Translations under genes and position numbers: made by a program
Notes under the pieces: model-generated
What the model saw: the letters and a program-made list of their open reading frames with translations, nothing else
Database searches by the model: none
What the model was told of the DNA's origin: nothing
Source of the DNA: Rhodococcus sp. 06-235-1A
GTDB taxonomy: Bacteria; Actinomycetota; Actinomycetes; Mycobacteriales; Mycobacteriaceae
Assembly: GCF_002258785.1 (NCBI RefSeq)
Contig: NZ_NOYI01000012.1
Location: forward strand, 1-64,000
Length of the DNA stretch: 64,000 nt
Direction: 5' to 3'
Shown: piece by piece, positions 1-64,000 of the stretch
Layout of the letters: each line of letters begins with the position of its first letter
How positions within the stretch are numbered: position 1 is the stretch's first letter

Positions 1-1
1 C

Positions 2-1537
2 CCCGCGGCCCCCTCCGACATCCGTCCGCTCCCACAGATCGTGCCCGGCATCGTCATGAACGACGACGGCACCGCGACGGTCAGTCTCGATATCATCCCG
101 CAGCTCTCGGACGCCGAGAAGAAGGCCATCGCCGACGCCGAGGCGGCAAGCAAGGTAGCCGCCGAAGCATCGGCCGCAGCCCAGGTACGTCTCGACAAGG
201 CCAATGCCGACAACACCGCGGCGAGCACCGACGCCACCCAGGCCGAGGTTGCTGCCGCTGAGGCCGATGTCAAGGCAAAGGCCGCCGTGACCGCTGCCGC
301 TGCCGCGAAAGTCCAGAGCCAGGCTGCCAGTGCGGCAGTCACCGCAGCCAAGAACACTGCTGCCGAACTGCAGACCAAGGCAAACGAGACCAAAGCGGCC
401 GCTGACAGCGCAGCCACCGCGGCAGCGACCGCCGAAGCCACGGCCAAAGATTTGGAAGCCAAGGCCGCAGCGGGCGACCCCGAAGCTGCGGCGGCAGCGG
501 CTGAAGCCCGCATCGATGCCGATGCAAAGGCCCAGCTTGCCGCCGAAGCCAAGGTCGAGGCCGAGGCGTCGACCAAGGCGCTCGAAGCCTCGGTCCAGGC
601 CGTTCAGGATTCGTTCAAGAATTTCAACCTGGCCAAGGTGACGGCAGCGGTGCAGGCCGCAGCCGCCACGGCGGCGAAGTCGCTGGCTCTGCACATCGAG
701 GCCCAGAGCGCCGCCGCAGTGGCCGCAATGGCCGAGCAGAACGCGGTGAATCTGAAGGCCGCGGCCGATGCGGCTGCGGGTGAAGACACCGAGGCAGGCA
801 AGGCAGCGGCAGATGCTCGCGACAAGGCCGATGCGGCGAAGGCTGATTCGGACGCGAAGGCCGCGGCGGCAGCAGCTGCTCAGGCAGCACTCGACGAAGC
901 GCCGTCCGGTGCCGACATCGCAGCGTTGCAGGCCGAGGCAGACAAGGCCGCGCAGGCAGTGCTGGACGCTGAGGCCGCCGTGACAACTACGGCGGCCGAG
1001 GCACAGCTCAAGGCCGACGCGGCAGCCAGTGCGAAGGCCAAGGCCACCGATGCCGCGGCACAGCTGAAGGTCGCTCAGGACGCAGCAGCAACGGCCAAGG
1101 CCAACTCCGATGCCAAGGCCAAGGTCGAGGCCGATCTCAAGGCCGAGGCAGCCGAATTGGCCGCCAGCGGACCGAAGTTCAGCTGGACCATCAACCTCGG
1201 AAATGTTGTCCGCGAGGATGTTCCGGTCACCGAGGTCGACGAGAACACCGTCGTCGTCGACAAGACCGGCGTCTCGCTGGTCGGCGTCAAGAACGAAGAC
1301 GGTTCGTTCACAGTGGCGGACTACTTCACCACCGACGAGAACGGTGTCGTCAGCGTCGCCGGCGATCTGCCACCGGTCGATCTCGCTCTCGGCGACTCCT
1401 CCGACGAGGCGTCGGGCGGATCGGACAGCTCGTCCAACACCCCGGTGATCCTCGCCGGAGTCGGCGTTGTCGTGGTAGCCGCGGCAGGCGGAGCGTTCTA
1501 CCTGCGTCGCCGCAGCTCCACCGATGCCACCTCGTAG
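2..1537 (+). CDS. Ala-rich coiled-coil surface protein, C-terminal membrane anchor (5' partial)
   Basis: The reading frame is open from the first bases of the window, so the true start, and probably a signal peptide, lie upstream; a GTG at 41 is only an internal candidate. About 370 residues are almost entirely Ala, Lys, Asp and Glu in heptad-like runs, which predicts a long helical coiled-coil stalk. A less biased segment of about 90 residues follows, then a Ser/Asp/Gly-rich linker, a hydrophobic stretch and RRR close to the C-terminus. This is the layout of a wall- or membrane-anchored protein, but I see no LPXTG-type motif before the hydrophobic stretch. The next gene, overlapping by 14 bases, is sortase-like. 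The exact function is unknown. Confidence 0.7.
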   Translation, partial: PAAPSDIRPLPQIVPGIVMNDDGTATVSLDIIPQLSDAEKKAIADAEAASKVAAEASAAAQVRLDKANADNTAASTDATQAEVAAAEADVKAKAAVTAAAAAKVQSQAASAAVTAAKNTAAELQTKANETKAAADSAATAAATAEATAKDLEAKAAAGDPEAAAAAAEARIDADAKAQLAAEAKVEAEASTKALEASVQAVQDSFKNFNLAKVTAAVQAAAATAAKSLALHIEAQSAAAVAAMAEQNAVNLKAAADAAAGEDTEAGKAAADARDKADAAKADSDAKAAAAAAAQAALDEAPSGADIAALQAEADKAAQAVLDAEAAVTTTAAEAQLKADAAASAKAKATDAAAQLKVAQDAAATAKANSDAKAKVEADLKAEAAELAASGPKFSWTINLGNVVREDVPVTEVDENTVVVDKTGVSLVGVKNEDGSFTVADYFTTDENGVVSVAGDLPPVDLALGDSSDEASGGSDSSSNTPVILAGVGVVVVAAAGGAFYLRRRSSTDATS

Positions 1538-2132
1538 TACCCACTGGCTGTGGACGGCGATCCTGACCTTCGTCCTACTCGTATCAGGTTGTGCGAGTGA
1601 CGAAGTCGGGATCGCCGCACCCGATCGCTCGCCGGTGCAGTCACAGATTTCAGCGGCTGCAACGGCGGGCGACGTCGCTCCCGCTCAGCCGGAGTACATC
1701 GAACTCCGGTCTTCGGACGGAACGACCTACCTGAGCAGCCCCATCCATCCCGATCCGCTCTACCGCGGCGGCGAGAACGGCCAGGTACTGAACCCGGTCG
1801 ACGAGCTACCGGCCTGGTGGGCCGAGAGCGGCATGCCGGGAACCTCGACCGAACAAACGGTAGTGGTTGCCGGACACAACTATTCGAAGCGGGACGCCCC
1901 GTTCAAGGCGTTGCGCGTGGTGACCCCCGGCGACACGGTCGTGCTGCGTACGGCAAGCGGCACTCTGGAATACGCGGTCGAATCGGTGGGCCCACTGCCG
2001 AAGGGATCACTGTTGGCCGACAACGACCTCAGACGCTCGGTCCCGGGCCGCCTGATTCTGGCCAACTGCGACGTCCAAGGCGGCGAACCGACCGACGACA
2101 ATTTCGTCGTCGTCGCGCAACTCGTTCGCTGA
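1524..2132 (+). CDS. Sortase-like transpeptidase with lipoprotein-type signal
   Basis: This is a 202-residue protein resembling actinobacterial class F sortases. After a hydrophobic N-terminus come the candidate catalytic His118 (in VVVAGHNY) and Cys182 (in LILANCD), both in beta-rich context. The N-terminal segment ends in LVSGC, so it may be lipid-modified rather than a plain transmembrane anchor. The Arg that normally lies between the catalytic Cys and the last strand is not obvious; the only late Arg is the final residue, 202. Its start lies inside the upstream Ala-rich gene, so the two are probably translated together and may be enzyme and substrate. That partnership is inferred from position only. 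Confidence 0.75.
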   Translation: MPPRSTHWLWTAILTFVLLVSGCASDEVGIAAPDRSPVQSQISAAATAGDVAPAQPEYIELRSSDGTTYLSSPIHPDPLYRGGENGQVLNPVDELPAWWAESGMPGTSTEQTVVVAGHNYSKRDAPFKALRVVTPGDTVVLRTASGTLEYAVESVGPLPKGSLLADNDLRRSVPGRLILANCDVQGGEPTDDNFVVVAQLVR

Positions 2133-2153
2133 CAAGACCTTTCGCGACCGGGG

Positions 2154-2702
2154 TTACAGACCGAGGTCCGCCAAGCCGAGCAAGGACCGATATTCGAGCC
2201 CCTCGGCGGCAATGACCTCGTCCGCCCCGGTCGCGCGGTCCACCACGGTGGCAACCCCTACGACGGTAGCGCCCGCGTCGCGGAGAGCCTTGACGGCAGT
2301 GAGCGGTGAATTTCCGGTCGTCGTCGTATCCTCCACCACCAGAACGCGTTTGCCGACGATGTCCGGTCCCTCGATCTGACGCTGCATGCCGTGCGCCTTC
2401 GCTGCCTTGCGCACCACGAACGCATCGATCGGACGACCCTCGGCGTGCATGATGGACATCGCCACCGGATCTGCGCCCATGGTCAGACCGCCGACCGACG
2501 CGAAGTCCCAATCGGCAACCAGGTCACGCATCAGCGAGCCGATCAGCGCACCCGCCCGATGGTGCAAGGTCGCCCGACGCAGGTCCACGTAGTAATCGGC
2601 TTCCTTGCCGGAGGACAACGTGACCTTCCCGTGCACGACGGCAAGCTCTTTCACCAAATCGGCCAGTTCCTGCCGGTCCGAACTCGCGGCACTCTCGGCC
2701 AT
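2154..2702 (-). CDS. pyrE: Orotate phosphoribosyltransferase
   Basis: This 182-residue enzyme transfers orotate to PRPP to give orotidine 5'-phosphate, the fifth step of pyrimidine synthesis. The PRPP-binding loop VLVVEDTTTTGNS is at about residues 120-132, and the catalytic lysines are in VRKAAKAHG (about 98-105). The length is normal for bacterial OPRT. A GAGGAA ribosome-binding site precedes the ATG. It converges on the sortase-like gene with 21 bases between the stops. No other pyr gene is adjacent, as is usual for pyrE in mycobacteria and rhodococci. Confidence 0.95.
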   Translation of the reverse strand: MAESAASSDRQELADLVKELAVVHGKVTLSSGKEADYYVDLRRATLHHRAGALIGSLMRDLVADWDFASVGGLTMGADPVAMSIMHAEGRPIDAFVVRKAAKAHGMQRQIEGPDIVGKRVLVVEDTTTTGNSPLTAVKALRDAGATVVGVATVVDRATGADEVIAAEGLEYRSLLGLADLGL

Positions 2703-2806
2703 GTCGGGTTCCTCTCATCGCACCACGGATCTTGGATCGGTCGATAAGAACTTACCCACCGACGGAATGGGGCGTTCTTGCCGCCTCCACTCCCGCCTAC
2801 ATGCCT

Positions 2807-3433
2807 TTACGCGGCTATGTGGTCCGACAGCTCTTCGTCGGGTACTTCCCGCTTCTCCACGAACGGTTCGGCCGCGGTGAGCGAACGAGACTTGGCAACG
2901 ATCGAGGACGGGAAGGTGTCGACCGCCTGGGACAGGCGGTAAGCGGTGTCGTTGTACACCCGCACCGCACCGGCGATTCGACGCTCGGTGACGGCCAGAT
3001 CACCGGCCGGACCATGAAATGCCCAGTTACCCAATGTGTTCCGACTCGCCTCGGCCTCTGCGACCACACTGTGAAATGCGGCGGACAGGGCATTTTCGGC
3101 GGCCGCCTGCGCCTGCAGACCCAGTCCGCGATCGCGCACTGCTTTGGACCAGGAACGAGCGCCACCGAGTTGACGCAGTGGATCACCGGACAACCCCGAC
3201 GCCTCTGCGGCGTCGAGGAACGGAGCCAACTGCTCGTGACGCCGGTCGAGTTCGATCTCGACCAACCGCAGGCTTTGCTGCGTCTGTTCGTGGTACCGCC
3301 CGAGCCGACGAACGGTGCTCGCCACATACCCGACTACGACGACCACCAGAACCAGAACCGCAACAACCACAGCAGTAGAAACAGTCACAGGGTACGAATT
3401 TAGCCGCGCCAGCGCTTCCGGGCCCGTAAACAC
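2807..3433 (-). CDS. LemA-family membrane protein
   Basis: The 208-residue protein has one strong transmembrane helix at about residues 15-40, followed by a long helical domain. The stretch with RVYNDTAYRLSQAVDTFPSS (about 160-180) matches the conserved C-terminal part of LemA proteins, in which a YN pair is followed by a short helix and FPxxxVA. LemA proteins are membrane-tethered helical bundles of uncertain function. It follows the next unknown gene (3446-4456) on the same strand after 12 bases, so the two probably form an operon. Confidence 0.75.
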   Translation of the reverse strand: MFTGPEALARLNSYPVTVSTAVVVAVLVLVVVVVGYVASTVRRLGRYHEQTQQSLRLVEIELDRRHEQLAPFLDAAEASGLSGDPLRQLGGARSWSKAVRDRGLGLQAQAAAENALSAAFHSVVAEAEASRNTLGNWAFHGPAGDLAVTERRIAGAVRVYNDTAYRLSQAVDTFPSSIVAKSRSLTAAEPFVEKREVPDEELSDHIAA

Positions 3434-3445
3434 GCCCGAAATGAA

Positions 3446-4456
3446 TCAGGGCTGATTGCGACGGCGCTCCGAATCGAACGGAATCGGACGCGAAGTCGGC
3501 GGACGCGGTACCGAGCGCGACGGATCGGGCGAGCGTACAGCCTGCGGGCCGGCTGCATCGGGCCTGGGCGGACGCGGCCTACGACCCGGTTCCTGGGGGC
3601 GCGGTTCCTGCGGGGATTGGACCCGCGACTCAGGTCTCCTGGGCTCGGGGTTCCGAGGTGCGGGGGTCCGAGGTGCGGAGGTGCGAGGTTCCTGGACGCG
3701 TGGTTCCGATACCCGCGGCTGGGCCGTGTCCGACTGCGGCGTGCGAGCGTGCTGGGTGCGAGCCTCCTGGACCAGCGGCCGGCCTGGATCCCCTCGATCA
3801 CGGCCGGGGTCGACGCCTCCCACGCGGGCGCCGTAGACCGCGGTGCCACGAACAGGAGGAAGGACGTGCAGCATGCCCGACAGTCGCGCAACTGCGTCGA
3901 TGGCTGCATCCCAGTCGCGGCCCGAGCTGCCCAGCGGCAACGACCCGAGCGTCCAGTCCTTTTCGCTCCACAGCAGTTGCAGATTCGCCGGAACGGACTC
4001 GGTGAACGCGGCCATTCGCTGGTCACACACGCGACGCGCAATGTCGACGTCGGTCGCGAACACCACGCGCGGACCGATGGAACCGAGCAGTTCCATGTCC
4101 TCGTCCCGTGGAGGTGGCGTCGAGCGGGGTCGCAGGTCGATGTCGACGTCGGAACCGACCGAGCGCTGCACGGCCACGATGGTGCCGGTTTCCTCGACGT
4201 CGAAGAGTACGAACTCCTCACCCCGTCTGACGCCGGTCACCACTCCCAGAGCAACGTCGAATTCGGGCTTGGACAGGACCGCGCGAGAGAACCGAGCGAC
4301 CAGTTCTCGATCGTGCGGTCGATACTCGTACCCCTGTGCCTTGGCCCACATCTGCCGCAGGCGCCCGGACTGATCTCGCTTGGACCTGTCGAGATAGAGC
4401 AGCGCCACTGCACCTATCAGTGCAATCGCCGCAAGGCCGAACCACATTGCCGTCAT
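3446..4456 (-). CDS. Unknown membrane protein with Pro/Arg-rich tail
   Basis: I do not recognise a named family. The 336-residue product starts with one transmembrane helix (about residues 5-22). A soluble domain to about residue 215 follows, containing mixed strands and helices. The tail of about 120 residues is dominated by Pro, Arg, Glu and Ser in short EPR/APRxP units and looks disordered. The tail is encoded by a visibly repetitive stretch around 3590-3710. It lies upstream of the LemA-like gene in the same direction and probably shares its transcript. The basic tail could bind nucleic acid or acidic wall polymers, but that is speculation. Confidence 0.6.
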   Translation of the reverse strand: MTAMWFGLAAIALIGAVALLYLDRSKRDQSGRLRQMWAKAQGYEYRPHDRELVARFSRAVLSKPEFDVALGVVTGVRRGEEFVLFDVEETGTIVAVQRSVGSDVDIDLRPRSTPPPRDEDMELLGSIGPRVVFATDVDIARRVCDQRMAAFTESVPANLQLLWSEKDWTLGSLPLGSSGRDWDAAIDAVARLSGMLHVLPPVRGTAVYGARVGGVDPGRDRGDPGRPLVQEARTQHARTPQSDTAQPRVSEPRVQEPRTSAPRTPAPRNPEPRRPESRVQSPQEPRPQEPGRRPRPPRPDAAGPQAVRSPDPSRSVPRPPTSRPIPFDSERRRNQP

Positions 4457-4541
4457 CGCGAACCACCTTAATCGACATCGACGCCATCGCCGCCCACCAC
4501 CGCCACGTCCTGTGAACGGTCCCTACCTCTACCCGTGTCGG

Positions 4542-5450
4542 CTATCCGCCGAGGTTCGGAGTTTCGATGATGACGTTGGCGCGAATCGTTCCGTCCTCGA
4601 CCGACTCGCCCTGCACCACAACTGCTGCTCCGACGGTCAGCGACGCAACATCGCCGCCACCGAGCGAAATGACCTGCGTCTGCGGGGTGGTCTCGATCGT
4701 CACGGGCGCGCCGTCCAGACCGTCGATGGTCAGTGTCGAACCGTCGTTCGTGGTGATCGTCCCCACCGCCGAGCCCAACTGCCCGAGAATCTCCGGGATT
4801 CCACCGGGGATCAGCTCAGGGCTGGTGGCCGCACTCGATTCGGTGGGTTGCGGGGTGGTCGTGGGCGCGCTCGACGTGGGCGGCCTGATCGACGTCGACG
4901 TCGACGGACCGGTCGCTGTGGTGCTCGGCTCGTCCGATCCTCCGCTCAGGAAGGAAATTCCGAAGAACACGACGATGGCGAGGACGACGAGTCCGATCAG
5001 TGCCAGCACCCACGGACGAGGACCCTTGCTGCCGGAATCTGCGACGTTCGATTCGCCGGTGGGCGGCGCAGCGCCGTACTCCGGCGGCTGCCCGAATTGC
5101 TGGGTGTGACCGTATTGCTGGGTCTCGTAACCCGGAGCCTGGCCGTATTGCGGCGGCTGGCCGTATTGCTGAGTCTGGCCGTAGGCCTGGTTTGCCGCTG
5201 CCTGCTGACCGGGGTCGTACGGCGGAAATGCCTGGGTGGGCTGGTAACCGGGCGGGTAGGCCTGCGGGTCCGGATTCCCGTACTGCGGGTTCTGGTTCTG
5301 CGGGTTCTGGTACTGCGGGTTCTGGTAGTCCGGGCTTCCGTAGGCCTGCGTCGGATACGCCTCGGTGGGCTGAGCGCCGTCGGGCTGGTTGCTCTCCGCT
5401 GCGTCCTGATCGCGTTCTCGAGGTGACCGCGGGTCGTCCGGATTCGTCAT
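4542..5450 (-). CDS. Gln/Tyr/Pro-rich membrane protein with DUF5666-like domain
   Basis: The first ~135 residues are low-complexity and rich in Gln, Tyr, Pro and Asn, with repeated NPQYQ/QQYGQ units. A transmembrane helix follows (about 147-168), then a Ser/Thr/Pro linker and a C-terminal domain of about 90 residues. The C-terminal domain (IGQLGSAVGTITTNDGSTLT through VEDGTIRANVI) resembles DUF5666, small beta-barrel modules found outside the membrane in actinobacteria. The topology is predicted to be inside-to-outside. The function is unknown. The clpB terminator hairpin lies just upstream, so this gene probably has its own promoter. Confidence 0.65.
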   Translation of the reverse strand: MTNPDDPRSPRERDQDAAESNQPDGAQPTEAYPTQAYGSPDYQNPQYQNPQNQNPQYGNPDPQAYPPGYQPTQAFPPYDPGQQAAANQAYGQTQQYGQPPQYGQAPGYETQQYGHTQQFGQPPEYGAAPPTGESNVADSGSKGPRPWVLALIGLVVLAIVVFFGISFLSGGSDEPSTTATGPSTSTSIRPPTSSAPTTTPQPTESSAATSPELIPGGIPEILGQLGSAVGTITTNDGSTLTIDGLDGAPVTIETTPQTQVISLGGGDVASLTVGAAVVVQGESVEDGTIRANVIIETPNLGG

Positions 5451-5495
5451 TCCACGAGGGTACCTACCACGTGTTGCGCAGGTGAAGACAGAGAA

Positions 5496-5528
5496 CGGGC
5501 CCGCACGAGCAGTGCTCGTGCGGGCCCG
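5496..5528 (-). terminator. Terminator hairpin downstream of clpB
   Basis: There are perfect 15-bp arms (CGGGCCCGCACGAGC at 5496-5510 and its complement at 5514-5528) with a 3-base loop. The hairpin lies 16 bases past the clpB stop. Only a weak T-rich tail (TTCTCTGT on the minus strand) follows, as is common for actinobacterial terminators. Confidence 0.85.
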
Positions 5529-5543
5529 CTTCCTGCACCGCGA

Positions 5544-8090
5544 CTAGCCCAGGATCAGATGGTCGCCATCCGGACTGACGTTGACCGACACCACGTCGCC
5601 GTCGTGGACCTCTCCGGCGAGCAGTAGCTTCGCCAGTTGATCGCCGATGGCTTGCTGGATCAGCCGACGCAGCGGCCTGGCACCGTAGAGCGGGTCGTAG
5701 CCGCGGGCGGCGAGCCACATCTTCGCGGGCGAAGACACCTCCAGCGTCAGCCGACGGGCCGAAAGACGCTTGGCGAGGAAGCCCAGCTGGATGTCGACGA
5801 TCGACTCGAGCTGATCCTCCGACAACGCGTCGAACACCACCACGTCGTCGAGTCGGTTGACGAACTCGGGCTTGAACGAACGCCGCACCGCATCCATCAC
5901 CTGCTCCTTGGTGCCGCCTGCACCGAGGTTGGAAGTGAGGATCAGGATCGTGTTGCGGAAGTCCACGGTCCGGCCTTGACCGTCCGTGAGGCGACCTTCG
6001 TCCAGGACGGCGAGCAAGATGTCGAACACATCGGGGTGCGCCTTTTCGACCTCGTCGAAGAGCACCACGGTGTACGGACGCCTGCGTACCGCCTCGGTCA
6101 GCTGCCCGCCGGCCTCGTAGCCCACGTACCCCGGAGGTGCACCGACCAGTCGAGCGACGGCATGCTTCTCGCTGTACTCGCTCATGTCGATGCGCACCAT
6201 CGCACGCTCGTCGTCGAAGAGGAACTCCGCCAACGCTTTTGCGAGCTCGGTCTTGCCGACACCGGTGGGACCGAGGAACAGGAACGACCCCGTCGGACGG
6301 TTGGGATCGGCCACTCCGGCGCGGGAGCGTCGGACGGCGTCGGACACCGCTTGTACTGCGTCCTTCTGTCCGACGACTCGTTTGCCGAGTTCGTCCTCCA
6401 TGCGAAGCAGCTTGGCGGTCTCGCCCTCGAGCATCCGGCCGGCCGGGATTCCGGTCCAGGCCGCGACGACGTCGGCGACGTCGTCCGGTCCCACCTCCTC
6501 CTTGAGCATCACGTCACCCTGCGCCGGCGAGTCCTCGGTCTTGGCTGCGAGCTCCTTCTCGAGAGTCGGGATACGTCCGTAGCGCAGCTCGGCGGCCCGG
6601 CCCAGATCTCCGTCGCGTTCGGCGCGGTCGGATTCGCCGCGCAGGTTCTCGAGCTCTTCCTTCAGGACCCGCACCGAGTCGATGGCGTTCTTCTCGTTCT
6701 GCCAGCGGGTGCTGAGCCCGGCGAGCTTCTCCTGCAGATCGGCCAGCTCCTGGCGGAGCTTGTCGAGCCGAGCCTTCGACGCGTCGTCGGTCTCCTTCGC
6801 CAGGGCCATCTCCTCGATTTCGAGGCGACGGACGGCGCGCTCGACCTCGTCGATCTCGACGGGGCGCGAGTCGATCTCCATCCGCAGGCGGGACGCGGCC
6901 TCGTCGACCAGGTCGATGGCCTTGTCCGGCAGGAACCGCGCGGTGATGTACCGGTCGCTGAGTGTGGCGGCGGCGACCAGGGCGGAGTCCGTGATCCGGA
7001 CGCCGTGGTGCACCTCGTAGCGTTCCTTGAGTCCGCGCAGGATGCCGACGGTGTCCTCGACCGAGGGCTCACCGACGTAGACCTGCTGGAAGCGACGTTC
7101 GAGGGCGGCGTCCTTCTCGATGTACTTGCGGTACTCCTCGAGTGTCGTCGCACCGACCAGACGCAGTTCGCCGCGGGCGAGCATCGGCTTGATCATGTTG
7201 CCCGCGTCCATCGCCGATTCCCCGGTAGCACCGGCTCCGACGATGGTGTGCAGCTCGTCGATGAACGTGATGACCTGGCCGGCGGAGTTCTTGATGTCGT
7301 CGAGCACGGCCTTGAGCCGCTCCTCGAATTCACCGCGGAATTTCGCGCCTGCGACCATCGAGCCGAGGTCGAGCGAGACGACGGTCTTGCCGCGCAGGCT
7401 TTCCGGAACGTCGCCGGCGATGACGCGCTGCGCGAGCCCCTCGACGATGGCCGTCTTGCCGACGCCGGGCTCGCCGATGAGCACCGGGTTGTTCTTGGTG
7501 CGTCGCGAGAGAACCTGCACGACGCGTCTGATCTCGGTGTCGCGGCCGATGACGGGATCGAGCTTGCCTTCTCGGGCCAGCGCGGTCAGGTCGGTGCTGT
7601 ACTTCTCCAGCGCCTGGTAGGTGTTCTCGGGATCTGCGCTGGTGACCCGCGCGCTGCCACGGACGGCCTGGAAGGCGTCGCGCAACTCGTTGGGTCCGGC
7701 TCCGTGGCCGGTCAACAGCTTGGCGACGTCGTCACTTCCGGTCGCCAGGCCCACCATGAGGTGCTCGGTGGAGACGAACTCGTCGTCGAGTTCGGTGGCC
7801 AGGTGCTGCGCGGCGGTGATCGCGGCGAGGGTTTCACGGCCGAGTTGCGGAGTGGTGGTCGAGCCGGATGCCGAGGGCATGCGGTCGACGAGGTTCTGCG
7901 CTTCTCGACGCACCGTTGCAGGGTCGACGCCGACGGCCTTCAGCAAGGGTGTGGCGATGCCGTCGGTCTGATCGAGCAACGCCACCAACAAATGTGCCGG
8001 ACGAATATCCGGGTTACCGGCCGCGGATGCGGCCTGCAGTGCAGCAGAAAGCGCTGCCTGCGACTTCGTGGTGGGAGTGAAACTGTCCAC
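5544..8090 (-). CDS. clpB: Protein disaggregase ClpB
   Basis: ClpB is an 848-residue AAA+ disaggregase that works with DnaK to rescue aggregated proteins in the cytoplasm. Visible parts are the N-domain (about 1-150), NBD1 with Walker A GEPGVGKT (206-213) and its DELHT Walker B, the coiled-coil middle domain (about 400-520), and NBD2 with GPTGVGKT and [12 protein letters not shown]. There is no ClpP-binding loop and no UVR motif, which separates it from the clpC gene at 56625. An HspR-type operator lies 60 bases upstream of the ATG, predicting heat-shock control with the DnaK operon, as known for actinobacterial clpB. Confidence 0.97.
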
Positions 8091-8149
8091 CGGTCACCTT
8101 CTTTCTCGGATCGGGTTTCGTGACTGTCGCTGGGTACAACCATAGACAA

Positions 8150-8170
8150 GTTGAGTCTGTTCCGCTCAAC
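8150..8170. promoter_or_regulatory. HAIR-like HspR operator upstream of clpB
   Basis: The site reads GTTGAGT-N7-GCTCAAC, a perfect 7-7-7 inverted repeat. The known HspR box (HAIR) is CTTGAGT-N7-ACTCAAG, so only the outermost base and the base next to the spacer in each arm differ, and symmetrically. It lies 60 bases upstream of the clpB ATG, as expected for a repressor site over the promoter. Confidence 0.8.
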
Positions 8171-8182
8171 CTTGATTTTCTT

Positions 8183-8224
8183 CGTGCGCGTTTTGCGTAG
8201 GCAGAGGTACGCAAAACGCGCACG
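8183..8224. repeat. Perfect inverted repeat between clpB and flavohaemoglobin gene
   Basis: Each arm is 17 bases (CGTGCGCGTTTTGCGTA at 8183-8199, its exact complement at 8208-8224) with an 8-base loop. It sits between two divergent genes, so it is not a normal terminator of either. It may be an operator, a processed 5' leader structure for the rightward transcript, or the terminator of an unannotated small RNA. Confidence 0.8.
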
Positions 8225-8335
8225 AGGAGGAAGCCCCACGAATTCTGTGACGTGCGCGATATCCTCGTTCGGTCTACTTTGGTGACGGTCGACAGCAGTA
8301 ACGGGTGGGGCAATCGGTGGGGTGGAGGTAGATCG

Positions 8336-9499
8336 ATGCTCGACGCACGCACGATCTCCCTGGTTCGCACCGGATTCAAGTCCGTCGTGGCCGCCCAGGA
8401 CGGCCCTGCGCGCCTGTCCCGGTCCTTCTACGCCCACCTCTTCGCCGAGTACCCCGACTTCCGGTCCCTGTTCCCCGCGTCGATGGATGCACTGCGCGAG
8501 CACTTCGTACTGGCCCTCGGCTACATCTTCGAGCATCTCGACGACGACGACCGCATCGAGCCGTTCCTCGAGCAACTCGGCCGAGACCATCGCAAACACG
8601 GAATTTCGGGCGCGCATTTCCGCGCCGGCAGCTCTGCTCTGATCAACGCGTTCCGCACCTTCGCAGGCAACGAGATGTGGAACGACGAAGTCGAGAAGGC
8701 CTGGCACGACGCCCTCACCGTGGTGAGCGATGCCATGGCCGTCGCCGCCGACGATGACGAACTGCCGCCGTTCTGGAGTGCCACCGTCGTCGAACATCAG
8801 CGGATTCTCGACGACCTTGCCGTGGTGCGACTCAAGACCGACGGCGAGATCCCGTACTTCCCGGGTCAGTACGTCAGCGTGCAGATTCCGCAACGACCCA
8901 AGCTGTGGCGCTATCTGTCGCCTGCCATTCCCAGCAATCCGTACGGTGAGATCGAGTTCCATGTTCGACGCGTATCCGGTGGCTGGGTGTCTCCGGCGAT
9001 GGTCACCGAGACGGCGGTGGGTGATCGCTGGTTCATCAGTCCGCCGTTGGGTGGGATGCACATCGATCGCGCCATTCACGAGGATGTGCTGATGATCGCG
9101 GGAGGCACAGGATTGGCTCCGCTGCGTGCGCAGGTCATGGACATGGCTCAGCGCAGCAACAATCCGCGGGTGCATCTGTTCGTCAGCGGGACGTATCCGT
9201 GCGACCTCTACGATCTGGACACTCTGTGGCAGCTGTCGCTGTCGAATCCGTGGCTGACGGTGGTTCCGGTGACCGAGGAACTCGAGAATCCGTGGTGGTA
9301 TTCGGGCCCGCAGCGCGACCTACCGTGGGGAATGCACCACCGGCTGCACGGTGCCGTAGGCAAGGTGGTCACCCAGTTCGGTTCGTGGGCCGATCGGCAG
9401 ATTCAGATCTGCGGGTCACCGTCGATGGTGCGCACCACGTTGTACGCATTACGCAAGGTCGGCACTCCGATGGAGCACGTTCAGCACGACCCGTTCTGA
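8336..9499 (+). CDS. Flavohaemoglobin-type globin-coupled oxidoreductase
   Basis: The 387-residue protein has an N-terminal globin domain (1-135) fused to an FAD/NAD(P)H reductase domain. The likely proximal haem ligand is His85 in GRDHRKHG, and Tyr32 in FYAHLF matches the distal B10 tyrosine. The reductase part shows PGQYVSVQIP, RYLSPA for flavin binding, GGTGLAPLRA for NAD(P)H, and CGSPSMV near the end. The expected role is cytoplasmic nitric oxide dioxygenation or related redox chemistry. I chose ATG 8336 because GGAGGT lies 6 bases upstream; an in-frame GTG at 8252 would add 28 residues outside the globin fold. Confidence 0.88.
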   Translation: MLDARTISLVRTGFKSVVAAQDGPARLSRSFYAHLFAEYPDFRSLFPASMDALREHFVLALGYIFEHLDDDDRIEPFLEQLGRDHRKHGISGAHFRAGSSALINAFRTFAGNEMWNDEVEKAWHDALTVVSDAMAVAADDDELPPFWSATVVEHQRILDDLAVVRLKTDGEIPYFPGQYVSVQIPQRPKLWRYLSPAIPSNPYGEIEFHVRRVSGGWVSPAMVTETAVGDRWFISPPLGGMHIDRAIHEDVLMIAGGTGLAPLRAQVMDMAQRSNNPRVHLFVSGTYPCDLYDLDTLWQLSLSNPWLTVVPVTEELENPWWYSGPQRDLPWGMHHRLHGAVGKVVTQFGSWADRQIQICGSPSMVRTTLYALRKVGTPMEHVQHDPF

Positions 9500-9521
9500 T
9501 TCACGTTGCGCCGCAAGGAAA

Positions 9522-10199
9522 TCAGCTCGACAAAGATTTCGGCGGCAGATCCTCGACGATCCCGCCCGCCACCAGTCGCGGAGTCCAGGTCTCGGTGACG
9601 AGTCGACCGTCGCCGGTGATGATCGCATCGGGGTCGGGGTCGATCAGGATGGGATACCCGGTGTCGGCGGTGGCCTGGATGTTCTGCACCAGCAGGCCGT
9701 TCTCGATGGTGTAGTGCACACGAACCGGTTGTAGATCGGCGTCGAAAGCCCACGGGCGGCCGATGAAGATCACGGCCTCGCCGAGTTCGTCGAGCACCGA
9801 CACCGAGCCGTCGTGCTCGAGCCGAAGACTCCACTGCGACGGCATCGACGTTGCGAACTCGAATCTGTGCGGAGCCCGCGCATCGAGCAAATGAATCATC
9901 AGCAATGCACCGTCTCGTAGATCCCGTTGCGGCACAACCACTTCGAAGGAACCGCATTCATAGAACCTGGACCCGAACGGCCCGGGAATACCTGGCCCGA
10001 GATCGTCCGCGAATGCGAGTTCGAGCCGAACCTGGCCGGAGCCGTTCTCGGCCCGGAGGATGATTCCCTCGGACGGATGCGGCGTGGGCATCTCGTCCCG
10101 TGGAGCGTAGGACAGCACTGCGCGCAGCAGTGGCTCGACCACCTCCGCGTCACCGTCTCGTGAATCGAACGTTCGTCGTCGACGATCGGTCATCTCCAC
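9522..10199 (-). CDS. Hypothetical protein, no recognised domain
   Basis: The 225-residue soluble protein has no signal peptide or transmembrane segment. It contains alternating strands and many Asp/Glu residues (for example LLVQNIQATADTGYPILIDP), suggesting a beta-rich fold. I do not recognise the family. Codon use is like its neighbours, so it is probably a real gene. It converges with the flavohaemoglobin gene, 22 bases between stops, and is transcribed away from the EspR-like gene. Confidence 0.6.
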   Translation of the reverse strand: MEMTDRRRRTFDSRDGDAEVVEPLLRAVLSYAPRDEMPTPHPSEGIILRAENGSGQVRLELAFADDLGPGIPGPFGSRFYECGSFEVVVPQRDLRDGALLMIHLLDARAPHRFEFATSMPSQWSLRLEHDGSVSVLDELGEAVIFIGRPWAFDADLQPVRVHYTIENGLLVQNIQATADTGYPILIDPDPDAIITGDGRLVTETWTPRLVAGGIVEDLPPKSLSS

Positions 10200-10484
10200 C
10201 CCCTTCGCCTGGCAAGACAGTCTGCCACCGAGGCTCCGATCGTGCCGACGGTTCCGCGGAAAACCATTCGTTCGATCCTCCTGGACCGGAGGCAGCCCTG
10301 ACGGAAACCGGCCGGTGTACCCACCCGGACAAGAAACCGATCAGTACGATCTTCGGCTGAGTTTCTGCAGGTCAGCCATGGTCCGGCAGACGTGAAGTAG
10401 CCGCTAGTATCAACCGGTTCGGTCCGCGGCGGATCGATCTGCCCGGTGGGCAGCGGCCGTGTAAGGAAGGCAACCACATCCCCG

Positions 10485-10904
10485 ATGTCCGCTGATTTCG
10501 CCGCTCGTCTGAATCATCTCTTCGCCACGATCCACCCGCCGGGACGCAAGCCGCACACCAATGCCGAAGTCGCCGACGCCCTCGCCCTGCGCGGACGCCA
10601 CATCTCCAAGCCCTACATCTCGCAACTGCGATCGGGGCAACGCACCAACCCCTCCACCGACACCGTCACGGCACTGGCTGCCTTCTTCAAGGTCAAGCCC
10701 GACTACTTCTTCGACGACATCTATGCGGACAAGGTCGACCACGATCTCGAATTGCTCACCCAGCTGAAGGGATACGGCCTACGCCGCCTGTCCGCGCGGG
10801 CATTCGACCTGTCCGAGGAATCGCAGAATCTACTCAGCTCGATGGCCGAGAAGCTCCGCGTGAGCGAGGGACTCCCGGAAATACCGCCGGACAGCACCCG
10901 CTAG
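10485..10904 (+). CDS. EspR-like DNA-binding protein
   Basis: The 139-residue protein matches mycobacterial EspR (Rv3849) along its whole length. The N-terminal helix-turn-helix has AARLNHLF, PPGRKPHTNAEVA and SKPYISQLRSGQRTNPS (about 7-57), followed by a C-terminal helical dimerisation region. EspR is a nucleoid-associated regulator best known for activating the ESX-1 accessory operon espACD. No ESX gene is in this window, so the target here is unknown. ATG 10485 is chosen because homology begins there and AAGGAAGG precedes it. A possible -10 element TAGTAT is at 10405-10410. Its stop overlaps that of the convergent DUF2277 gene (CTAG). Confidence 0.85.
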   Translation: MSADFAARLNHLFATIHPPGRKPHTNAEVADALALRGRHISKPYISQLRSGQRTNPSTDTVTALAAFFKVKPDYFFDDIYADKVDHDLELLTQLKGYGLRRLSARAFDLSEESQNLLSSMAEKLRVSEGLPEIPPDSTR

Positions 10905-11179
10905 GAGGCACCGGCCTTGGCTGCAATTCGCGCCTGCACTTCCGGACGCCTCAGCGGCGGCACCGTGGGAGGTGGCTGCCGCCGCTCGGGCAGCGCATCG
11001 AGGAGCCGGTGGGTCGTTGCGGTCACCTCGGCGACGGCCAGCTCGAAGGCGTCGCGCGTGGCGTCGGACGTCTTCTGTACGCCACTGATCTTGCGGACGT
11101 ACTGACGGGCAGCGGCTTCGACTTCCTCGTCGGTTGCGTGTGGTTCCAACCCTCGAAGGGTGGTGATGTTTCGGCACAT
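10901..11179 (-). CDS. DUF2277 family protein
   Basis: The 92-residue product begins MCRNITTLRGLEPHATDEEV, the hallmark N-terminus of DUF2277, and continues with AARQYVRKISGVQKTS and helical LLDALPERRQPP. The family is short, cytoplasmic and of unknown function. ATG 11179 is preferred over an ORF start at 11257 because DUF2277 proteins begin at MCRN. It follows the TetR gene on the same strand by 22 bases and could be co-transcribed with it. Confidence 0.85.
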   Translation of the reverse strand: MCRNITTLRGLEPHATDEEVEAAARQYVRKISGVQKTSDATRDAFELAVAEVTATTHRLLDALPERRQPPPTVPPLRRPEVQARIAAKAGAS

Positions 11180-11201
11180 GTGTCGACGATAACCCCGCAG
11201 C

Positions 11202-11771
11202 TCACACCTCGAGAAGACTCGACAGCGCGCGAAGGCACAGCTCACGAACCTGCTCACGGTCGAGGGTTCTGCGCTCCACCCAATCCAGGCACACCGCTCG
11301 CACGAATGCGATCCAGCCCAGCAGCGCTGTTCGTACCATCTCGTCGTCTGCGAATGCCGCCGGCAGCGCGGCGAGGATCCGCTCCTGTTGGACCGCGAAC
11401 TCCCGCGTCAGAATGTCGTTGATCTGATGGTCTCCCAGCAAGGACCCACGGTTGACGGCGCGGAGGCCGTGCACGTGCTCGTCGGAGTAGGCGATGTAGG
11501 CGTCGAGACCGGCGGCGACCTGTTCGAGGACCGGCAGCGAGGTGTCCGGCGCGGTGACGTCGAGGTTTCGCTCCGATTCGGTCCGGACGATCTCGACGAA
11601 GAATTCCCGCTTGGACGGGAAGTAGTGGTACATCAACCCCCGCGAGACGCCCGCGAGATCGGCGACCTCCTCTATCCACACGTCCTCGTACGGCCGCTCG
11701 GCGAACAGCTTCGAACCGATGTCGAGCAGCTGCGCGCGCCGTTGCGCTGGGGTCATCCGCTTTCGGGTCAT
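11202..11771 (-). CDS. TetR-family repressor, divergent from P450
   Basis: The 189-residue protein carries a TetR DNA-binding domain in residues 1-55: a helical start (AQRRAQLLDIGSKLFAE) and the helix-turn-helix IEEVADLAGVSRGLMYHYFPSKREFF. The C-terminal ligand-binding half is all-helical. It is divergent from the P450 gene, with a small dyad in the 88-base gap, so it probably represses both genes and responds to a lipophilic ligand. The layout resembles Bm3R1 next to the P450 BM3 gene in Bacillus. The ligand is unknown. Confidence 0.9.
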   Translation of the reverse strand: MTRKRMTPAQRRAQLLDIGSKLFAERPYEDVWIEEVADLAGVSRGLMYHYFPSKREFFVEIVRTESERNLDVTAPDTSLPVLEQVAAGLDAYIAYSDEHVHGLRAVNRGSLLGDHQINDILTREFAVQQERILAALPAAFADDEMVRTALLGWIAFVRAVCLDWVERRTLDREQVRELCLRALSSLLEV

Positions 11772-11803
11772 GGGCCTCGAACTTTACTTGACACGAGTTC
11801 AAC

Positions 11804-11819
11804 AGTGAGTACGGTCACT
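11804..11819. promoter_or_regulatory. Candidate TetR operator dyad
   Basis: AGTGA-N6-TCACT lies midway between the divergent TetR and P450 genes. The arms are short, so the assignment rests on position as much as on symmetry. Confidence 0.4.
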
Positions 11820-11859
11820 ATTGGACACCGATTCAACAAGTCGAACCCATGGAGTGGCG

Positions 11860-13257
11860 ATGTCGACACAGTTCGCAGTACGAGGCGGCTCCCTGCCCCA
11901 TCCCCCGCACCGGCTTCCCGTGCTCGGCGATATCGTCGGCGTCGATCCCCGCACCCCCATCCAGGACTCGACCGCCCTGGCCGGTCGACTCGGCCCGATG
12001 TTCGAGCGCAACGTCCTCGGACGGCGTTTCGTCTTCGCGTCCGGTGCCGACGTGGTGGGCGAGCTGTGCGACGAGAAACGCTTCGAGAAGTTCCTGCCCC
12101 CGGGAGTCGAGAATCTACGGGACATCGGGGCCGACGGTCTGTTCACCGCCTACAACCACGAACCGAATTGGCAACGGGCCCATGATCTGTTGCGCCCGGC
12201 GTTCACCGCCGGTGCCATGCGCGGTTACCACGAGATCATGGTCGACGTCGCCGACGGTTTGATCGAGAACTGGGAAGGTCACTCTCGCACCGGCACGTCC
12301 ACCGACGTTTCCTCGGACATGACGAAACTGACACTCGAGACGATCGGACGCACCGGCTTCAGTTACAGCTTCGGCTCGTTCGCGCGCGCCGAGCCGCACC
12401 CCTTCGTGGCCGCCATGGTCGGCGCACTGACGTACAACCAACGGCGATCGTTGCTGTCGATCCCTGCATTCGCCAAGCCGCTGTTCGCCCGGTCCGATCG
12501 CAGGTACGCGGACAACAAGCAGTACCTGGCCGATGTCCTTGCAGATGTCGTCAGAACCCGACGCCGGTCCAGCGAAGACTTCACCGACCTGCTCCAGATC
12601 ATGATGGACGCAGCACGCGACGCCGAGAATCCGAATGCGCTGAGCGAAGCCAACATTGGCTACCAGATCCTGACGTTCCTGATCGCCGGCCACGAGACCA
12701 CCTCGGGTGCACTGTCTTTCGCGCTGTACTACTTGGCCACGCATCCGGAGGTCTTCGAGCGCGCGCGTGCCGAGGTCGATGAGGTCTGGGGCACGGGCAA
12801 GCCCGAGTTCGGCCAGGTCCCCAAGCTGCGATACGTCCGCCGGGTCCTCGACGAGGCGCTCCGCCTGTGGCCGACGGTCCCGGCATTCGGTCGCGGAGCA
12901 CGGGCCGACACCGTCGTGGGCGACGGGTACCACATGGCGGCCGGCGACTGGGCGATCGTTCTGGTGACGGCCTTGCACCGCGATCCGGTGTGGGGTGATC
13001 GTCCCGGCGAGTTCGACCCGGACAACTTTCTACCCGACCGCATCAAGGCCAGACCGGCTCACGTCTACAAGCCCTTCGGTACCGGTGAACGCGCCTGCAT
13101 CGGTAGGCAATTCGCCATTCACGAGGCGGTCCTGGTACTCGGAACGATTCTCCAGCGCTTCGATCTGCGAGCCGACCCGTCGTACCACCTGAAGGTTCAG
13201 GAACGACTGACCATGATGCCCACGGGCTTTCGAGTGCAGCCGACCACACGACGGTAG
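11860..13257 (+). CDS. Cytochrome P450, CYP102-like haem domain without reductase
   Basis: This is a 465-residue P450. Visible motifs are the I-helix FLIAGHETTSG (about 275-285), EALRLWP (ExxR) and the haem loop PFGTGERACIGRQFA, with thiolate Cys413. The C-terminal pattern (HEAVLVLGTILQRFDL, then LTMMPTGFRV) is closest to the haem domain of the self-sufficient fatty-acid hydroxylase CYP102/P450 BM3. Here the protein ends there, with no fused FMN/FAD reductase, and none lies next to it. A fatty acid or similar lipophilic substrate is likely. The start at ATG 11860 has GGAG just upstream; it is divergent from a TetR gene. Confidence 0.92.
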   Translation: MSTQFAVRGGSLPHPPHRLPVLGDIVGVDPRTPIQDSTALAGRLGPMFERNVLGRRFVFASGADVVGELCDEKRFEKFLPPGVENLRDIGADGLFTAYNHEPNWQRAHDLLRPAFTAGAMRGYHEIMVDVADGLIENWEGHSRTGTSTDVSSDMTKLTLETIGRTGFSYSFGSFARAEPHPFVAAMVGALTYNQRRSLLSIPAFAKPLFARSDRRYADNKQYLADVLADVVRTRRRSSEDFTDLLQIMMDAARDAENPNALSEANIGYQILTFLIAGHETTSGALSFALYYLATHPEVFERARAEVDEVWGTGKPEFGQVPKLRYVRRVLDEALRLWPTVPAFGRGARADTVVGDGYHMAAGDWAIVLVTALHRDPVWGDRPGEFDPDNFLPDRIKARPAHVYKPFGTGERACIGRQFAIHEAVLVLGTILQRFDLRADPSYHLKVQERLTMMPTGFRVQPTTRR

Positions 13258-13261
13258 TCGG

Positions 13262-14482
13262 TCAGTCGGGCAGGAGTGGCACCGAGATTCCCGGATCGCG
13301 GCCGAGCAGCACCCCGCGCGTCAACGACGTGGAGCCGAACTTCTTGTGCACCCCATCGAGAGCCCGGTCGAGTGCCGAAGCCTCCGGTGGCCTGCGCACC
13401 GACGGTGCGTCGAACTGCAGTTCCAGTTGCTCCGCGCCACTCTTGTCGATGCTCGATACGGTGACACCGACGAGGGTGATGCCCTTCTCTGCGATCAGCG
13501 GTGCCGCGTCGCGCAGCAGTTCGAGTGCGGCGTCCAGGATATCTCGGGTGTCCGCGGTGGCGCGATCGAGCGTGTGCGACCGGGTGGCGCGGGTGAAATC
13601 GGCAAAACGCAAGCGCAACATGACCGTTCGTCCGGTTCGGTGCGCGCCGCGCATCCGATGCGTGACGCGATCGACGAGCCCGATCAACGAGGCCTCCACC
13701 TCGGCTGCATCGTGCTTACCGCGCCCGAGTGCCCGCTGCGCACCGATGGAACTGCGCGACTTGCCGGGCTGGACGCGGCGGGGATCGCGTCCCATGGCCA
13801 GTGCGTACAGGTGCGCTCCCGCCCCCTTACCCAACACCGATGCCAACGACCGCTCGCCGTAGGCCGCGATGTCGCCGACGGTCCTGATGTCGAGAACGTG
13901 CAACTTCTCGGCGGTCACTTTCCCTACGCCCCAGAGTCTTTCGATGTTCAGCGGGTGCAGGAACTCCAGTTCGCCGCCGGGCGGCACGAGCAACAGCCCG
14001 TCGGGCTTGGCGAAGGCACTGGCCACCTTCGCCAGGAACTTGGTGGTGGCGATCCCGACGGTGATGGGCAAACCCACCTGCTCGGCGACGTCGCGACGCA
14101 GTTGCTGTCCGATCTCCGTCGCACTGCCCGCAATCTTCTGCAACCCACCGACGTCGAGAAACGCCTCGTCGATGGAGATGCCCTCCACCAAGGGGGTGGT
14201 GTCGTGAAAGACGTCGAACACATCCTTGCTCACCTGTGAGTACGCCTCCATGCGAGGTGGAACCACGATGACCTGCGGGCACACGGCCCTGGCCTGACCG
14301 CCACTCATTGCGGTGCGCACCCCGAACGCTTTGGCCTCGTAACTGGCGGCCAGCACCACTCCCCCGCCGACGATCACCGGCTTGCCGCGCAGCCGAGGGT
14401 CGTCACGCTGCTCCACCGAGGCATAGAAAGAGTCCAGGTCGGCGTGCATGATGCTCGCCACGGGTCTGCCGTTGGACTCCAC
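13262..14482 (-). CDS. dinB: DNA polymerase IV (Y family)
   Basis: DinB is a low-fidelity translesion polymerase. The palm motifs IMHADLDSFYASVEQ and VEGISIDEAFLDVGG hold the metal-binding acidic residues. The HhH region is in ERLWGVGKVTAEKLH, and the little-finger domain follows (IGAQRALGRGKHD onward). I selected GTG 14482 (VESNGRPVAS) because family homology begins there; an upstream start at 14575 would overlap the divergent GGDEF-EAL gene. A C-terminal beta-clamp-binding motif may be QLELQF near residue 365. It converges on the P450 gene with 4 bases between stops. Confidence 0.93.
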   Translation of the reverse strand: MESNGRPVASIMHADLDSFYASVEQRDDPRLRGKPVIVGGGVVLAASYEAKAFGVRTAMSGGQARAVCPQVIVVPPRMEAYSQVSKDVFDVFHDTTPLVEGISIDEAFLDVGGLQKIAGSATEIGQQLRRDVAEQVGLPITVGIATTKFLAKVASAFAKPDGLLLVPPGGELEFLHPLNIERLWGVGKVTAEKLHVLDIRTVGDIAAYGERSLASVLGKGAGAHLYALAMGRDPRRVQPGKSRSSIGAQRALGRGKHDAAEVEASLIGLVDRVTHRMRGAHRTGRTVMLRLRFADFTRATRSHTLDRATADTRDILDAALELLRDAAPLIAEKGITLVGVTVSSIDKSGAEQLELQFDAPSVRRPPEASALDRALDGVHKKFGSTSLTRGVLLGRDPGISVPLLPD

Positions 14483-14568
14483 GAAACCATGCTCGCACGT
14501 GGTACCGACACCGTTCGACACACGACTCGAGCAATCGGGGTGGACGAGGTGACCCACATCACGTCGGT

Positions 14569-16890
14569 ATGACATTGTTGAAGCCGTCGGATCGGCGTGA
14601 ACGGCTGGAGAGAATCGTGACGGCCTGGTGGCGGTGGTACGCAGCGCTCGGCGTACTCGGCTGCGTCGCGTACTTCGTGGTGCCGAGCATCACCTGGGCG
14701 CAGTCGGTCTTCGTGCTCGTCGGTGCCTCGGCCGTGGCCGCCACCGTGATCGGCACCCGAATGCACCGGCCGCGCAACCGCGCCGCGTGGCTGACCATTG
14801 CCCTGGGCACGGCGCTGTGGGTGGTCGGTGACATCGCCTACGAGTGGATCTACATCACGCAGGGCAGCGTGCCCTACCCCTCCCTGGCCGATGCCGTCTA
14901 CCTGGTCGCTTACCCGATCTACGGCCTCGGACTGTTTCTGCTGGTCCGGCACAAGTGGCGATCGAGCGAACGCGGGCATGTCGCCAACAGCGCCATCGTC
15001 ATGGTCGCGTTCGGACTGCTCACCTGGGTGTTCGCAGTGCAGCCGACGCTCGGCGACGGCGGGAGCTCGTGGATCGCAGGTCTGGTCGACGTCGCGTACC
15101 CCGCCATGGACATCTTCCTGCTGGGGCTACTGGCCCATTTCGTCGGCTCGCGGCAGTGGCGCGCATTGTCCTACCGACTGTTGACAGCGGCAGTTCTGTT
15201 GTTGGTCGTCACCGACACCGTGAGCAATTTTTCGCTCGTCGCGGAGTCCGCGTCGGAACGGTGGTTATTCGACGTCGGATGGACGACGTCCTACGTCCTC
15301 ATCGGCGTCGCCGCCCTACATCCGTCCATGCGGCGAATCACGAGTCCGCGCATCGAACCCGACGCCCACCTGATGGCGTCCTTCACCACCCCTACGGTCG
15401 TCGTGCTGACGGCGGCCACCCTGACCGCTCCCATCGTGATGTTCATCGAGGTGATACGCGACGAACCGATCGCCCAGTGGGGTTGGGCGGTGCTGCTGTG
15501 CGCGGGAGCATTGGTGATCCTGGTGATATTGCGTATCACCGACCTACTGCGGCTGCTGCACACTCAAACCGTGCAGCTGCGCGCCGTGGCAGACACCGAT
15601 CACCTCACCGGACTGGCCAACGTGCGGGCGCTCGAACACCGGATCTGGCGCACCTCCGGTGCCACCACGCTGTTGACTGTCGATATCGACCGATTCAAGG
15701 AGATCAACGACACCTTCGGACGCGGGCTGGGCGATCAGGTTCTCGTGGCGGTCGCCGATCGACTGCGAGGCGTGGTCGACGACTCGATACTGTTGGCGCG
15801 CTTGGCCGGTGACGAATTCGCCCTGTTCGGCGCAACGGAATCGATGGACCCGACCTCGCTGGCGCGCGAGATTCAACTGCAGTTCGCCACACCCTTGGAG
15901 GTGGGGAACATGACGCTGCTGATCGAGGCGAGCGTGGGTATGGCTTCCGGTTCACCTACTACCGAAGGTGATGACGACACCACCCCGGATCGCCTCGTGC
16001 AGCGCGCCGATCTCGCCGTCCAGGCGGCGAAGGCAACTCAGTCGCGCGTCGCGTCGTACGACCGATCGATGGACCGGGACAAGAGCGAACAACTGATCAT
16101 GCTCGGCGAGCTCACCACAGCACTCGAATCGGACCAACTGAAACTGCACTATCAGCCGCAGGTCGAGCTCTCGTCGATGACAGTCGTCGCAGTGGAGGCG
16201 TTGCTGCGGTGGCATCACCCGAACGGCACGGTGCTCTCTCCCAGCGAATTTCTGCCCACCGCCGAACGCACCGGGTTGATCCGACCACTGACGAGCTACG
16301 TCCTCACCCACGCACTCGCGCAACGCAGCGTGTGGGCGCACGATGGACTGGATCTTCAGATGGCCGTCAACATCTCCACCCGCAACCTGTTCGACGACAC
16401 CCTGATCGACCAGGTGCGCTGCGCGCTGGCCACATTCGATTGTCCGGCAGGTCAATTGACACTGGAAGTGACCGAGACATCCGCCATGACCGACCCCGCG
16501 GGTGCCACCGAGGTGTTGTCGATTCTGCGAGAGATGGGCGTGCAGGTCGCCATCGACGACTACGGCACCGGCTACAGCTCGCTCGCCTACATCGAACGAT
16601 TGCCGGTGCAGGAGCTCAAGATCGACCGAACCTTCGTCGGCGGTATGGCCCACAATCCCGCGCACGCCGCCATCGTGCGATCGACGGTCGAGCTCGCCCG
16701 TACGCTGGGGTTATCGGTGATTGCCGAAGGCGTGGAGGACGAAGTGACGTTGACAGCGTTGCGCGAGCTGCGATGCGGGCGGGCCCAGGGATACCACCTC
16801 GGCCGACCCACATCGCCCGACCGACTGCCTGCACTCGTCGCCGAGCTGAATGCTCGTCTGAAAACTGCTACAGGAGAACGGATACCATGA
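14569..16890 (+). CDS. Membrane GGDEF-EAL cyclic-di-GMP enzyme
   Basis: This 773-residue protein has about seven to nine transmembrane helices (residues ~20-325), a diguanylate cyclase domain and a phosphodiesterase domain. The cyclase motif is AGDEF (413-417), an accepted variant of GGDEF. The EAL motif is E543-A-L in VEALLRWHHP, with DDYGTGYSSL and the later EGVED intact, so hydrolase activity is likely. It probably senses a membrane or extracellular cue and sets c-di-GMP levels. Its TGA overlaps the ATG of bluB (ATGA), so the two are translationally coupled. A paralogue of the same architecture is at 50817-53129. Confidence 0.93.
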   Translation: MTLLKPSDRRERLERIVTAWWRWYAALGVLGCVAYFVVPSITWAQSVFVLVGASAVAATVIGTRMHRPRNRAAWLTIALGTALWVVGDIAYEWIYITQGSVPYPSLADAVYLVAYPIYGLGLFLLVRHKWRSSERGHVANSAIVMVAFGLLTWVFAVQPTLGDGGSSWIAGLVDVAYPAMDIFLLGLLAHFVGSRQWRALSYRLLTAAVLLLVVTDTVSNFSLVAESASERWLFDVGWTTSYVLIGVAALHPSMRRITSPRIEPDAHLMASFTTPTVVVLTAATLTAPIVMFIEVIRDEPIAQWGWAVLLCAGALVILVILRITDLLRLLHTQTVQLRAVADTDHLTGLANVRALEHRIWRTSGATTLLTVDIDRFKEINDTFGRGLGDQVLVAVADRLRGVVDDSILLARLAGDEFALFGATESMDPTSLAREIQLQFATPLEVGNMTLLIEASVGMASGSPTTEGDDDTTPDRLVQRADLAVQAAKATQSRVASYDRSMDRDKSEQLIMLGELTTALESDQLKLHYQPQVELSSMTVVAVEALLRWHHPNGTVLSPSEFLPTAERTGLIRPLTSYVLTHALAQRSVWAHDGLDLQMAVNISTRNLFDDTLIDQVRCALATFDCPAGQLTLEVTETSAMTDPAGATEVLSILREMGVQVAIDDYGTGYSSLAYIERLPVQELKIDRTFVGGMAHNPAHAAIVRSTVELARTLGLSVIAEGVEDEVTLTALRELRCGRAQGYHLGRPTSPDRLPALVAELNARLKTATGERIP

Positions 16891-17522
16891 CCGAGGCAGC
16901 CCTGTCGGTGTACGCCGCGATTCGATCTCGCCGAGACGTTCGAGCCGAGTTCGACGGAACCGTCGTCGACGACGACACGCTCCGACGCATCCTCGGCGCG
17001 GCCCATCAGGCCCCGAGTGTCGGAAACACCCAACCCTGGGACTTCGTCGTGGTCCGCAAGCCCGACACCTTGAGCGCATTCGCCGCCCACGTCGCGGGCT
17101 GCCGACAGGACTTCGCCGACAAACTCGACGACGAACGCCGAAAGACGTTCGACCCCATCCGCATCGAAGGAATCGAAACCAGCGGCACCGGGGTGGTCGT
17201 CACCTACGATCCGAACCGTGGAGGACGCCACGTGCTGGGCCGCGACACCGTCGACGACACCGGACTGTTCTCCGCCGTACTCGCCATCGAGAACCTCTGG
17301 CTGGCAGCCATAGCCGAGAACGTCGGCGTCGGCTGGGTCTCGTTCTACGACGAGGCATACCTCACCGAGCTTCTGGATATCCCAGCGCCGGTCCGCCCGA
17401 TCGCGTGGCTGTGTGTGGGCCCGGTCGAATCATTCCAGGAGGTACCCGACTTGGAGCGCTTCGGTTGGCGCACTCGCCGTCCACTGGACGACGCCTTGCA
17501 CTTCGAGCAGTACCGCCGATGA
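16887..17522 (+). CDS. bluB: 5,6-dimethylbenzimidazole synthase
   Basis: BluB is a flavin-destroying nitroreductase-fold enzyme that makes the lower ligand of vitamin B12 from FMNH2. The 211-residue protein has the family N-terminus IRSRRDVRAEF, the FMN-binding APSVGNTQPWDFVVVR (about 45-60), and ENVGVGWVSFYD in the C-terminal half. It overlaps the upstream GGDEF-EAL stop by ATGA and has AGGAG 10 bases before its ATG. Its own stop overlaps the next ATG. No other cobalamin gene is in the window and no cobalamin riboswitch was seen. Confidence 0.88.
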   Translation: MTEAALSVYAAIRSRRDVRAEFDGTVVDDDTLRRILGAAHQAPSVGNTQPWDFVVVRKPDTLSAFAAHVAGCRQDFADKLDDERRKTFDPIRIEGIETSGTGVVVTYDPNRGGRHVLGRDTVDDTGLFSAVLAIENLWLAAIAENVGVGWVSFYDEAYLTELLDIPAPVRPIAWLCVGPVESFQEVPDLERFGWRTRRPLDDALHFEQYRR

Positions 17523-18562
17523 TGCGGGCGCGCCTGGTTGCGGTGGCGGCCGCGTTCCTGTTGGTGACCGGCTGCTCTGCCGACACTCCCGGCGAAACCA
17601 CGCCTCCCGCAACGACTCCGGCGGCCGAGCCGGCACAGGCCCCGGACTCTGCCGACCCTATCGGTACCGTCGTTCCACTTGCGGGCGCACCCGAGGGTGT
17701 CGTGGTCGGAACATCCGGCATCGCAGCGGCAGGGGTCCGTGATCCCGACGGCGTGGTGCTGTTCGACGCGGCCACCGGTGCCGTGCGGCAGATGGTCCCG
17801 ACGACGGGAGCGCCGCGACATCTCTCCCTCGCCGGTCCGGACGGGCCGGTGCTGGCTCCACTCGAAGGCAGTGACGAACTGCTCTCGGTCGCGCTCACCG
17901 ACGGTGCCATTCTGTCCACAGCCACCGGTGTCGGCCGTCAGCCACACGATGCGGTGCAGACCTCCGACGGCACCGTCGTGGCCACCAACGAGATGGGTGG
18001 CGGAGTGATCTTCCTGCGCGACGGGTCGGTCGTGTCCGAACTACCGCCGGGCCCTGTCCAGCCCGGCGGTGCGGCAGCTCTGGGTCCGTTCGCTGCCGTC
18101 GCGGACGTGCAGGGCAACGGCGTTTGGGTCTACGACGGTGCGACGCAGCGAGAGGTGGCGCAGGCACCGATCGGCGTCAAACTCACGCACGCGGTGGCGG
18201 TGAACGAGACGACGGCCGGGTTCGCCGACACCGACGGCGGAGCAGTCCTGCTCACATCGGTCGACGCCGCCGGTGGCATTCGTCAGATCGCGTCGATCGA
18301 TGCACCCGGCAACCCGTACGGGCTTGCCGTGGACCCTGCCCGTCAGCTGCTGTTCGTGACATTGACGGCGTCGAACCTACTGCGGGTGGTCGACGTGTCG
18401 GATCCCGCCGCTCCACGAATACTGGGCTACGTCCCGACGGTGACGCAGGCCAATTCCGTCGCCGTCGATCCGCGGAACGGAAACGTGCTGGTGACCGGCA
18501 GCGACCCCGGTGCGGCGAGTTCGATTCAGATCATCACCCGTGCCGAGTTGCCCGTCGGTTAG
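17519..18562 (+). CDS. YncE-like beta-propeller lipoprotein
   Basis: The 347-residue product begins with a lipoprotein signal ending LVTGC (about residues 14-18), then a Thr/Pro/Ala linker. The body has repeated blade-like units (GVVLFDAATGAVRQM, NGVWVYDGATQ, NLLRVVDVSDPAAPRILGYV), typical of YncE/YVTN seven-bladed propellers exposed outside the membrane. Such proteins often act as binding scaffolds; the ligand is unknown. Two tandem ATGs occur (17519, 17522); the first overlaps the bluB stop as ATGA and keeps the operon coupled. Confidence 0.8.
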   Translation: MMRARLVAVAAAFLLVTGCSADTPGETTPPATTPAAEPAQAPDSADPIGTVVPLAGAPEGVVVGTSGIAAAGVRDPDGVVLFDAATGAVRQMVPTTGAPRHLSLAGPDGPVLAPLEGSDELLSVALTDGAILSTATGVGRQPHDAVQTSDGTVVATNEMGGGVIFLRDGSVVSELPPGPVQPGGAAALGPFAAVADVQGNGVWVYDGATQREVAQAPIGVKLTHAVAVNETTAGFADTDGGAVLLTSVDAAGGIRQIASIDAPGNPYGLAVDPARQLLFVTLTASNLLRVVDVSDPAAPRILGYVPTVTQANSVAVDPRNGNVLVTGSDPGAASSIQIITRAELPVG

Positions 18563-18566
18563 GGCG

Positions 18567-19079
18567 TCACCACCCGTAGGAGCCGGGGATTCCCTTGAAC
18601 GGCCCGACGACGTCGTCGGTGATCCAGCCCTCGTAGAACCCGCCTTCCTGGGGTCGGACCGCTTCGCCGTCGATCTCGCAGTCGAGTCGGCTCGGTGAGA
18701 ATGCCAGGTAGCCGGCGATGTCAGCAAAGCGAGGAGTGGGGTTCTCGTAGCTCCAACCGGCGGCGGGTGCAACGGCATCTCCGCCGTGCACGTCCCAGTA
18801 CGTGGCCGCGCCCTTCCACTCGCAGTGCGTCGACCGGGCCGCGGACGGCGTCAATGCGCCCGGCACGATGTCCGCGGGAGAGATGTACCAGGTCGGTGGG
18901 TGGCTCGTTTCGAGTACTCGATACGCGGCGGTGGTGCGGGCGATCACCTCGCCTCCGAGCCGAACGACGAGGGAACGGTTCGAGGACTCGAGCTTGGGTG
19001 GACGGGGGTAATCCCAGACCGATTCCTGGCCCGGCTTCGGCTTCTCTGGAACGACGGATCTCGGCAATTGTGGACTCAT
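18567..19079 (-). CDS. DUF427 family protein
   Basis: The 170-residue soluble protein has the DUF427 fold signature: SLVVRLGGEVIARTTAAYRVLETSHPPTWYISPADI near residues 36-72 and CEWKGAATYWDV (about 84-96). It ends in an EGWITDDVVGPFKG segment. DUF427 proteins are small beta-barrels of unknown function common in actinobacteria. It converges on the lipoprotein gene with 4 bases between stops. Confidence 0.85.
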   Translation of the reverse strand: MSPQLPRSVVPEKPKPGQESVWDYPRPPKLESSNRSLVVRLGGEVIARTTAAYRVLETSHPPTWYISPADIVPGALTPSAARSTHCEWKGAATYWDVHGGDAVAPAAGWSYENPTPRFADIAGYLAFSPSRLDCEIDGEAVRPQEGGFYEGWITDDVVGPFKGIPGSYGW

Positions 19080-19101
19080 CCTTCGATGTTGCCATCGGAT
19101 G

Positions 19102-19839
19102 TCACGGGGCGTCGACGGGATAGAGATCGTCCACCCGTTCTTCGTCGAGAATCCAGCGATCCACCTCGTCGAGAGGTTCGACCGTGCGCACCGGGGTGAC
19201 GGGAGGTTCGGGCACCGGTTGTTCGATCCGGACCGGCTGGATGTGCTCCGGCTCGGTGCGGACAGGCTCGGTGCGCTTCATCGGCGCGAGTGCCGGTATC
19301 TCGGGGGTGGGGTGTTCGGGCGCAGGTGCCACGGGTTCGTCTCTCGGGACCGCGATCGCCACCTCCTCGGGGGCGGCTTCTTCGGGGGCGGGTTCTTCTT
19401 CGGCTATGTCGATGGGCTTCGGCAGTTCCGCCGGCACCCGAACGAGAATGCCGAGTCCGTGGGTCGCCGCCAACAGGCTCACCGGGGCGACGGTTGCAAT
19501 GACCGCCGACAAGGCGGGGTGGAGCGTGCCGGCGTCGGAGATGAAGGCGTGCATGGCATTTGCGCCGATACTGACCAGCGCTGCCGTGATCAACACGCCC
19601 CAGAAGAAGCGTCGACCACTGCGTTGATCCTCGAATTGGGCGAGCGCGATAACTGAGATCGTGGCCTGCAGAATGGTGCCGTCGACGATCACCGGCCACA
19701 GCCACGACAGCGACCGCGGAACGCCTGCCATCGTGGCGAGATCCCACAGCGCGGCGAAACTCAGCACGAACGACGCAATTCCGATGACGGTGGTGATGAC
19801 GACCGCACTGACGAGCGTCGCACGCAGGACCTTGTTCAT
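19102..19839 (-). CDS. DUF2637-like four-helix membrane protein
   Basis: The first ~125 of 245 residues contain four hydrophobic helices (for example VVITTVIGIASFVLSFAALW and LSAVIATVAPVSLLAATHGL) in the pattern of DUF2637 proteins. A conserved WPVIVDGTI lies before the second helix. The rest is a Glu/Pro-rich cytoplasmic tail. DUF2637 proteins occur on actinobacterial plasmids and integrated elements as well as chromosomes, but no element genes are seen here. The function is unknown. Confidence 0.7.
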   Translation of the reverse strand: MNKVLRATLVSAVVITTVIGIASFVLSFAALWDLATMAGVPRSLSWLWPVIVDGTILQATISVIALAQFEDQRSGRRFFWGVLITAALVSIGANAMHAFISDAGTLHPALSAVIATVAPVSLLAATHGLGILVRVPAELPKPIDIAEEEPAPEEAAPEEVAIAVPRDEPVAPAPEHPTPEIPALAPMKRTEPVRTEPEHIQPVRIEQPVPEPPVTPVRTVEPLDEVDRWILDEERVDDLYPVDAP

Positions 19840-19890
19840 GGGTCGTGATGAAACACGACGCCACCGACAAGTTCGTCGAGCCGACGACCG

Positions 19891-19984
19891 TCAGCCCGCG
19901 AAGCAGGTGCGAACGATGCTGGCGTCACCGCGGATGTCGATCAGACCGAGGGCCTGAGCATCGTCGACAGCACCGCTTCCGGAC
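19891..19984 (-). pseudogene. Possible C-terminal remnant of an unidentified gene
   Basis: On the minus strand one frame reads SGSGAVDDAQALGLIDIRG and then ASIVRTCFAG before a TGA at 19891-19893. It has protein-like composition but no start or upstream continuation, because the LysR gene occupies the adjacent DNA in another frame. It could be the tail of a deleted gene or chance. The rest of the 19840-19984 gap shows nothing. Confidence 0.2.
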
Positions 19985-20926
19985 CTAGTCCGCCCAGGCG
20001 CGCGGGATCCAGGTCTGCGCCGTGGGGCGAGCGTTCTTCACACTCTGCAGATACTCGACGAACGCCTTCAGCGCCGGTTGCCGATTGTCGCCGCGCCAGA
20101 CGATCGAGTGGGGATAGATCGGCACGGGGTCGACAATCGGGATCCGCCGCAAATCGTAGGATTCGGGCCACAGATACCTGGACCCTTCACCGATCAGGGT
20201 ACACAGCTGGGCGGAAGTCGCGAGCTCCTCCAGCAGTACGTCCACGCCGAAACTCGTTCCTATCGAGTCGATTCGGATCCCGAACGTTCGGCCGAACTCT
20301 TCGTAATAGGCACCCCAGTCGGTGTCGGCACGCACGCCTGGCATCCAGATCCGATGTGCGCGGAGGTCAGCGAGAGAGACGGACGCCGCCCGAGCGAGAG
20401 AGTGATTCGGCCCGGTGAGTAGTTGGTGGCGGTCGTCGATGACGCGCGCCGACCGAAGTTCCGCCGGAAGCGTTCGACTACGCGTAGCGCTGATGGCGCG
20501 GAACGTCGCGTCCACACTGCCATCCAAGACGGCCTCGAGGGCAACGTCGGTGTTCGCGTCGGGGAGGGTGACGACATCCAGATCGAGCTCCGGGCGAATT
20601 CTGTGAAATGCCTGAAGTGAGGTCCCAGGAGCCGTGCGACGGTTGAGAACATCGACCCGTAAAGCTCTGTTGCCCAGTGCCACCGAACCGACGGCTCGCT
20701 GTGCACTTTCGACCAGCTCGCGCGCATGGGGCAGGAACGCCTGCCCGTCCACACTCAACCGGACTCCCCGCCCGGAACGCACGAACAGCGAGACACCGAG
20801 GGTTCGCTCCAGTGCCGCAACGCGTTTGGATACAGCCTGTTGTGTCAGCCCCAACTCGTCGGCGGCGGCCTGGAACTGACCTCCGTCTGCGGCTGCCACG
20901 AACGTCCGCACGGCCTCCGTATCCAC
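19985..20926 (-). CDS. LysR-family regulator
   Basis: The 313-residue protein has the LysR helix-turn-helix in residues 1-60 (FVAAADGGQFQAAADELGLTQQAVSKRVAALERTLG) and a two-lobed periplasmic-binding-like effector domain after about residue 90. It is divergent from the acyltransferase gene at 21051, with a strong inverted repeat in the shared promoter region. It probably autoregulates and controls that gene. The effector is unknown. Confidence 0.9.
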   Translation of the reverse strand: MDTEAVRTFVAAADGGQFQAAADELGLTQQAVSKRVAALERTLGVSLFVRSGRGVRLSVDGQAFLPHARELVESAQRAVGSVALGNRALRVDVLNRRTAPGTSLQAFHRIRPELDLDVVTLPDANTDVALEAVLDGSVDATFRAISATRSRTLPAELRSARVIDDRHQLLTGPNHSLARAASVSLADLRAHRIWMPGVRADTDWGAYYEEFGRTFGIRIDSIGTSFGVDVLLEELATSAQLCTLIGEGSRYLWPESYDLRRIPIVDPVPIYPHSIVWRGDNRQPALKAFVEYLQSVKNARPTAQTWIPRAWAD

Positions 20927-20943
20927 CGTCGAACCCTATCCAA

Positions 20944-20983
20944 ACAACCATCGGTTGTGACTCGCCGACCTCGAGGTTGTTTG
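20944..20983. promoter_or_regulatory. LysR-type operator in divergent promoter
   Basis: ACAACC-ATC-GGTTGT (20944-20958) is a 6-3-6 palindrome of the T-N11-A class. CAAACAACC at 20941-20949 is also the exact complement of GGTTGTTTG at 20975-20983, giving a second, wider symmetry. The region lies 15-57 bases upstream of the lysR ATG. Confidence 0.6.
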
Positions 20984-21050
20984 TCGTCTGCCACCGGGTG
21001 CAGTTTGCTCGAGATGCCCATCCGGAAGAGGTTCGCAGAGAGGACCACCC

Positions 21051-21554
21051 ATGAACTTTGCCGAAAAGGTTCAGCGCGCAATCATGCTCACAGCAAAAAT
21101 CAGCACGATCCCCTACACCGAACAGCAGGCCATTCGAGAGGGCTGGCAGGAACTGACCGGACAGACTGTCGACGCCGCCTTCCACCTCATTCCACCGGTC
21201 TTTTCGGACCACGGGATCAACATCCGCATTGGCAGAAATGTGTTCGTGAATCAGAACTGCCGCTTCAACGACCTCGGTGGGATCGATATCGGCGACGACG
21301 TCATGCTGGGGCCCAATGTCAGTCTGATCTCTTCGGGGCATCCGACAGACCCCATCGAGCGGCGGGCCGGAATCACCGCTGCACCGATCACGATAGGACG
21401 AAATGTCTGGATCGGGACATCGGCGATTGTCCTGCAAGGCGTCACCATCGGCGCGGACGCCATCATCGGAGCCGGCGCTGTCGTCACACGCGACGTGCCC
21501 CCGCGGACACTGGCGGTGGGGGTGCCGGCAACTGTTGTCAAGACATTCGATTGA
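21051..21554 (+). CDS. Left-handed beta-helix O-acetyltransferase (maltose/NodL type)
   Basis: The 167-residue protein has hexapeptide repeats typical of LacA/NodL/Maa acetyltransferases: IRIGRNVFVNQNC, GGIDIGDDVMLGPNVSL, ITIGRNVWIGTSAIVLQGVTIGADAIIGAGAVVTRDVPP. A catalytic His is in SSGHPTDP. It transfers acetyl groups from acetyl-CoA to a sugar or similar hydroxyl. It is shorter than usual (about 180-200) at the N-terminus, where the substrate-contacting helices lie. GAGAGGA precedes the ATG. The divergent LysR gene is its likely regulator. Confidence 0.87.
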   Translation: MNFAEKVQRAIMLTAKISTIPYTEQQAIREGWQELTGQTVDAAFHLIPPVFSDHGINIRIGRNVFVNQNCRFNDLGGIDIGDDVMLGPNVSLISSGHPTDPIERRAGITAAPITIGRNVWIGTSAIVLQGVTIGADAIIGAGAVVTRDVPPRTLAVGVPATVVKTFD

Positions 21555-21589
21555 CGACGCGTAGTTGCCGACGCCCCCGCCGACGAGAT

Positions 21590-22330
21590 TCATGTCGACG
21601 TCAGTGCACTGTCCAACAGTGCCAACAGTGCCAACAGGTGCTCCCAGTGCCGCTCGGACCCGACCGCATCGAAGGCGTCCGTGTCGGCCATGGTGAAGCC
21701 GTGAATCGTGCCCGGGTAGATCTCCGAGGTGTAATCCAACCGAGCCGCCTCGAGCGCTGTGTTCAACTCGTTCAGCGCTTGTGGAGTCAGGTCGCTTGCG
21801 GCGTGTCCGAAGTGAACGCGGCCGGTGATCTTCGCGAGCTCGTCGGTTCCGTCTGTACCCACTGGGCCGTGGAATGCTGCCACGGCCGCTACCCGGCTGG
21901 AGTGGGCGGCAGTTCTCGTAGCGAGCAAACCGCCTATGCAGTAACCGACCACTCCGATCGGGCCGTCCTTCACTTCGGGTTGTCCGGCAAGGAATCGAAG
22001 GTAGGCGTCGGCATCTCTCCCGGTGCGTTCGGCGGTGTGCTGATGAACAAGGGGCATCAACCGGTCGACGATGTCGGGTCTGGCTTCTTCTCCTATGTAG
22101 GCCGGAAGCGCAACCAAGGGTGCTGGACCGTGCCTGTAGAAGATGTTGGGTACCAGTACGTAGTAGCCATGGGCGGCAAGCTTCTCCGCCATATCTCGGA
22201 GCACAGGACGGATACCGAAGGCATCCGGGTACATGAGAACACCTGGGACCGGCCCTCGATGTTCGGGAAAGGCGGCGAAGACGTCGGCCCGACCGTCTGC
22301 CATCGGGATGTGAATAGTTTTGGTAGGCAT
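21590..22330 (-). CDS. Dienelactone hydrolase family protein
   Basis: The 246-residue alpha/beta hydrolase has the DLH nucleophile motif GYCIGG (Cys about 149), GVLMYPDAFGIRP near the N-terminus and the late His in IHGFTM (about 216). DLH enzymes hydrolyse cyclic lactones in aromatic degradation, but many family members act on other esters; no aromatic pathway genes are adjacent. It is convergent with the acetyltransferase gene. Confidence 0.85.
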   Translation of the reverse strand: MPTKTIHIPMADGRADVFAAFPEHRGPVPGVLMYPDAFGIRPVLRDMAEKLAAHGYYVLVPNIFYRHGPAPLVALPAYIGEEARPDIVDRLMPLVHQHTAERTGRDADAYLRFLAGQPEVKDGPIGVVGYCIGGLLATRTAAHSSRVAAVAAFHGPVGTDGTDELAKITGRVHFGHAASDLTPQALNELNTALEAARLDYTSEIYPGTIHGFTMADTDAFDAVGSERHWEHLLALLALLDSALTST

Positions 22331-22542
22331 GAATCCCTTGTCGTAGTCGATTATTCGAGAGATGAATATCGATACGACGAGGCGGATCCCGCGCGCCTGT
22401 CAAAACAAGGCCGGGTCACCGATCCGTGCGTGGCGCAATGCCGTCCCGGTGGTCATGGCCGAAGACTAACGCGTTCGGAGCCAATGACACCAGACCCTCG
22501 GAGATCGGTCACGAACGAGCGACGTCGTGGCAGGCTGTCGGG

Positions 22543-23124
22543 ATGACGGTGACGAGCACTCCCTGGTGCCACCCTCGGCCTGGGCAGTCACGACTTCACA
22601 TGGATGCAATTCCCGCAGACGTTGTGCACGCATTGGCATCCGACGAATCGATTTCAGCTGCACACCAATACGTTTCGCCCTACCTCGCAGGGGTCGAATG
22701 CCGCGGCCTGTGGCGGATGAGAAGCAAGCAGATCATCGACACCCCCGGTGATGCACCGTGGATCACGCGGCTGATGATCGACCCGGATGTCACGATGCCG
22801 GTCGGAGTTGCCGGCTTTCACGGCGCTCCCGACGCGACGGGAATGGTGGAGATCGGATACCGAGTCGATCCAGGCCTTCGGCGGCGAGGCCATGCCCGGC
22901 GTTCCGTGGAAATCCTTCTCGACGTTGCACGACGGCATCCGGACGTGCGTACCGTTCGCGCCAGCATCAGCCCGGACAACGCGCCCTCGTCGGCCTTCGT
23001 CGAGAGCTTCGGGTTCATCGAGGTCGGTGAGCAATGGGATGACGAGGACGGCCTGGAGACCGTCTACGAAGTGCCCGCGTCGACGGCGCAGCAGGATCAA
23101 GCGGTACGGACCGCTCCGCGGTAG
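22543..23124 (+). CDS. GNAT N-acetyltransferase
   Basis: The 193-residue product contains the GNAT core: VGVAGFHGAP, then GYRVDPGLRRRGHARRSVEILLDVA (acetyl-CoA loop, about 105-130) and ASISPDNAPSSAFVESFGF (about 140-160), the pattern of RimJ/RimL-like enzymes. The acceptor is unknown. ATG 22543 is used; the upstream part of the ORF lacks family similarity. Its last 28 bases overlap the end of the convergent whiB3-like gene. Confidence 0.85.
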   Translation: MTVTSTPWCHPRPGQSRLHMDAIPADVVHALASDESISAAHQYVSPYLAGVECRGLWRMRSKQIIDTPGDAPWITRLMIDPDVTMPVGVAGFHGAPDATGMVEIGYRVDPGLRRRGHARRSVEILLDVARRHPDVRTVRASISPDNAPSSAFVESFGFIEVGEQWDDEDGLETVYEVPASTAQQDQAVRTAPR

Positions 23125-23399
23125 AAGTCGGCACGATCGTGTGCAGACATTCCACCCCACACGCCGTACGGCTCGTTCGATTCGAGGGCGTGCCGGCGGC
23201 ATTGTTCGAGTACCGGGCAGCGGCCGCACACCTGCTTCGCGGCCTTCTCGCGCGAGGAGCGAGCGCGGCCCCGTTCACCTTCGGGATGGAAGAACACGGA
23301 CGAGTCCAATCCACGACACAGGCCGTCGAGTTGCCAGTCCCAGACGTCTGCGTTGGGTACGGGAAGTTGGACCGGCCTGGCGGGTGCGCCTCGCACCAT
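23097..23399 (-). CDS. whiB3: WhiB3-like iron-sulphur regulator
   Basis: The 100-residue protein has four cluster cysteines at 28, 58, 61 and 67 and the GVWGG turn at 79-83. The segment PNADVWDWQLDGLCRGLDSS and FFHPEGERGRAR match mycobacterial WhiB3 closely, better than WhiB1 or WhiB2. WhiB3 senses redox state and NO through its 4Fe-4S cluster and controls lipid and redox metabolism with the principal sigma factor. ATG 23399 is chosen; TGAGGAG lies 8 bases upstream. The upstream region is AT-rich with direct repeats. Confidence 0.9.
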   Translation of the reverse strand: MVRGAPARPVQLPVPNADVWDWQLDGLCRGLDSSVFFHPEGERGRARSSREKAAKQVCGRCPVLEQCRRHALESNEPYGVWGGMSAHDRADFYRGAVRTA

Positions 23400-23439
23400 G
23401 AGCTGTCTCCTCACTGAAAAGTGAACAAGCTCACCTTCT

Positions 23440-23486
23440 CTCATTCGTCGTACTTTTACAAGTCCTTTCGCTCATTCGTAGTACTT
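23440..23486. repeat. Direct repeats upstream of whiB3
   Basis: CTCATTCGTCGTACTT (23440-23455) and CTCATTCGTAGTACTT (23471-23486) differ at one base and start 31 bases apart, close to three helical turns. Their position upstream of whiB3, in locally AT-rich DNA, suggests a pair of binding sites for one regulator. Confidence 0.5.
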
Positions 23487-23490
23487 AAAA

Positions 23491-23508
23491 TCAAGCGCGC
23501 TTGCTTGA
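23491..23508 (-). terminator. Weak terminator after gluconate kinase gene
   Basis: On the minus strand TCAAGC-AAGCGC-GCTTGA forms a 6-bp stem followed by TTTTAAGT, 12 bases past the kinase stop. The core is also a perfect palindrome, CAAGCGCGCTTG, so it could instead be a binding site for the whiB3 promoter. Confidence 0.45.
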
Positions 23509-23520
23509 AAAGTGATGCGC

Positions 23521-24081
23521 TCAGTGATTCTCGGACATCCCCGCTCGCTTCTCGAGCTCGACGAGGACCTGCTCGGCGATCTTGGTCGGCGGAGGACCGA
23601 TGTCGACGACGATGGCGTTCTCGTCCTCACCGAGCGGCTCGAGTGTCGAGATCTGGGTGTCGAGCAGCGAGGACGGCATGAAGTGGTCCATCCGAGCATT
23701 GAGGCGTCCGCTGATCCGATCCTTGGTCCCGGCCAGGTGAACGAAGATCACCTCCGCTCCCTCCCTCGACCCGGCACTGAGCACGTCCCGATACGACCGT
23801 TTGAGGGCCGAGCACGTCACGATCCCGGATCGGCCCGTCGTGGTGTGGTCGGTGATCCACTCCGCGATCACGTCCAACCACGGCCACCTGTCCTCGTCGG
23901 TCAACGGCTGACCCGACGCCATCTTCGCCACATTGGCGTCCGGGTGCAGGTCGTCGCCCTCCTGTAGGTCCCATTTCAACGCCCCGGCGAGGATGCCCGC
24001 CACCGTGGACTTGCCCGATCCGGACACTCCCATCACCACGAGAACCGGATGATGTGCTCTACCTGTCGTCTGCGATGCCAT
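23521..24081 (-). CDS. gntK: Gluconate kinase
   Basis: The 186-residue P-loop kinase has GVSGSGKST at 18-26, then EGDDLHPDANVAKMASGQPLTDEDRWPWL, the substrate-binding signature of gluconokinases, and CSALKRSYRD. It phosphorylates gluconate to 6-phosphogluconate, feeding the pentose phosphate pathway. A start at 24099 is also possible. It is divergent from a GntR-type regulator, the usual partner. No gluconate permease is in the window. Confidence 0.9.
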   Translation of the reverse strand: MASQTTGRAHHPVLVVMGVSGSGKSTVAGILAGALKWDLQEGDDLHPDANVAKMASGQPLTDEDRWPWLDVIAEWITDHTTTGRSGIVTCSALKRSYRDVLSAGSREGAEVIFVHLAGTKDRISGRLNARMDHFMPSSLLDTQISTLEPLGEDENAIVVDIGPPPTKIAEQVLVELEKRAGMSENH

Positions 24082-24161
24082 CCCTCGATACTGCTGCATC
24101 GAGCTCGTTCGGATCGGACAGACGCGAGAAACCGGGCCACCCGTGGGACGATCGATCGGAC

Positions 24162-24905
24162 ATGACCGAGACCAGCGATTTCCGCCAACTGCACGATTCG
24201 GTGCTCGACGAGCTCGGTCGCGACATCGTCAGCGGCTCGATTCCGAGCGGGACCCGAATCTCGGCCGACGACGTCGCCGTGCGGTTCACCGTGTCGCGGA
24301 CGGTGGTACGGGAAGTGGTTCGGGTTCTCGAGTCGCTGGGGTTGCTGACCGTGCGGCGACGCGTGGGGATCACCGTGCAGGGTTCCGAGAACTGGAACTC
24401 ACTGGACCCAGTGGTGATCCGCTGGCAGCTGGCCGGGCCCGCTCGCGCCGAACAACTACTACTTCTCAGCGAATTGCGTTCGGGCATCGAGCCTTTGGCA
24501 GCCAAGCTGGCAGCTCACCGAGCGACGCCCGAGCAGTGTGGCGCACTGACGGCTGCCGTCATCGGGATGTCGTCGACGTCCCGCGCGGCCGACTCCGAGG
24601 CGTATCTCGAACACGATTGCAACTTTCATCGGACGCTGCTCGCCGCGTCGGGCAATCCGATGTTGCGATCGATGTCCGACATCGTGGTCGAGGTACTCGC
24701 CGGACGCACCCGCCATGCGCTGATGTCGAGACAGGCCGACCCGGAAGCCATCCGTCTGCACGGTGTCGTCGCGTCGTCGATCCAGTCCGGCGACGCCGAC
24801 GCCGCACAGCGCGCCATGTTGGCCATCGTCACCAAGTCCGCCGCATCGATGTCGGCAGCCTCGGGTGTGACGCCGTCGCCCGGTCTGGTGCCCGACCAGC
24901 AGTGA
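24162..24905 (+). CDS. GntR/FadR-subfamily regulator
   Basis: The 247-residue protein has a GntR winged helix (about 10-75: LHDSVLDELGRDIVSGSIPSG, VSRTVVREVVRVLESLGLL) and an all-helical FCD ligand domain with conserved Asp/His metal ligands (EHDCNFHRTLLAASGN). It is divergent from gntK and is likely the gluconate-responsive repressor of that gene. ATG 24162 fits the family start; the ORF could extend to 24054 but would then run into gntK. Confidence 0.88.
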   Translation: MTETSDFRQLHDSVLDELGRDIVSGSIPSGTRISADDVAVRFTVSRTVVREVVRVLESLGLLTVRRRVGITVQGSENWNSLDPVVIRWQLAGPARAEQLLLLSELRSGIEPLAAKLAAHRATPEQCGALTAAVIGMSSTSRAADSEAYLEHDCNFHRTLLAASGNPMLRSMSDIVVEVLAGRTRHALMSRQADPEAIRLHGVVASSIQSGDADAAQRAMLAIVTKSAASMSAASGVTPSPGLVPDQQ

Positions 24906-24964
24906 TACACCGAGCGCACAAAGCCAGGTACGCCGAGGCGAGGTTCATCGCCTAGATTCGACGG

Positions 24965-27517
24965 GTGACTGCTCTCGAATTGCCGCTCGAACTTCGCCGC
25001 GCACTCGTTGGAGTAGCTCGGACTCCGCGTCTGCTCGTCGCGTCCGATTACGACGGCACCATGGCGCCGATCGTCTCCGACCCACAGAAGGCCTTCCCAC
25101 ACCCCGAGTCGGTCAGCGCCATGCGCGGGCTCGCCTCACTGGCCGGAACCAATGCCGCCGTCATCTCCGGGCGCGCCCTGCGTGATCTCGCGATCCTCTC
25201 GCGGCTGCCGTCCGAGGTGCAGCTGGTGGGCAGCCACGGCAGTGAGTTCGACGCCGGGTTCGTCAACGCCATCGACGACGAGGCCAAGAAGCTCCTCACC
25301 GTCATCACCGGCGAACTGCAGGCCATCGCCGACGCCCATCCCGGCGTCAGCATCGAGACCAAGCCGGCCAGCGTCGCGCTGCACGTGCGCAACGCCGAGA
25401 CCGCCGCCGGTGACGAAGCGCTCGCGGCCGTGCGTTCCGGCGCCGCAGCACGCGACGGCGTTCAGGTCACCGAAGGCAAATCCGTCATCGAGCTCGCAGT
25501 CATCGTCACCGACAAGGGCGTCGCGCTCGACATCCTCCGCCACCAGGAAGCAGCAACGGCCGCAGTCTTTTTCGGCGACGACGTCACCGACGAGAAGGCC
25601 TTCGGCCACCTGCACGGCCCCGATATCGGCGTCAAGATCGGGCCGGGCGAGACCCTCGCCGAATTCCGCATCGACAGCACCGAACAGGTCGCGCTGGCAC
25701 TGGCGTTCCTGTTGGAGGAGCGTCGGCAGTGGCTCTCGGGTGCCGACGCCCCGCGCATCGAGCGACTGACGATGCTGGCCAGCCCCAATGCCGTTGCGCT
25801 GCTGACCCCCGATGCCGACGTCACCTGGCTGTGCCACCCCGAACCCGATTCGGCAGCGGTGTTCGCACACCTGCTCGGCGGCGATCAGGCGGGTCACTTC
25901 AGCGTCGGACCCACCCGCGCGTCGTTGCCGCTGAGCCAGCAGTACGTGGACGGCACGATGACGGTGCAGACCAAATGGGCCAGCCTGCAGGTCACCGACT
26001 ACCTGCCGCACGACATCGGCCAGGGCCAGACCGCTCTGACCCGCGTCATCACCGGCAAGGCCACCGCTGTGGTCACCTTCGCGCCGCGTCCGGAATTCGG
26101 AAAGGCCTGGGCCTCACTCGAACCCGACGCGGACGGTCTGCGCGTTCTCGGTACCGCGGATCCGATGGTGCTGCGTAGTCCCGGCGTCACCTGGAACATC
26201 GTCTCCGACGGGTCGCAGCAGACCGCGCATGCCGAGGTCGATCCGTCGAACGGACCGATCGTTCTCGAATTGCGGCTCGGCACAGACGATCTGAGTGAGC
26301 ATCCCTGGGCCGAGGTGGAGCGTCGTCGTGCCGCGGAGTCCTACTGGAAGGACTGGGCCGACGGCCTGGACCTGCCTCCGCTCAAGCGTGATCTGATGAA
26401 GCGATCGGCACTGACTCTGCGTGGCCTGGTGCACGCCGAGTCCGGTTCGATCATGGCGGCCGCTACCACCTCACTGCCCGAAGATATCGGCGGAGTTCGT
26501 AACTGGGACTACCGCTACTGCTGGTTGCGCGACGCAGCACTCACCGCGACCGCCCTGGTGGACGTCGGGTCCAAGGCCGAGGCCGAGAACTACCTGTCCT
26601 GGATTCACGGGGTACTCGAATCGGTGTCCGGCCCGGAACGTCTGCACCCGCTGTACACGATCTGGGGCCTCGGACTGCCTCCCGAAGCCGTCATCGACGA
26701 GCTGCCCGGTTACGCCGGTTCGCGTCCGGTCCGCGTGGGAAACGCTGCGAATCAACAGGTTCAGCTCGACGTGTTCGGCCCCATCGTCGAACTGGTCTCC
26801 GCACTGGCCCACGCGCGCAAGGACGCGGGCTCCGAGAACGGCCTGTCCGACGACGACTGGGAACTCGTCCGCGCGATGGTCGAAGCCGTCGAACGCCGCT
26901 GGTTCGAGCCCGATCACGGCATCTGGGAGATCCGTGACAATCCCCGTCACCACGTCTACTCGAAGGTGATGGGGTGGATCACCGTCGACCGCGCCATCGG
27001 TCTGGCCGAAACATTCGGCCGCACAGCCGAACCGAGTTGGGCACCCCTGCGCGAGACCATCCGCGAGGAAGTTCTCGCCAACGGCTGGAACGACGAGGTG
27101 CAGTCCTTCACCGCCGCCTACGACGGCACCGACCTCGACGCCGCGACGTTGTACATCGGCCTGTCCGGACTGATCGACCCGGCCGACCCCCGCTTCGCCG
27201 CCACCGTCACCGCCACCGAGGCCGAACTGCGTAGCGGCTCGACCGTCTACCGCTACCGCCACGACGACGGCCTCCCCGGCGGCGAAGGTGGATTCCACCT
27301 GTGCGCGGCCTGGCTCGTCGAGGCATACCTGCTGGTGGGGCAGCGCGCCGAAGCCGAAGCACTGTTCGCTCAACTCGTCAGTGCCGCCGGCCCCACCGGC
27401 CTGCTCAGTGAGGAATACGACCCCATCGCCGAGCGCTCACTCGGCAACCACCCCCAGGCCTACAGTCACCTGGGTCTGCTGCGTTGTGCGAGATTGCTCA
27501 GCGCTCAGCCTGCTTGA
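24965..27517 (+). CDS. Trehalose-6-phosphate phosphatase fused to GH15 trehalase-like domain
   Basis: The 850-residue protein has two enzymes in one chain. Residues ~15-255 are a HAD phosphatase of the OtsB type, with DYDGT (28-32), NAAVISGRALRDL and FFGDDVTDEKAF. From about 262 it is a GH15 hydrolase, with VTWLCHPEPDS, NWDYRYCWLRDAALT and LLSEEYDP, the last holding the catalytic base. GH15 members in mycobacteria hydrolyse trehalose. The fusion would convert trehalose-6-phosphate to trehalose and then to glucose. It starts at GTG. A repeat element lies directly downstream. Confidence 0.9.
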   Translation: MTALELPLELRRALVGVARTPRLLVASDYDGTMAPIVSDPQKAFPHPESVSAMRGLASLAGTNAAVISGRALRDLAILSRLPSEVQLVGSHGSEFDAGFVNAIDDEAKKLLTVITGELQAIADAHPGVSIETKPASVALHVRNAETAAGDEALAAVRSGAAARDGVQVTEGKSVIELAVIVTDKGVALDILRHQEAATAAVFFGDDVTDEKAFGHLHGPDIGVKIGPGETLAEFRIDSTEQVALALAFLLEERRQWLSGADAPRIERLTMLASPNAVALLTPDADVTWLCHPEPDSAAVFAHLLGGDQAGHFSVGPTRASLPLSQQYVDGTMTVQTKWASLQVTDYLPHDIGQGQTALTRVITGKATAVVTFAPRPEFGKAWASLEPDADGLRVLGTADPMVLRSPGVTWNIVSDGSQQTAHAEVDPSNGPIVLELRLGTDDLSEHPWAEVERRRAAESYWKDWADGLDLPPLKRDLMKRSALTLRGLVHAESGSIMAAATTSLPEDIGGVRNWDYRYCWLRDAALTATALVDVGSKAEAENYLSWIHGVLESVSGPERLHPLYTIWGLGLPPEAVIDELPGYAGSRPVRVGNAANQQVQLDVFGPIVELVSALAHARKDAGSENGLSDDDWELVRAMVEAVERRWFEPDHGIWEIRDNPRHHVYSKVMGWITVDRAIGLAETFGRTAEPSWAPLRETIREEVLANGWNDEVQSFTAAYDGTDLDAATLYIGLSGLIDPADPRFAATVTATEAELRSGSTVYRYRHDDGLPGGEGGFHLCAAWLVEAYLLVGQRAEAEALFAQLVSAAGPTGLLSEEYDPIAERSLGNHPQAYSHLGLLRCARLLSAQPA

Positions 27518-27525
27518 CCCCCTCC

Positions 27526-27640
27526 GCGTCAATGGACCACTGCATACGTCTGACCCGTGCAATGGTTCATTCACCCACTGGGGTCCGCTGCGTCGATGGC
27601 GCACTGCATACGTCTGAGCCGTGCAGTGGTCCATTGACGC
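27526..27640. repeat. 115-bp inverted-repeat element, copy 1
   Basis: The element is bounded by perfect 19-bp terminal inverted repeats (GCGTCAATGGACCACTGCA at 27526-27544, complement at 27622-27640). Inside, a ~30-base unit beginning TACGTCTGA occurs twice as a direct repeat (27545-27574 and from 27609). It encodes nothing visible and sits between the convergent trehalase and LacI genes. A second copy is at 56399-56511, also at a convergent junction; both are followed by CGAACGGGG. It may be a REP/MITE-like element used as a bidirectional terminator. Confidence 0.8.
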
Positions 27641-27670
27641 GAACGGGGGCGGGCGGGGCGGCGGTAAAGA

Positions 27671-28777
27671 TCAGGCGATAGCGGGCGGTTGTTCCGGCGG
27701 CGGACCTGCGGTTCGGCCGCGGAAGAGTTCGGTCGGCAGAGTTTCGGCGGCGACGATGCCCGAGTGCGAGGACGAGAGCACCAGTTTGCCTGCTCGGCGG
27801 CCTTTTTCCTCGGCGTCCTGGCGCACGGTGGTGAGGTTCTCGCGGATGGCGTCGGAAATTCCGTCGAATCCGGTGACCGAGAGTTGGCTCGGCACATCGA
27901 TTCCGGAGACTCGGGCGAAGTTGAGTGCACCGAGCGCGATGACGTCGGTGGTGCAGAGCAACGCCGTGGTTTCGCGATTGGCCTGAAGCGCTTGGGCGGC
28001 CGCGGAGTGACCGGAGCGAACGGTGTGGTCGAAGCGTTCGACGACGGTCAGGGTGTCGGGGTCGAGTCCGGCGTCGATCATGGCGGCTTGCACTCCGGCA
28101 ATGCGTTCGCGCTGGACGTGGAAGTGGCTGTCGGCCAACCGTCCCGGGGGTACGACGCCATCGCGGCGGTCGCGTCCGAGCCGCATGCACAGCACGGCGA
28201 GGTGCTCGTGCCCGAGCGAGATGAGATGTGCAGCAAGCATTTTCATAGCGACACGGTCGTCGATGGCGACGAGGGCAGCCTCGGGGATGTTGCGAGGCTG
28301 ATCGCAGACGACGATCGGGAGGTGGCGTTCGCGAACGGCTGCGAGGTAGGGGTCGTCGTCGGCGACGGAGTAGACGACGAATCCGTCGACTCCGGCCTGT
28401 TGAACGACGGCGGCGGCCTGCACGTCGTCGCGTTCGGCTCCGGCGGGGATGAGCAGCAGTCCCTGTCCGGCGGCTTCGCAGGATTCGGCGAGTCCGGCGA
28501 GGAAGCTCATCGCGGCGGGGTCTCGGAAGGAGTAGCTCAGCGCTTCGGTGAGGAGCAGTCCGATCGCCCCGGCCTTGCGGGTGCGCAGCGATCGCGCGAC
28601 GGGGTCGGGGCCTGCGTAACCGCGGCGTTTGGCGGCCTGCAGGACGCGTTCGCGTAGCTCGGGGGAGAGCTGATCGGGTCGGTTGTAGGCGTTCGAGACA
28701 GTGGTGCGCGATACCTTCAGCTCGGCTGCGATCGACGCCAACGTCGCTTGACGTCGCGGTTCGCTTGACCTGGCCAT
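27671..28777 (-). CDS. LacI-family regulator
   Basis: The 368-residue protein has a LacI helix-turn-helix at the start (TLASIAAELKVSRTTVSNAYNRPDQLSPELRERVL) and a periplasmic-binding-like domain with GAIGLLLTEALSYSF and SVTGFDGISDAI. It is divergent from the zinc transporter operon and convergent with the trehalase fusion. A sugar effector is typical for the family, and control of the trehalase locus is possible but not shown. ATG 28777 (MARSSEPRR) is preferred to 28804 because homology begins there. Confidence 0.88.
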   Translation of the reverse strand: MARSSEPRRQATLASIAAELKVSRTTVSNAYNRPDQLSPELRERVLQAAKRRGYAGPDPVARSLRTRKAGAIGLLLTEALSYSFRDPAAMSFLAGLAESCEAAGQGLLLIPAGAERDDVQAAAVVQQAGVDGFVVYSVADDDPYLAAVRERHLPIVVCDQPRNIPEAALVAIDDRVAMKMLAAHLISLGHEHLAVLCMRLGRDRRDGVVPPGRLADSHFHVQRERIAGVQAAMIDAGLDPDTLTVVERFDHTVRSGHSAAAQALQANRETTALLCTTDVIALGALNFARVSGIDVPSQLSVTGFDGISDAIRENLTTVRQDAEEKGRRAGKLVLSSSHSGIVAAETLPTELFRGRTAGPPPEQPPAIA

Positions 28778-28861
28778 AACCGGGACGTTAGTCCCACAAC
28801 GCACCGCAGAGAAAGTCGAGGTCGCGTTTCGTCCGATTCGAGCCAGGGAACCACAGCGCGC

Positions 28862-28889
28862 TAGAGTACAACGGTAACGGTTTCCATTA
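28862..28889 (+). promoter_or_regulatory. Promoter and Zur-like box of the zinc ABC operon
   Basis: A -10-like TAGAGT is at 28862-28867. Just downstream, TAACGGTTTCCATTA (28875-28889) is a 15-base imperfect palindrome (one mismatched pair) resembling actinobacterial Zur boxes in size and AT-rich ends. The position over the likely transcription start suits a zinc-dependent repressor. Confidence 0.5.
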
Positions 28890-28920
28890 GCGTCAAGTCC
28901 CGCTCAACAGGAGTACATCG

Positions 28921-29940
28921 ATGTCGTCCATCCAGCGCGCGTCCCGGACCAAGATCACCGCGGTACTGGGCCTGACCTGCGCCGCAGCACTCACGCTCAG
29001 CGCGTGCAGCTCCACCGAATCCGCGAGCCCCGAGTCCGCACCGGCCACGGCCGTCGACGGACCGATCACGATCGTCGCGTCCACGAACGTGTGGGGAAGC
29101 GTCGCCGAGGCGGTTGCCGGTGACCTCGCGACAGTGACGTCGATCATCTCCGATCCCTCCGCGGACCCGCATTCCTACGAGGCGAGCCCGGCCGACGCCG
29201 CTGCCGTCGCCGAGGCGTCGCTCGTGGTCTACAACGGGGGCGGCTACGACCAGTTCATCGAGGACATCCTCGGCTCCGAGGGCAAGGACGTGCCGTCGGT
29301 CGATGCCTTCACGCTTCTCGACGCCGGCCACGATCACGACTCCGAGCCCACTTCCGGCGAAGCGACGACCGAGGCCGAAGCAACGGACGGTGACGGCCAT
29401 TCGCACGGCGAGGTCAACGAGCACGTCTGGTACAACGCCGAGGTTGCCGCCCACACCGCCGAGGAGATCGCCGACAAGCTCGGTCAGCTCGACCCCAACA
29501 ACGCCGCGCAGTACACCGCCAACGCCGAGACCTTCCACGAGCAGGTCCACGGCATCACCGACGTGACGGCGAAGATCGCCGCCGATCACCCCGACGCACC
29601 GGTGGCGCAGACCGAGCCGATCGCGCACTACCTCATCGAGGAATCCGAACTCGACGATCGCACCCCCGAGGACTTCAAGGACTCCATCGAAGAGGGCAAC
29701 GACCCATCGCCGGCATCGATCGCCGCGACGCGTGATCTGTTCACCTCGAAGTCCGTTCGCGCATTGATCTACAACATCCAGACCGAAGATGCAGTCACAC
29801 AGGACATTCGCTCCACCAGTGAGGCCGCGGGCATCCCCGTCGTCGAGGTCACCGAGACCCTGCCCGCCGGGATGACGTACATCGAGTGGCAGACCAAGGC
29901 AGCGACGGATCTGCAGGCCGCCCTCGCAAGCGCCTCTTGA
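28921..29940 (+). CDS. znuA: Zinc ABC transporter substrate-binding lipoprotein
   Basis: The 339-residue product has a lipobox LSAC (Cys29) and the cluster A-I/ZnuA fold. Metal-binding His residues are visible in DPHSYEASP and NEHVWYN. Between the lobes is a His/Asp/Glu-rich loop (GHDHDSE through DGDGHSHGE, about 138-162), the hallmark of zinc rather than manganese binders. It delivers Zn2+ to the ABC permease encoded downstream. A Zur-like box lies 32 bases upstream of the ATG. Confidence 0.9.
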   Translation: MSSIQRASRTKITAVLGLTCAAALTLSACSSTESASPESAPATAVDGPITIVASTNVWGSVAEAVAGDLATVTSIISDPSADPHSYEASPADAAAVAEASLVVYNGGGYDQFIEDILGSEGKDVPSVDAFTLLDAGHDHDSEPTSGEATTEAEATDGDGHSHGEVNEHVWYNAEVAAHTAEEIADKLGQLDPNNAAQYTANAETFHEQVHGITDVTAKIAADHPDAPVAQTEPIAHYLIEESELDDRTPEDFKDSIEEGNDPSPASIAATRDLFTSKSVRALIYNIQTEDAVTQDIRSTSEAAGIPVVEVTETLPAGMTYIEWQTKAATDLQAALASAS

Positions 29941-29988
29941 GCCGATCCGACTCCTGATCTCGGACCGGCTGATGGAAAGCTGTAGTAC

Positions 29989-30822
29989 ATGCCTGCTGTA
30001 GAACTGCGCGATGCCGGATTGGCGTTCGGCGAGCGCACGCTCTGGCAGAACCTGGACCTGACGGTCGAGAAGGGCGAGTTCGTTGCCGTTCTCGGCCCCA
30101 ACGGGTCGGGCAAGACGTCTCTGCTCAAGGTGTTGCTCGGCCAGAATCACCTCACGTCCGGCACGGCCGCGATCGACGGCAATCCCGTCCGACGCGGCCA
30201 GTCGGGCGTCGGCTACGTCCCCCAGCAACGCAACATCGACGACGATCTCCCGCTGCGCGGACGCGATCTGGTCGGCCTCGGCTGGGACGGCCATCGGTGG
30301 GGAATGGGACTGCGCGGGATGCGGCAGCGCAAAGAGACGGTGCAGCGTGCGATCGATCAGGTCGACGCCAACTCCTTCGCCGGCGCACCCGTCGGCTCGA
30401 TGTCCGGCGGTGAACAGCAGCGGCTGCGCATCGCCCAGGCACTCGTCGGCGATCCGTCGGTCCTGCTGTGCGACGAGCCCCTGCTCAGTCTCGACCTCGC
30501 CAACCAATCTCTGGTCTCGAGCCTCATCGATCGCCGACGGCGCGAGCACGACACGGCCGTGCTGTTCGTGACGCACGAGATCAACCCGATCCTGCCGCTC
30601 GTCGACCGCATCGTCTACATCGTCGACGGCCGGTTCCGCATCGGAACGCCCGAGGAGGTCATGACGACAGAGGTGCTCTCCGAGCTGTACGGCACCGAGG
30701 TCGAGGTGCTGAAGGTTCGCGGCCGGCTCATCGTCGTCGGCACCGGTGACTCGATCGACGCCCTCGGCTCGGCAGGCGCACACCACCCACCCGTGCCATA
30801 CGACAGAGAAGACAAGGCATGA
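29989..30822 (+). CDS. znuC: Zinc ABC transporter ATP-binding protein
   Basis: The 277-residue ATPase has Walker A GPNGSGKT (36-43), a Q-loop in VGYVPQQRNID, signature SMSGGEQQR (about 136-144), Walker B VLLCDEPLLSLD and the H-loop in VLFVTHEI. It energises zinc uptake. It is 48 bases after the binding protein, and its stop overlaps the permease start (ATGA), so the three act as one transporter. Confidence 0.92.
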   Translation: MPAVELRDAGLAFGERTLWQNLDLTVEKGEFVAVLGPNGSGKTSLLKVLLGQNHLTSGTAAIDGNPVRRGQSGVGYVPQQRNIDDDLPLRGRDLVGLGWDGHRWGMGLRGMRQRKETVQRAIDQVDANSFAGAPVGSMSGGEQQRLRIAQALVGDPSVLLCDEPLLSLDLANQSLVSSLIDRRRREHDTAVLFVTHEINPILPLVDRIVYIVDGRFRIGTPEEVMTTEVLSELYGTEVEVLKVRGRLIVVGTGDSIDALGSAGAHHPPVPYDREDKA

Positions 30823-31697
30823 ACGAGAAGGTTCTCGACGCATTCTCGAAGATGCTCGACTTCGACACCACCGCAAATCTCCTGACCTACGACTTCGTCC
30901 AGCAGGCACTGCTCGCCGCCGCGATCCTCGGGTTGCTCGCAGGCGCACTCGGCCCACTGATCGTCAGCCGCCAGTGGGCCTTCGCGGTGCACGGATCGAG
31001 TGAACTCTCGCTCACCGGTGCCTCTGCCGCACTGCTCGTGGGTATCACCGTCGGCCTCGGAGCCATCGTCGGATCCGTGGTCGCGGCGGTGATGTTCGCC
31101 CTGCTCGGCAGCAAGGCCCGCGACCGCGACTCGGTCATCGGCGTCATCATGTCCTTCGGCCTCGGCCTGTCGGTGCTGTTCATCTGGCTCTACCCCGGCC
31201 GAACCGGCACCAGCTTCTCGCTGCTCATCGGCCAGATCGTCGGCGTCGGGCAGAGCGGCATCCAGTTGCTGCTGGTGTGCGCGGTGTTGGTACTGATCGT
31301 GCTTGCGGTGGTCTACCGTCCACTGCTGTTCGCCAGCACCGACCCCGAGGTGGCGCTGGCCCGCGGCGTCCCCGTCCGCGCTCTCTCGGTGGTGTTCGCC
31401 GTGCTCGTCGGTGTCGCCTGCGCACTCGGCGTTCAGATCGTCGGTGCGCTGCTGGTGCTCTCGCTCCTCATCACCCCGGCCGCGGCCGCCGCACGAGTGA
31501 CGGCCAGCCCACTCAAGGCCACGCTGCTGTCCATCGTGTTCGCCGAGATCGCGGCCGTCGGCGGCATCCTGCTCTCCCTCGCCCCCGGCCTACCGGTCTC
31601 GACGTTCGTCACCACCATCTCTTTCGTCATCTACCTCGTGTGCCGCGCCGTCGGCGGAACCCGCAAGGCCAATTCCGGACGGCTCGTCGCCGCCTAG
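30819..31697 (+). CDS. znuB: Zinc ABC transporter permease
   Basis: The 292-residue membrane protein has eight or nine hydrophobic helices and the ABC-3 family features [16 protein letters not shown] and [19 protein letters not shown]. It forms the channel for Zn2+ with the ATPase and binding protein encoded upstream. Only one base separates its stop from the pxpA ATG, so the 5-oxoprolinase genes are probably on the same mRNA. Confidence 0.92.
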
Positions 31698-31698
31698 G

Positions 31699-32469
31699 AT
31701 GTCGAGGGTGACGTCCATCGATCTCAATGCCGATCTCGGCGAAAGCTACGGATCGTGGACTCTCGGCGACGACGACGCCATGCTCTCCGTGGTCTCGAGC
31801 GCCAATGTTGCGTGCGGCTTCCATGCCGGTGATCCCACCACGCTGCTGCGGACGTGCCGCTCCGCCGCGAACGCGGCCGTACGAATCGGAGCACAGGTCG
31901 GCTATCAGGATCTCGTCGGGTTCGGCAGACGATTTCTCGACGTCTCCCCCGCTGACCTCACTGCCGACGTGATCTATCAGATGGGTGCCCTCGATGCGCT
32001 CGCGCAGGTCGCTGGTTCGGCCGTCGCCTACGTCAAACCGCACGGTGCGCTGTACAACGCGATCGTGCACCATCGCGAGCAGGCCAAGGCCGTGGTCGAC
32101 GCCGTCGTCGCCTACGACGCGACGTTGCCGGTGCTCGGGCTCCCCGGCTCGGTCTTCCTCGAGGAGGCGGAACGAGCTGGACTCCGCACTGTCACAGAGG
32201 CATTCGCAGACCGCGCTTATACACCGCAGGGAACCCTGGTCGCGCGCTCGGAACCCGGGGCCGTGCTGTCCGATCCCGACGCCGTCGCCCACCGCGTGCT
32301 GACCATGGTCACCGACGGCACTGCTATTGCCGTGGACGGCTCGACCATCGACGTTCGGGCCGAATCCATCTGCCTGCACGGCGACTCCCCCGGCGCAGTC
32401 GCAATGGCCACCGCCGTCTCGGAGCTACTGCGCGCCAACGGTATCGACATCTCGGCATTCGTCCGATGA
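31699..32469 (+). CDS. pxpA: 5-oxoprolinase subunit A
   Basis: The 256-residue LamB/YcsF family protein has the diagnostic [27 protein letters not shown] and [10 protein letters not shown]. With PxpB and PxpC it hydrolyses 5-oxoproline (pyroglutamate) to glutamate using ATP, removing a damage product of glutamine and glutathione metabolism. Its stop overlaps the pxpB start (ATGA). The unusual feature is its position directly behind the zinc transporter. Confidence 0.93.
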
Positions 32470-33068
32470 AGGTCCTCTCGGCCGGTGAGAATGCACTACT
32501 GGTCGAATTCGACGGGCTGGACGAGACAATGGCGTACTTCCGGGCGCTGGCGGCCGATGCGCCGCCTCCGGTCGTGGATCTGATTCCGGCCGCTCGCACG
32601 GTGTTGGTGACGTTCGACGGGCCGAAGCAGCCCATAGTGGACTGGATCTCGGCCACCGAACCCGCAGTCACCACAGCCGACGACCGGTCCGACATCGTGA
32701 CAATCTCGGTGGTCTACGACGGCGACGACCTCGCCGAAGTGGCCCGCCTCACCGGCCTGTCCACCACGGAAGTCGTTGCTGCACATCTCGATCAGACATG
32801 GACCGTCGCGTTCGGCGGCTTCGCACCAGGATTCGGCTATCTCGTCGGTACCGACGAGAGGCTGCAGGTTCCGCGGCACACGTCGCCGCGCACCAGCGTT
32901 CCAGCCGGTTCGGTGGGGCTGGCGGGCGAGTTCTCGGGCATCTATCCGCGCTCGTCCCCCGGCGGCTGGCAACTGATCGGACGCACCGACGCACAGCTGT
33001 GGAACCTCGACCGAGACCCACCCGCGCTGCTGCGACCCGGCACCGTCGTCCGCTTCGAGCGGGCATGA
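32466..33068 (+). CDS. pxpB: 5-oxoprolinase subunit B (KipI family)
   Basis: The 200-residue protein carries the KipI/AHS1 domain. [22 protein letters not shown] (about 116-137) and [22 protein letters not shown] are family signatures. It forms the ATP-using subcomplex with PxpC; in Bacillus the homologue KipI was first described as a kinase inhibitor. It is coupled by ATGA overlaps on both sides. Confidence 0.92.
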
Positions 33069-33919
33069 GAGCCCTGACCGTCCTGCAGACGGGGCCGCTG
33101 TGCACCGTGCAGGATCGCGGCCGCCCGGGGCACGCATCGATCGGAGTCGGCCGCTCGGGTGCGGCGGATCTGCTCTCACACGACGCCGCGAACCGGTTGG
33201 TGGGCAACAACTCCGACGCCGCGACGCTGGAAGTGACCTTCGGCGGCCTGAAGCTGCGCGCCGAGTACGACGCACTCGTGGCCGTCACCGGGGCGCAGGT
33301 GATCTGCCGTGTGGACGGCACGGAGCAAGGACTGTATTCGACGCTCGTGGTCCGAGCCGGGCAGGAACTGGAACTGGCAACGCCGACATGCGGTCTGCGC
33401 AGTTACCTCGCCGTACGGGGCGGGATCGACGTGCCCGTCGTCCTGGGCAGTCGCTCGACGGACACGATGTCGGGCATCGGCCCGGCCCCTCTCTCCCCCG
33501 GTGATGTTCTGAACGTCGGCAACGGCAGTGCCGAATGGCCGGCTGCAGATTTCCTGCCGCCGCCATCGCCCCAAGAGACATTGCACGTGAAGTTCGGGCC
33601 GCGTGATGACTGGTTCACCGAGCAAGCCTTGTCGACTCTGGTGCAGCAGCCGTGGACGGTCACACCGGACACCGATCGCGTCGGGATCAGGCTCGACGGT
33701 GCCGAACCCTTGCGCCGCAGGAGAGACGACGAATTGGCCAGCGAAGGGATGGTTCTCGGGTCGCTACAGGTTCCGCCGTCGGGCAAGCCTGTGCTGTTTC
33801 TCGCCGACCATCCCGTGACAGGCGGTTATCCGGTGATCGCCGTCGTCACCGCAGCGGACGTGTCCTTCGCCGCACAGTTGACCCCCGGCACTCGGGTGCG
33901 TTTCCGCGCTATCGGTTGA
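33065..33919 (+). CDS. pxpC: 5-oxoprolinase subunit C (KipA family)
   Basis: The 284-residue AHS2-domain protein begins LTVLQTGPLCTVQDRGRPGH, the family N-terminus, with later LAVRGGIDVPVVLGSRSTD and ADHPVTGGYPVIAVV. It completes the PxpABC enzyme. ATG 33065 overlaps the pxpB stop; the open frame extends upstream but only in shadow sequence. Its last 11 bases overlap the convergent shikimate dehydrogenase-like gene. Confidence 0.92.
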   Translation: MRALTVLQTGPLCTVQDRGRPGHASIGVGRSGAADLLSHDAANRLVGNNSDAATLEVTFGGLKLRAEYDALVAVTGAQVICRVDGTEQGLYSTLVVRAGQELELATPTCGLRSYLAVRGGIDVPVVLGSRSTDTMSGIGPAPLSPGDVLNVGNGSAEWPAADFLPPPSPQETLHVKFGPRDDWFTEQALSTLVQQPWTVTPDTDRVGIRLDGAEPLRRRRDDELASEGMVLGSLQVPPSGKPVLFLADHPVTGGYPVIAVVTAADVSFAAQLTPGTRVRFRAIG

Positions 33920-34745
33920 TCCCGGCCGCAGCGGGGCAGATCTCCCGAATGCTGCGGCGCAGGGCATCCGACATGCGTTCGGGCAGACCGAGTGGTCGAA
34001 CCATGGCGTCGGCCTGGTGGAACAGGTGCGTCCATCCGTCGATCAGCTCGATTCCGCGATCGGCGGCATAGGACTCGACGGCATTGCGCGTGTCGGCGTA
34101 CACGAAGTCGTACACCGTTGCCGACGGTGCCAGTTCGCCTGTGCCCCAGGCAAGCTGGTCCTCCGAGCCGTCTCGTCCGATGGGCGTCGCGTTGATCACC
34201 AGGTCGTAGGAGTCCAGATCCACTGCTCGATCCGACCAGTCCACTACCGCGACGGAACCGTCGTACCCGTCGAGCTCGGTGACGAGACCTTCGGCCGCAC
34301 CACGGTCGACGTCCGAGATCACCAGCCTGTCGATGCGGCCCTGCAAAGCGAATGCCGCAGCATGCGCGGCTCCCCCGGCTCCGAGCAGCAGCGCCGAGCC
34401 GAAGGTACGTCCCGCGGTCGCGGCCCGCACCGCCGCGATGTCGGTATTCATGGCGAACAGCGCACCCGAACGCAGGAACAGCAGATTCGCCACCCCCGAG
34501 ACCGTCACATCCGGATGCGCCTCGTCGGCAACCGTTGCAGCCCAGTGCTTCCAGGGCATCGTCACGTTCGCCGCATCGGTACGGCCGACCCGCAGGGCAC
34601 TCTCGACGTCGGGCAGGTCGGCAACATCGGCGACCTCCCAGGCGTCGTAGCTGGACGACACCTCGGCGATCTCGAACGCACGCGTCCACAGCGCGGGTGA
34701 CATCGCGGTGGACGCGTGCGAACCGACCAGGGTCAGCGAGCTCAT
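33909..34745 (-). CDS. Shikimate dehydrogenase-like enzyme (AroE family)
   Basis: The 278-residue protein has the substrate motif GSHASTAMSP, catalytic Lys66 in NVTMPWK, Asp102 in NTD, and a Rossmann glycine motif GAGGAAH. AroE enzymes reduce 3-dehydroshikimate with NADPH; members next to permeases often oxidise quinate or shikimate for catabolism. Because its start overlaps the permease stop (ATGA), and an IclR regulator is divergent, I infer a catabolic role rather than the biosynthetic aroE, which usually lies elsewhere. Confidence 0.85.
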   Translation of the reverse strand: MSSLTLVGSHASTAMSPALWTRAFEIAEVSSSYDAWEVADVADLPDVESALRVGRTDAANVTMPWKHWAATVADEAHPDVTVSGVANLLFLRSGALFAMNTDIAAVRAATAGRTFGSALLLGAGGAAHAAAFALQGRIDRLVISDVDRGAAEGLVTELDGYDGSVAVVDWSDRAVDLDSYDLVINATPIGRDGSEDQLAWGTGELAPSATVYDFVYADTRNAVESYAADRGIELIDGWTHLFHQADAMVRPLGLPERMSDALRRSIREICPAAAGINR

Positions 34746-36106
34746 ACCGACTTCGAGACACGCTCTGCAACAACAGCTTCTGCAGCAGGAGCCTGTTCGG
34801 AGATGGACGTGACGTCGGAGGAGCCCATGTTCTTCATCAGTGCTGCGACCACGGCCGAGATGATGCATCCCAGAGCCAGGTACGCCGCGACGTAGTGCCA
34901 GGATCCGTCGTTCCAGCTGACCAGCGCCGCTGCGATGAACGGGGTGAAGCCACCGGCGATCGCACTGGCAACCTGATAGCCCACACCGGCTCCGCTGTAG
35001 CGAAGTTCGGGGCCGAACATCTCGGTGAACAGGGGCTGCTGCACCGAGACCACCATGTCGTGCGAAACGTTGACCAGGATGACGGCGAGGATCACGATGG
35101 CGACGACCGAGGCCGCCTGCAAGGAGAGGAAGAACGGCACGGCAGCCAGTGCGCCGACGACGGCACCGGTGACGAAGATCGGCTTGCGGCCGAAGCGGTC
35201 GGCGATCGCCGCGTAGGTCGGGATGCTCAGGATGCCGATGGCACCGACCAACAGCGCAACGTTGAGCATGAACTGGCGCTCGTAGCCGAGCTCGTTGACG
35301 GTGTAGCTCAGTGCGAACGTGGTGACGATGTACATGGTGAACAGCTCGGCCATGCGCAGCGCGATGATCTTGAGGAACGAACCGGGGTGCTCGGTGATCG
35401 CCTGGATGACCGGCAGCTTCTTCTTCTCGCCGCTCTCCTCCACCGCCTGCTCGAACACGGGTGATTCCTCGACACCGGATCGGATCCACAGGCCGAACAG
35501 TACGAGCACTGCGCTGGCCAGGAACGGTACGCGCCAGCCCCAGCTGGTGAATGCGTCGTCGCTGAGCAGGTTGCTCATGATGGTGACCGCGCCGGTGGCC
35601 AGAATGAGGCCGACGGAGTAGCCGACCTGTACGCCGCTGCTGTAGAAGGCCTTCTTCTTCGCCGGCGCACTCTCGACGGCCATCAGAGATGCTCCGCCCC
35701 ATTCGCCGCCGACGGCGAAGCCCTGGATCGCACGCAGCAGCACCAGCAGCAGCGGTGCGAACCAGCCGATCGACTCGAAGTTGGGAACCAGGCCGATCAG
35801 GGCCGTAGCGACGCCCATAAGCAGCATGGTCCAGATCAGCATGCGCTTGCGGCCGAGGCGGTCACCGAAGTGGCCGAAGAAGATTCCGCCGAGGGGCCGA
35901 AACAGGAAGCCGACACCGAAGGTCGCGAACGCGGCCATCACACCGACCGCGGGCGAGACGCTCGGAAAGAACTGGGAGTTGAACACCAGCGCGGCGATGA
36001 TGCCGTACAGCAGGAAGTCGTACCACTCGACCACGGCACCGACGAAGCTGCCGATGGCAGCTTTCCGTGCTCTGGATCCGTCCGCGACTGCGACGTCAAC
36101 GTTCAC
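34742..36106 (-). CDS. MHS-family permease, shikimate/organic acid type
   Basis: The 454-residue major facilitator has 12 predicted helices. The metabolite:H+ symporter signatures are VGAVVEWYDFLLYG near the start, FGHFGDRLGRKRMLIWTMLLMG, and RAIQGFAVGGEWGGASLM. ShiA and alpha-ketoglutarate permease belong here. GTG 36106 is chosen because AAGGG lies 7 bases upstream; an ATG at 36133 has no ribosome-binding site. The adjoining AroE-like gene suggests shikimate or quinate as substrate. Confidence 0.88.
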   Translation of the reverse strand: MNVDVAVADGSRARKAAIGSFVGAVVEWYDFLLYGIIAALVFNSQFFPSVSPAVGVMAAFATFGVGFLFRPLGGIFFGHFGDRLGRKRMLIWTMLLMGVATALIGLVPNFESIGWFAPLLLVLLRAIQGFAVGGEWGGASLMAVESAPAKKKAFYSSGVQVGYSVGLILATGAVTIMSNLLSDDAFTSWGWRVPFLASAVLVLFGLWIRSGVEESPVFEQAVEESGEKKKLPVIQAITEHPGSFLKIIALRMAELFTMYIVTTFALSYTVNELGYERQFMLNVALLVGAIGILSIPTYAAIADRFGRKPIFVTGAVVGALAAVPFFLSLQAASVVAIVILAVILVNVSHDMVVSVQQPLFTEMFGPELRYSGAGVGYQVASAIAGGFTPFIAAALVSWNDGSWHYVAAYLALGCIISAVVAALMKNMGSSDVTSISEQAPAAEAVVAERVSKSV

Positions 36107-36125
36107 TTGTCGGCCCTTCGATTTT

Positions 36126-36197
36126 GTGCGCATCGCGCACAGTTGTTTGTTATTCGCACAACTGTAACCAGAGGCGGCTGTTGTGGTCAAGACCACA
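36126..36197. promoter_or_regulatory. Palindrome cluster between permease and IclR genes
   Basis: Three inverted repeats lie in the 144-base divergent gap: GTGCGC-ATC-GCGCAC (36126-36140), ACAGTTGT-N11-ACAACTGT (36139-36165) and TGTGGTC-AA-GACCACA (36182-36197). These are likely operators for the IclR-type regulator and perhaps a second factor. Confidence 0.6.
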
Positions 36198-36250
36198 GGC
36201 TCGGCGCAGTGTGATGCAGCGCGATCAGGGCGATGAGGCAGACTCGAACC

Positions 36251-37024
36251 ATGACGGCCGAGATCGCCCCCGACGACCAACGCCCCGCCTGGTTCGTGCA
36301 GTCACTCGAACGAGGCCTGAGCGTGCTGCAATGCTTCGACGACGCGCATCCCGCCCGCACTCTCACCGAGGTCGCCGAGGCCGTCGGAGTCACCCGAGCA
36401 ACGGCCCGCCGACTGCTGCTGACGTTGGCCGAACTGGGATTCGTCCGCCAGGACGGCCGTCAGTTCACCCTCACCCCACGGGTGATGAATCTGGGCTTCT
36501 CGTTCCTGTCCGGAATGGATCTACCGCGTCTGGCCGAACCGCACATCGAAGCGCTCGCAAGACAATTGGGAGAAACGACCTCGGTGGCGATCCTCGACGG
36601 ATTCGACATCGTCTACGTCGCGCGCGTTCCGTCGTCGCGCATGCTGCGGGTCGTCATCACGTTGGGCACTCGATTCCCCGCGCACGCAACGTCTTCGGGT
36701 CGAGTGCTGCTCGCCGCCCTCCCCGAGAGCGAGCTCGAACGGTACTTCGCCGACGCCCCCATCGAAGCGCTGACCCCGCGTACGATCGTCGATCGAGACG
36801 CGCTCCGCACCGAGATCGCTCGGGTACGCAGCGCCGGATGGTCCGAGGTCGTCGATGAACTGGACGTCGGAATGCGCGCTGCTGCAGTGCCTTTGCGCAA
36901 CAGCAACGGCACCGTCGTGGCAGCACTGAACACGTCACTCCATGCGAAGAACTACACCGCAGCCGACATGGTCCAGACCGTGATTCCGGCGATGCTCGAC
37001 ACCGCAGTCCGAATCAGAACCTAG
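36251..37024 (+). CDS. IclR-family regulator (PcaR/PobR type)
   Basis: The 257-residue protein has the IclR winged helix (LERGLSVLQCFDDAHPARTLTEVAEAVGVTRATARRLLLTL) and a C-terminal GAF-like effector domain with VYVARVPSSRML and ATSSGRVLLAALP. It is most like the PcaR/PobR branch, which responds to aromatic acids. It is divergent from the permease/AroE-like pair and is their likely regulator. ATG 36233 is an alternative start. Confidence 0.88.
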   Translation: MTAEIAPDDQRPAWFVQSLERGLSVLQCFDDAHPARTLTEVAEAVGVTRATARRLLLTLAELGFVRQDGRQFTLTPRVMNLGFSFLSGMDLPRLAEPHIEALARQLGETTSVAILDGFDIVYVARVPSSRMLRVVITLGTRFPAHATSSGRVLLAALPESELERYFADAPIEALTPRTIVDRDALRTEIARVRSAGWSEVVDELDVGMRAAAVPLRNSNGTVVAALNTSLHAKNYTAADMVQTVIPAMLDTAVRIRT

Positions 37025-37026
37025 AT

Positions 37027-38010
37027 CTACCCGCGGCGTTGGCGCGCAATGTCGGCCAGCACGACGCCTGCAGCGACGGATGCGTTGAGCGATTCCACCG
37101 GCCCCGCCATCGGGATCGACAGGATGTGATCGCAGGTCTCGCTGACCAGACGCGAGAGGCCCTTGCCCTCGGATCCGACGACGATGACCACCGGACCCTT
37201 GCCGTCGAAGGTGTCGAGTTCGGTGTCGCCGCCGGCATCGAGACCGACGACTGTGACGCCCTTGGACTGCCAATCCTTCAGCGTGCGAGTCAGATTGACG
37301 GCTCGCGCGATGGGCAGCCGAGCGGCAGCACCGGCACTGGTTCGCCACGCCACTGCGGACACACTCGCACTACGCCGTTGCGGGATCACGACGCCATGGC
37401 CGCCGAACGCCGCCACCGAACGCACAACTGCGCCCAGGTTGCGCGGGTCGGTGATGTTGTCGAGCGCCACGAGCAGTGCCGGCTCCTGGTGCGTGCGCGC
37501 GTTCGAGATCAGATCGTCGGGATGCGCGTACCGGTACGGCGGCACCTGCAGGGCCAGTCCCTGGTGCAGTCCGTTGGCGCTGAGCTTGTCCAGATCGGAG
37601 CGAGGCACCTCGAGGATGGAGATGCGCGCATCGCCCGCTCGCTGCACGGCTTCCTTGAGCCGGTCGTCACTGTCGGTCCCGACGGCAACCCACAGGGCCG
37701 TCGCGGGCACACCTGCGCGCAGGCACTCGACGACGGGGTTGCGACCGAGCACCACCTCGGGGCCGTCCTCGGCCTTGCGTCCGGCCGGTCGCCCACCTGC
37801 GCGGCCACCGGTGGTGACGCCGCGGTTCTGCGCGGACTTCTCGGCGAGCTTCGCCCGGCGCGCCGCGGGATGCTTGGTGCGCTCGGAGGCAGGAGGCGTC
37901 GCGCCTCGTCCCTCGAGGCCCTTACGACGCTTGCCTCCGGAACCGGCGACCTGCCCCTTCTTGGTGCCGTCCTTGCGGATTGCGCCGCGCCTACTCGAAT
38001 TGCCTGCCAT
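37027..38010 (-). CDS. rlmB: 23S rRNA 2'-O-methyltransferase (SPOUT family)
   Basis: The 327-residue protein has a basic N-terminal extension of about 85 residues rich in Lys/Arg/Gly, then an RNA-binding domain ([15 protein letters not shown]) and a SPOUT methyltransferase domain with [28 protein letters not shown] and [15 protein letters not shown]. It methylates G2251 of 23S rRNA in E. coli. The ATG at 38010 overlaps the cysS stop (ATGA). It is the counterpart of Rv3579c. Confidence 0.9.
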
Positions 38011-39425
38011 CACAAACCTGCTTCGTCGGTCTTGCTCGTACCCAGCGACCATTCGGGCCCGTTGGGTGTATCTGTCACGTCGACTCCGGCCTCGGCCAAG
38101 CGATCGCGTATCTCGTCTGCGGCGGCCCAGTCCTTGGTCGCCTTCGCCGTTGCTCGACGCTCCAGCTCCGCCTCGACCAGGACGCCGAGAGCTCCCAGAG
38201 CGGCTGCGTCGGAACCGCTGTCGCCCAACCAGTGCGGATCGAGCGGGTCCACGCCCAGGATGTCGAGCATCGCCCGCACGCTGCCTGCGTACTCCACCGC
38301 GGCCGGTAGATCACCGGACTCGAGCGCGGTGTTGCCCAATGTCACGGTGGCGTGAATCTCTGCCAACGCCTTGGGAACTCCGAGGTCGTCGTCGAGGGCC
38401 GCGGCAAATCCTGTGGTCCACTTGCCCATCGGTACCTCACCGGCGCGTTCGACGGCACGCCGGACGAACCCCTCGATGCCCCGATACGTCACGGCCGCGG
38501 TCTCGAGCGCGGCATCGGAGTACTCGAGCATCGACCGGTAGTGCGCACCACCGAGGTAGAACCGAAGCTCTTGTGGCCGAACCTTTTTGAGCACATTCGG
38601 TACCGAGAGAACGTTGCCGAGGGACTTCGACATCTTCTCCCCGCCCATCGTCACCCACCCGTTGTGCAGCCAGTATCGCGAGAAGCCGTCACCGGCCGCC
38701 ATGGACTGCGCCCGCTCGTTCTCGTGATGCGGGAACACCAGATCGAGGCCGCCGCAGTGGATGTCGAACTCCGCGCCGAGGTAAGTCTCAGCCATTGCCG
38801 AGCATTCGAGGTGCCAACCCGGGCGACCAGGGCCCCACGGCGTCGGCCACGACGGCTCGCCGGGCTTGGCACCCTTCCACAGCGTGAAATCGCGGGGATC
38901 ACGCTTGCCCTCGGCGACGCTCTCGCCCTGGTGCACGTCGTCGAGCTTGTGGCCGGACAGCGTGCCGTAACTCGGAAAGCTCTGCACGTCGAAGTAGACG
39001 TCTCCGCACTCGTCGGCGTAGGCGTGGCCGCGTTCGATCAGGCGCTCGATCATCTGGACCATCTGGGTGATGTGTCCGGTGGCGCGCGGCTCCGCGGACG
39101 GCGGCAGTACCCCGAGCCGGTCGTAGGCCCAGGTGAAGGATCGCTCGTAGGTTGCAGCCCACTCCCACCACGGACGGCCTGCATCGCGTGCCTTGTTCAG
39201 AATCTTGTCGTCGATGTCGGTGACGTTGCGCACGAAGGCGACGTCGTAATCGTGCGCCAGCAACCAGCGACGCAGTACGTCGAACGCGACACCGCTGCGC
39301 ACATGACCGATGTGGGGTTCACCCTGCACCGTCGCCCCACACAGGTACACCGATACATGGCCAGGGACCAAGGGGGTGAATTCCCGCAAGGCCCTCGTCT
39401 CGGTGTCGTGTAGGTGAAGGGTCAC
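38010..39425 (-). CDS. cysS: Cysteinyl-tRNA synthetase
   Basis: The 471-residue class I synthetase has [15 protein letters not shown] (zinc Cys and HIGH), further zinc ligands in LECSAM and HHENERAQS, and KMSKS in [12 protein letters not shown]. It charges tRNA-Cys in the cytoplasm. GTG 39425 ([11 protein letters not shown]) matches the family start better than the ORF start at 39434. It is coupled to rlmB downstream and follows ispDF in the same direction. Confidence 0.95.
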
Positions 39426-39448
39426 GACCAGCAATGCTACCGGTGGTT

Positions 39449-39913
39449 TTACCTCGTCATGACAAGTGCGGTCGCGATGGCCGCGATTCCTTCACCGCGA
39501 CCGGTCAGCCCGAGCCCGTCGGTGGTGGTCGCAGACACCGATACCGGCGCATCGAGCACCCGCGACAGAACTTCCTGGGCCTCGACTCGGCGTGGTCCGA
39601 TCTTGGGCCTGTTGCCGATGATCTGCACCGCGGCGTTGCCGATGGAGAATCCGCCCGCGTCGAGCAGCCGCTTGACCTCGGTCAACATGGCCGCTCCGCT
39701 GACCCCGTCCCATTCCGGACGGCCGGTGCCGAAGACGGATCCGAGGTCGCCGAGACCTGCTGCGGACAGCAATGCGTCGCACAGAGCGTGGGAGGCGACA
39801 TCGCCGTCGGAATGTCCCTCGAGCCCGTCCGCGTTCTCGAACAGCAATCCGGCCAGCCAACAGGGCCGACCGGGAGCAATGGGGTGCACGTCGGTACCGA
39901 TGCCGACTCTCAT
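39449..39913 (-). CDS. ispF: 2-C-methyl-D-erythritol 2,4-cyclodiphosphate synthase
   Basis: The 154-residue enzyme of the MEP isoprenoid pathway has zinc ligands Asp8, His10 and His42 (GIGTDVH and EGHSDGD) and the C-terminal [20 protein letters not shown]. It makes MEcPP from the ispE product. It follows ispD after 10 bases, the usual adjacent order. Confidence 0.95.
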
Positions 39914-39923
39914 AACGCGCCTC

Positions 39924-40589
39924 TCACAGCAGGGCCTGTGCCAGTAGTAGATCGTGCGGCGTGGTGATCTTGAATGCGAGGGCGTCACCGACGATGGTGT
40001 GCACCGTCTCGCCGATGCGCTCGACCAACCCCGCGTCGTCGGTGGAGATGCCGGTGGTCGCGTCGTACGCACGACGCAGGACGTCGGCGTCGAAGCCCTG
40101 AGGTGTCTGCACCGAGCGCAGACTCGCGCGATCGGGGGTACCGACCACCGCACCCATGAGATCGACTTCCTTGATGGTGTCGACGACCGGAAGAACCGGA
40201 ATCACGGCAGAGCGGCCGGCCCGAACCTCGGCGACGACGCGGGCGATCAGCGTCGGCGGAGTGAGGGCACGCGCAGCATCGTGGACGAGTACGACGGCCG
40301 CGTCACCGACAGCAGCGAGACCGGCTCGCACAGAATCGGTGCGCTCGACACCACCCGCTACGACGAGGACATCGGCACCCACGTGGCTGCGAGCCACGTC
40401 GAGAAGATCAGCGGGAACGATGACGACGATGCGGTCGACGGCACCCGAGGCCCGAAGTCCGTCCACGGACCGCGTCAGAAGAGAGTCGGTACCCAGACAG
40501 ACGAATGCCTTCGGCTCGTCGTGTCCGAGCCGAAGGCCTTTGCCTGCAGCGGGTACCAGCGCGACTACGTCGCCGGCAGCACCGTTCAC
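39924..40589 (-). CDS. ispD: 2-C-methyl-D-erythritol 4-phosphate cytidylyltransferase
   Basis: The 221-residue nucleotidyltransferase has [19 protein letters not shown] at the N-terminus, [13 protein letters not shown] in the middle and [14 protein letters not shown] later. It joins CTP to MEP in isoprenoid synthesis. It lies 18 bases downstream of carD in the same direction, so carD-ispD-ispF-cysS-rlmB may be one transcript, as in mycobacteria. Confidence 0.95.
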
Positions 40590-40607
40590 CCTACGAAGCT
40601 GTTCGCA

Positions 40608-41117
<510 letters not shown>

Positions 41118-41384
41118 TTACCCAGAATACCACGTCTGATATCAACGGTGCAGGTCAGGGGCATAGCGATGCCGAATCAGGGCTTGACACAGACGCATCG
41201 ACGTGTATCCGGGGCCACATTTCCACCCGGGTCGTCCGTCGAGGTCGAGCCCGGACAGGCACCCCCACCTGGCGTCATCGGGCCGCCGACAGACCCCACG
41301 AGCGGGCGGTGGACCAGAACTACTACTCTGCCTAGTGGACGAGATGGACCGAGCCGGCCCGGCACCACATGGAGGACGACCGAA

Positions 41385-41993
41385 GTGACTGCAATCGACG
41401 CTGCGACACCGCTTGGCCGCCATCGCAGGACGGCCGCCGCCCTCGCCCTTCTCGCCGGTGGCGCACTCGCCCTCACCGCGTGCGGCGCAGGTCAGATCTC
41501 CCAGACGGCCACCCAGGTCGCTGCGGTCAACGGCAACTCCGCAGACGTCGGAGACATGCAGCTGCGCAACGTACACGTGGTGTACCCCACCTCCGAGGAA
41601 TACAGCATCACGTCCGGCGGCACCGTCGAGCTCGGGTTCACCGCCATCAACTCCAACCCGGCCGTTGCCGACGAACTCACCGGCATCACCTCTCCGGAGG
41701 CTCAGGTCACCATCGTCGACGAGGCAGAAGCGGGCAGCACGGAGATCGCCCCGCTGACAGCGCTCGGCGCAGGATCGCCCGCTGACGTTCAGCTCGACGA
41801 TCCACTGCTGCCGATCCAGCTGATCAAGGTCGAGATGGCCGACATCTCCGAGAACGTCCGTCCCGGCCTGACTCTGCCGGTCACGTTCGAGTTCGCCAAC
41901 GCAGGCGAGGTCGTCGTCAACGTTCCGGTCGATGCAGGCCACGAGCTCGAGCGCTCCGAAGAGGCAGTGTCCGAGCACAGCGGCGGCCACTGA
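41385..41993 (+). CDS. lpqE: LpqE-like lipoprotein
   Basis: The 202-residue lipoprotein starts at GTG 41385, with GGAGG 9 bases upstream. The signal ends LTACG (Cys about 32). The mature part is beta-rich (MQLRNVHVVYPTSEEYSITSGGTVELGFTAINSN) with a late His-rich end. It is positioned exactly like Rv3584 LpqE, between carD and radA. The biochemical function is not established. Confidence 0.8.
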   Translation: MTAIDAATPLGRHRRTAAALALLAGGALALTACGAGQISQTATQVAAVNGNSADVGDMQLRNVHVVYPTSEEYSITSGGTVELGFTAINSNPAVADELTGITSPEAQVTIVDEAEAGSTEIAPLTALGAGSPADVQLDDPLLPIQLIKVEMADISENVRPGLTLPVTFEFANAGEVVVNVPVDAGHELERSEEAVSEHSGGH

Positions 41994-42047
41994 CCGCTCC
42001 GGCCCAGCTCACCCGACCCTGTCGGCGCCGGTAGTTAGGCTTCGAGC

Positions 42048-43445
42048 GTGGTCAAACTGAAGTCGAGTTACAGGTGCTCCGCATGCCATCACTCGGTCTC
42101 GAAATGGGTCGGTCGCTGCCCCGAATGCGGTAATTGGGGCTCGATGGACGAGGTTCAGGCCACGGCCGCACCTCTCGCGACGCGGGCCGGTGCGTCTGCT
42201 CTGCGCTCGGGCGGCGGGGCAATGATTCCGACGACTCCGGCTGCGGCTCTCACAACTATCAGCAGCGCCACCTCGCAGGCCAACACCACCGGCATCGACG
42301 AGTTCGACCGCGTACTGGGCGGCGGCTTGGTGCCCGGTTCGGTCGTTCTGCTCGCGGGTGAGCCGGGAGTCGGCAAGTCGACCCTGCTGCTCGAGGTCGT
42401 GCATCGCTGGGCCCGCTCGGCACCCGATCGCCGCGCTCTGTACGTCACGGGCGAGGAGTCCGCCGGCCAGGTCCGGTTGCGCGCCGATCGCACCGGCGCA
42501 GTGCACGAGCGTGTGTTTCTCGCCGCCGAGTCCGACCTCGCCACCGTCTTCGGCCACGTGGAGCAGGTCAAGCCGAGCCTGCTGATCGTGGATTCGGTGC
42601 AGACCATGCTCGCCGCGGACGTCGACGGAGTCATCGGCGGCGTCACCCAGGTTCGCGCCATCACGAGCGCGCTGACCACGCTGGCCAAGACGACCGGGGT
42701 GGCGGTGCTGCTCGTAGGACACGTCACCAAGGACGGCGCGGTGGCAGGTCCGCGGTCGCTCGAGCATCTGGTCGACGTGGTCCTCAACTTCGAGGGCGAC
42801 AAGCACTCCACGCTGCGGATGATCCGGGGCGTCAAGAATCGGTTCGGTGCCTCCGACGAGGTGGGTTGCTTCGAGCTCCGAGAAACCGGCATCGTCGGCA
42901 TCAGCGATCCCTCCGGGTTGTTCCTGCATCACCGGAACGACGCCGTCCCGGGAACCGCCGTCACCGTCACCATGGACGGAAAACGCCCGCTGTTGGCCGA
43001 GCTGCAAGCACTGATCGTCGACACCGCGATGCCGTCTCCTCGGCGCGCGGTCAGCGGACTCGATCATGCCCGCGTGGCGATGATCCTGGCCGTCCTCGAA
43101 CGGCGCTGCGGAGTCAAGGTCTCCAAGGCCGAGGTCTACGCAGCCACGGTCGGGGGGATGCGCACCAGCGAACCGTCCGCCGACCTCGCACTGGCTGCGG
43201 CGGTGGCATCTGCGGTCCGCGATCAACCACTTCCCCCAGGCATGGTGATTCTGGGCGAGGTGGGCCTGGCAGGCGAGGTGCGCCGTGTCTCCGGATTGGG
43301 TCGCCGTCTCGCCGAAGCCGCCCGGTTGGGCTTCAACTACGCCATCGTCCCCGAGGACGCCGGTCCGATACCCGACGGCATCAAGGTCAAGACGGTCACC
43401 AACGTCGGCGAGGCGTTGACCTACACGCGTATGCGTCCCGTATGA
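42048..43445 (+). CDS. radA: DNA repair protein RadA
   Basis: The 465-residue protein has an N-terminal zinc finger (Cys10, 13, 24, 27), a RecA-like ATPase with Walker [10 protein letters not shown] from residue 104, the RadA motif KNRFG, and a C-terminal Lon-like domain. RadA drives branch migration during homologous recombination. It starts at GTG. In actinobacteria it is commonly followed by disA, as here, across a gap that holds 36-bp tandem repeats. Confidence 0.95.
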
Positions 43446-43451
43446 CACCGG

Positions 43452-43536
43452 GCAGTACTCTTTGCGTGGCTGCCCGCATGTGGCAGCGCAGTACTCTTTG
43501 CGTGGCTGCCCGCATGTGGCAGCGCAGTACTCTTTA
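43452..43536 (+). repeat. 36-bp tandem repeat with hairpins between radA and disA
   Basis: Two full 36-base units (43452-43487, 43488-43523) and a 13-base third start (43524-43536) begin GCAGTACTCTTTG. Each full unit contains GCTGCC-CGCATGT-GGCAGC, a 6-bp hairpin, followed by the T-rich TACTCTTT of the next unit. The layout suits tandem terminators behind radA or a 5' regulatory leader of disA. Confidence 0.8.
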
Positions 43537-43589
43537 TCCGCACAGACAGAAGCTACGCCGCACGCTGACATGACACGAGGGGGTTGGCC

Positions 43590-44675
43590 ATGGAGGGCAC
43601 CACGCCGTCCCCAGCGTTGCGCGAGACCATCGCCCGGCTCGCACCGGGAACCGCCCTACGCGACGGCCTCGAGCGAATTCTGCGCGGACGCACCGGCGGG
43701 TTGATCGTCCTCGGCTACGACGAGGAAGTCGAAGCGATCTGCGACGGCGGCTTCGAGCTCGACGTCGAGTTCGCCCCGACCAGGCTTCGCGAGTTGTCGA
43801 AAATGGATGGCGCAGTGGTGCTTTCGACCGACGGCAAGCGCATCGTACGGTCCAACGTGCAGCTGGTACCCGACCACAAGATTCCTACGGTCGAGTCCGG
43901 TACTCGGCACCGTGCCGCCGAGCGCACCGCCATGCAGACCGGCTATCCCGTTGTCTCCGTAAGCCAGTCGATGAGCATCGTCAGCGTGTACATCGGCGGC
44001 ATCAGGCACGTCGTCGAAGGTTCGGCCACCATCCTCTCGCGCGCCAATCAGGCCGTCGCGACCCTCGAGCGCTACAAGGCCCGGCTCGACGACAACACAC
44101 GTCAACTCTCGGTCGTCGAGATCGAGGACTTCGTGACTCTGCGCGACGCGCTGACCGTCGCGCAGCGGCTCGAGATGGTGCGACGAGTGTCGGTGGAGAT
44201 CGAGCAGAACGTCCTCGAACTCGGCACCGACGGACGCCAGCTCGCGCTTCAGCTCGAAGAGTTGTTGGGCGACAACGACGTCGATCGCCAGCTGATCGTG
44301 CGCGACTACCTGGCCGGCAACGAACCGTCGAGCACCACCGGGGTCGAGAAGGCGCTCGCCGCACTGGACAAGCTGACCGACGTCGATCTCCTGGATCTGA
44401 CGACCCTCGCGCGCGCCTTCGGCTACCCCGCAACCATCGAAGCCCTCGACACTCCCATGAGTCCGCGCGGGTACCGGGTACTCACGCGGGTTCCGAGATT
44501 GCAGTTCAGCCAGATCCATCGACTCGTCGGTGCATTCGGAACGCTGCAGGGGCTGCTCGCCGCCACCGCTGCCGACCTGCAGTCGGTCGACGGAATCGGC
44601 GGACTGTGGGCACGGCACATCAGGGAAGGCCTGTCCAGGCTGGCCGAGGCCTCGATCTCAGGACCGTACGACTAG
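43590..44675 (+). CDS. disA: Diadenylate cyclase DisA
   Basis: The 361-residue enzyme makes cyclic di-AMP from two ATP. The DAC domain has MDGAVVLS (DGA at 73-75) and [12 protein letters not shown] (RHR at 106-108). A linker and a C-terminal HhH DNA-binding domain follow ([19 protein letters not shown]). It couples DNA integrity to c-di-AMP. ATG 43590 has GAGGGGG upstream; TTG 43584 is an alternative. It converges on the next gene, with stops overlapping by 4 bases. Confidence 0.95.
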
Positions 44676-45544
44676 GACGGCTTCTTCGTCCCCGGCAGGA
44701 AGCCCGCATCGATCACGGCCTTCACGTACGGACGTGCGCTCGTGATCAATTGTTCGGCATCCGGGACGTCTCTCCACACAGCCGACGCCATGACGTCGGT
44801 GCGATCCTCTATGTGCTGATCGAGAGCGACGCCGTTCTCGGTCAACGTCTCTCCTTCGGCGGAGGTGGTGAGCAGTCCGCGAGTGGCGAGTCTTTCGGCG
44901 GCAGAATCCCATTCGCTCTCGGACCATTCCCGGGTGAGCTGCGTGATGCGCTTGCCCAGCGCTCGTCGGCCGGGCTGCGGGGTCGTTCGGTTGGCCTCGT
45001 GGAAGACGGCGGCTTCCGTGGGGTCGAGTTCTGCGTCGATCAAGGCCGCGAGGTGGCCGTCGCCGCGCCACTCGCGCAGAACGGTGATCGAGTGCCAGAG
45101 GGCCAGATGTGAAACCTCGGGCCGATCGACGGAATGCCATGCTGCCGAAAGTGGCCGTCCCGCGAAGGAGGCGGTGTCGCCGACGTCACGGAGACGATCC
45201 GCCAACGTGGCGAGCGCAGGGTCGTCCGCCAAGGATCCGAGTGCGGTGCCGAGGACGGAATCGAGCAGCTTCCACCGACGATCGGATACCGAGTCCAGCC
45301 CGGCGGCAACAGCGGCGGGCCACGCGCGCTCGATGAGCACCGGGTTGAAGTTGTAGAACGCAGCGGCAACGACGCTCGGCGCGCACGGACCCATCGGGGC
45401 CGCCCGAGCCCCGACGTACCAGGCGTGACCGTCGAGCCCGGTGTCCTCGTAGGCCGACGTCAACTCGGGGTTGAAGTAGGCGACGACGTGAAAGGGCTCG
45501 AATGTTCGGTACGCGGCACGTGCGAGTTGGGTCGAGGTGGTCAT
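44672..45544 (-). CDS. SCO6745-like family protein
   Basis: The 290-residue protein begins [19 protein letters not shown], with [19 protein letters not shown] and [15 protein letters not shown]. This pattern is seen in the actinobacterial SCO6745 family, sometimes annotated as SalK. Its C-terminal half resembles a winged-helix/MarR-like module ([23 protein letters not shown]). The function is unknown. It is inserted between disA and the Rv3587c-like gene, relative to the mycobacterial order. Start ATG 45544. Confidence 0.75.
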
Positions 45545-45594
45545 GAGTACCGAACGTACCGAAGCGAACTCGGCTTCGGGCTGGGCGAGCGAAA

Positions 45595-46341
45595 TCAGCC
45601 GGTGATGTTGAACGGCTCCGGCACGCTCTTGAGCTCGCCGAGCTGCGCGATCGCCTGGTAGGCACCGACGCCCACCGGGATACGCTCCTCTCCGCAGCCG
45701 GGGACCGAGTTGGTTCCGGACCATTTGACCGTGAAGCCGGCTTGCTCGCCCGGCTTGAACGTCCGCAGATCGGACGCCGCGTTGGGGAAGCAGTCGATGT
45801 TGGACCAGATGCGCTGATTGTCGAGGGTGTAGACGAGCGCCTGCTGCAGCCCGGCACCGACGTCGCGCTGACATTCGGTGGAGCCGATGTTGGTGATGAC
45901 CACGGTGAACACGGGCTCTTCGCCCAGCCGGTAGGTCGCCTTCTCAGGCGTCACCTTGATGGCCAGAGACTGATCCGGGCACTGATTGGAGATCACGGGA
46001 GCCGGCGCTCCGGTGGTGGTCTCTGCTGCGGCTCCACCGGCAGCGGAGTCGGTGCCTCCACCGGAGCCACCGGAGCCACCGGAACCTCCGGATCCACCCG
46101 ACCCGCCGCCGGAACCGCCGGAATCACCCTCGGTGGCCGAGGAGCTGGGGGACGGCAGAGCCGAGGACGTCGCCGGCGCCGCAACGACACCGGCGGGAGC
46201 GGCCTCGGTGTCGTCGGAACCGCCACTGAGCGAGGCGATGAACCACACGATCAATCCGAGGACGACAACGGCCGCACCGATGGCGAGCGCACGGCGTCGC
46301 CAGTAGATTTCGGGAGGCAAAGGCCCGGTCGGTTCCAACAC
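45595..46341 (-). CDS. Membrane-anchored extracytoplasmic protein (Rv3587c-like)
   Basis: The 248-residue product has one transmembrane helix near residues 18-38. A Gly/Ser linker with repeated GGSGGSGG follows (about 75-95), then an exported domain of ~130 residues with four cysteines that may form disulphides (NQCPDQSL, TECQRD, IDCFPN, PGCGEE). Its place between disA and the carbonic anhydrase gene matches Rv3587c. The function is unknown. Confidence 0.75.
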   Translation of the reverse strand: MLEPTGPLPPEIYWRRRALAIGAAVVVLGLIVWFIASLSGGSDDTEAAPAGVVAAPATSSALPSPSSSATEGDSGGSGGGSGGSGGSGGSGGSGGGTDSAAGGAAAETTTGAPAPVISNQCPDQSLAIKVTPEKATYRLGEEPVFTVVITNIGSTECQRDVGAGLQQALVYTLDNQRIWSNIDCFPNAASDLRTFKPGEQAGFTVKWSGTNSVPGCGEERIPVGVGAYQAIAQLGELKSVPEPFNITG

Positions 46342-46433
46342 GAATCAACCGTATGCGGCCGAAGCCACGCTATCCCTGAGCCCACACGGCGTGTCGCGTC
46401 AGCGAACTCACCGAGACGGGAATCCGAGTTGCT

Positions 46434-47060
46434 TCAGGCGGGCATTTCGCCGATGTCGCCGATGACCTCACGCAATTGCGCGTGTCCCTTCGACAACTGG
46501 TAGGTGAGACCGACGATCGCGAGTTCCCCGGCCTCGACCTTCTCGGCGATGATCCGCGAGCGCTGCATCAGCAGGTTGCCGGTCTCCTCGACGTGCCGAG
46601 CTTCGAACTCGTCCACGGCTTCGTAGCCGTCGCGGCGGGCCGAGAGCACCGACGGGGTGACGCGTTCGACCACGTCGCGGATGTACCCACCGGGCACGTC
46701 TCCACTTTCGAGGGCGTCGACGGTTGCCTTGACCGCACCGCAATGGTCGTGGCCGAGGACCACGATCAGCGGCGCATTCAGTACAGCGACGCCGTACTCG
46801 ATCGAGCCCAGAACCGCCGAGTCGACGACATGGCCTGCGGTGCGCACCACGAACATGTCACCGAGGCCCTGATCGAAGATGATTTCAGCGGCAACACGCG
46901 AGTCCGCGCAGCCGAAGAGGATGGCACCGGGATGCTGAGCGCTCTCGAGGCGAGCACGATCCTCGACGCCCTGCGACGGATGCAGAACCTCTCCGGAGAC
47001 GAACCGTTGGTTGCCTTCCTTGAGCGACTTCCAGGCAGCGATCGGATTCGAAGCAGGCAT
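46434..47060 (-). CDS. canB: Beta-class carbonic anhydrase
   Basis: The 208-residue zinc enzyme interconverts CO2 and bicarbonate. Zinc ligands are Cys51, His104 and Cys107, with the Asp53/Arg55 dyad in CADSR, and GHDHCGAV holding the last two ligands. It matches Rv3588c through IIFDQGLGDMFVVRTAGH. The start at 47060 (MPASNP) aligns with that homologue; 47069 is possible. It is divergent from mutY. Confidence 0.93.
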   Translation of the reverse strand: MPASNPIAAWKSLKEGNQRFVSGEVLHPSQGVEDRARLESAQHPGAILFGCADSRVAAEIIFDQGLGDMFVVRTAGHVVDSAVLGSIEYGVAVLNAPLIVVLGHDHCGAVKATVDALESGDVPGGYIRDVVERVTPSVLSARRDGYEAVDEFEARHVEETGNLLMQRSRIIAEKVEAGELAIVGLTYQLSKGHAQLREVIGDIGEMPA

Positions 47061-47126
47061 GACATTCATTGTGCACGTGCATCGGGCTACCGGCGAGTCG
47101 GGTTCACTACAGTTGGGATCGATCAC

Positions 47127-48035
47127 ATGGACGACGGGAAGGGCGCACAGTTGCCGATCGATGCCGAGGCTCTGCTCGGGTGGTTCGACACCGACGGACG
47201 CGACCTGCCGTGGCGTCGTCCGGGCGTCAGCGCCTGGCAGATCCTGATGAGCGAGATCATGCTGCAGCAGACACCGGTGGTTCGGGTCGCACCCATCTGG
47301 GAGCAGTGGGTACAGCGCTGGCCGGTGCCCTCGGCGATGGCCGCGTCCTCGCAGGCCGAGGTGCTGCGGGCGTGGGGCAAGTTGGGCTATCCGCGTCGAG
47401 CGCTGCGGCTGCACGAATGCTCTCGGGTGTTGGCCGAGGAGTACGGCGACGAGGTGCCCGCCGACGTCGAGACGCTGCTCGGCCTGCCGGGCATCGGCGC
47501 ATACACCGCAAGAGCGGTCGCGTGCTTCGCCTACGGTCAGCGAGTTCCGGTGGTGGACACCAATGTTCGACGCGTCGTCGCACGTGCGTCACATGGCAGC
47601 GCCGAGCCCGGAAATCCCTCCACCTCCAGGGATCTCGCCGACGTCGAACAGTTGCTTCCGACGAGTGTCCCGCGGGCGGCTCGCTACTCGGCGGCACTGA
47701 TGGAACTCGGCGCACTGATCTGCACCGCCAAGAATCCGGCGTGTCTACTGTGCCCGCTACCGGAATGTGCCTGGATCGAGGCCGGGAGGCCTGCACACAC
47801 CGGGCCCGCGAAGAAGGTCCAGAAGTTCGCGGGCACCGACCGTCAGGTTCGCGGCAAGCTCATGTCGGTCCTGCGCGAGAGCTCCGGCCCGGTCGAGCGA
47901 GCGCAGCTCGACATCGTCTGGCCCACCGACCCGACCCAGCGGGATCGAGCGCTCGATTCACTGCTGACCGACGGATTGATCGAGCAGACCGAGTCGGGAT
48001 TGTTCGCCCTCGCGGGTGAGGGTTCGGACGGCTGA
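47127..48035 (+). CDS. mutY: A/G-specific adenine glycosylase
   Basis: The 302-residue base-excision repair enzyme removes adenine opposite 8-oxoguanine. Catalytic Glu43 is in SEIMLQQTP, the HhH is LLGLPGIGAYTARAV, the catalytic Asp is in VPVVDTNVRRVV, and a 4Fe-4S cluster is formed by C-x6-C-x2-C-x5-C (CTAKNPACLLCPLPEC). It occupies the same place as Rv3589. A shortened C-terminal NUDIX-like domain is present. Confidence 0.94.
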   Translation: MDDGKGAQLPIDAEALLGWFDTDGRDLPWRRPGVSAWQILMSEIMLQQTPVVRVAPIWEQWVQRWPVPSAMAASSQAEVLRAWGKLGYPRRALRLHECSRVLAEEYGDEVPADVETLLGLPGIGAYTARAVACFAYGQRVPVVDTNVRRVVARASHGSAEPGNPSTSRDLADVEQLLPTSVPRAARYSAALMELGALICTAKNPACLLCPLPECAWIEAGRPAHTGPAKKVQKFAGTDRQVRGKLMSVLRESSGPVERAQLDIVWPTDPTQRDRALDSLLTDGLIEQTESGLFALAGEGSDG

Positions 48036-48080
48036 CACCAGCCACCGAACCGCCACCAGTTGCCGGACACGTCAGCGACC

Positions 48081-48665
48081 TCAGGCGACTGCGTCGAAGA
48101 CGGGTGGCAGGCAGGTGACTCCGTCGCTGGCGAGAAAGTGGCCTGTACCAGGGACGATCTGCACAGACGCGTCGAGCAGTCGAGCCAGCCGATCGGTGTG
48201 CGCAGGGGGAACGATCGGGTCGTCGTCCGAGCGCAGAATCGAGATCGACTCGATGTGGTCCTGCATCCTCGACAGCATCACGCCGCTGGCAACGAAGCCG
48301 TCGAGGTCGGGTAGCGCAGGTAGCCTGTCGACGAACCCCGAGACCAAGACGAGCGTTCCCAACTGCCATGGCCCCGTGAGGGTGGCGAGGTGCCGGAGGA
48401 CCGCGAGGCACCCGAGACTGTGCGCGACCACGATCGTGTCGGACCCCGATGTCCCGAGCGTTCGTGCAATCTCCGCCTCCCAGTGATCTCGACTCGGCGA
48501 CGCAGGATCCGGCATCGGAGGGAGCTGCGTGGAAATGCCGGCACTGTCCAATTGCTGGGCGAGCCAACCGAACCAATGATCCTCGGGCGTTGCCCGGTAT
48601 CCGTGGAAGATCACTGCTCGTCTGCTGGTTGTGATGCCACACTGCCGGACGATAAGGGTTGACAC
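48081..48665 (-). CDS. RBBP9/YdeN-like alpha/beta hydrolase
   Basis: The 194-residue small hydrolase has VIFHGYRATPEDHWFGWL near the start, the nucleophile elbow VAHSLGC, an Asp in ILRSDDDP and a late His in VPGTGHF. The substrate is unknown. The start is uncertain: GTG 48665 and a GTG at 48617 fit the family, while the ORF start at 48839 would overlap the divergent MerR remnant. MerR regulators next to such hydrolases are common, so this gene has probably lost its regulator. Confidence 0.75.
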   Translation of the reverse strand: MSTLIVRQCGITTSRRAVIFHGYRATPEDHWFGWLAQQLDSAGISTQLPPMPDPASPSRDHWEAEIARTLGTSGSDTIVVAHSLGCLAVLRHLATLTGPWQLGTLVLVSGFVDRLPALPDLDGFVASGVMLSRMQDHIESISILRSDDDPIVPPAHTDRLARLLDASVQIVPGTGHFLASDGVTCLPPVFDAVA

Positions 48666-48680
48666 CGGCGAGAAGGTCAA
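48659..48680. promoter_or_regulatory. Inverted repeat in former MerR promoter
   Basis: TTGAC-N12-GTCAA lies between the hydrolase and the truncated MerR gene, as expected for a MerR operator; TTGACA also serves as a -35 for the rightward gene. Confidence 0.4.
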
Positions 48681-48698
48681 GTGCGAGAGGGGGCAGAG

Positions 48699-48890
48699 AT
48701 GTTGATCAGTGAACTCGCTGCACGAACAGGCGATCACGGCGTCACCCTGGACATGTGTCCCCGACTTCGCGCGGAGGTGGACGCGATCTCGGCCCGCCTG
48801 GATCAGCGACAAGCCGAGCTCGAACAGACGCGCGAGCACCTGGGCGCACTCACCTCGTTGGCCGAGGGGCCTTCCGACGCAGGATGTTCG
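48699..48890 (+). pseudogene. MerR-family regulator with deleted DNA-binding domain
   Basis: The frame starts MLISELAARTG, the first helix of a MerR helix-turn-helix. It then jumps directly to CPRLRAEVDAISARLDQRQA and ELEQTREHLGAL, the C-terminal dimerisation coiled coil. The rest of the winged helix, roughly 60 residues, is missing, but the reading frame is kept. After about 48880 the frame runs on as antisense of the next gene to 49223, so the original stop also seems lost. GAGAGGGGG precedes the ATG. Confidence 0.65.
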
Positions 48891-49700
48891 CTACTGCGCG
48901 AGAAACTCCACGAGCGCGGCGTTGACGGCATCCGGGCGTTCGAGGTAACCGAAGTGGCCGGTATCGGCTATCTCGACGTACTGCGCGCCGGGTATCGCAG
49001 CGGCCACATCGCGGCACTGCTGCACCGGAATCATGCGATCGTCGGCGAATCCGATGACGAGGGACTTGGCCGAGATTCCTCGATACGCCGCCAATCGATC
49101 TGTTCCGGAGCGCATTTCGAGTCCGATCTGCGCCCGCATGCCCGCCGTCTTTCGACCACTCGAATACTCGAGGACCGCCAGCCAATCGCCGATCGCCGCG
49201 TCGTCGGCGAGGGTCTTCGGTGAAAAGTTCTGCACGGCAGTCATCGCCGCTCGGTACGACGCGGGGAGTTCGATTCCGGCGTCGTGAAGATCCTTCTCGC
49301 CCTTCGACATCTGTGCACGAAAAGCGGTGGTCTTACCGAAGGTGGCCATCATCACTGCATGCGACACCAGGTCCGGCCGAGCCAGCGCCAATTCCTGAGT
49401 GACGCGGGCTCCCATCGAGGTACCCACGACGCGTGCGGGGCCGCCCCCGAGGTGTTCGACGAGGGCAGCGGTGTCGGCGACCAGGTCGTCGAGCGTCATC
49501 CCGCTCGCACACTCGGAAGACGGTGCGATACCTCGATTGTCGAAGGTGACGACCCGGTACCCCTGTTTCACCAGGGTCGGGACCTGATGGGTTCGCCATA
49601 CTCGTCCCGGACTACCGGTGCCCATCACCAACACCACGAGTGGGCCGTCGCCGGTCACGTCGTAGTTGAGGTCGATTCCGTTGAGCTTCGCGAGCGGCAT
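48891..49700 (-). CDS. Alpha/beta hydrolase
   Basis: The 269-residue protein has the oxyanion region LVVLVMGTGSPGRVW, DNRGIAPSS, the nucleophile elbow GTSMGA (about 93-98), an Asp in IGFADDRMIP and His in DTGHFGYLERPD. The fold is that of epoxide hydrolase/haloperoxidase-type esterases. The substrate is unknown. It is the second of two consecutive hydrolase genes on this strand (4 bases apart). Confidence 0.85.
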   Translation of the reverse strand: MPLAKLNGIDLNYDVTGDGPLVVLVMGTGSPGRVWRTHQVPTLVKQGYRVVTFDNRGIAPSSECASGMTLDDLVADTAALVEHLGGGPARVVGTSMGARVTQELALARPDLVSHAVMMATFGKTTAFRAQMSKGEKDLHDAGIELPASYRAAMTAVQNFSPKTLADDAAIGDWLAVLEYSSGRKTAGMRAQIGLEMRSGTDRLAAYRGISAKSLVIGFADDRMIPVQQCRDVAAAIPGAQYVEIADTGHFGYLERPDAVNAALVEFLAQ

Positions 49701-49704
49701 CGGA

Positions 49705-50442
49705 TCATCTTAGTGTGCGCAGGAACTCCTCGACCGCCATCCGATACTGCTCGGGAGCCTCGTCGTGAATCAGGTGCGCCGCCTTCTCGATACGCACGTA
49801 CACCGATCCGGGCTTTCGCGAGTGCATTCGTGCCATCTGACCGGCCGGGGTGATGGTGTGCTCGCCCTCGATCAACAACACCGGAGCGTCGACGGCGTCC
49901 CACTGGTCCCAGAAGTGCCGCGTCCCCCATTCCTGCGAGATGGCCTCGAAGGTGTCGACGTCACCGTGCAATCGCCAGCCGTCGTCACTGCGAACGAAGG
50001 AATCCAAAAAGTATTGTCCTGCAACATTTCCAAAGAATGCGAGTACCGCATCGGCGTCGGGAAAGGGTTGCGGCCACGCCCGCATCATCGCCGCCCAGTC
50101 GTCGGCGGTGCGGCCGCGAAAATCCGGTGCGATGTCCTCGACAACGAGAGCAGTCACCAGATCGGGTCGTTGCGCGGCCGCGCACCAGCCGTGCAGCGCT
50201 CCCATCGAATGACCGATCAGCACACTGGGACCCAACCGGTCGAGATGCTCGAGCAGGTCGTCCACGAAGGACTCGGTCGTGAGCTCGGTAGGCGCGGGGC
50301 GACGGTGGCCCGGTGCGTCGTAGGTGTGCACGTGCCCGAATTCTCGGAGCCACGGAACCTGCCGTCGCCAGGTGGCAGCACTGCCCATCAGCCCGTGCAG
50401 CAACAGAATCGAACGGCCGGATCCACCCTCGTCGTAGAGCAT
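49705..50442 (-). CDS. Alpha/beta hydrolase (Rv3591c-like)
   Basis: The 245-residue protein has ILLLHGLMGSAATWRRQVPWL, YDAPGHRRPAP, nucleophile Ser in GHSMGALHGW, Asp in LLIEGEHTITP and His in AAHLIHDEAPE. Its position beside mhuD matches Rv3591c. The start at ATG 50442 is where homology begins; it is divergent from mhuD with a 52-base gap. Confidence 0.87.
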   Translation of the reverse strand: MLYDEGGSGRSILLLHGLMGSAATWRRQVPWLREFGHVHTYDAPGHRRPAPTELTTESFVDDLLEHLDRLGPSVLIGHSMGALHGWCAAAQRPDLVTALVVEDIAPDFRGRTADDWAAMMRAWPQPFPDADAVLAFFGNVAGQYFLDSFVRSDDGWRLHGDVDTFEAISQEWGTRHFWDQWDAVDAPVLLIEGEHTITPAGQMARMHSRKPGSVYVRIEKAAHLIHDEAPEQYRMAVEEFLRTLR

Positions 50443-50494
50443 CACCGCCGAGCATAACGGCGGGGCAACCGCATGGCGGCGTAGTCTCTCGAGA

Positions 50495-50806
50495 ATGGCC
50501 ATTGTGAAGATCAACGCGATCGACGTACCCGAGGGCGCAGGCCCCGAACTCGAGAAGCGCTTCGCCGCACGTGCCGGTTCGGTCGACGGCTCCCCGGGTT
50601 TTCTCGGATTCCAGTTGCTCCGACCGGTCAAGGGTGAGACGCGCTATTTCGTCGTCACCCAGTGGGAAGACGAGGAGTCGTTTCAGGCGTGGTCGGCAGG
50701 TCCGTCCAGGCAGGCGCATGCCGGACCGCGCGACGCGAAGCCCGTCTCGTCGGGAGCATCGCTGCTCGAGTTCGAGGTGGTGCTGGACGTGCCTGCCACT
50801 CCGTGA
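50495..50806 (+). CDS. mhuD: MhuD-type haem-degrading monooxygenase
   Basis: The 103-residue dimeric ABM-fold enzyme matches Mycobacterium tuberculosis MhuD (Rv3592) almost end to end. It retains the catalytic Asn7 and Trp66 and the haem ligand His75, in QAHAGP. MhuD opens haem to mycobilin and iron without releasing CO. It supplies iron from haem in the cytoplasm. No haem importer gene lies nearby. Confidence 0.93.
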   Translation: MAIVKINAIDVPEGAGPELEKRFAARAGSVDGSPGFLGFQLLRPVKGETRYFVVTQWEDEESFQAWSAGPSRQAHAGPRDAKPVSSGASLLEFEVVLDVPATP

Positions 50807-50816
50807 GCAACGCTGC

Positions 50817-53129
50817 TCAGATGTGTTGGCGAGCGAGCTCCCACTCGAGCTTCGTCGGCATTTCCATATCCAGTTTCGCCACGGCATCGGCCAGGAACTC
50901 TGCCGCCATCGGCCTGCCCAGGAAGTAGCCCTGGGCACCGTCGCAGCCCAGGACACGGAGTGCATCCAGTGTGCCCGCGTCCTCCACGCCTTCGGCCATC
51001 ACCCGCACCCCGAGGCTTCGAGCCAGGTCGATGGTCGAGCGCACGATCGACGCGTCGGTGTCGTCGGAGTTCATCTTCGAGACGAACGAGCGGTCGATCT
51101 TGAGCGTCTGCACCGGCAGGCTCTGCAGATAGGCCAACGAGCTGTAACCGGTGCCGTAATCGTCGATCGCAATGGTGACTCCCAGGCCGCGCAGCGATGT
51201 CAACGCGTTCACCGAACGCACCGGGTCGGTCATCGCCGTCGTCTCGGTGACCTCGAATTCCAGGGCATGCGCGGGAACGGCGTACTTTGCCAACGCTGCT
51301 GCGACCTGCTCGGTGAGGGTCTCGTCGAGTAGGTTTCGCACCGAAAGATTCACCGAGACAGACAGATTGATGCCGCGTCGACGCAATTCGCTGCACTGCG
51401 CCAGAGCCTCGTCGAGCACGAGCGCGGTGATGGCCGGCAACATGCCGGTGCGCTCGGCGTCGGGCAGAAAGATCGAGGGTCCGATCAAACCCTCACGTGG
51501 GTGCTGCCACCGCAGCAACGCCTCGACGCGGTCGACGCTGCCCGATTCCAGATCCAGACACGGCTGGAAGAACACCCGGAGTTGATGGCCACGGATCGCC
51601 GTATCGAGCTCTCCCAGCAACCGCATCTGATCGTGACGGTCGCGATCCATCTCGGGTTCGTATCGACCGACACGGGTGTGGCCGGCCTTGGCCGCGGTCA
51701 GCGCCACATGGGCCTGCTGCAGCATCGCCTCGCCGTCGATCACGGTCACCGGCTCGCCCTTCGTCCGGCTCGCCGACACCGTCGACTCCTCGATGGCCGC
51801 GATACCGACAGTCGCATCGAGTGCGACGTTGATGTCGTGCACGAACATCTTTCGACTGACGGCGAACTGAAGCTGCGCGGCAGTGTCGAGGATGTCGATC
51901 TTCGCGGGACGTCGACGCATCGCCACCACGAACTGATCGCCTCCGAGTCGCCCCACCAGGTCCTCGGATCGAACCGATGCGACGAGTCGATGGCCGATCT
52001 CACGCAGCACACTGTCACCCACGCTGTAACCGAAGGTCTCGTTGATCTGAGCGAAGCGATCGATGTCGACCACCAGTGTGAAGACATCCGCGTCACCGCG
52101 AGTGGCGAGCATCGTGTCCAATCGCTCGCGCAGCAGTCGACGACTGGCGAGCCCGGTCACCGCGTCGGTCCGCGCTACATCCTCGAGAATTTCCGCCTGC
52201 CTGCGCAGCGTCCGCACGAAGCGTGCCACCCGCCAGCCGACGATCACGATGACGAGCATGGAGGATGCCACGATGACCCAGCCCCATTGTCCGACGGGAA
52301 TCCCGCGAGCCAGCTGCACGGTCATCACCAGCGGAGTGACGGCGATCGCGATCGAAAGTCCGAGGAACCTCGCTCGACCGAATTTGAGCGGACTCGACCG
52401 GTCGGCTCGGGGTGCCGTTTGCACCGAATCGTGCAGGGCTACGACGCCGAAGCACACGTATGCAGCCAGCCACATCACGTTCGGAGCGGTCGATCGATAG
52501 ATCTCCGAATTGGTTGTGGGGGCATACGATGCAAGGTCTGCCAACACGAGAAGGACGACGCCCGTGACTGCGGCCAGCAAGGGAACGGTGATCGACCGCG
52601 TCACCAGGTACAGACTGCCGACGAGAGTCAGCAGGAACGCATCGACGGTGAGGTACGCCGTGGCCGGCCACTGAGCCAGCGCTGACGACAGCGACCGGAT
52701 CGAACCGTCGGAGACAACGAACACCCAGGTGACCAGGCCTACTGCAACGGCGACGACCAGGCACTCGAGCACCTCCTCGATCCCGAACACGAGCCCGTTC
52801 CCGTCGGCGGCTCGGGCGAAGCCGACGGCGATGACGCCGTAGCCGAGAAGGTAGAACACATCCGCGGCCGAGAACGTCGGCACCCGGCCACCGTCGAGTT
52901 CCATCAGCGCTATCAGCGCGTCGCCGATCCCCCAGCTGCCGACGCCGACGGCCATGTACTTCCACGTCCGCTTGTCCGGGCCGGGTTCTCGAACGTAGCG
53001 CAGCACGAAAGCACCGACTGTGGCCGAGAGCACGATTGCGTAGATCGCATTCCGGGGTAAGCCCTGCGGGGCGAGCGCGTACGCCACCACTGCAATCGCA
53101 CCGAGGCCCAGGAAGCGCGTCCACAACAT
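50817..53129 (-). CDS. Membrane GGDEF-EAL protein with degenerate GGDQF
   Basis: The 770-residue paralogue of the 14569-16890 gene has about nine transmembrane helices (to ~300), then cyclase and EAL domains. The cyclase motif is GGDQF (396-400), where the catalytic Glu is replaced by Gln, so synthesis is probably lost. The EAL domain is intact (E536-A-L in VEALLRWQHP, DDYGTGYSSL, EGVED), so it is likely a c-di-GMP phosphodiesterase. ATG 53129 is used. It is inserted next to mhuD relative to mycobacteria. Confidence 0.9.
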   Translation of the reverse strand: MLWTRFLGLGAIAVVAYALAPQGLPRNAIYAIVLSATVGAFVLRYVREPGPDKRTWKYMAVGVGSWGIGDALIALMELDGGRVPTFSAADVFYLLGYGVIAVGFARAADGNGLVFGIEEVLECLVVAVAVGLVTWVFVVSDGSIRSLSSALAQWPATAYLTVDAFLLTLVGSLYLVTRSITVPLLAAVTGVVLLVLADLASYAPTTNSEIYRSTAPNVMWLAAYVCFGVVALHDSVQTAPRADRSSPLKFGRARFLGLSIAIAVTPLVMTVQLARGIPVGQWGWVIVASSMLVIVIVGWRVARFVRTLRRQAEILEDVARTDAVTGLASRRLLRERLDTMLATRGDADVFTLVVDIDRFAQINETFGYSVGDSVLREIGHRLVASVRSEDLVGRLGGDQFVVAMRRRPAKIDILDTAAQLQFAVSRKMFVHDINVALDATVGIAAIEESTVSASRTKGEPVTVIDGEAMLQQAHVALTAAKAGHTRVGRYEPEMDRDRHDQMRLLGELDTAIRGHQLRVFFQPCLDLESGSVDRVEALLRWQHPREGLIGPSIFLPDAERTGMLPAITALVLDEALAQCSELRRRGINLSVSVNLSVRNLLDETLTEQVAAALAKYAVPAHALEFEVTETTAMTDPVRSVNALTSLRGLGVTIAIDDYGTGYSSLAYLQSLPVQTLKIDRSFVSKMNSDDTDASIVRSTIDLARSLGVRVMAEGVEDAGTLDALRVLGCDGAQGYFLGRPMAAEFLADAVAKLDMEMPTKLEWELARQHI

Positions 53130-53303
53130 AGTGTGTCCGATCCTTCCTGGGCCGGTCGGTGCGTACCCCGAACGTACGCAGCAGCCGATCGAACCCGACG
53201 TTTGACCTCGATTCGTCACCGAAACATCCGTAGATGGGTCAAGTAACGAACTATTTCAAACCTGACGATTGTTCGCCAGTCCCACATCGGGCATTGTGTC
53301 TGC

Positions 53304-53741
53304 TCAGCCCTCCAGAGCCGCGTCCAGGGTGATGTCGACGCCGGTCAGGGCTTTGCTGACCGGGCACGTTTCTTTTGCCGCCTGAGCCGCCTTCGCGAAA
53401 CCGTCGGCGTCGAGGCCGTCGACCTCGCCCCGAACGGTCAGCTTGATCCCCGTCAACTTGAATCCGGGCTGATCGGGGCCGAGCGAAACGTCGGCGGTGA
53501 CCTCGAGGCTCTGCGGGGTACCGCCTGCCTCGGCGATCAATGCCGATAACTGCATCGCGTAGCAACTCGAGTGAGCCGCAGCGATCAGTTCCTCGGGGCT
53601 GGTGGTTCCGTCGGCGTTCTCGGCGGCCCGCTTGGGAAACGACACGTCGAAAGTCGCTGCGCCGGAACTGGACAGCTCTACCTGGCCGGAACCTTGTTCG
53701 AGAGTTCCGTTCCAAGCGGTGCGTGAGGTACGAGTTGGCAT
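53304..53741 (-). CDS. OsmC-family peroxiredoxin
   Basis: The 145-residue protein has the two redox cysteines of OsmC/Ohr enzymes, in AAHSSCYAMQLS (about 60) and KETCPVSKALTG (about 125). TSPEELIAAAHSSC is typical of OsmC. It reduces organic hydroperoxides in the cytoplasm using dihydrolipoyl or thiol donors. The 174-base gap separating it from the GGDEF-EAL gene shows no clear signal. Confidence 0.92.
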   Translation of the reverse strand: MPTRTSRTAWNGTLEQGSGQVELSSSGAATFDVSFPKRAAENADGTTSPEELIAAAHSSCYAMQLSALIAEAGGTPQSLEVTADVSLGPDQPGFKLTGIKLTVRGEVDGLDADGFAKAAQAAKETCPVSKALTGVDITLDAALEG

Positions 53742-53852
53742 CGAACTTCAATCCTTCCGTCGTCGGCCCTGTGCAGGACCGATACTCAGGCTAACGTCGG
53801 CGGCACGGCCGGGCCATCGAGTGCGGAAATCTCGACACGAAGGGTGCAACAG

Positions 53853-55037
53853 ATGAAGAACTGCTCTCGAGCAGTGGTGATCGCAGCAGCGGTGATGCTG
53901 GCGAGTGCAGTGATGTCGACACCGGTGGCTAGTGCCGATTCACTGCGGGACTTCTACGATGCGCCGGTCACGAACATCGCCGCAGCGCAACCAGGCGAGG
54001 TGGTTCGGACCAAGCCGGTCAACTCACCCAAAGGCTTCGGACTGGGCTTCGACATCGAACGCATCCTCTATCGGTCCAATGACACTCGCGATGAGCCCAT
54101 GACCGTCTCCGGGTACTCCATGACCCCCACTGCTCCGTGGCAAGGACCCGGCCCACGACCGGTGATCGCCTACGCGCCCGGCACCTCGGGTATGGCCGAC
54201 CGATGCGCCGGATCGGCAGTGCTCGGCACCGTCGGCTCGTCCCCGGCCATACTGCCGCTGCTCCTGGCCGGGTATCGCGTCGTGGCGACCGACTACCAGG
54301 GACTGGGCACCCCCGGCGGCCACACGTACCTGAACCGGCTCGCCTCGGGCCGCGCTCTGCTCGACGCCGCCAGAACCGCCACCGACCCTGCCACCCCAGT
54401 AGTGCTGTTCGGCTATTCCGAAGGCGGATTCGCATCCGCAGCCGCTGCCGAACTCGCCGCCACCTATGCCCCCGAACTGAACATTCGTGGAGCGTACGTC
54501 GGTGCGCCACCGGCAGATCCGACGCTCAACATCGACAATCTCGACAACACCACCCTCGCCAGCGCCATGCTCTTCGCCGTCGACGGCACGCTCAACTCCT
54601 ACCCGGAACACGCGGAGAGCATCCGCAGCCTCTTCGATGCCGACGGGCTCGCGTTGCTCGACGCCGCGCAGAACTGGTGCACCACCGACCCAGCAGCGGG
54701 CGAGATCGTGCACACGAGCGAACTCACTCGTGACGGCCGCCCACTCACTGCGCAGTTGAACAGCCCCACTCTTGCCGGCTTGACTGCTGAGAACACCGTC
54801 GGTTCCATTGCCCCCGCCATGCCGGTGTACCTCTCGCACGCAGTCGAGGACGACACCGTTCCCATCGAGCAGAGCCGGACTCTGCTTCGACGCTGGCAGG
54901 ACTTGGGCGCAGACGTCACCTACCGCGAATACGAGTTCCCGGCCATCCCTTACAAGGGCGCGAACCACCTGCCCGGATCCCTGGCGGCCTACTCCGATGT
55001 CATGCCCTGGATCGCAGGCCTGGTGCACACAAGCTGA
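53853..55037 (+). CDS. Secreted lipase
   Basis: The 394-residue product has a signal peptide (about 1-28, ending VASA) and the secretory-lipase fold of the LIP family. The nucleophile is in VLFGYSEGGFASAAAAELA, the Asp in SHAVEDDTVP, and the His in KGANHLPGS. Cys residues in ADRCAGS and QNWCTTD may form a disulphide. It probably hydrolyses triacylglycerols outside the cell. ATG 53853 has GAAGGG about 9 bases upstream. Confidence 0.88.
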   Translation: MKNCSRAVVIAAAVMLASAVMSTPVASADSLRDFYDAPVTNIAAAQPGEVVRTKPVNSPKGFGLGFDIERILYRSNDTRDEPMTVSGYSMTPTAPWQGPGPRPVIAYAPGTSGMADRCAGSAVLGTVGSSPAILPLLLAGYRVVATDYQGLGTPGGHTYLNRLASGRALLDAARTATDPATPVVLFGYSEGGFASAAAAELAATYAPELNIRGAYVGAPPADPTLNIDNLDNTTLASAMLFAVDGTLNSYPEHAESIRSLFDADGLALLDAAQNWCTTDPAAGEIVHTSELTRDGRPLTAQLNSPTLAGLTAENTVGSIAPAMPVYLSHAVEDDTVPIEQSRTLLRRWQDLGADVTYREYEFPAIPYKGANHLPGSLAAYSDVMPWIAGLVHTS

Positions 55038-55102
55038 TCTCAGGTGTGAAATCAGGGTGTTCACCGAGGCGTCGGCCTCGGTGAGGTTGATTCACTCCAT
55101 CC

Positions 55103-56425
55103 ATGCGAATCGTGCACGCCCTCCTGACCGTCGCAGCAGTCCTGACCGCATCGCCGGCCTTGCCCGGTGGTGACACGGCGTCGGATGTCGAGGTCGTCGC
55201 CCAGGAATTGGGCCTGCCGGGTGTGGCATTTCGAGTGGTATCCGAACGCGAGGTCATCGAGAACGTCGAGTACGGGGTGGACGGACACGGTGCGCCGATC
55301 GATGCCGGAACGCCGTTCGTCTGGGGTTCGGTGTCGAAGTCGGTGACGGCGGCAACGGTGCAGTCTCTCGCCTCGCAACATCGCCTCGAACTGGGCGGCA
55401 CCGTGAATTCTATTCTCCCGGAGGCTGATTCGATCCTTCCCGACGACGTCACCATCAGCGACCTGATCCACCACACCAGTGGTCTCCCCCACGACGTCAC
55501 CCAGCTCGACGTCTGGGGACGAAGCCGGCGAGCCCTCGACGTCGTACCCACCCTGGACGTCACTGCTGGGGACCGCGGCACCTTCGGGTACTCGAGTCTG
55601 AATTATCTACTGCTGCAAGCGATCGTCGAAAAGGTAACCGCCGAACCGTTCGCCGACGTCGTGGCCCGTGAGACCGGAGTGCACACCACCGGTGCCGTCG
55701 CGCCCGGCCACGTTCCGTTCTTCACGTTCCCACGACGCATCGACACCGGCATCGATGCCGCCGGACTCGGCTACGGCTACCTCGGTGGTTCGATCGGCGA
55801 ACTCTCGCGCTACGCAGCACGGCAACTGACTGCTCCGGCGTCGAACAGTCCCGAGACGGTGCCGACAGGTTCGGGCTCGGCGTACGGCTACGGGTGGTAC
55901 GTCGAAACGCTGCCCGACGGCACCGAGATGCGCTGGCATTCCGGTGCCGTGCCCGGCTACTTCACCCACGTTGCGCTGATCCCCGAACGACACCTGTCAG
56001 TGGTGTTCGCAACCAATCGATACGGCGAACTCGAGGCCGAAGAACTCGCATCCGCTGCCCGCTCTCTCGTGCTCGCCCGACTCGGCATGGACGAGCCTCG
56101 TGCCGCCGGTTTCGGTCTGTACGAAACAGCGCTGATCGCGTCGACCTTCCTCGCGGTGTTGCTGGCGTTCTGTGCGGGCCGAACCCTGCTTCGCTTCAGA
56201 ACTGCCCCGGGTCGATGGGCCCGCACACGCATCGTCGCTGCAGCCGCCGCAGGGCTGTTGCTGCACTTCGTGCTGCCGATGGTCGCCGGGGCACCGATCT
56301 CGACGCTGGGTCACTGGGCTCCGGATGTGACTCTGCTGTTCTGGATCGTGCTCGCCGAACTTGCGATCATCGCTGTTGCCCTCGTCCCTCGGGCTTTTCG
56401 TCAATGGACCACTGCACACGTCTGA
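55103..56425 (+). CDS. Membrane-anchored serine hydrolase (beta-lactamase fold), tail from repeat
   Basis: The 440-residue protein has an N-terminal signal, a class C beta-lactamase/DD-peptidase-like domain (about 30-320) and three or four C-terminal transmembrane helices. The nucleophile motif is SVSK in WGSVSKSVTAA, a Tyr is in GYSSLNYLLLQ, and the third motif is HSGAVPGY. It probably acts on wall peptides or esters. Its last eight residues (RQWTTAHV) and the stop are encoded by the inverted-repeat element at 56399-56511, so the original C-terminus has been replaced or extended. Confidence 0.85.
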   Translation: MRIVHALLTVAAVLTASPALPGGDTASDVEVVAQELGLPGVAFRVVSEREVIENVEYGVDGHGAPIDAGTPFVWGSVSKSVTAATVQSLASQHRLELGGTVNSILPEADSILPDDVTISDLIHHTSGLPHDVTQLDVWGRSRRALDVVPTLDVTAGDRGTFGYSSLNYLLLQAIVEKVTAEPFADVVARETGVHTTGAVAPGHVPFFTFPRRIDTGIDAAGLGYGYLGGSIGELSRYAARQLTAPASNSPETVPTGSGSAYGYGWYVETLPDGTEMRWHSGAVPGYFTHVALIPERHLSVVFATNRYGELEAEELASAARSLVLARLGMDEPRAAGFGLYETALIASTFLAVLLAFCAGRTLLRFRTAPGRWARTRIVAAAAAGLLLHFVLPMVAGAPISTLGHWAPDVTLLFWIVLAELAIIAVALVPRAFRQWTTAHV

Positions 56426-56511
56426 GCGGTACAAGGGTTCATTCACGCCGAGTCAGCTGCTGCGTGAATGAACCCTTGCAGACGTCTGAGGAGTGCAGTG
56501 GTCCATTGACG
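56399..56511. repeat. 113-bp inverted-repeat element, copy 2
   Basis: Perfect 18-bp terminal repeats (CGTCAATGGACCACTGCA at 56399-56416, complement at 56494-56511) enclose ACGTCTGA twice and a perfect 17-bp inner repeat (56432-56448 with 56462-56478). The whole can fold into one long hairpin. It shares its ends, the ACGTCTGA core and the CGAACGGGG right flank with the copy at 27526. It lies between the convergent serine hydrolase and clpC genes. Confidence 0.85.
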
Positions 56512-56574
56512 CGAACGGGGTGGGCGGCGGGCTGGGCTGGGGTTGGGGGTCGGTGGGACCGGGCGGACACACGA

Positions 56575-56608
56575 CAACGGGCGACCCTCCGAAGAGGATC
56601 GCCCGTTG
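56575..56608 (-). terminator. Terminator hairpin downstream of clpC
   Basis: CAACGGGCGA at 56575-56584 pairs perfectly with TCGCCCGTTG at 56599-56608. Part of the loop (CCTC/GAGG) can extend the stem. It lies 17 bases past the clpC stop. Confidence 0.8.
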
Positions 56609-56624
56609 GGGTGCACTGTGAAAC

Positions 56625-59165
56625 TTACTCGCTGTCGCTATCTCCAGCGGCCTTGGCCAGATCGACCGGGACCTCGTCGGGGACGATGATGGCTTTCTTC
56701 TCACCGCGGAAGGTGAACTTCGCGTCCTCGCCTGCGCCTTCGCCGTCCCAGTTCTCGACGTCGACCAGGATGATCTGGCCGGCTTCGATCTCGCCGAAGA
56801 GAATCTTCTCCGACAACTGGTCCTCGATCTCGCGCTGGATGGTGCGACGCAGTGGCCGCGCACCCAGGACGGGGTCGAATCCGCGCTTGGCGAGCAACGA
56901 CTTCGCCTTCTCGGTGACCTCGATCGCCATGTCCTTGTTCTTGAGCGCACCCTCGACTCGGTTGAGCATGAGATCGACCATCTGGATGATCTCGTCCTTG
57001 GTGAGCTGGTGGAACACGACGATGTCGTCGATACGGTTCAGGAACTCCGGGCGGAAATGCTTCTTCAGCTCGTCGTTGACCTTGAGCTTCATGCGCTCGT
57101 AGTTCGAGCCGGTGCCTTCACCCGAGGAGAAGCCGAGGCCGACTGCCTTCGAGATGTCCGAGGTACCGAGGTTCGAGGTGAAGATGAGCACGGTGTTCTT
57201 GAAGTCGACCGTGCGTCCCTGGCCGTCGGTGAGACGGCCGTCTTCGAGCACCTGCAGGAGCGTGTTGTAGATCTCCTGGTGTGCCTTCTCGATCTCGTCG
57301 AACAGCACGACGGAGAACGGCTTGCGGCGAACCTTCTCGGTGAGCTGGCCGCCCTCTTCGTAGCCGACGTATCCGGGAGGAGCACCGAACAGACGCGACG
57401 CGGTGAAGCGGTCGTGGAACTCGCCCATGTCGATCTGGATCAGTGCGTCGTCCTCGCCGAAGAGGAAGTTCGCGAGAGCCTTCGACAGCTCGGTCTTACC
57501 GACACCGGACGGGCCGGCGAAGATGAACGAGCCCGACGGACGCTTCGGGTCCTTCAGACCTGCACGGGTACGACGGATCGCCTTCGAGACGGCCTTGACC
57601 GCCTCGACCTGACCGATGATCCGCTTGTGCAGCTCGTCCTCCATGCGGAGCAGACGAGTGGTCTCTTCCTCGGTGAGCTTGAAGACGGGGATGCCGGTCC
57701 AGTTGCCCAGAACCTCGGCGATCTGCTCGTCGTCCACCTCGGCGATGACGTCGAGATCGCCGGAGCGCCACTGCTTCTCACGCTCGGCGCGTTGACCGAC
57801 GAGGGTCTTCTCCTTGTCGCGCAGGTTCGCAGCCTTCTCGAAGTCCTGTGCGTCGATGGCCGATTCCTTCTCCCGGCGCGCGTCGGCGATCTTGTCGTCG
57901 AACTCGCGCAGGTCTGGCGGCGCGGTCATCCGGCGGATGCGCATCCGCGCGCCCGCCTCGTCGATCAGGTCGATTGCCTTGTCGGGCAAGAACCGATCGT
58001 TGATGTACCGGTCGGCCAGTGTGGCGGCCGCAACGAGTGCACCGTCGGTGATCGACACGCGGTGGTGAGCCTCGTAGCGATCGCGCAGACCCTTGAGGAT
58101 CTCGATGGTGTGCTCGACGGTCGGCTCGCCGACCTGGACGGGCTGGAATCGACGCTCGAGAGCGGCGTCCTTCTCGATGTACTTGCGGTACTCGTCGAGT
58201 GTGGTGGCACCGATGGTCTGCAGTTCGCCACGAGCCAGCTTGGGCTTGAGGATCGACGCTGCGTCGATGGCACCTTCGGCGGCACCTGCGCCGACGAGCG
58301 TGTGCAGCTCGTCGATGAACAGGATGATGTCGCCGCGGGTGTTGATCTCCTTGAGCACCTTCTTCAGGCGCTCCTCGAAGTCGCCGCGGTAACGGCTGCC
58401 GGCCACGAGCGAGCCGAGGTCGAGGGTGTAGAGCTGCTTGTCCTTGAGCGTCTCGGGGACCTCGCCGTTGACGATGGCCTGGGCCAGGCCTTCGACCACT
58501 GCGGTCTTACCGACACCGGGCTCGCCGATGAGGACGGGGTTGTTCTTGGTACGACGCGAGAGCACCTGCATGACGCGCTCGATTTCCTTCGCGCGACCGA
58601 TGACCGGGTCGAGCTTGCCTTCGAGCGCGGCCTGAGTCAGGTTGCGACCGAACTGGTCGAGAACCAGCGACGTCGACGGGGTGCCCGCTTCGCCGCGGCT
58701 GCTGCCGGACTCACTGGGCTCCTTGCCCTGGTAGCCCGAGAGCAGCTGGATGACCTGCTGGCGCACGCGGTTGAGGTCGGCTCCGAGCTTGACCAGAACC
58801 TGAGCTGCGACGCCTTCGCCTTCGCGGATCAGTCCCAGCAGAATGTGCTCGGTGCCGATGTAGTTGTGGCCGAGCTGCAGTGCTTCACGCAGGCTGAGCT
58901 CGAGTACTTTCTTGGCGCGCGGGGTGAACGGAATATGACCGGACGGAGCCTGCTGACCCTGGCCGATGATCTCCTCTACCTGGCTGCGTACTCCTTCGAG
59001 GGAGATGCCCAGCGACTCGAGAGACTTGGCGGCTACGCCTTCGCCCTCGTGGATGAGGCCGAGCAGAATGTGCTCCGTGCCGATGTAGTTGTGGTTGAGC
59101 ATCCGGGCTTCTTCTTGAGCCAGGACGACAACACGCCGCGCGCGATCGGTGAACCTCTCGAACAT
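56625..59165 (-). CDS. clpC: ATP-dependent Clp protease unfoldase ClpC
   Basis: The 846-residue AAA+ unfoldase has two N-terminal Clp repeats (1-145), NBD1 with GEPGVGKTA, a UVR motif (about 420-455, [24 protein letters not shown]), and NBD2 with [15 protein letters not shown] and [12 protein letters not shown]. The UVR motif and the general match to mycobacterial ClpC1 separate it from clpB. It feeds substrates, including arginine-phosphorylated or adaptor-bound proteins, to ClpP1P2, whose genes are elsewhere. A short ORF ends 9 bases before its ATG. Confidence 0.97.
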
Positions 59166-59174
59166 CGCTCTCCC

Positions 59175-59252
59175 TCACTTCTTGGTGGGTGGTAGCTCGC
59201 CCACCAGTTCTTCTAGCGCCGCAGTGTCCATACGCTGAGGTCGCTTGTGCAT
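59175..59252 (-). CDS. Short ORF directly upstream of clpC
   Basis: This 25-codon ORF (ATG 59252; second in-frame ATG 59231) ends ELPPTKK, with its TGA 9 bases before the clpC start. The GGGAG ribosome-binding site of clpC lies between the two. It could be a leader peptide coupling or attenuating clpC translation. Its third-position GC is lower than in the surrounding genes, so it may be only chance. The rest of the 59253-59439 gap shows no gene, and no lsr2, which lies here in mycobacteria. Confidence 0.3.
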   Translation of the reverse strand: MHKRPQRMDTAALEELVGELPPTKK

Positions 59253-59439
59253 TTGAAGGTAAGACTGGTACTCACTGTAGTTGGCCGACGTGACGAACGC
59301 CGACCCTCCACCCCTGAAATGCTGCGCAACCGTCCGCGAATCCGGACTGCCTTGCCTGCTTACAGTTCATAACGCAGGCACTATGCAAAACGTTTCCCAT
59401 TCACTGTCCGCTGCTGGCGAACAGCGCTTTACCCACCGA

Positions 59440-60963
59440 TCAGGCCTGGGAGGGCTTGACGATCGGGAACAGGATCGTTTCGCGGATGCCCAAGCCGGTC
59501 AGCGCCATCAAAAGGCGGTCGATGCCCATGCCGGTTCCGGTGGTCGGCGGCATGCCCTGCTCCATCGCGGCCAGGAAGTCCTCGTCCAGCACCATCGCCT
59601 CGTCGTCGCCTGCCGCAGCCTGACGAGCCTGGTCCTCGAAGCGCTCGCGCTGGATGACCGGATCCACCAACTCGGAGTAACCGGTAGCCAGCTCGAATCC
59701 GCGAACGTACAGATCCCACTTCTCGGTGACGCCGGGCTTGCTGCGGTGCTGCCGGGTCAACGGGGACGTCTCGACCGGGAAGTCGCGGACGAACGTCGGT
59801 TCGGTCAACGCGTCGCCCACCTGGTGTTCCCACAGTTCTTCGACGAGCTTGCCGTGGCCGTAGATCGGGACGCCGTCCTTGCGCGGCACCTCGACCCCGA
59901 CCTTGTCGGCGATGGCGAGCAGTTCGTCGACGGTGGTGTCGGGGGTGACGTCGAATCCGAGTGATTCCGACAGCGACGGGTACATCTCGAGCGTCGTCCA
60001 TTCGCCGCCGAGGTCGTAGGTGGTGCCGTCGGGCAACGTCACAACCGTGGATCCGAGCGCGGCCATGGCCACTTCCTGAACGAGCTCCCGCGTCATCTTC
60101 GCCGAATCGTCGTACGTGCCGTAGGCCTCGTACGTCTCGAGCATCGCGAATTCCGGCGAGTGCGAGGAGTCTGCACCCTCATTGCGGAAGTTGCGGTTGA
60201 TCTCGAATACCTTCTCGATGCCGCCGACGACGCATCGCTTGAGGAACAGTTCCGGCGCGATGCGGAGGTAGAGGTCGGTGTCCATGGCGTTGGAATGGGT
60301 GACGAACGGCCGAGCGGCTGCGCCGCCGTGCAGCGTCTGCAGCATCGGCGTCTCGACCTCGAGAAAACCGCGACGTTCGAGCGCGTTACGCAGTTCTCGG
60401 ACGACGGCGATGCGCTTGCGGGCGGTCTCACGCGAGGTCGGGTTGGTGATCAGATCCAGGTAACGCTGCCGGATGCGCGTCTCTTCGCTCAGTTCCTTGT
60501 GCGCGACGGGCAACGGCCGCAACGACTTCGACGCGATCTGCCACGCGTCGGCCATCACCGAGAGCTCGCCGCGACGGGAGCTGATCACCTCGCCGTGCAC
60601 GAAGACGAAGTCACCGAGATCGACATCGGCCTTCCACTCAGCCAACGCCTCTTCGCCGACGCCGGCCAGGCTGATCATCGCCTGCAGCTGGGTACCGTCG
60701 CCCTCTTGCAGGGTCGCGAAACACAGCTTGCCGGTGTTGCGTACGAAGATGACGCGGCCGACGACTCCGACGATCACTCCGGTGGTCGTATCGGCCTCGA
60801 GCTCGGGGAACTCGGTGCGGATCTCGAGCAGGGAATGGGTCCGCGGGACGGACACCGGATATGCCTCGACCCCGCGCTCGAGCAGCGCAGCGCGCTTGGC
60901 ACGACGAATCCGTAGTTGCTCCGGGGTGTCGTCGGCCTGCTGGGGAGAAGCTGTGTCACTCAC
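59440..60963 (-). CDS. lysS: Lysyl-tRNA synthetase, class II
   Basis: The 507-residue synthetase has an OB-fold anticodon-binding domain (about 55-165: [19 protein letters not shown]) and the class II catalytic core with [51 protein letters not shown] and [13 protein letters not shown]. It charges tRNA-Lys. GTG 60963 (VSDTASPQQ) is the likely start; a start at 60993 would add ten residues. Confidence 0.95.
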
Positions 60964-60999
60964 GCGCACACACTTTACAGTCCGAGCGTGCAAGGACGA

Positions 61000-61422
61000 T
61001 CAGTGCGCAGCGACGGCCTCGGCCTCACGGACGCAATGCTTCGCCTGCGTGAGTACTCCGAGCAGTCCCGCCGACTTCAGCGCCTGGTAGCCGCCGACCA
61101 GGTCGGTGGACTTGTGCAGACCGAGCAACTTGAGCGACGCGGCGGCGAGCGAGGAGGTGTAGCCCTCCGAGCAGATGACGATCCACTCCACTTCGTGGTC
61201 GACGGCAATCGCCAGGCGTGCATCGCTCGTCGGGTCCAGACGCCATTCGAGGACGTTGCGTTCGATGGCCAGAGCCCCGGGCAGCGTTCCCTCGACTGCG
61301 CGCTGGGCCTGCGGACGAATGTCGATCACAACGGCACCGCGGTCGACGGCGTCGCGCAGCTCGAAGACGGTCATCCGGTCGATGGTCTCGCGCGCGGATT
61401 CGAGCATTTCGACGATGGTCAT
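61000..61422 (-). CDS. Rhodanese-like sulphurtransferase
   Basis: The 140-residue single-domain rhodanese has GAVVIDIRPQAQRAVEGTLPGALAIER and the active-site Cys in VICSEGYTSSLAA (about 85). It is coupled to the cysteine dioxygenase gene by an ATGA overlap. In actinobacteria this pair oxidises cysteine and handles the sulphane sulphur that results. The cysteine leader upstream probably controls both genes. Confidence 0.9.
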   Translation of the reverse strand: MTIVEMLESARETIDRMTVFELRDAVDRGAVVIDIRPQAQRAVEGTLPGALAIERNVLEWRLDPTSDARLAIAVDHEVEWIVICSEGYTSSLAAASLKLLGLHKSTDLVGGYQALKSAGLLGVLTQAKHCVREAEAVAAH

Positions 61423-61988
61423 TTCTTTGCCTTTTCGGGTTCGTCGGTGAGCTCGCTACGGGTACGACGCAGCGTGGACCGTTCGGTCACCTCGTAGTAA
61501 GACATCGCCGTCAGCGGCGGCGAGTAGGCGTGCACGCTGAGAGTGGGACCGGTCGTGGTCGACGCCGGATCGTGCATCACGTCGTGCACCCACCCGAGCG
61601 GGAACGATGCCTGATCTCCGGCGTCGAGGTGCCGCTCCCTCAGTTCGGTTCCTGCCCAACGATATTCGAGCAACGACCCACTCAGAACAGTCAGAGCACC
61701 GAGGGATCCGGCATGATCGTGCAGTTCGGTGGACCGATCGGGAACCCAGCTGATCAACCAGACATCGAGGTCGTCGTCGGAATGCAGGCGGGCGGCCCAG
61801 CGCTCGTCGGTCGGCCAGCGACCCCCGCCGGGTAGCAGGTGGTCGAAGCGACCTTCGAGAACGTCCGATGCGCCTTGATCGGTGATCCGAAGAAGGTCGG
61901 GAGGACGCAGCCGCGTCGGCAATGTCGAGACCGACCGCGAGGACAATCGGGGGCGCGAGGGTGCAGAAAATACAGGTGTGGAAAGCAT
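61419..61988 (-). CDS. Cysteine dioxygenase family protein
   Basis: The 189-residue cupin has the iron-binding triad His90, His92 (ELHDHAGS) and His135 (WVHDVMHD). It oxidises cysteine to cysteine sulphinate, lowering excess cysteine. A GGAG site at 61998-62001 supports the start at 61988, even though the first ~35 residues have no family match. It heads a two-gene operon with the rhodanese. A cysteine-codon leader with nested stems precedes it. Confidence 0.9.
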   Translation of the reverse strand: MLSTPVFSAPSRPRLSSRSVSTLPTRLRPPDLLRITDQGASDVLEGRFDHLLPGGGRWPTDERWAARLHSDDDLDVWLISWVPDRSTELHDHAGSLGALTVLSGSLLEYRWAGTELRERHLDAGDQASFPLGWVHDVMHDPASTTTGPTLSVHAYSPPLTAMSYYEVTERSTLRRTRSELTDEPEKAKK

Positions 61989-61999
61989 GAAGCTCTACT

Positions 62000-62050
62000 C
62001 CAGGGGTGTGTAACGAACGAGGCAGGATTCAGCCTCGACAACACTCCTGG
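62000..62050 (-). promoter_or_regulatory. Nested stem-loops of a cysteine attenuator
   Basis: The outer stem pairs CCAGGAGTG (62042-62050 on the minus strand) with CACCCCTGG (62000-62008), eight of nine bases. The inner stem pairs CGAGGC (62032-62037) with GCCTCG (62018-62023), perfectly. The outer 3' arm overlaps the first bases of the Shine-Dalgarno sequence of the dioxygenase gene, and its 5' arm overlaps the Gln-Glu-Cys codons of the leader ORF. A ribosome stalled at the Cys codons would keep the stem open. Confidence 0.75.
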
Positions 62051-62067
62051 GTGGCCATGCACGTCAT
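62029..62067 (-). CDS. Cys-rich leader peptide of the cysteine dioxygenase operon
   Basis: The leader encodes MTCMATQECCRG and stops at TGA 62029-62031; a GTG immediately upstream (62070) could add one residue. Three of twelve codons are Cys, two adjacent (TGT TGT). A -10-like CAGAAT ends 7 bases before the GTG, and no ribosome-binding site is visible, so the mRNA is probably leaderless. This matches the poly-cysteine leaderless short ORFs known in mycobacteria, in which ribosome stalling at low cysteine alters expression of the downstream genes. Confidence 0.75.
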   Translation of the reverse strand: MTCMATQECCRG

Positions 62068-62147
62068 CACGCCGACGATTCTGACACACGAACGCCGGAT
62101 TCGCTAGCGCTGGTCCGAAACAGTCGGCGCGGCTGCCGCTGAAACAT

Positions 62148-62948
62148 TCAGCGTGGCCGCCGTTTTGCCATGTTGCGTTCGTAGACCAGGCGCAGACCTT
62201 CGAGGGTCAGGTCGGGTTCGTGATGCTCGATGGTCGTCGACTCGGGCAGGATCAGCGCGGCGATGTCCCCGGTACCGATGATTGCGACGTCCGTCCCGGT
62301 CAGCTCGGGAACCTCTCGCCGGATCCGACCGACGAGGCCGTCCACCAGGCCCGCGAACCCGAAGATGGTGCCCGACTGGATGCACTCGACCGTGTTCTTG
62401 CCCAGCACCGACCGCGGCCGGACCATCTCCACCTCGCGCAGCGTGGCGGTTCGGGTCGACATCGCCCACGCCGACATCTCGAGTCCGGGCGCAATGGCAC
62501 CGCCGAGAAATTCTCCCTTGGCCGAAACGACGTCGACGCAGGTGGTGGTACCGAAGTCCACCACGATGCATGCCGAGTCGTACAAGTCGTGTGCGGCAAG
62601 GGTATTGACGATCCGATCGGCACCGACCTCTTTGGGGTTGTCGACCAGCAGCGGCACGCCGGTCCGCACGCCCGGTTCGACCACCACGTGCATCACGTGA
62701 TCCCAGTAGCGCGTGAGCATGGTGCGCATCTCGCGCAGCACCGATGGAACGGTCGACAGTGCGGTGATTCCGGTGATCTGTTCCGCATCGACTCCGAGCA
62801 ATCCCCGAAGCATCAGTGCCAATTCATCGGCCGTCACGTGTGGGTCGGTACGAATGCGCCAGTCCCGCAGTAATTTCGAGTGATCACCGGTGCCGGTGAA
62901 CAGGCCGACCACGGTGCTGGTGTTGCGCACATCGATCGCGAGGAGCAT
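62148..62948 (-). CDS. coaX: Type III pantothenate kinase
   Basis: The 266-residue ASKHA-fold kinase has [14 protein letters not shown] at the N-terminus (Asp6 phosphate-binding loop), [16 protein letters not shown], and [14 protein letters not shown]. It phosphorylates pantothenate in coenzyme A synthesis. It is close to Rv3600c in sequence and position. It lies 4 bases after panD, so panC-panD-coaX form a pathway operon. Confidence 0.93.
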
Positions 62949-62952
62949 CGAA

Positions 62953-63384
62953 TCAGACCAGCACGGAATCGGCCCGCAGATCGCGTGGAGTGATCAGTCC
63001 CGAGCCCGCGGGCGCATGAGCCGGATCGCTGCCCAGCTCGACGGGCCGGTTCTTCTCGTCGACGAACACGACCCTCGGCGCGTAGTCGGCAACTTCCTGC
63101 TCGTTCATCACGCCGTAGGCGATCAGGATGACCAGATCACCCGGGTTCACCAGATGGGCTGCAGCGCCGTTGATTCCGATCACACCACTGCCGCGCTCAC
63201 CGGTGATCACGTACGTTTCGAGCCGAGCACCGTTGTCGATGTCGACGATGGTGACCTGCTCGCCTTCGAGCAGGTCGGCTGCCTCCATCAGATCCTGATC
63301 GACTGTCACCGAGCCCACGTAATGCAGATCGGCGTGCGTGACGGTGGCGCGATGGATCTTGGACTTCATCATCGTTCGAAACAT
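62953..63384 (-). CDS. panD: Aspartate 1-decarboxylase
   Basis: The 143-residue proenzyme self-cleaves between Gly24 and Ser25 (HYVGSVT), giving the pyruvoyl cofactor. Other conserved parts are [17 protein letters not shown] and DLVILIAYG. It makes beta-alanine for pantothenate. It is 9 bases after panC in the same direction. Confidence 0.96.
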
Positions 63385-63393
63385 GTTGTGTCC

Positions 63394-64000
63394 TCAGCTC
63401 TTCGGATCGTCCGGGTACTCCAAGAAGCCGGTGCCGACGGCGACACCGACATTGTCGATCAGTCTCGTGGTACCCACCTTGGCCGCCACGAGCAGCCTGC
63501 CGTCCCCACGTTCGGGAGCCGGACCGAGATGCGGGTCGCGCACCTCCAGGTAGTCGACCTGCACCAGCGGAGCCTCGTCCAGAACGGCACGCGCTGTGGC
63601 GATGATGGCCTCGACTCCCCCGGCCGCGGCGTGCGCCCCGGCGACCAGCGCGGCCGACAGCGCCATCGCAGCGTCACGCTGCTCGGGGTCCAGATAGCGA
63701 TTACGCGAGGACAGTGCGAGACCGTCCTGCTCACGCACCGTCGGAACCCCGATGACGGCGACGTCGAAGTTCAGATCACGCACCATCTGCCGGATCAGCG
63801 TCAGCTGCTGGTAGTCCTTTTCCCCGAAGTACGCGCGATGCGGAGCCGCGATCTGCAGCAGCTTGGCCACCACCGTGAGCATGCCCGCGAAATGCGTTGG
63901 CCTGCTTCCCCCTTCGAGCTCGGCCCCGAGTGGTCCCGGATGGACGGTGGTGCGCGGACCCGACGGGTACATATCCGATACAGACGGCGCGAAGACCAGC
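63394..64000 (-). CDS. panC: Pantothenate synthetase (N-terminus beyond window)
   Basis: About 202 residues of the C-terminal part are visible, and the frame stays open to the window edge ([14 protein letters not shown] is readable past the ATG at 63972). It has [31 protein letters not shown] and SSRNRYLD, the ATP- and pantoate-binding signatures. It joins pantoate and beta-alanine. The 5' end lies upstream of base 64000. Confidence 0.95.

Follow-up and report, generated by a model that had tools for sequence, protein, structure and literature searches.

A Cys-codon leader of predicted attenuator type upstream of a small rhodanese operon in Rhodococcus and related genera

The relevant passages of Shell et al. 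2015 (PMC4633059) describe leaderless, Cys-rich ORFs that precede cysA2, Rv0485, and nirA; leaderless ORFs with contiguous Cys codons are reported as attenuators in M. smegmatis in the part of PMC9031893 that deals with them. In passages of PMC9031893 and PMC9094748, the cysteine-responsive attenuator function is credited to Canestrari et al. 2020. Masking of the Shine-Dalgarno (SD) sequence by pairing with the ORF corresponds to a translation-attenuation scheme, as set out in a section of PMC13236596. Cys leader peptides of actinobacterial cys operons, Mycobacterium among others, appear in the text on such leaders in Seliverstov et al. 2005 (PMC1262725). Here we investigated a short Cys-codon ORF in a 64,000-nucleotide stretch of the Rhodococcus sp. 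06-235-1A genome (the window), where it precedes an operon with a gene of the cysteine dioxygenase (CDO) family and a rhodanese gene. Judged from comparative sequence data and RNA modelling, this leader probably acts on the operon as a cysteine-type attenuator of translation, mediated by the ribosome. The core of an earlier note on this DNA, that a leaderless Cys-codon ORF acts on a masked ribosome-binding site (RBS) as in mycobacteria, is supported by both kinds of evidence.

Layout of the leader and its operon

The leader and the operon are on the minus strand and are flanked by coaX (type III pantothenate kinase) and lysS (Table 1). In the 5'-to-3' direction, the -10 box CAGAAT is followed by 7 bases, the GTG at 62070, the ORF, a 40-base linker with the SD sequence, and the ATG at 61988. 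All elements listed in the earlier note (short ORF, TGT-TGT pair, -10 box, nested stems, and SD) were found on this strand. The ORF, which carries contiguous Cys codons, reads GTG ATG ACG TGC ATG GCC ACC CAG GAG TGT TGT CGA GGC TGA. The short Cys-pair ORF of that note is thus real, but its start is likely GTG 62070, giving 13 codons, and not ATG 62067, which would give 12, since in relatives a start codon is conserved at this place, 7 nt downstream of the -10 box. We infer that transcription starts at or beside the G of GTG 62070. Downstream lies a sulfur-metabolism gene, the rhodanese, whose start overlaps the dioxygenase stop as ATGA.

Table 1. Positions of the leader and operon features in the window
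Feature	Position	Strand	Basis
-10 box CAGAAT of the leader promoter	62078..62083	-	sequence; 7 nt before GTG
Leaderless-type short ORF VMTCMATQECCRG followed by stop, 13 codons	62029..62070	-	GTG start 62070, TGA 62031-62029
Tandem Cys codons TGT TGT (codons 10-11)	62038..62043	-	conserved among leaders
Stem P1, 5' arm region (codons 3-5)	62056..62063	-	pairs with start-codon region 61986-61989
Stem P2, 5' arm CCAGG	62046..62050	-	fold and pair counts
Stem P2, 3' arm CCTGG	62000..62004	-	overlaps first two SD bases
Stem P3, 5' arm GTCGAGGC, within the ORF	62032..62039	-	last six bases pair with 62018-62023
Stem P3, 3' arm GCCTCG, past the stop codon	62018..62023	-	column conservation
SD sequence GGAG of the CDO-family gene	61998..62001	-	sequence
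CDO-family cupin thiol dioxygenase (PF05995), operon gene 1	61419..61988	-	Pfam E 1.4e-10
Single-domain rhodanese (PF00581)	61000..61422	-	Pfam E 3.6e-10

A consensus scan of 61800-62300 detected no sigma-70 promoter-like site, and the number of intrinsic-terminator-like sites in the same interval was 0, so that no terminator of the uORFC-8-2 type was found there. An Rfam scan of 60900-63000 gave nothing above the gathering score; its two sub-threshold matches were both inside genes and off the leader. Four extended leader peptides gave no match in an NCBIfam scan, the actual 13-mer being below the 20-residue limit of the tool.

A poly-Cys leader, VFSRHELMLTSRRTVDLCRLGGCCCRCC followed by a stop codon, is also found in the source genome at the locus of a thiosulfate sulfurtransferase (minus strand of contig C27, from about 29377 to 29291; TAGGAT, 7 nt, GTG). 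It is followed by another ORF and then by a two-domain rhodanese-type enzyme. By its sequence, it is a leader of the ordinary mycobacterial type within the same genome. At the sulfite reductase loci of this genome, a scan detected no adjacent-Cys leader in the stretches examined.

Conservation of the leader and of its downstream genes

A scan of one genome per species yielded 570 confirmed relatives, the best 80 of which make up our named set; these loci sample close kin and overlap with the genome set of the family, and the two counts are consequently not independent. All named loci (80/80) have, upstream of a CDO-family gene, a short ORF whose in-frame start is preceded at 6-7 nt by NANNNT and which runs through adjacent Cys codons to a stop. 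The distance from the -10 box to the start was 7 nt in 79/80 loci and 6 nt in the remaining one, in a scan that allowed only 6 or 7 nt and slightly preferred 7. As a control, the same rule was applied to the other TGYTGY sites of these loci and fitted 1 of 598. The named loci come from Rhodococcus, Rhodococcoides, Prescottella, Antrihabitans, Nocardia, Williamsia, Aldersonia, Mycobacteroides, and Mycobacterium. The leader, which the earlier note placed outside Mycobacterium, is not limited to such genomes, since Mycobacteroides/Mycobacterium loci (L201, L207) carry leaders ending in FQGCCCG and FQGWCCG, each followed by a stop, at the CDO-family gene. Seventy CDO-family loci were examined out of 116 genomes with a match; 66 of them belong to the family of the window, and 59 of these had the CC leader. 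No CC leader was found at the other seven family loci with a CDO-family match (L044, L045, L046, L055, L062, L064, and L066). Nor was a leader found at 29 PF05995 genes of the class that are more distantly related (30 retrieved, crude parsing).

A loose scan of both strands of the 64-kb window (NANNNT, 6-7 nt, start, short CC ORF) returned 5 rows, two of which were the leader ORF. Thus, the pattern is not significant in a single genome, while its conservation is. In the sequences compared, this conservation rules out a chance origin of the leader. A covariance model of the leader gave one match (E <= 0.01) in each of 105/201 genomes of the family, in 17/31 genera; there was never more than one match per genome, and the weakest were near the threshold (stricter filters). 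In the source genome, the model placed the element at 61986-62070 (E 5.5e-17), the leader itself being part of its training set, and revealed no second copy up to E 1.

The constraint on the sequence is narrow. From 137 leaders we obtained 97 distinct ones, and the 84 with an in-frame ECCRG-stop pattern were used for pair counts; the 13 distinct leaders left out have, for example, CCRRI, ECCRF, MCCR, RCCR, CCLG, or ECCRGR before the stop. Among the 84, the 18 bases GAGTGTTGTCGNGGCTGA varied only at N (A 76, G 7, C 1). The selecting pattern permitted GAA, TGC, and alternative Gly codons, none of which was found. The Cys pair was accordingly TGTTGT in 84/84 distinct leaders and never TGC; five genes of the window, a small sample, use TGC 6 times and TGT 2 times. 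Upstream of the ECCRG block, the first seven residues of the peptide vary widely. The number of codons before Glu was 8 in 80 leaders, 7 in 3, and 22 in 1, that is, it differed by whole-codon steps in scans for which an in-frame start was a condition. Codon 4, which had been counted as an additional Cys codon, is not conserved (Arg 41/84, Cys 33/84), and only the Cys-Cys pair is kept. Most leaders have two adjacent Cys codons, and the leader ending in QGCCCRS has three; other divergent leaders end in CCR, CCRF, CECCRP, or QGCCGA before the stop. The leader scans sought adjacent Cys codons and would let leaders lacking them escape.

Using the 18-base pattern with up to 2 mismatches, we obtained 74 matches in the source genome versus 28 for a reversed control; the one exact match was the leader itself. 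The exact pattern was found in 35/397 genomes of the order. Of the exact matches, 13 located away from known leaders were followed up; two of them (L125, L129) proved to be true leaders preceding a rhodanese, and the other 11 (L101-L111) looked like chance. A search of a plasmid collection returned two records, from Nocardia and Tsukamurella.

At CDO-family genes in other families of the order (L067, L069, L070), upstream ORFs seem to end in FDECCR, FDEACRGR, and FDEGCMCG before the stop, and such ORFs perhaps encode a related, longer leader peptide. Separately, longer leaders (L031, L032, L048, L057, and, at 105-116 nt, most of the Nocardia leaders in L157-L209) have an additional hairpin, located between P3 and the SD sequence, which in L032 repeats the GAGGC/GCCTC motif. 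This second hairpin could pair with the P3 arms as an alternative structure.

The downstream genes were examined for the 30 best of the covariance-model matches in 105 genomes. A rhodanese was downstream in 30/30; between leader and rhodanese, 19 have a nearly complete CDO-family match (E at most 2e-55), 2 have a remnant, and 9 have no match. The leader thus accompanies the rhodanese in all 30 best matches, and the dioxygenase is optional. Of the dioxygenase/rhodanese operon that the leader would set, the rhodanese is the constant gene (30/30), and the leader is not specific to the dioxygenase (9 none, 2 remnant). Moreover, in 80/80 named loci a rhodanese was present within the same 3.5-kb locus, and its active loop was CSEGYTS in 77, CSEGFTS in 1, and CQEGYTS in 2. 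In 28 genomes where the CDO-family gene has no such leader, matches only weakly, or is missing, a scan allowing 6-8 nt after the -10 box found an ECC leader before a rhodanese-like gene at 9/31 loci, one of which is in the window's own genus. Several dioxygenase-less rhodanese-like genes behind an ECC leader (L125/L302, L305, L129, L315, L318, and L320) often have no loop Cys, with VSADG, VSAYG, VTDDG, ISEDG, or VGTDG in place of CSEGYTS; because of this missing Cys, these rhodanese-like proteins may not be sulfurtransferases. At L347 and L348 (genomes G504 and G495, genus g9), a short C-terminal-like dioxygenase remnant is found between a kept leader and the rhodanese.

The solved structure nearest to the CDO-family protein is ergothioneine dioxygenase (8qfr/8qfl), ahead of other solved CDO-family proteins. 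Our structure model of the protein is poor (mean pLDDT 55.9), and the fold ranking thus merely backs the sequence ranking. The CDO-family alignment contains S-x-H-x-Y, the CDO triad as stated for the family in a published abstract. The kinship of the predicted "cysteine dioxygenase" with ergothioneine dioxygenase would fit sulfur salvage. The dioxygenase has no Cys in 77/84 cases with the leader and in 25/28 distant homologues without it; Cys depletion as a sign of low-cysteine expression was therefore not discriminating and was dropped.

Stem pairing and the modelled effect of a ribosome

The window leader folds into three nested stems, CGTG/CATG (which includes the start codon), CCAGG/CCTGG, and CGAGGC/GCCTCG. 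Its minimum free energy (MFE) was -30.2 kcal/mol (z -2.32), and 4/200 dinucleotide shuffles folded as well; the predicted fold, taken alone, is only moderately unusual. Twelve leaders folded alongside had z values from -0.50 (L029) to -5.67 (L043), and the 84 leaders had a median z of -2.66 against mononucleotide shuffles, with values below -2 in 52/84. RNAalifold run on a MAFFT alignment mis-paired the 5' part, and gaps shifted the 3' half; stem pairs were instead counted on anchored positions by script.

In the window MFE structure, P1 pairs CGTG (62063-62060) with CATG (61989-61986). In the register common to the leaders, codons 4-5 pair with the start-codon region. The first four positions of P1 were kept in 77-84/84 leaders, and the seven breaks fall at the start-codon pair, which was U-A in 60, U-G in 12, C-G in 5, and broken in 7 of 84. 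On the tree, this pair changed the same way in 0.5 and showed no difference in 2.5 of 3 independent pairs. The five pairs of P2 were kept in 82-84/84 leaders; this stem is nearly invariant and, since it hardly varies, gives no covariation evidence. Seven of the eight P3 pairs were kept in 82-84/84 leaders and the eighth in 58/84. Past the stop codon, column conservation over the initial six bases of the P3 3' arm was 0.85-1.00, against 0.36-0.75 in the flanking linker. The P3 pair formed by the third position of the Arg codon was A-U in 75, G-C in 7, C-G in 1, and A-C in 1 of 84 leaders. In the leaders aligned, this is a silent codon change matched by a partner outside the ORF. The pair changes four times on the tree of the enzymes and provides two independent pairs on supported branches, which were compensating in nearly every random pairing. 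Independent covariation events were few, and the sign test was not significant. The conservation that the earlier note had named as a check was thus found for the TGT-TGT pair and the stems, while compensatory change was seen at one P3 pair only.

We then modelled the effect of a ribosome on the leader, using as opening cost the RNA energy needed to open the SD-to-start stretch (median of 84 leaders). The cost was 13.2 kcal/mol for the free leader, 8.0 with a ribosome whose A site is occupied by the first Cys codon, and 8.8 with a ribosome at the stop codon. Controls with a shuffled 5' part remained at 8.8 (free) and 8.7 (ribosome) kcal/mol, so that the extra closure belongs to the leader sequence and is lifted by the ribosome. 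The cost dropped by at least 5 kcal/mol in 50/84 leaders versus 5/252 controls. In the model, a ribosome on the Cys codons thus loosens the pairing between the ORF and the RBS of the next gene. Since a ribosome at the stop lowers the cost too, stalling at Cys and slow termination are barely distinguishable in the model. The unpaired probability of the start codon rose from 0.22 to 0.90 with a ribosome at the first Cys codon. Depending on the assumed footprint, the start codon was dearer to open with a ribosome at the stop than at Cys in 18-29/84 leaders, and the reverse difference of 2 kcal/mol occurred in 0/84. These modelled costs mildly favour Cys stalling as the ON state. The unpaired probability of the SD sequence, tried as a switch read-out, went the wrong way, falling from 0.26 to 0.11 when a ribosome covers the leader, because small local hairpins form; opening energy was used next, and the modelled switch consequently rests on opening energy and the start codon.

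Proposed mechanism, competing readings, and known systems

According to our proposal, the ribosome would start directly on the 5' end of the mRNA and translate the 13-codon ORF. Without a ribosome on the message, the three nested stems would mask the SD sequence and start codon of the downstream gene. A shortage of charged tRNA-Cys would make the ribosome wait at TGT-TGT and cover the 5' arms of all three stems; the start region would open as in the modelling, and the operon would be translated. When cysteine is plentiful, the ribosome would finish and depart, and the stems would close. By analogy with the mycobacterial attenuators, in which the response reportedly has this sign, the operon would be ON at low cysteine. 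Low cysteine would then raise the sulfurtransferase, plus the thiol dioxygenase where present, a response that would be sensible for enzymes that salvage sulfur instead of consuming free cysteine; for a dioxygenase with cysteine as its substrate, induction at low cysteine would be odd.

TnaC holds the terminating ribosome at plentiful tryptophan and senses the excess amino acid at the stop codon. Similarly to arrest leaders of that type, the leader studied here is short and precedes what is annotated as a catabolic amino-acid gene, and ECCRG-stop could be an arrest peptide that holds a terminating ribosome at plentiful cysteine, or a thiol derived from it, with the genes ON at high cysteine. 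We consider this unlikely. The dioxygenase is indeed catabolic by annotation, ECCRG-stop is conserved beyond the needs of cysteine counting, and a ribosome at the stop codon also cuts the opening cost (8.8 versus 13.2); in R. qingshengii, two rhodanese-type proteins, neither linked to the leader locus, were down in a sulfate-starved dibenzothiophene culture, according to the proteins named in a part of PMC8557817. However, the last codons double as stem arms and synonymous sites are equally frozen, so that RNA constraint can explain the invariance, and opening the start codon costs more when the ribosome is at the stop. Moreover, the peptide has only 13 residues, of which the first seven are widely variable, and endings such as CCR, CCRF, CCGA, and CCCRS before the stop are unexpected for a specific arrest peptide. 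The more specific idea of a dedicated sensor of the rhodanese operon, in which the frozen ECCRG-stop makes a cysteine-inducible, TnaC-like arrest leader that uses the same stems with a sign opposite to that of the poly-Cys attenuator of the genome, also appears improbable.

The stems could also be opened without any sensing of an amino acid, simply by coupling to translation of the ORF, the Cys codons being merely pairing bases. The bases of the first TGT do pair with the linker in several folds, and the modelled cost is lowered to much the same extent by a ribosome at any position between Glu and the stop codon (7.9-8.8 versus 13.2). Divergent leaders nevertheless keep at least two adjacent Cys codons despite changed surroundings (in scans that required adjacent Cys), and a poly-Cys leader of the ordinary type, with a similar layout, is present in the source genome; such a ribosome-traffic switch therefore seems rather doubtful to us. 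It is very improbable that the block is a conserved promoter or DNA-binding site, such as the operator of a regulator, with a chance ORF and incidental stems. Its unusual invariance and its inverted repeat would suit an operator, but the invariant block is downstream of the inferred transcription start and has its Cys codons in the same frame as the stop, the 3' arm of P3 varies along with the 5' arm, and the length before Glu differs by whole codons, though in scans that required an in-frame start. A cysteine attenuator acting by translation is the reading that we retain.

If so, this sharply defined leader extends cysteine attenuation, as predicted here, from mycobacteria to rhodococci and nocardias, with two Cys codons sufficing. 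It names a constant target, the small rhodanese, which would tie this enzyme to cysteine supply. What the rhodanese does in the cell, and which substrate the adjoining CDO-family enzyme really uses, become directly testable. The leader is also a putative functional gene of 13 codons, a size passed over by gene finders. No description of an ECCRG leader was found in the literature searched, which did not extend to the locus list of Canestrari et al. 2020.

Compared with known systems, the leader resembles uORFC-8-2 upstream of cysS in Rhodobacterales (PMC8632094) in being an upstream ORF with two tandem Cys codons inside a stem. In contrast, uORFC-8-2 ends in an intrinsic terminator, and thus in control of transcription, and is not called leaderless in the text that presents it, whereas no terminator was found here. 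The leaders of Seliverstov et al. (PMC1262725) are, in the passages devoted to them, likewise short ORFs with Cys runs near the stop, upstream of cysteine genes, and without a terminator; there, conserved terminator hairpins were missing and Rho was suggested, while here the conserved stems mask the SD sequence. The mycobacterial poly-Cys attenuators, as far as the cited passages describe them, share with our leader a leaderless ORF at the mRNA 5' end (a predicted position here), adjacent Cys codons, and an association with sulfur-metabolism genes (cysA2 and nirA there). Unlike them, the present leader has mostly two Cys codons, frozen codons, and a compact three-stem fold, it occurs in genera beyond mycobacteria, and its rhodanese target comes with or without a CDO-family gene. 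What sets this leader apart from the known kind is thus the combination of two Cys codons, a frozen ECCRG ending, a stem that includes the start codon, a small rhodanese as target, and a wide spread.
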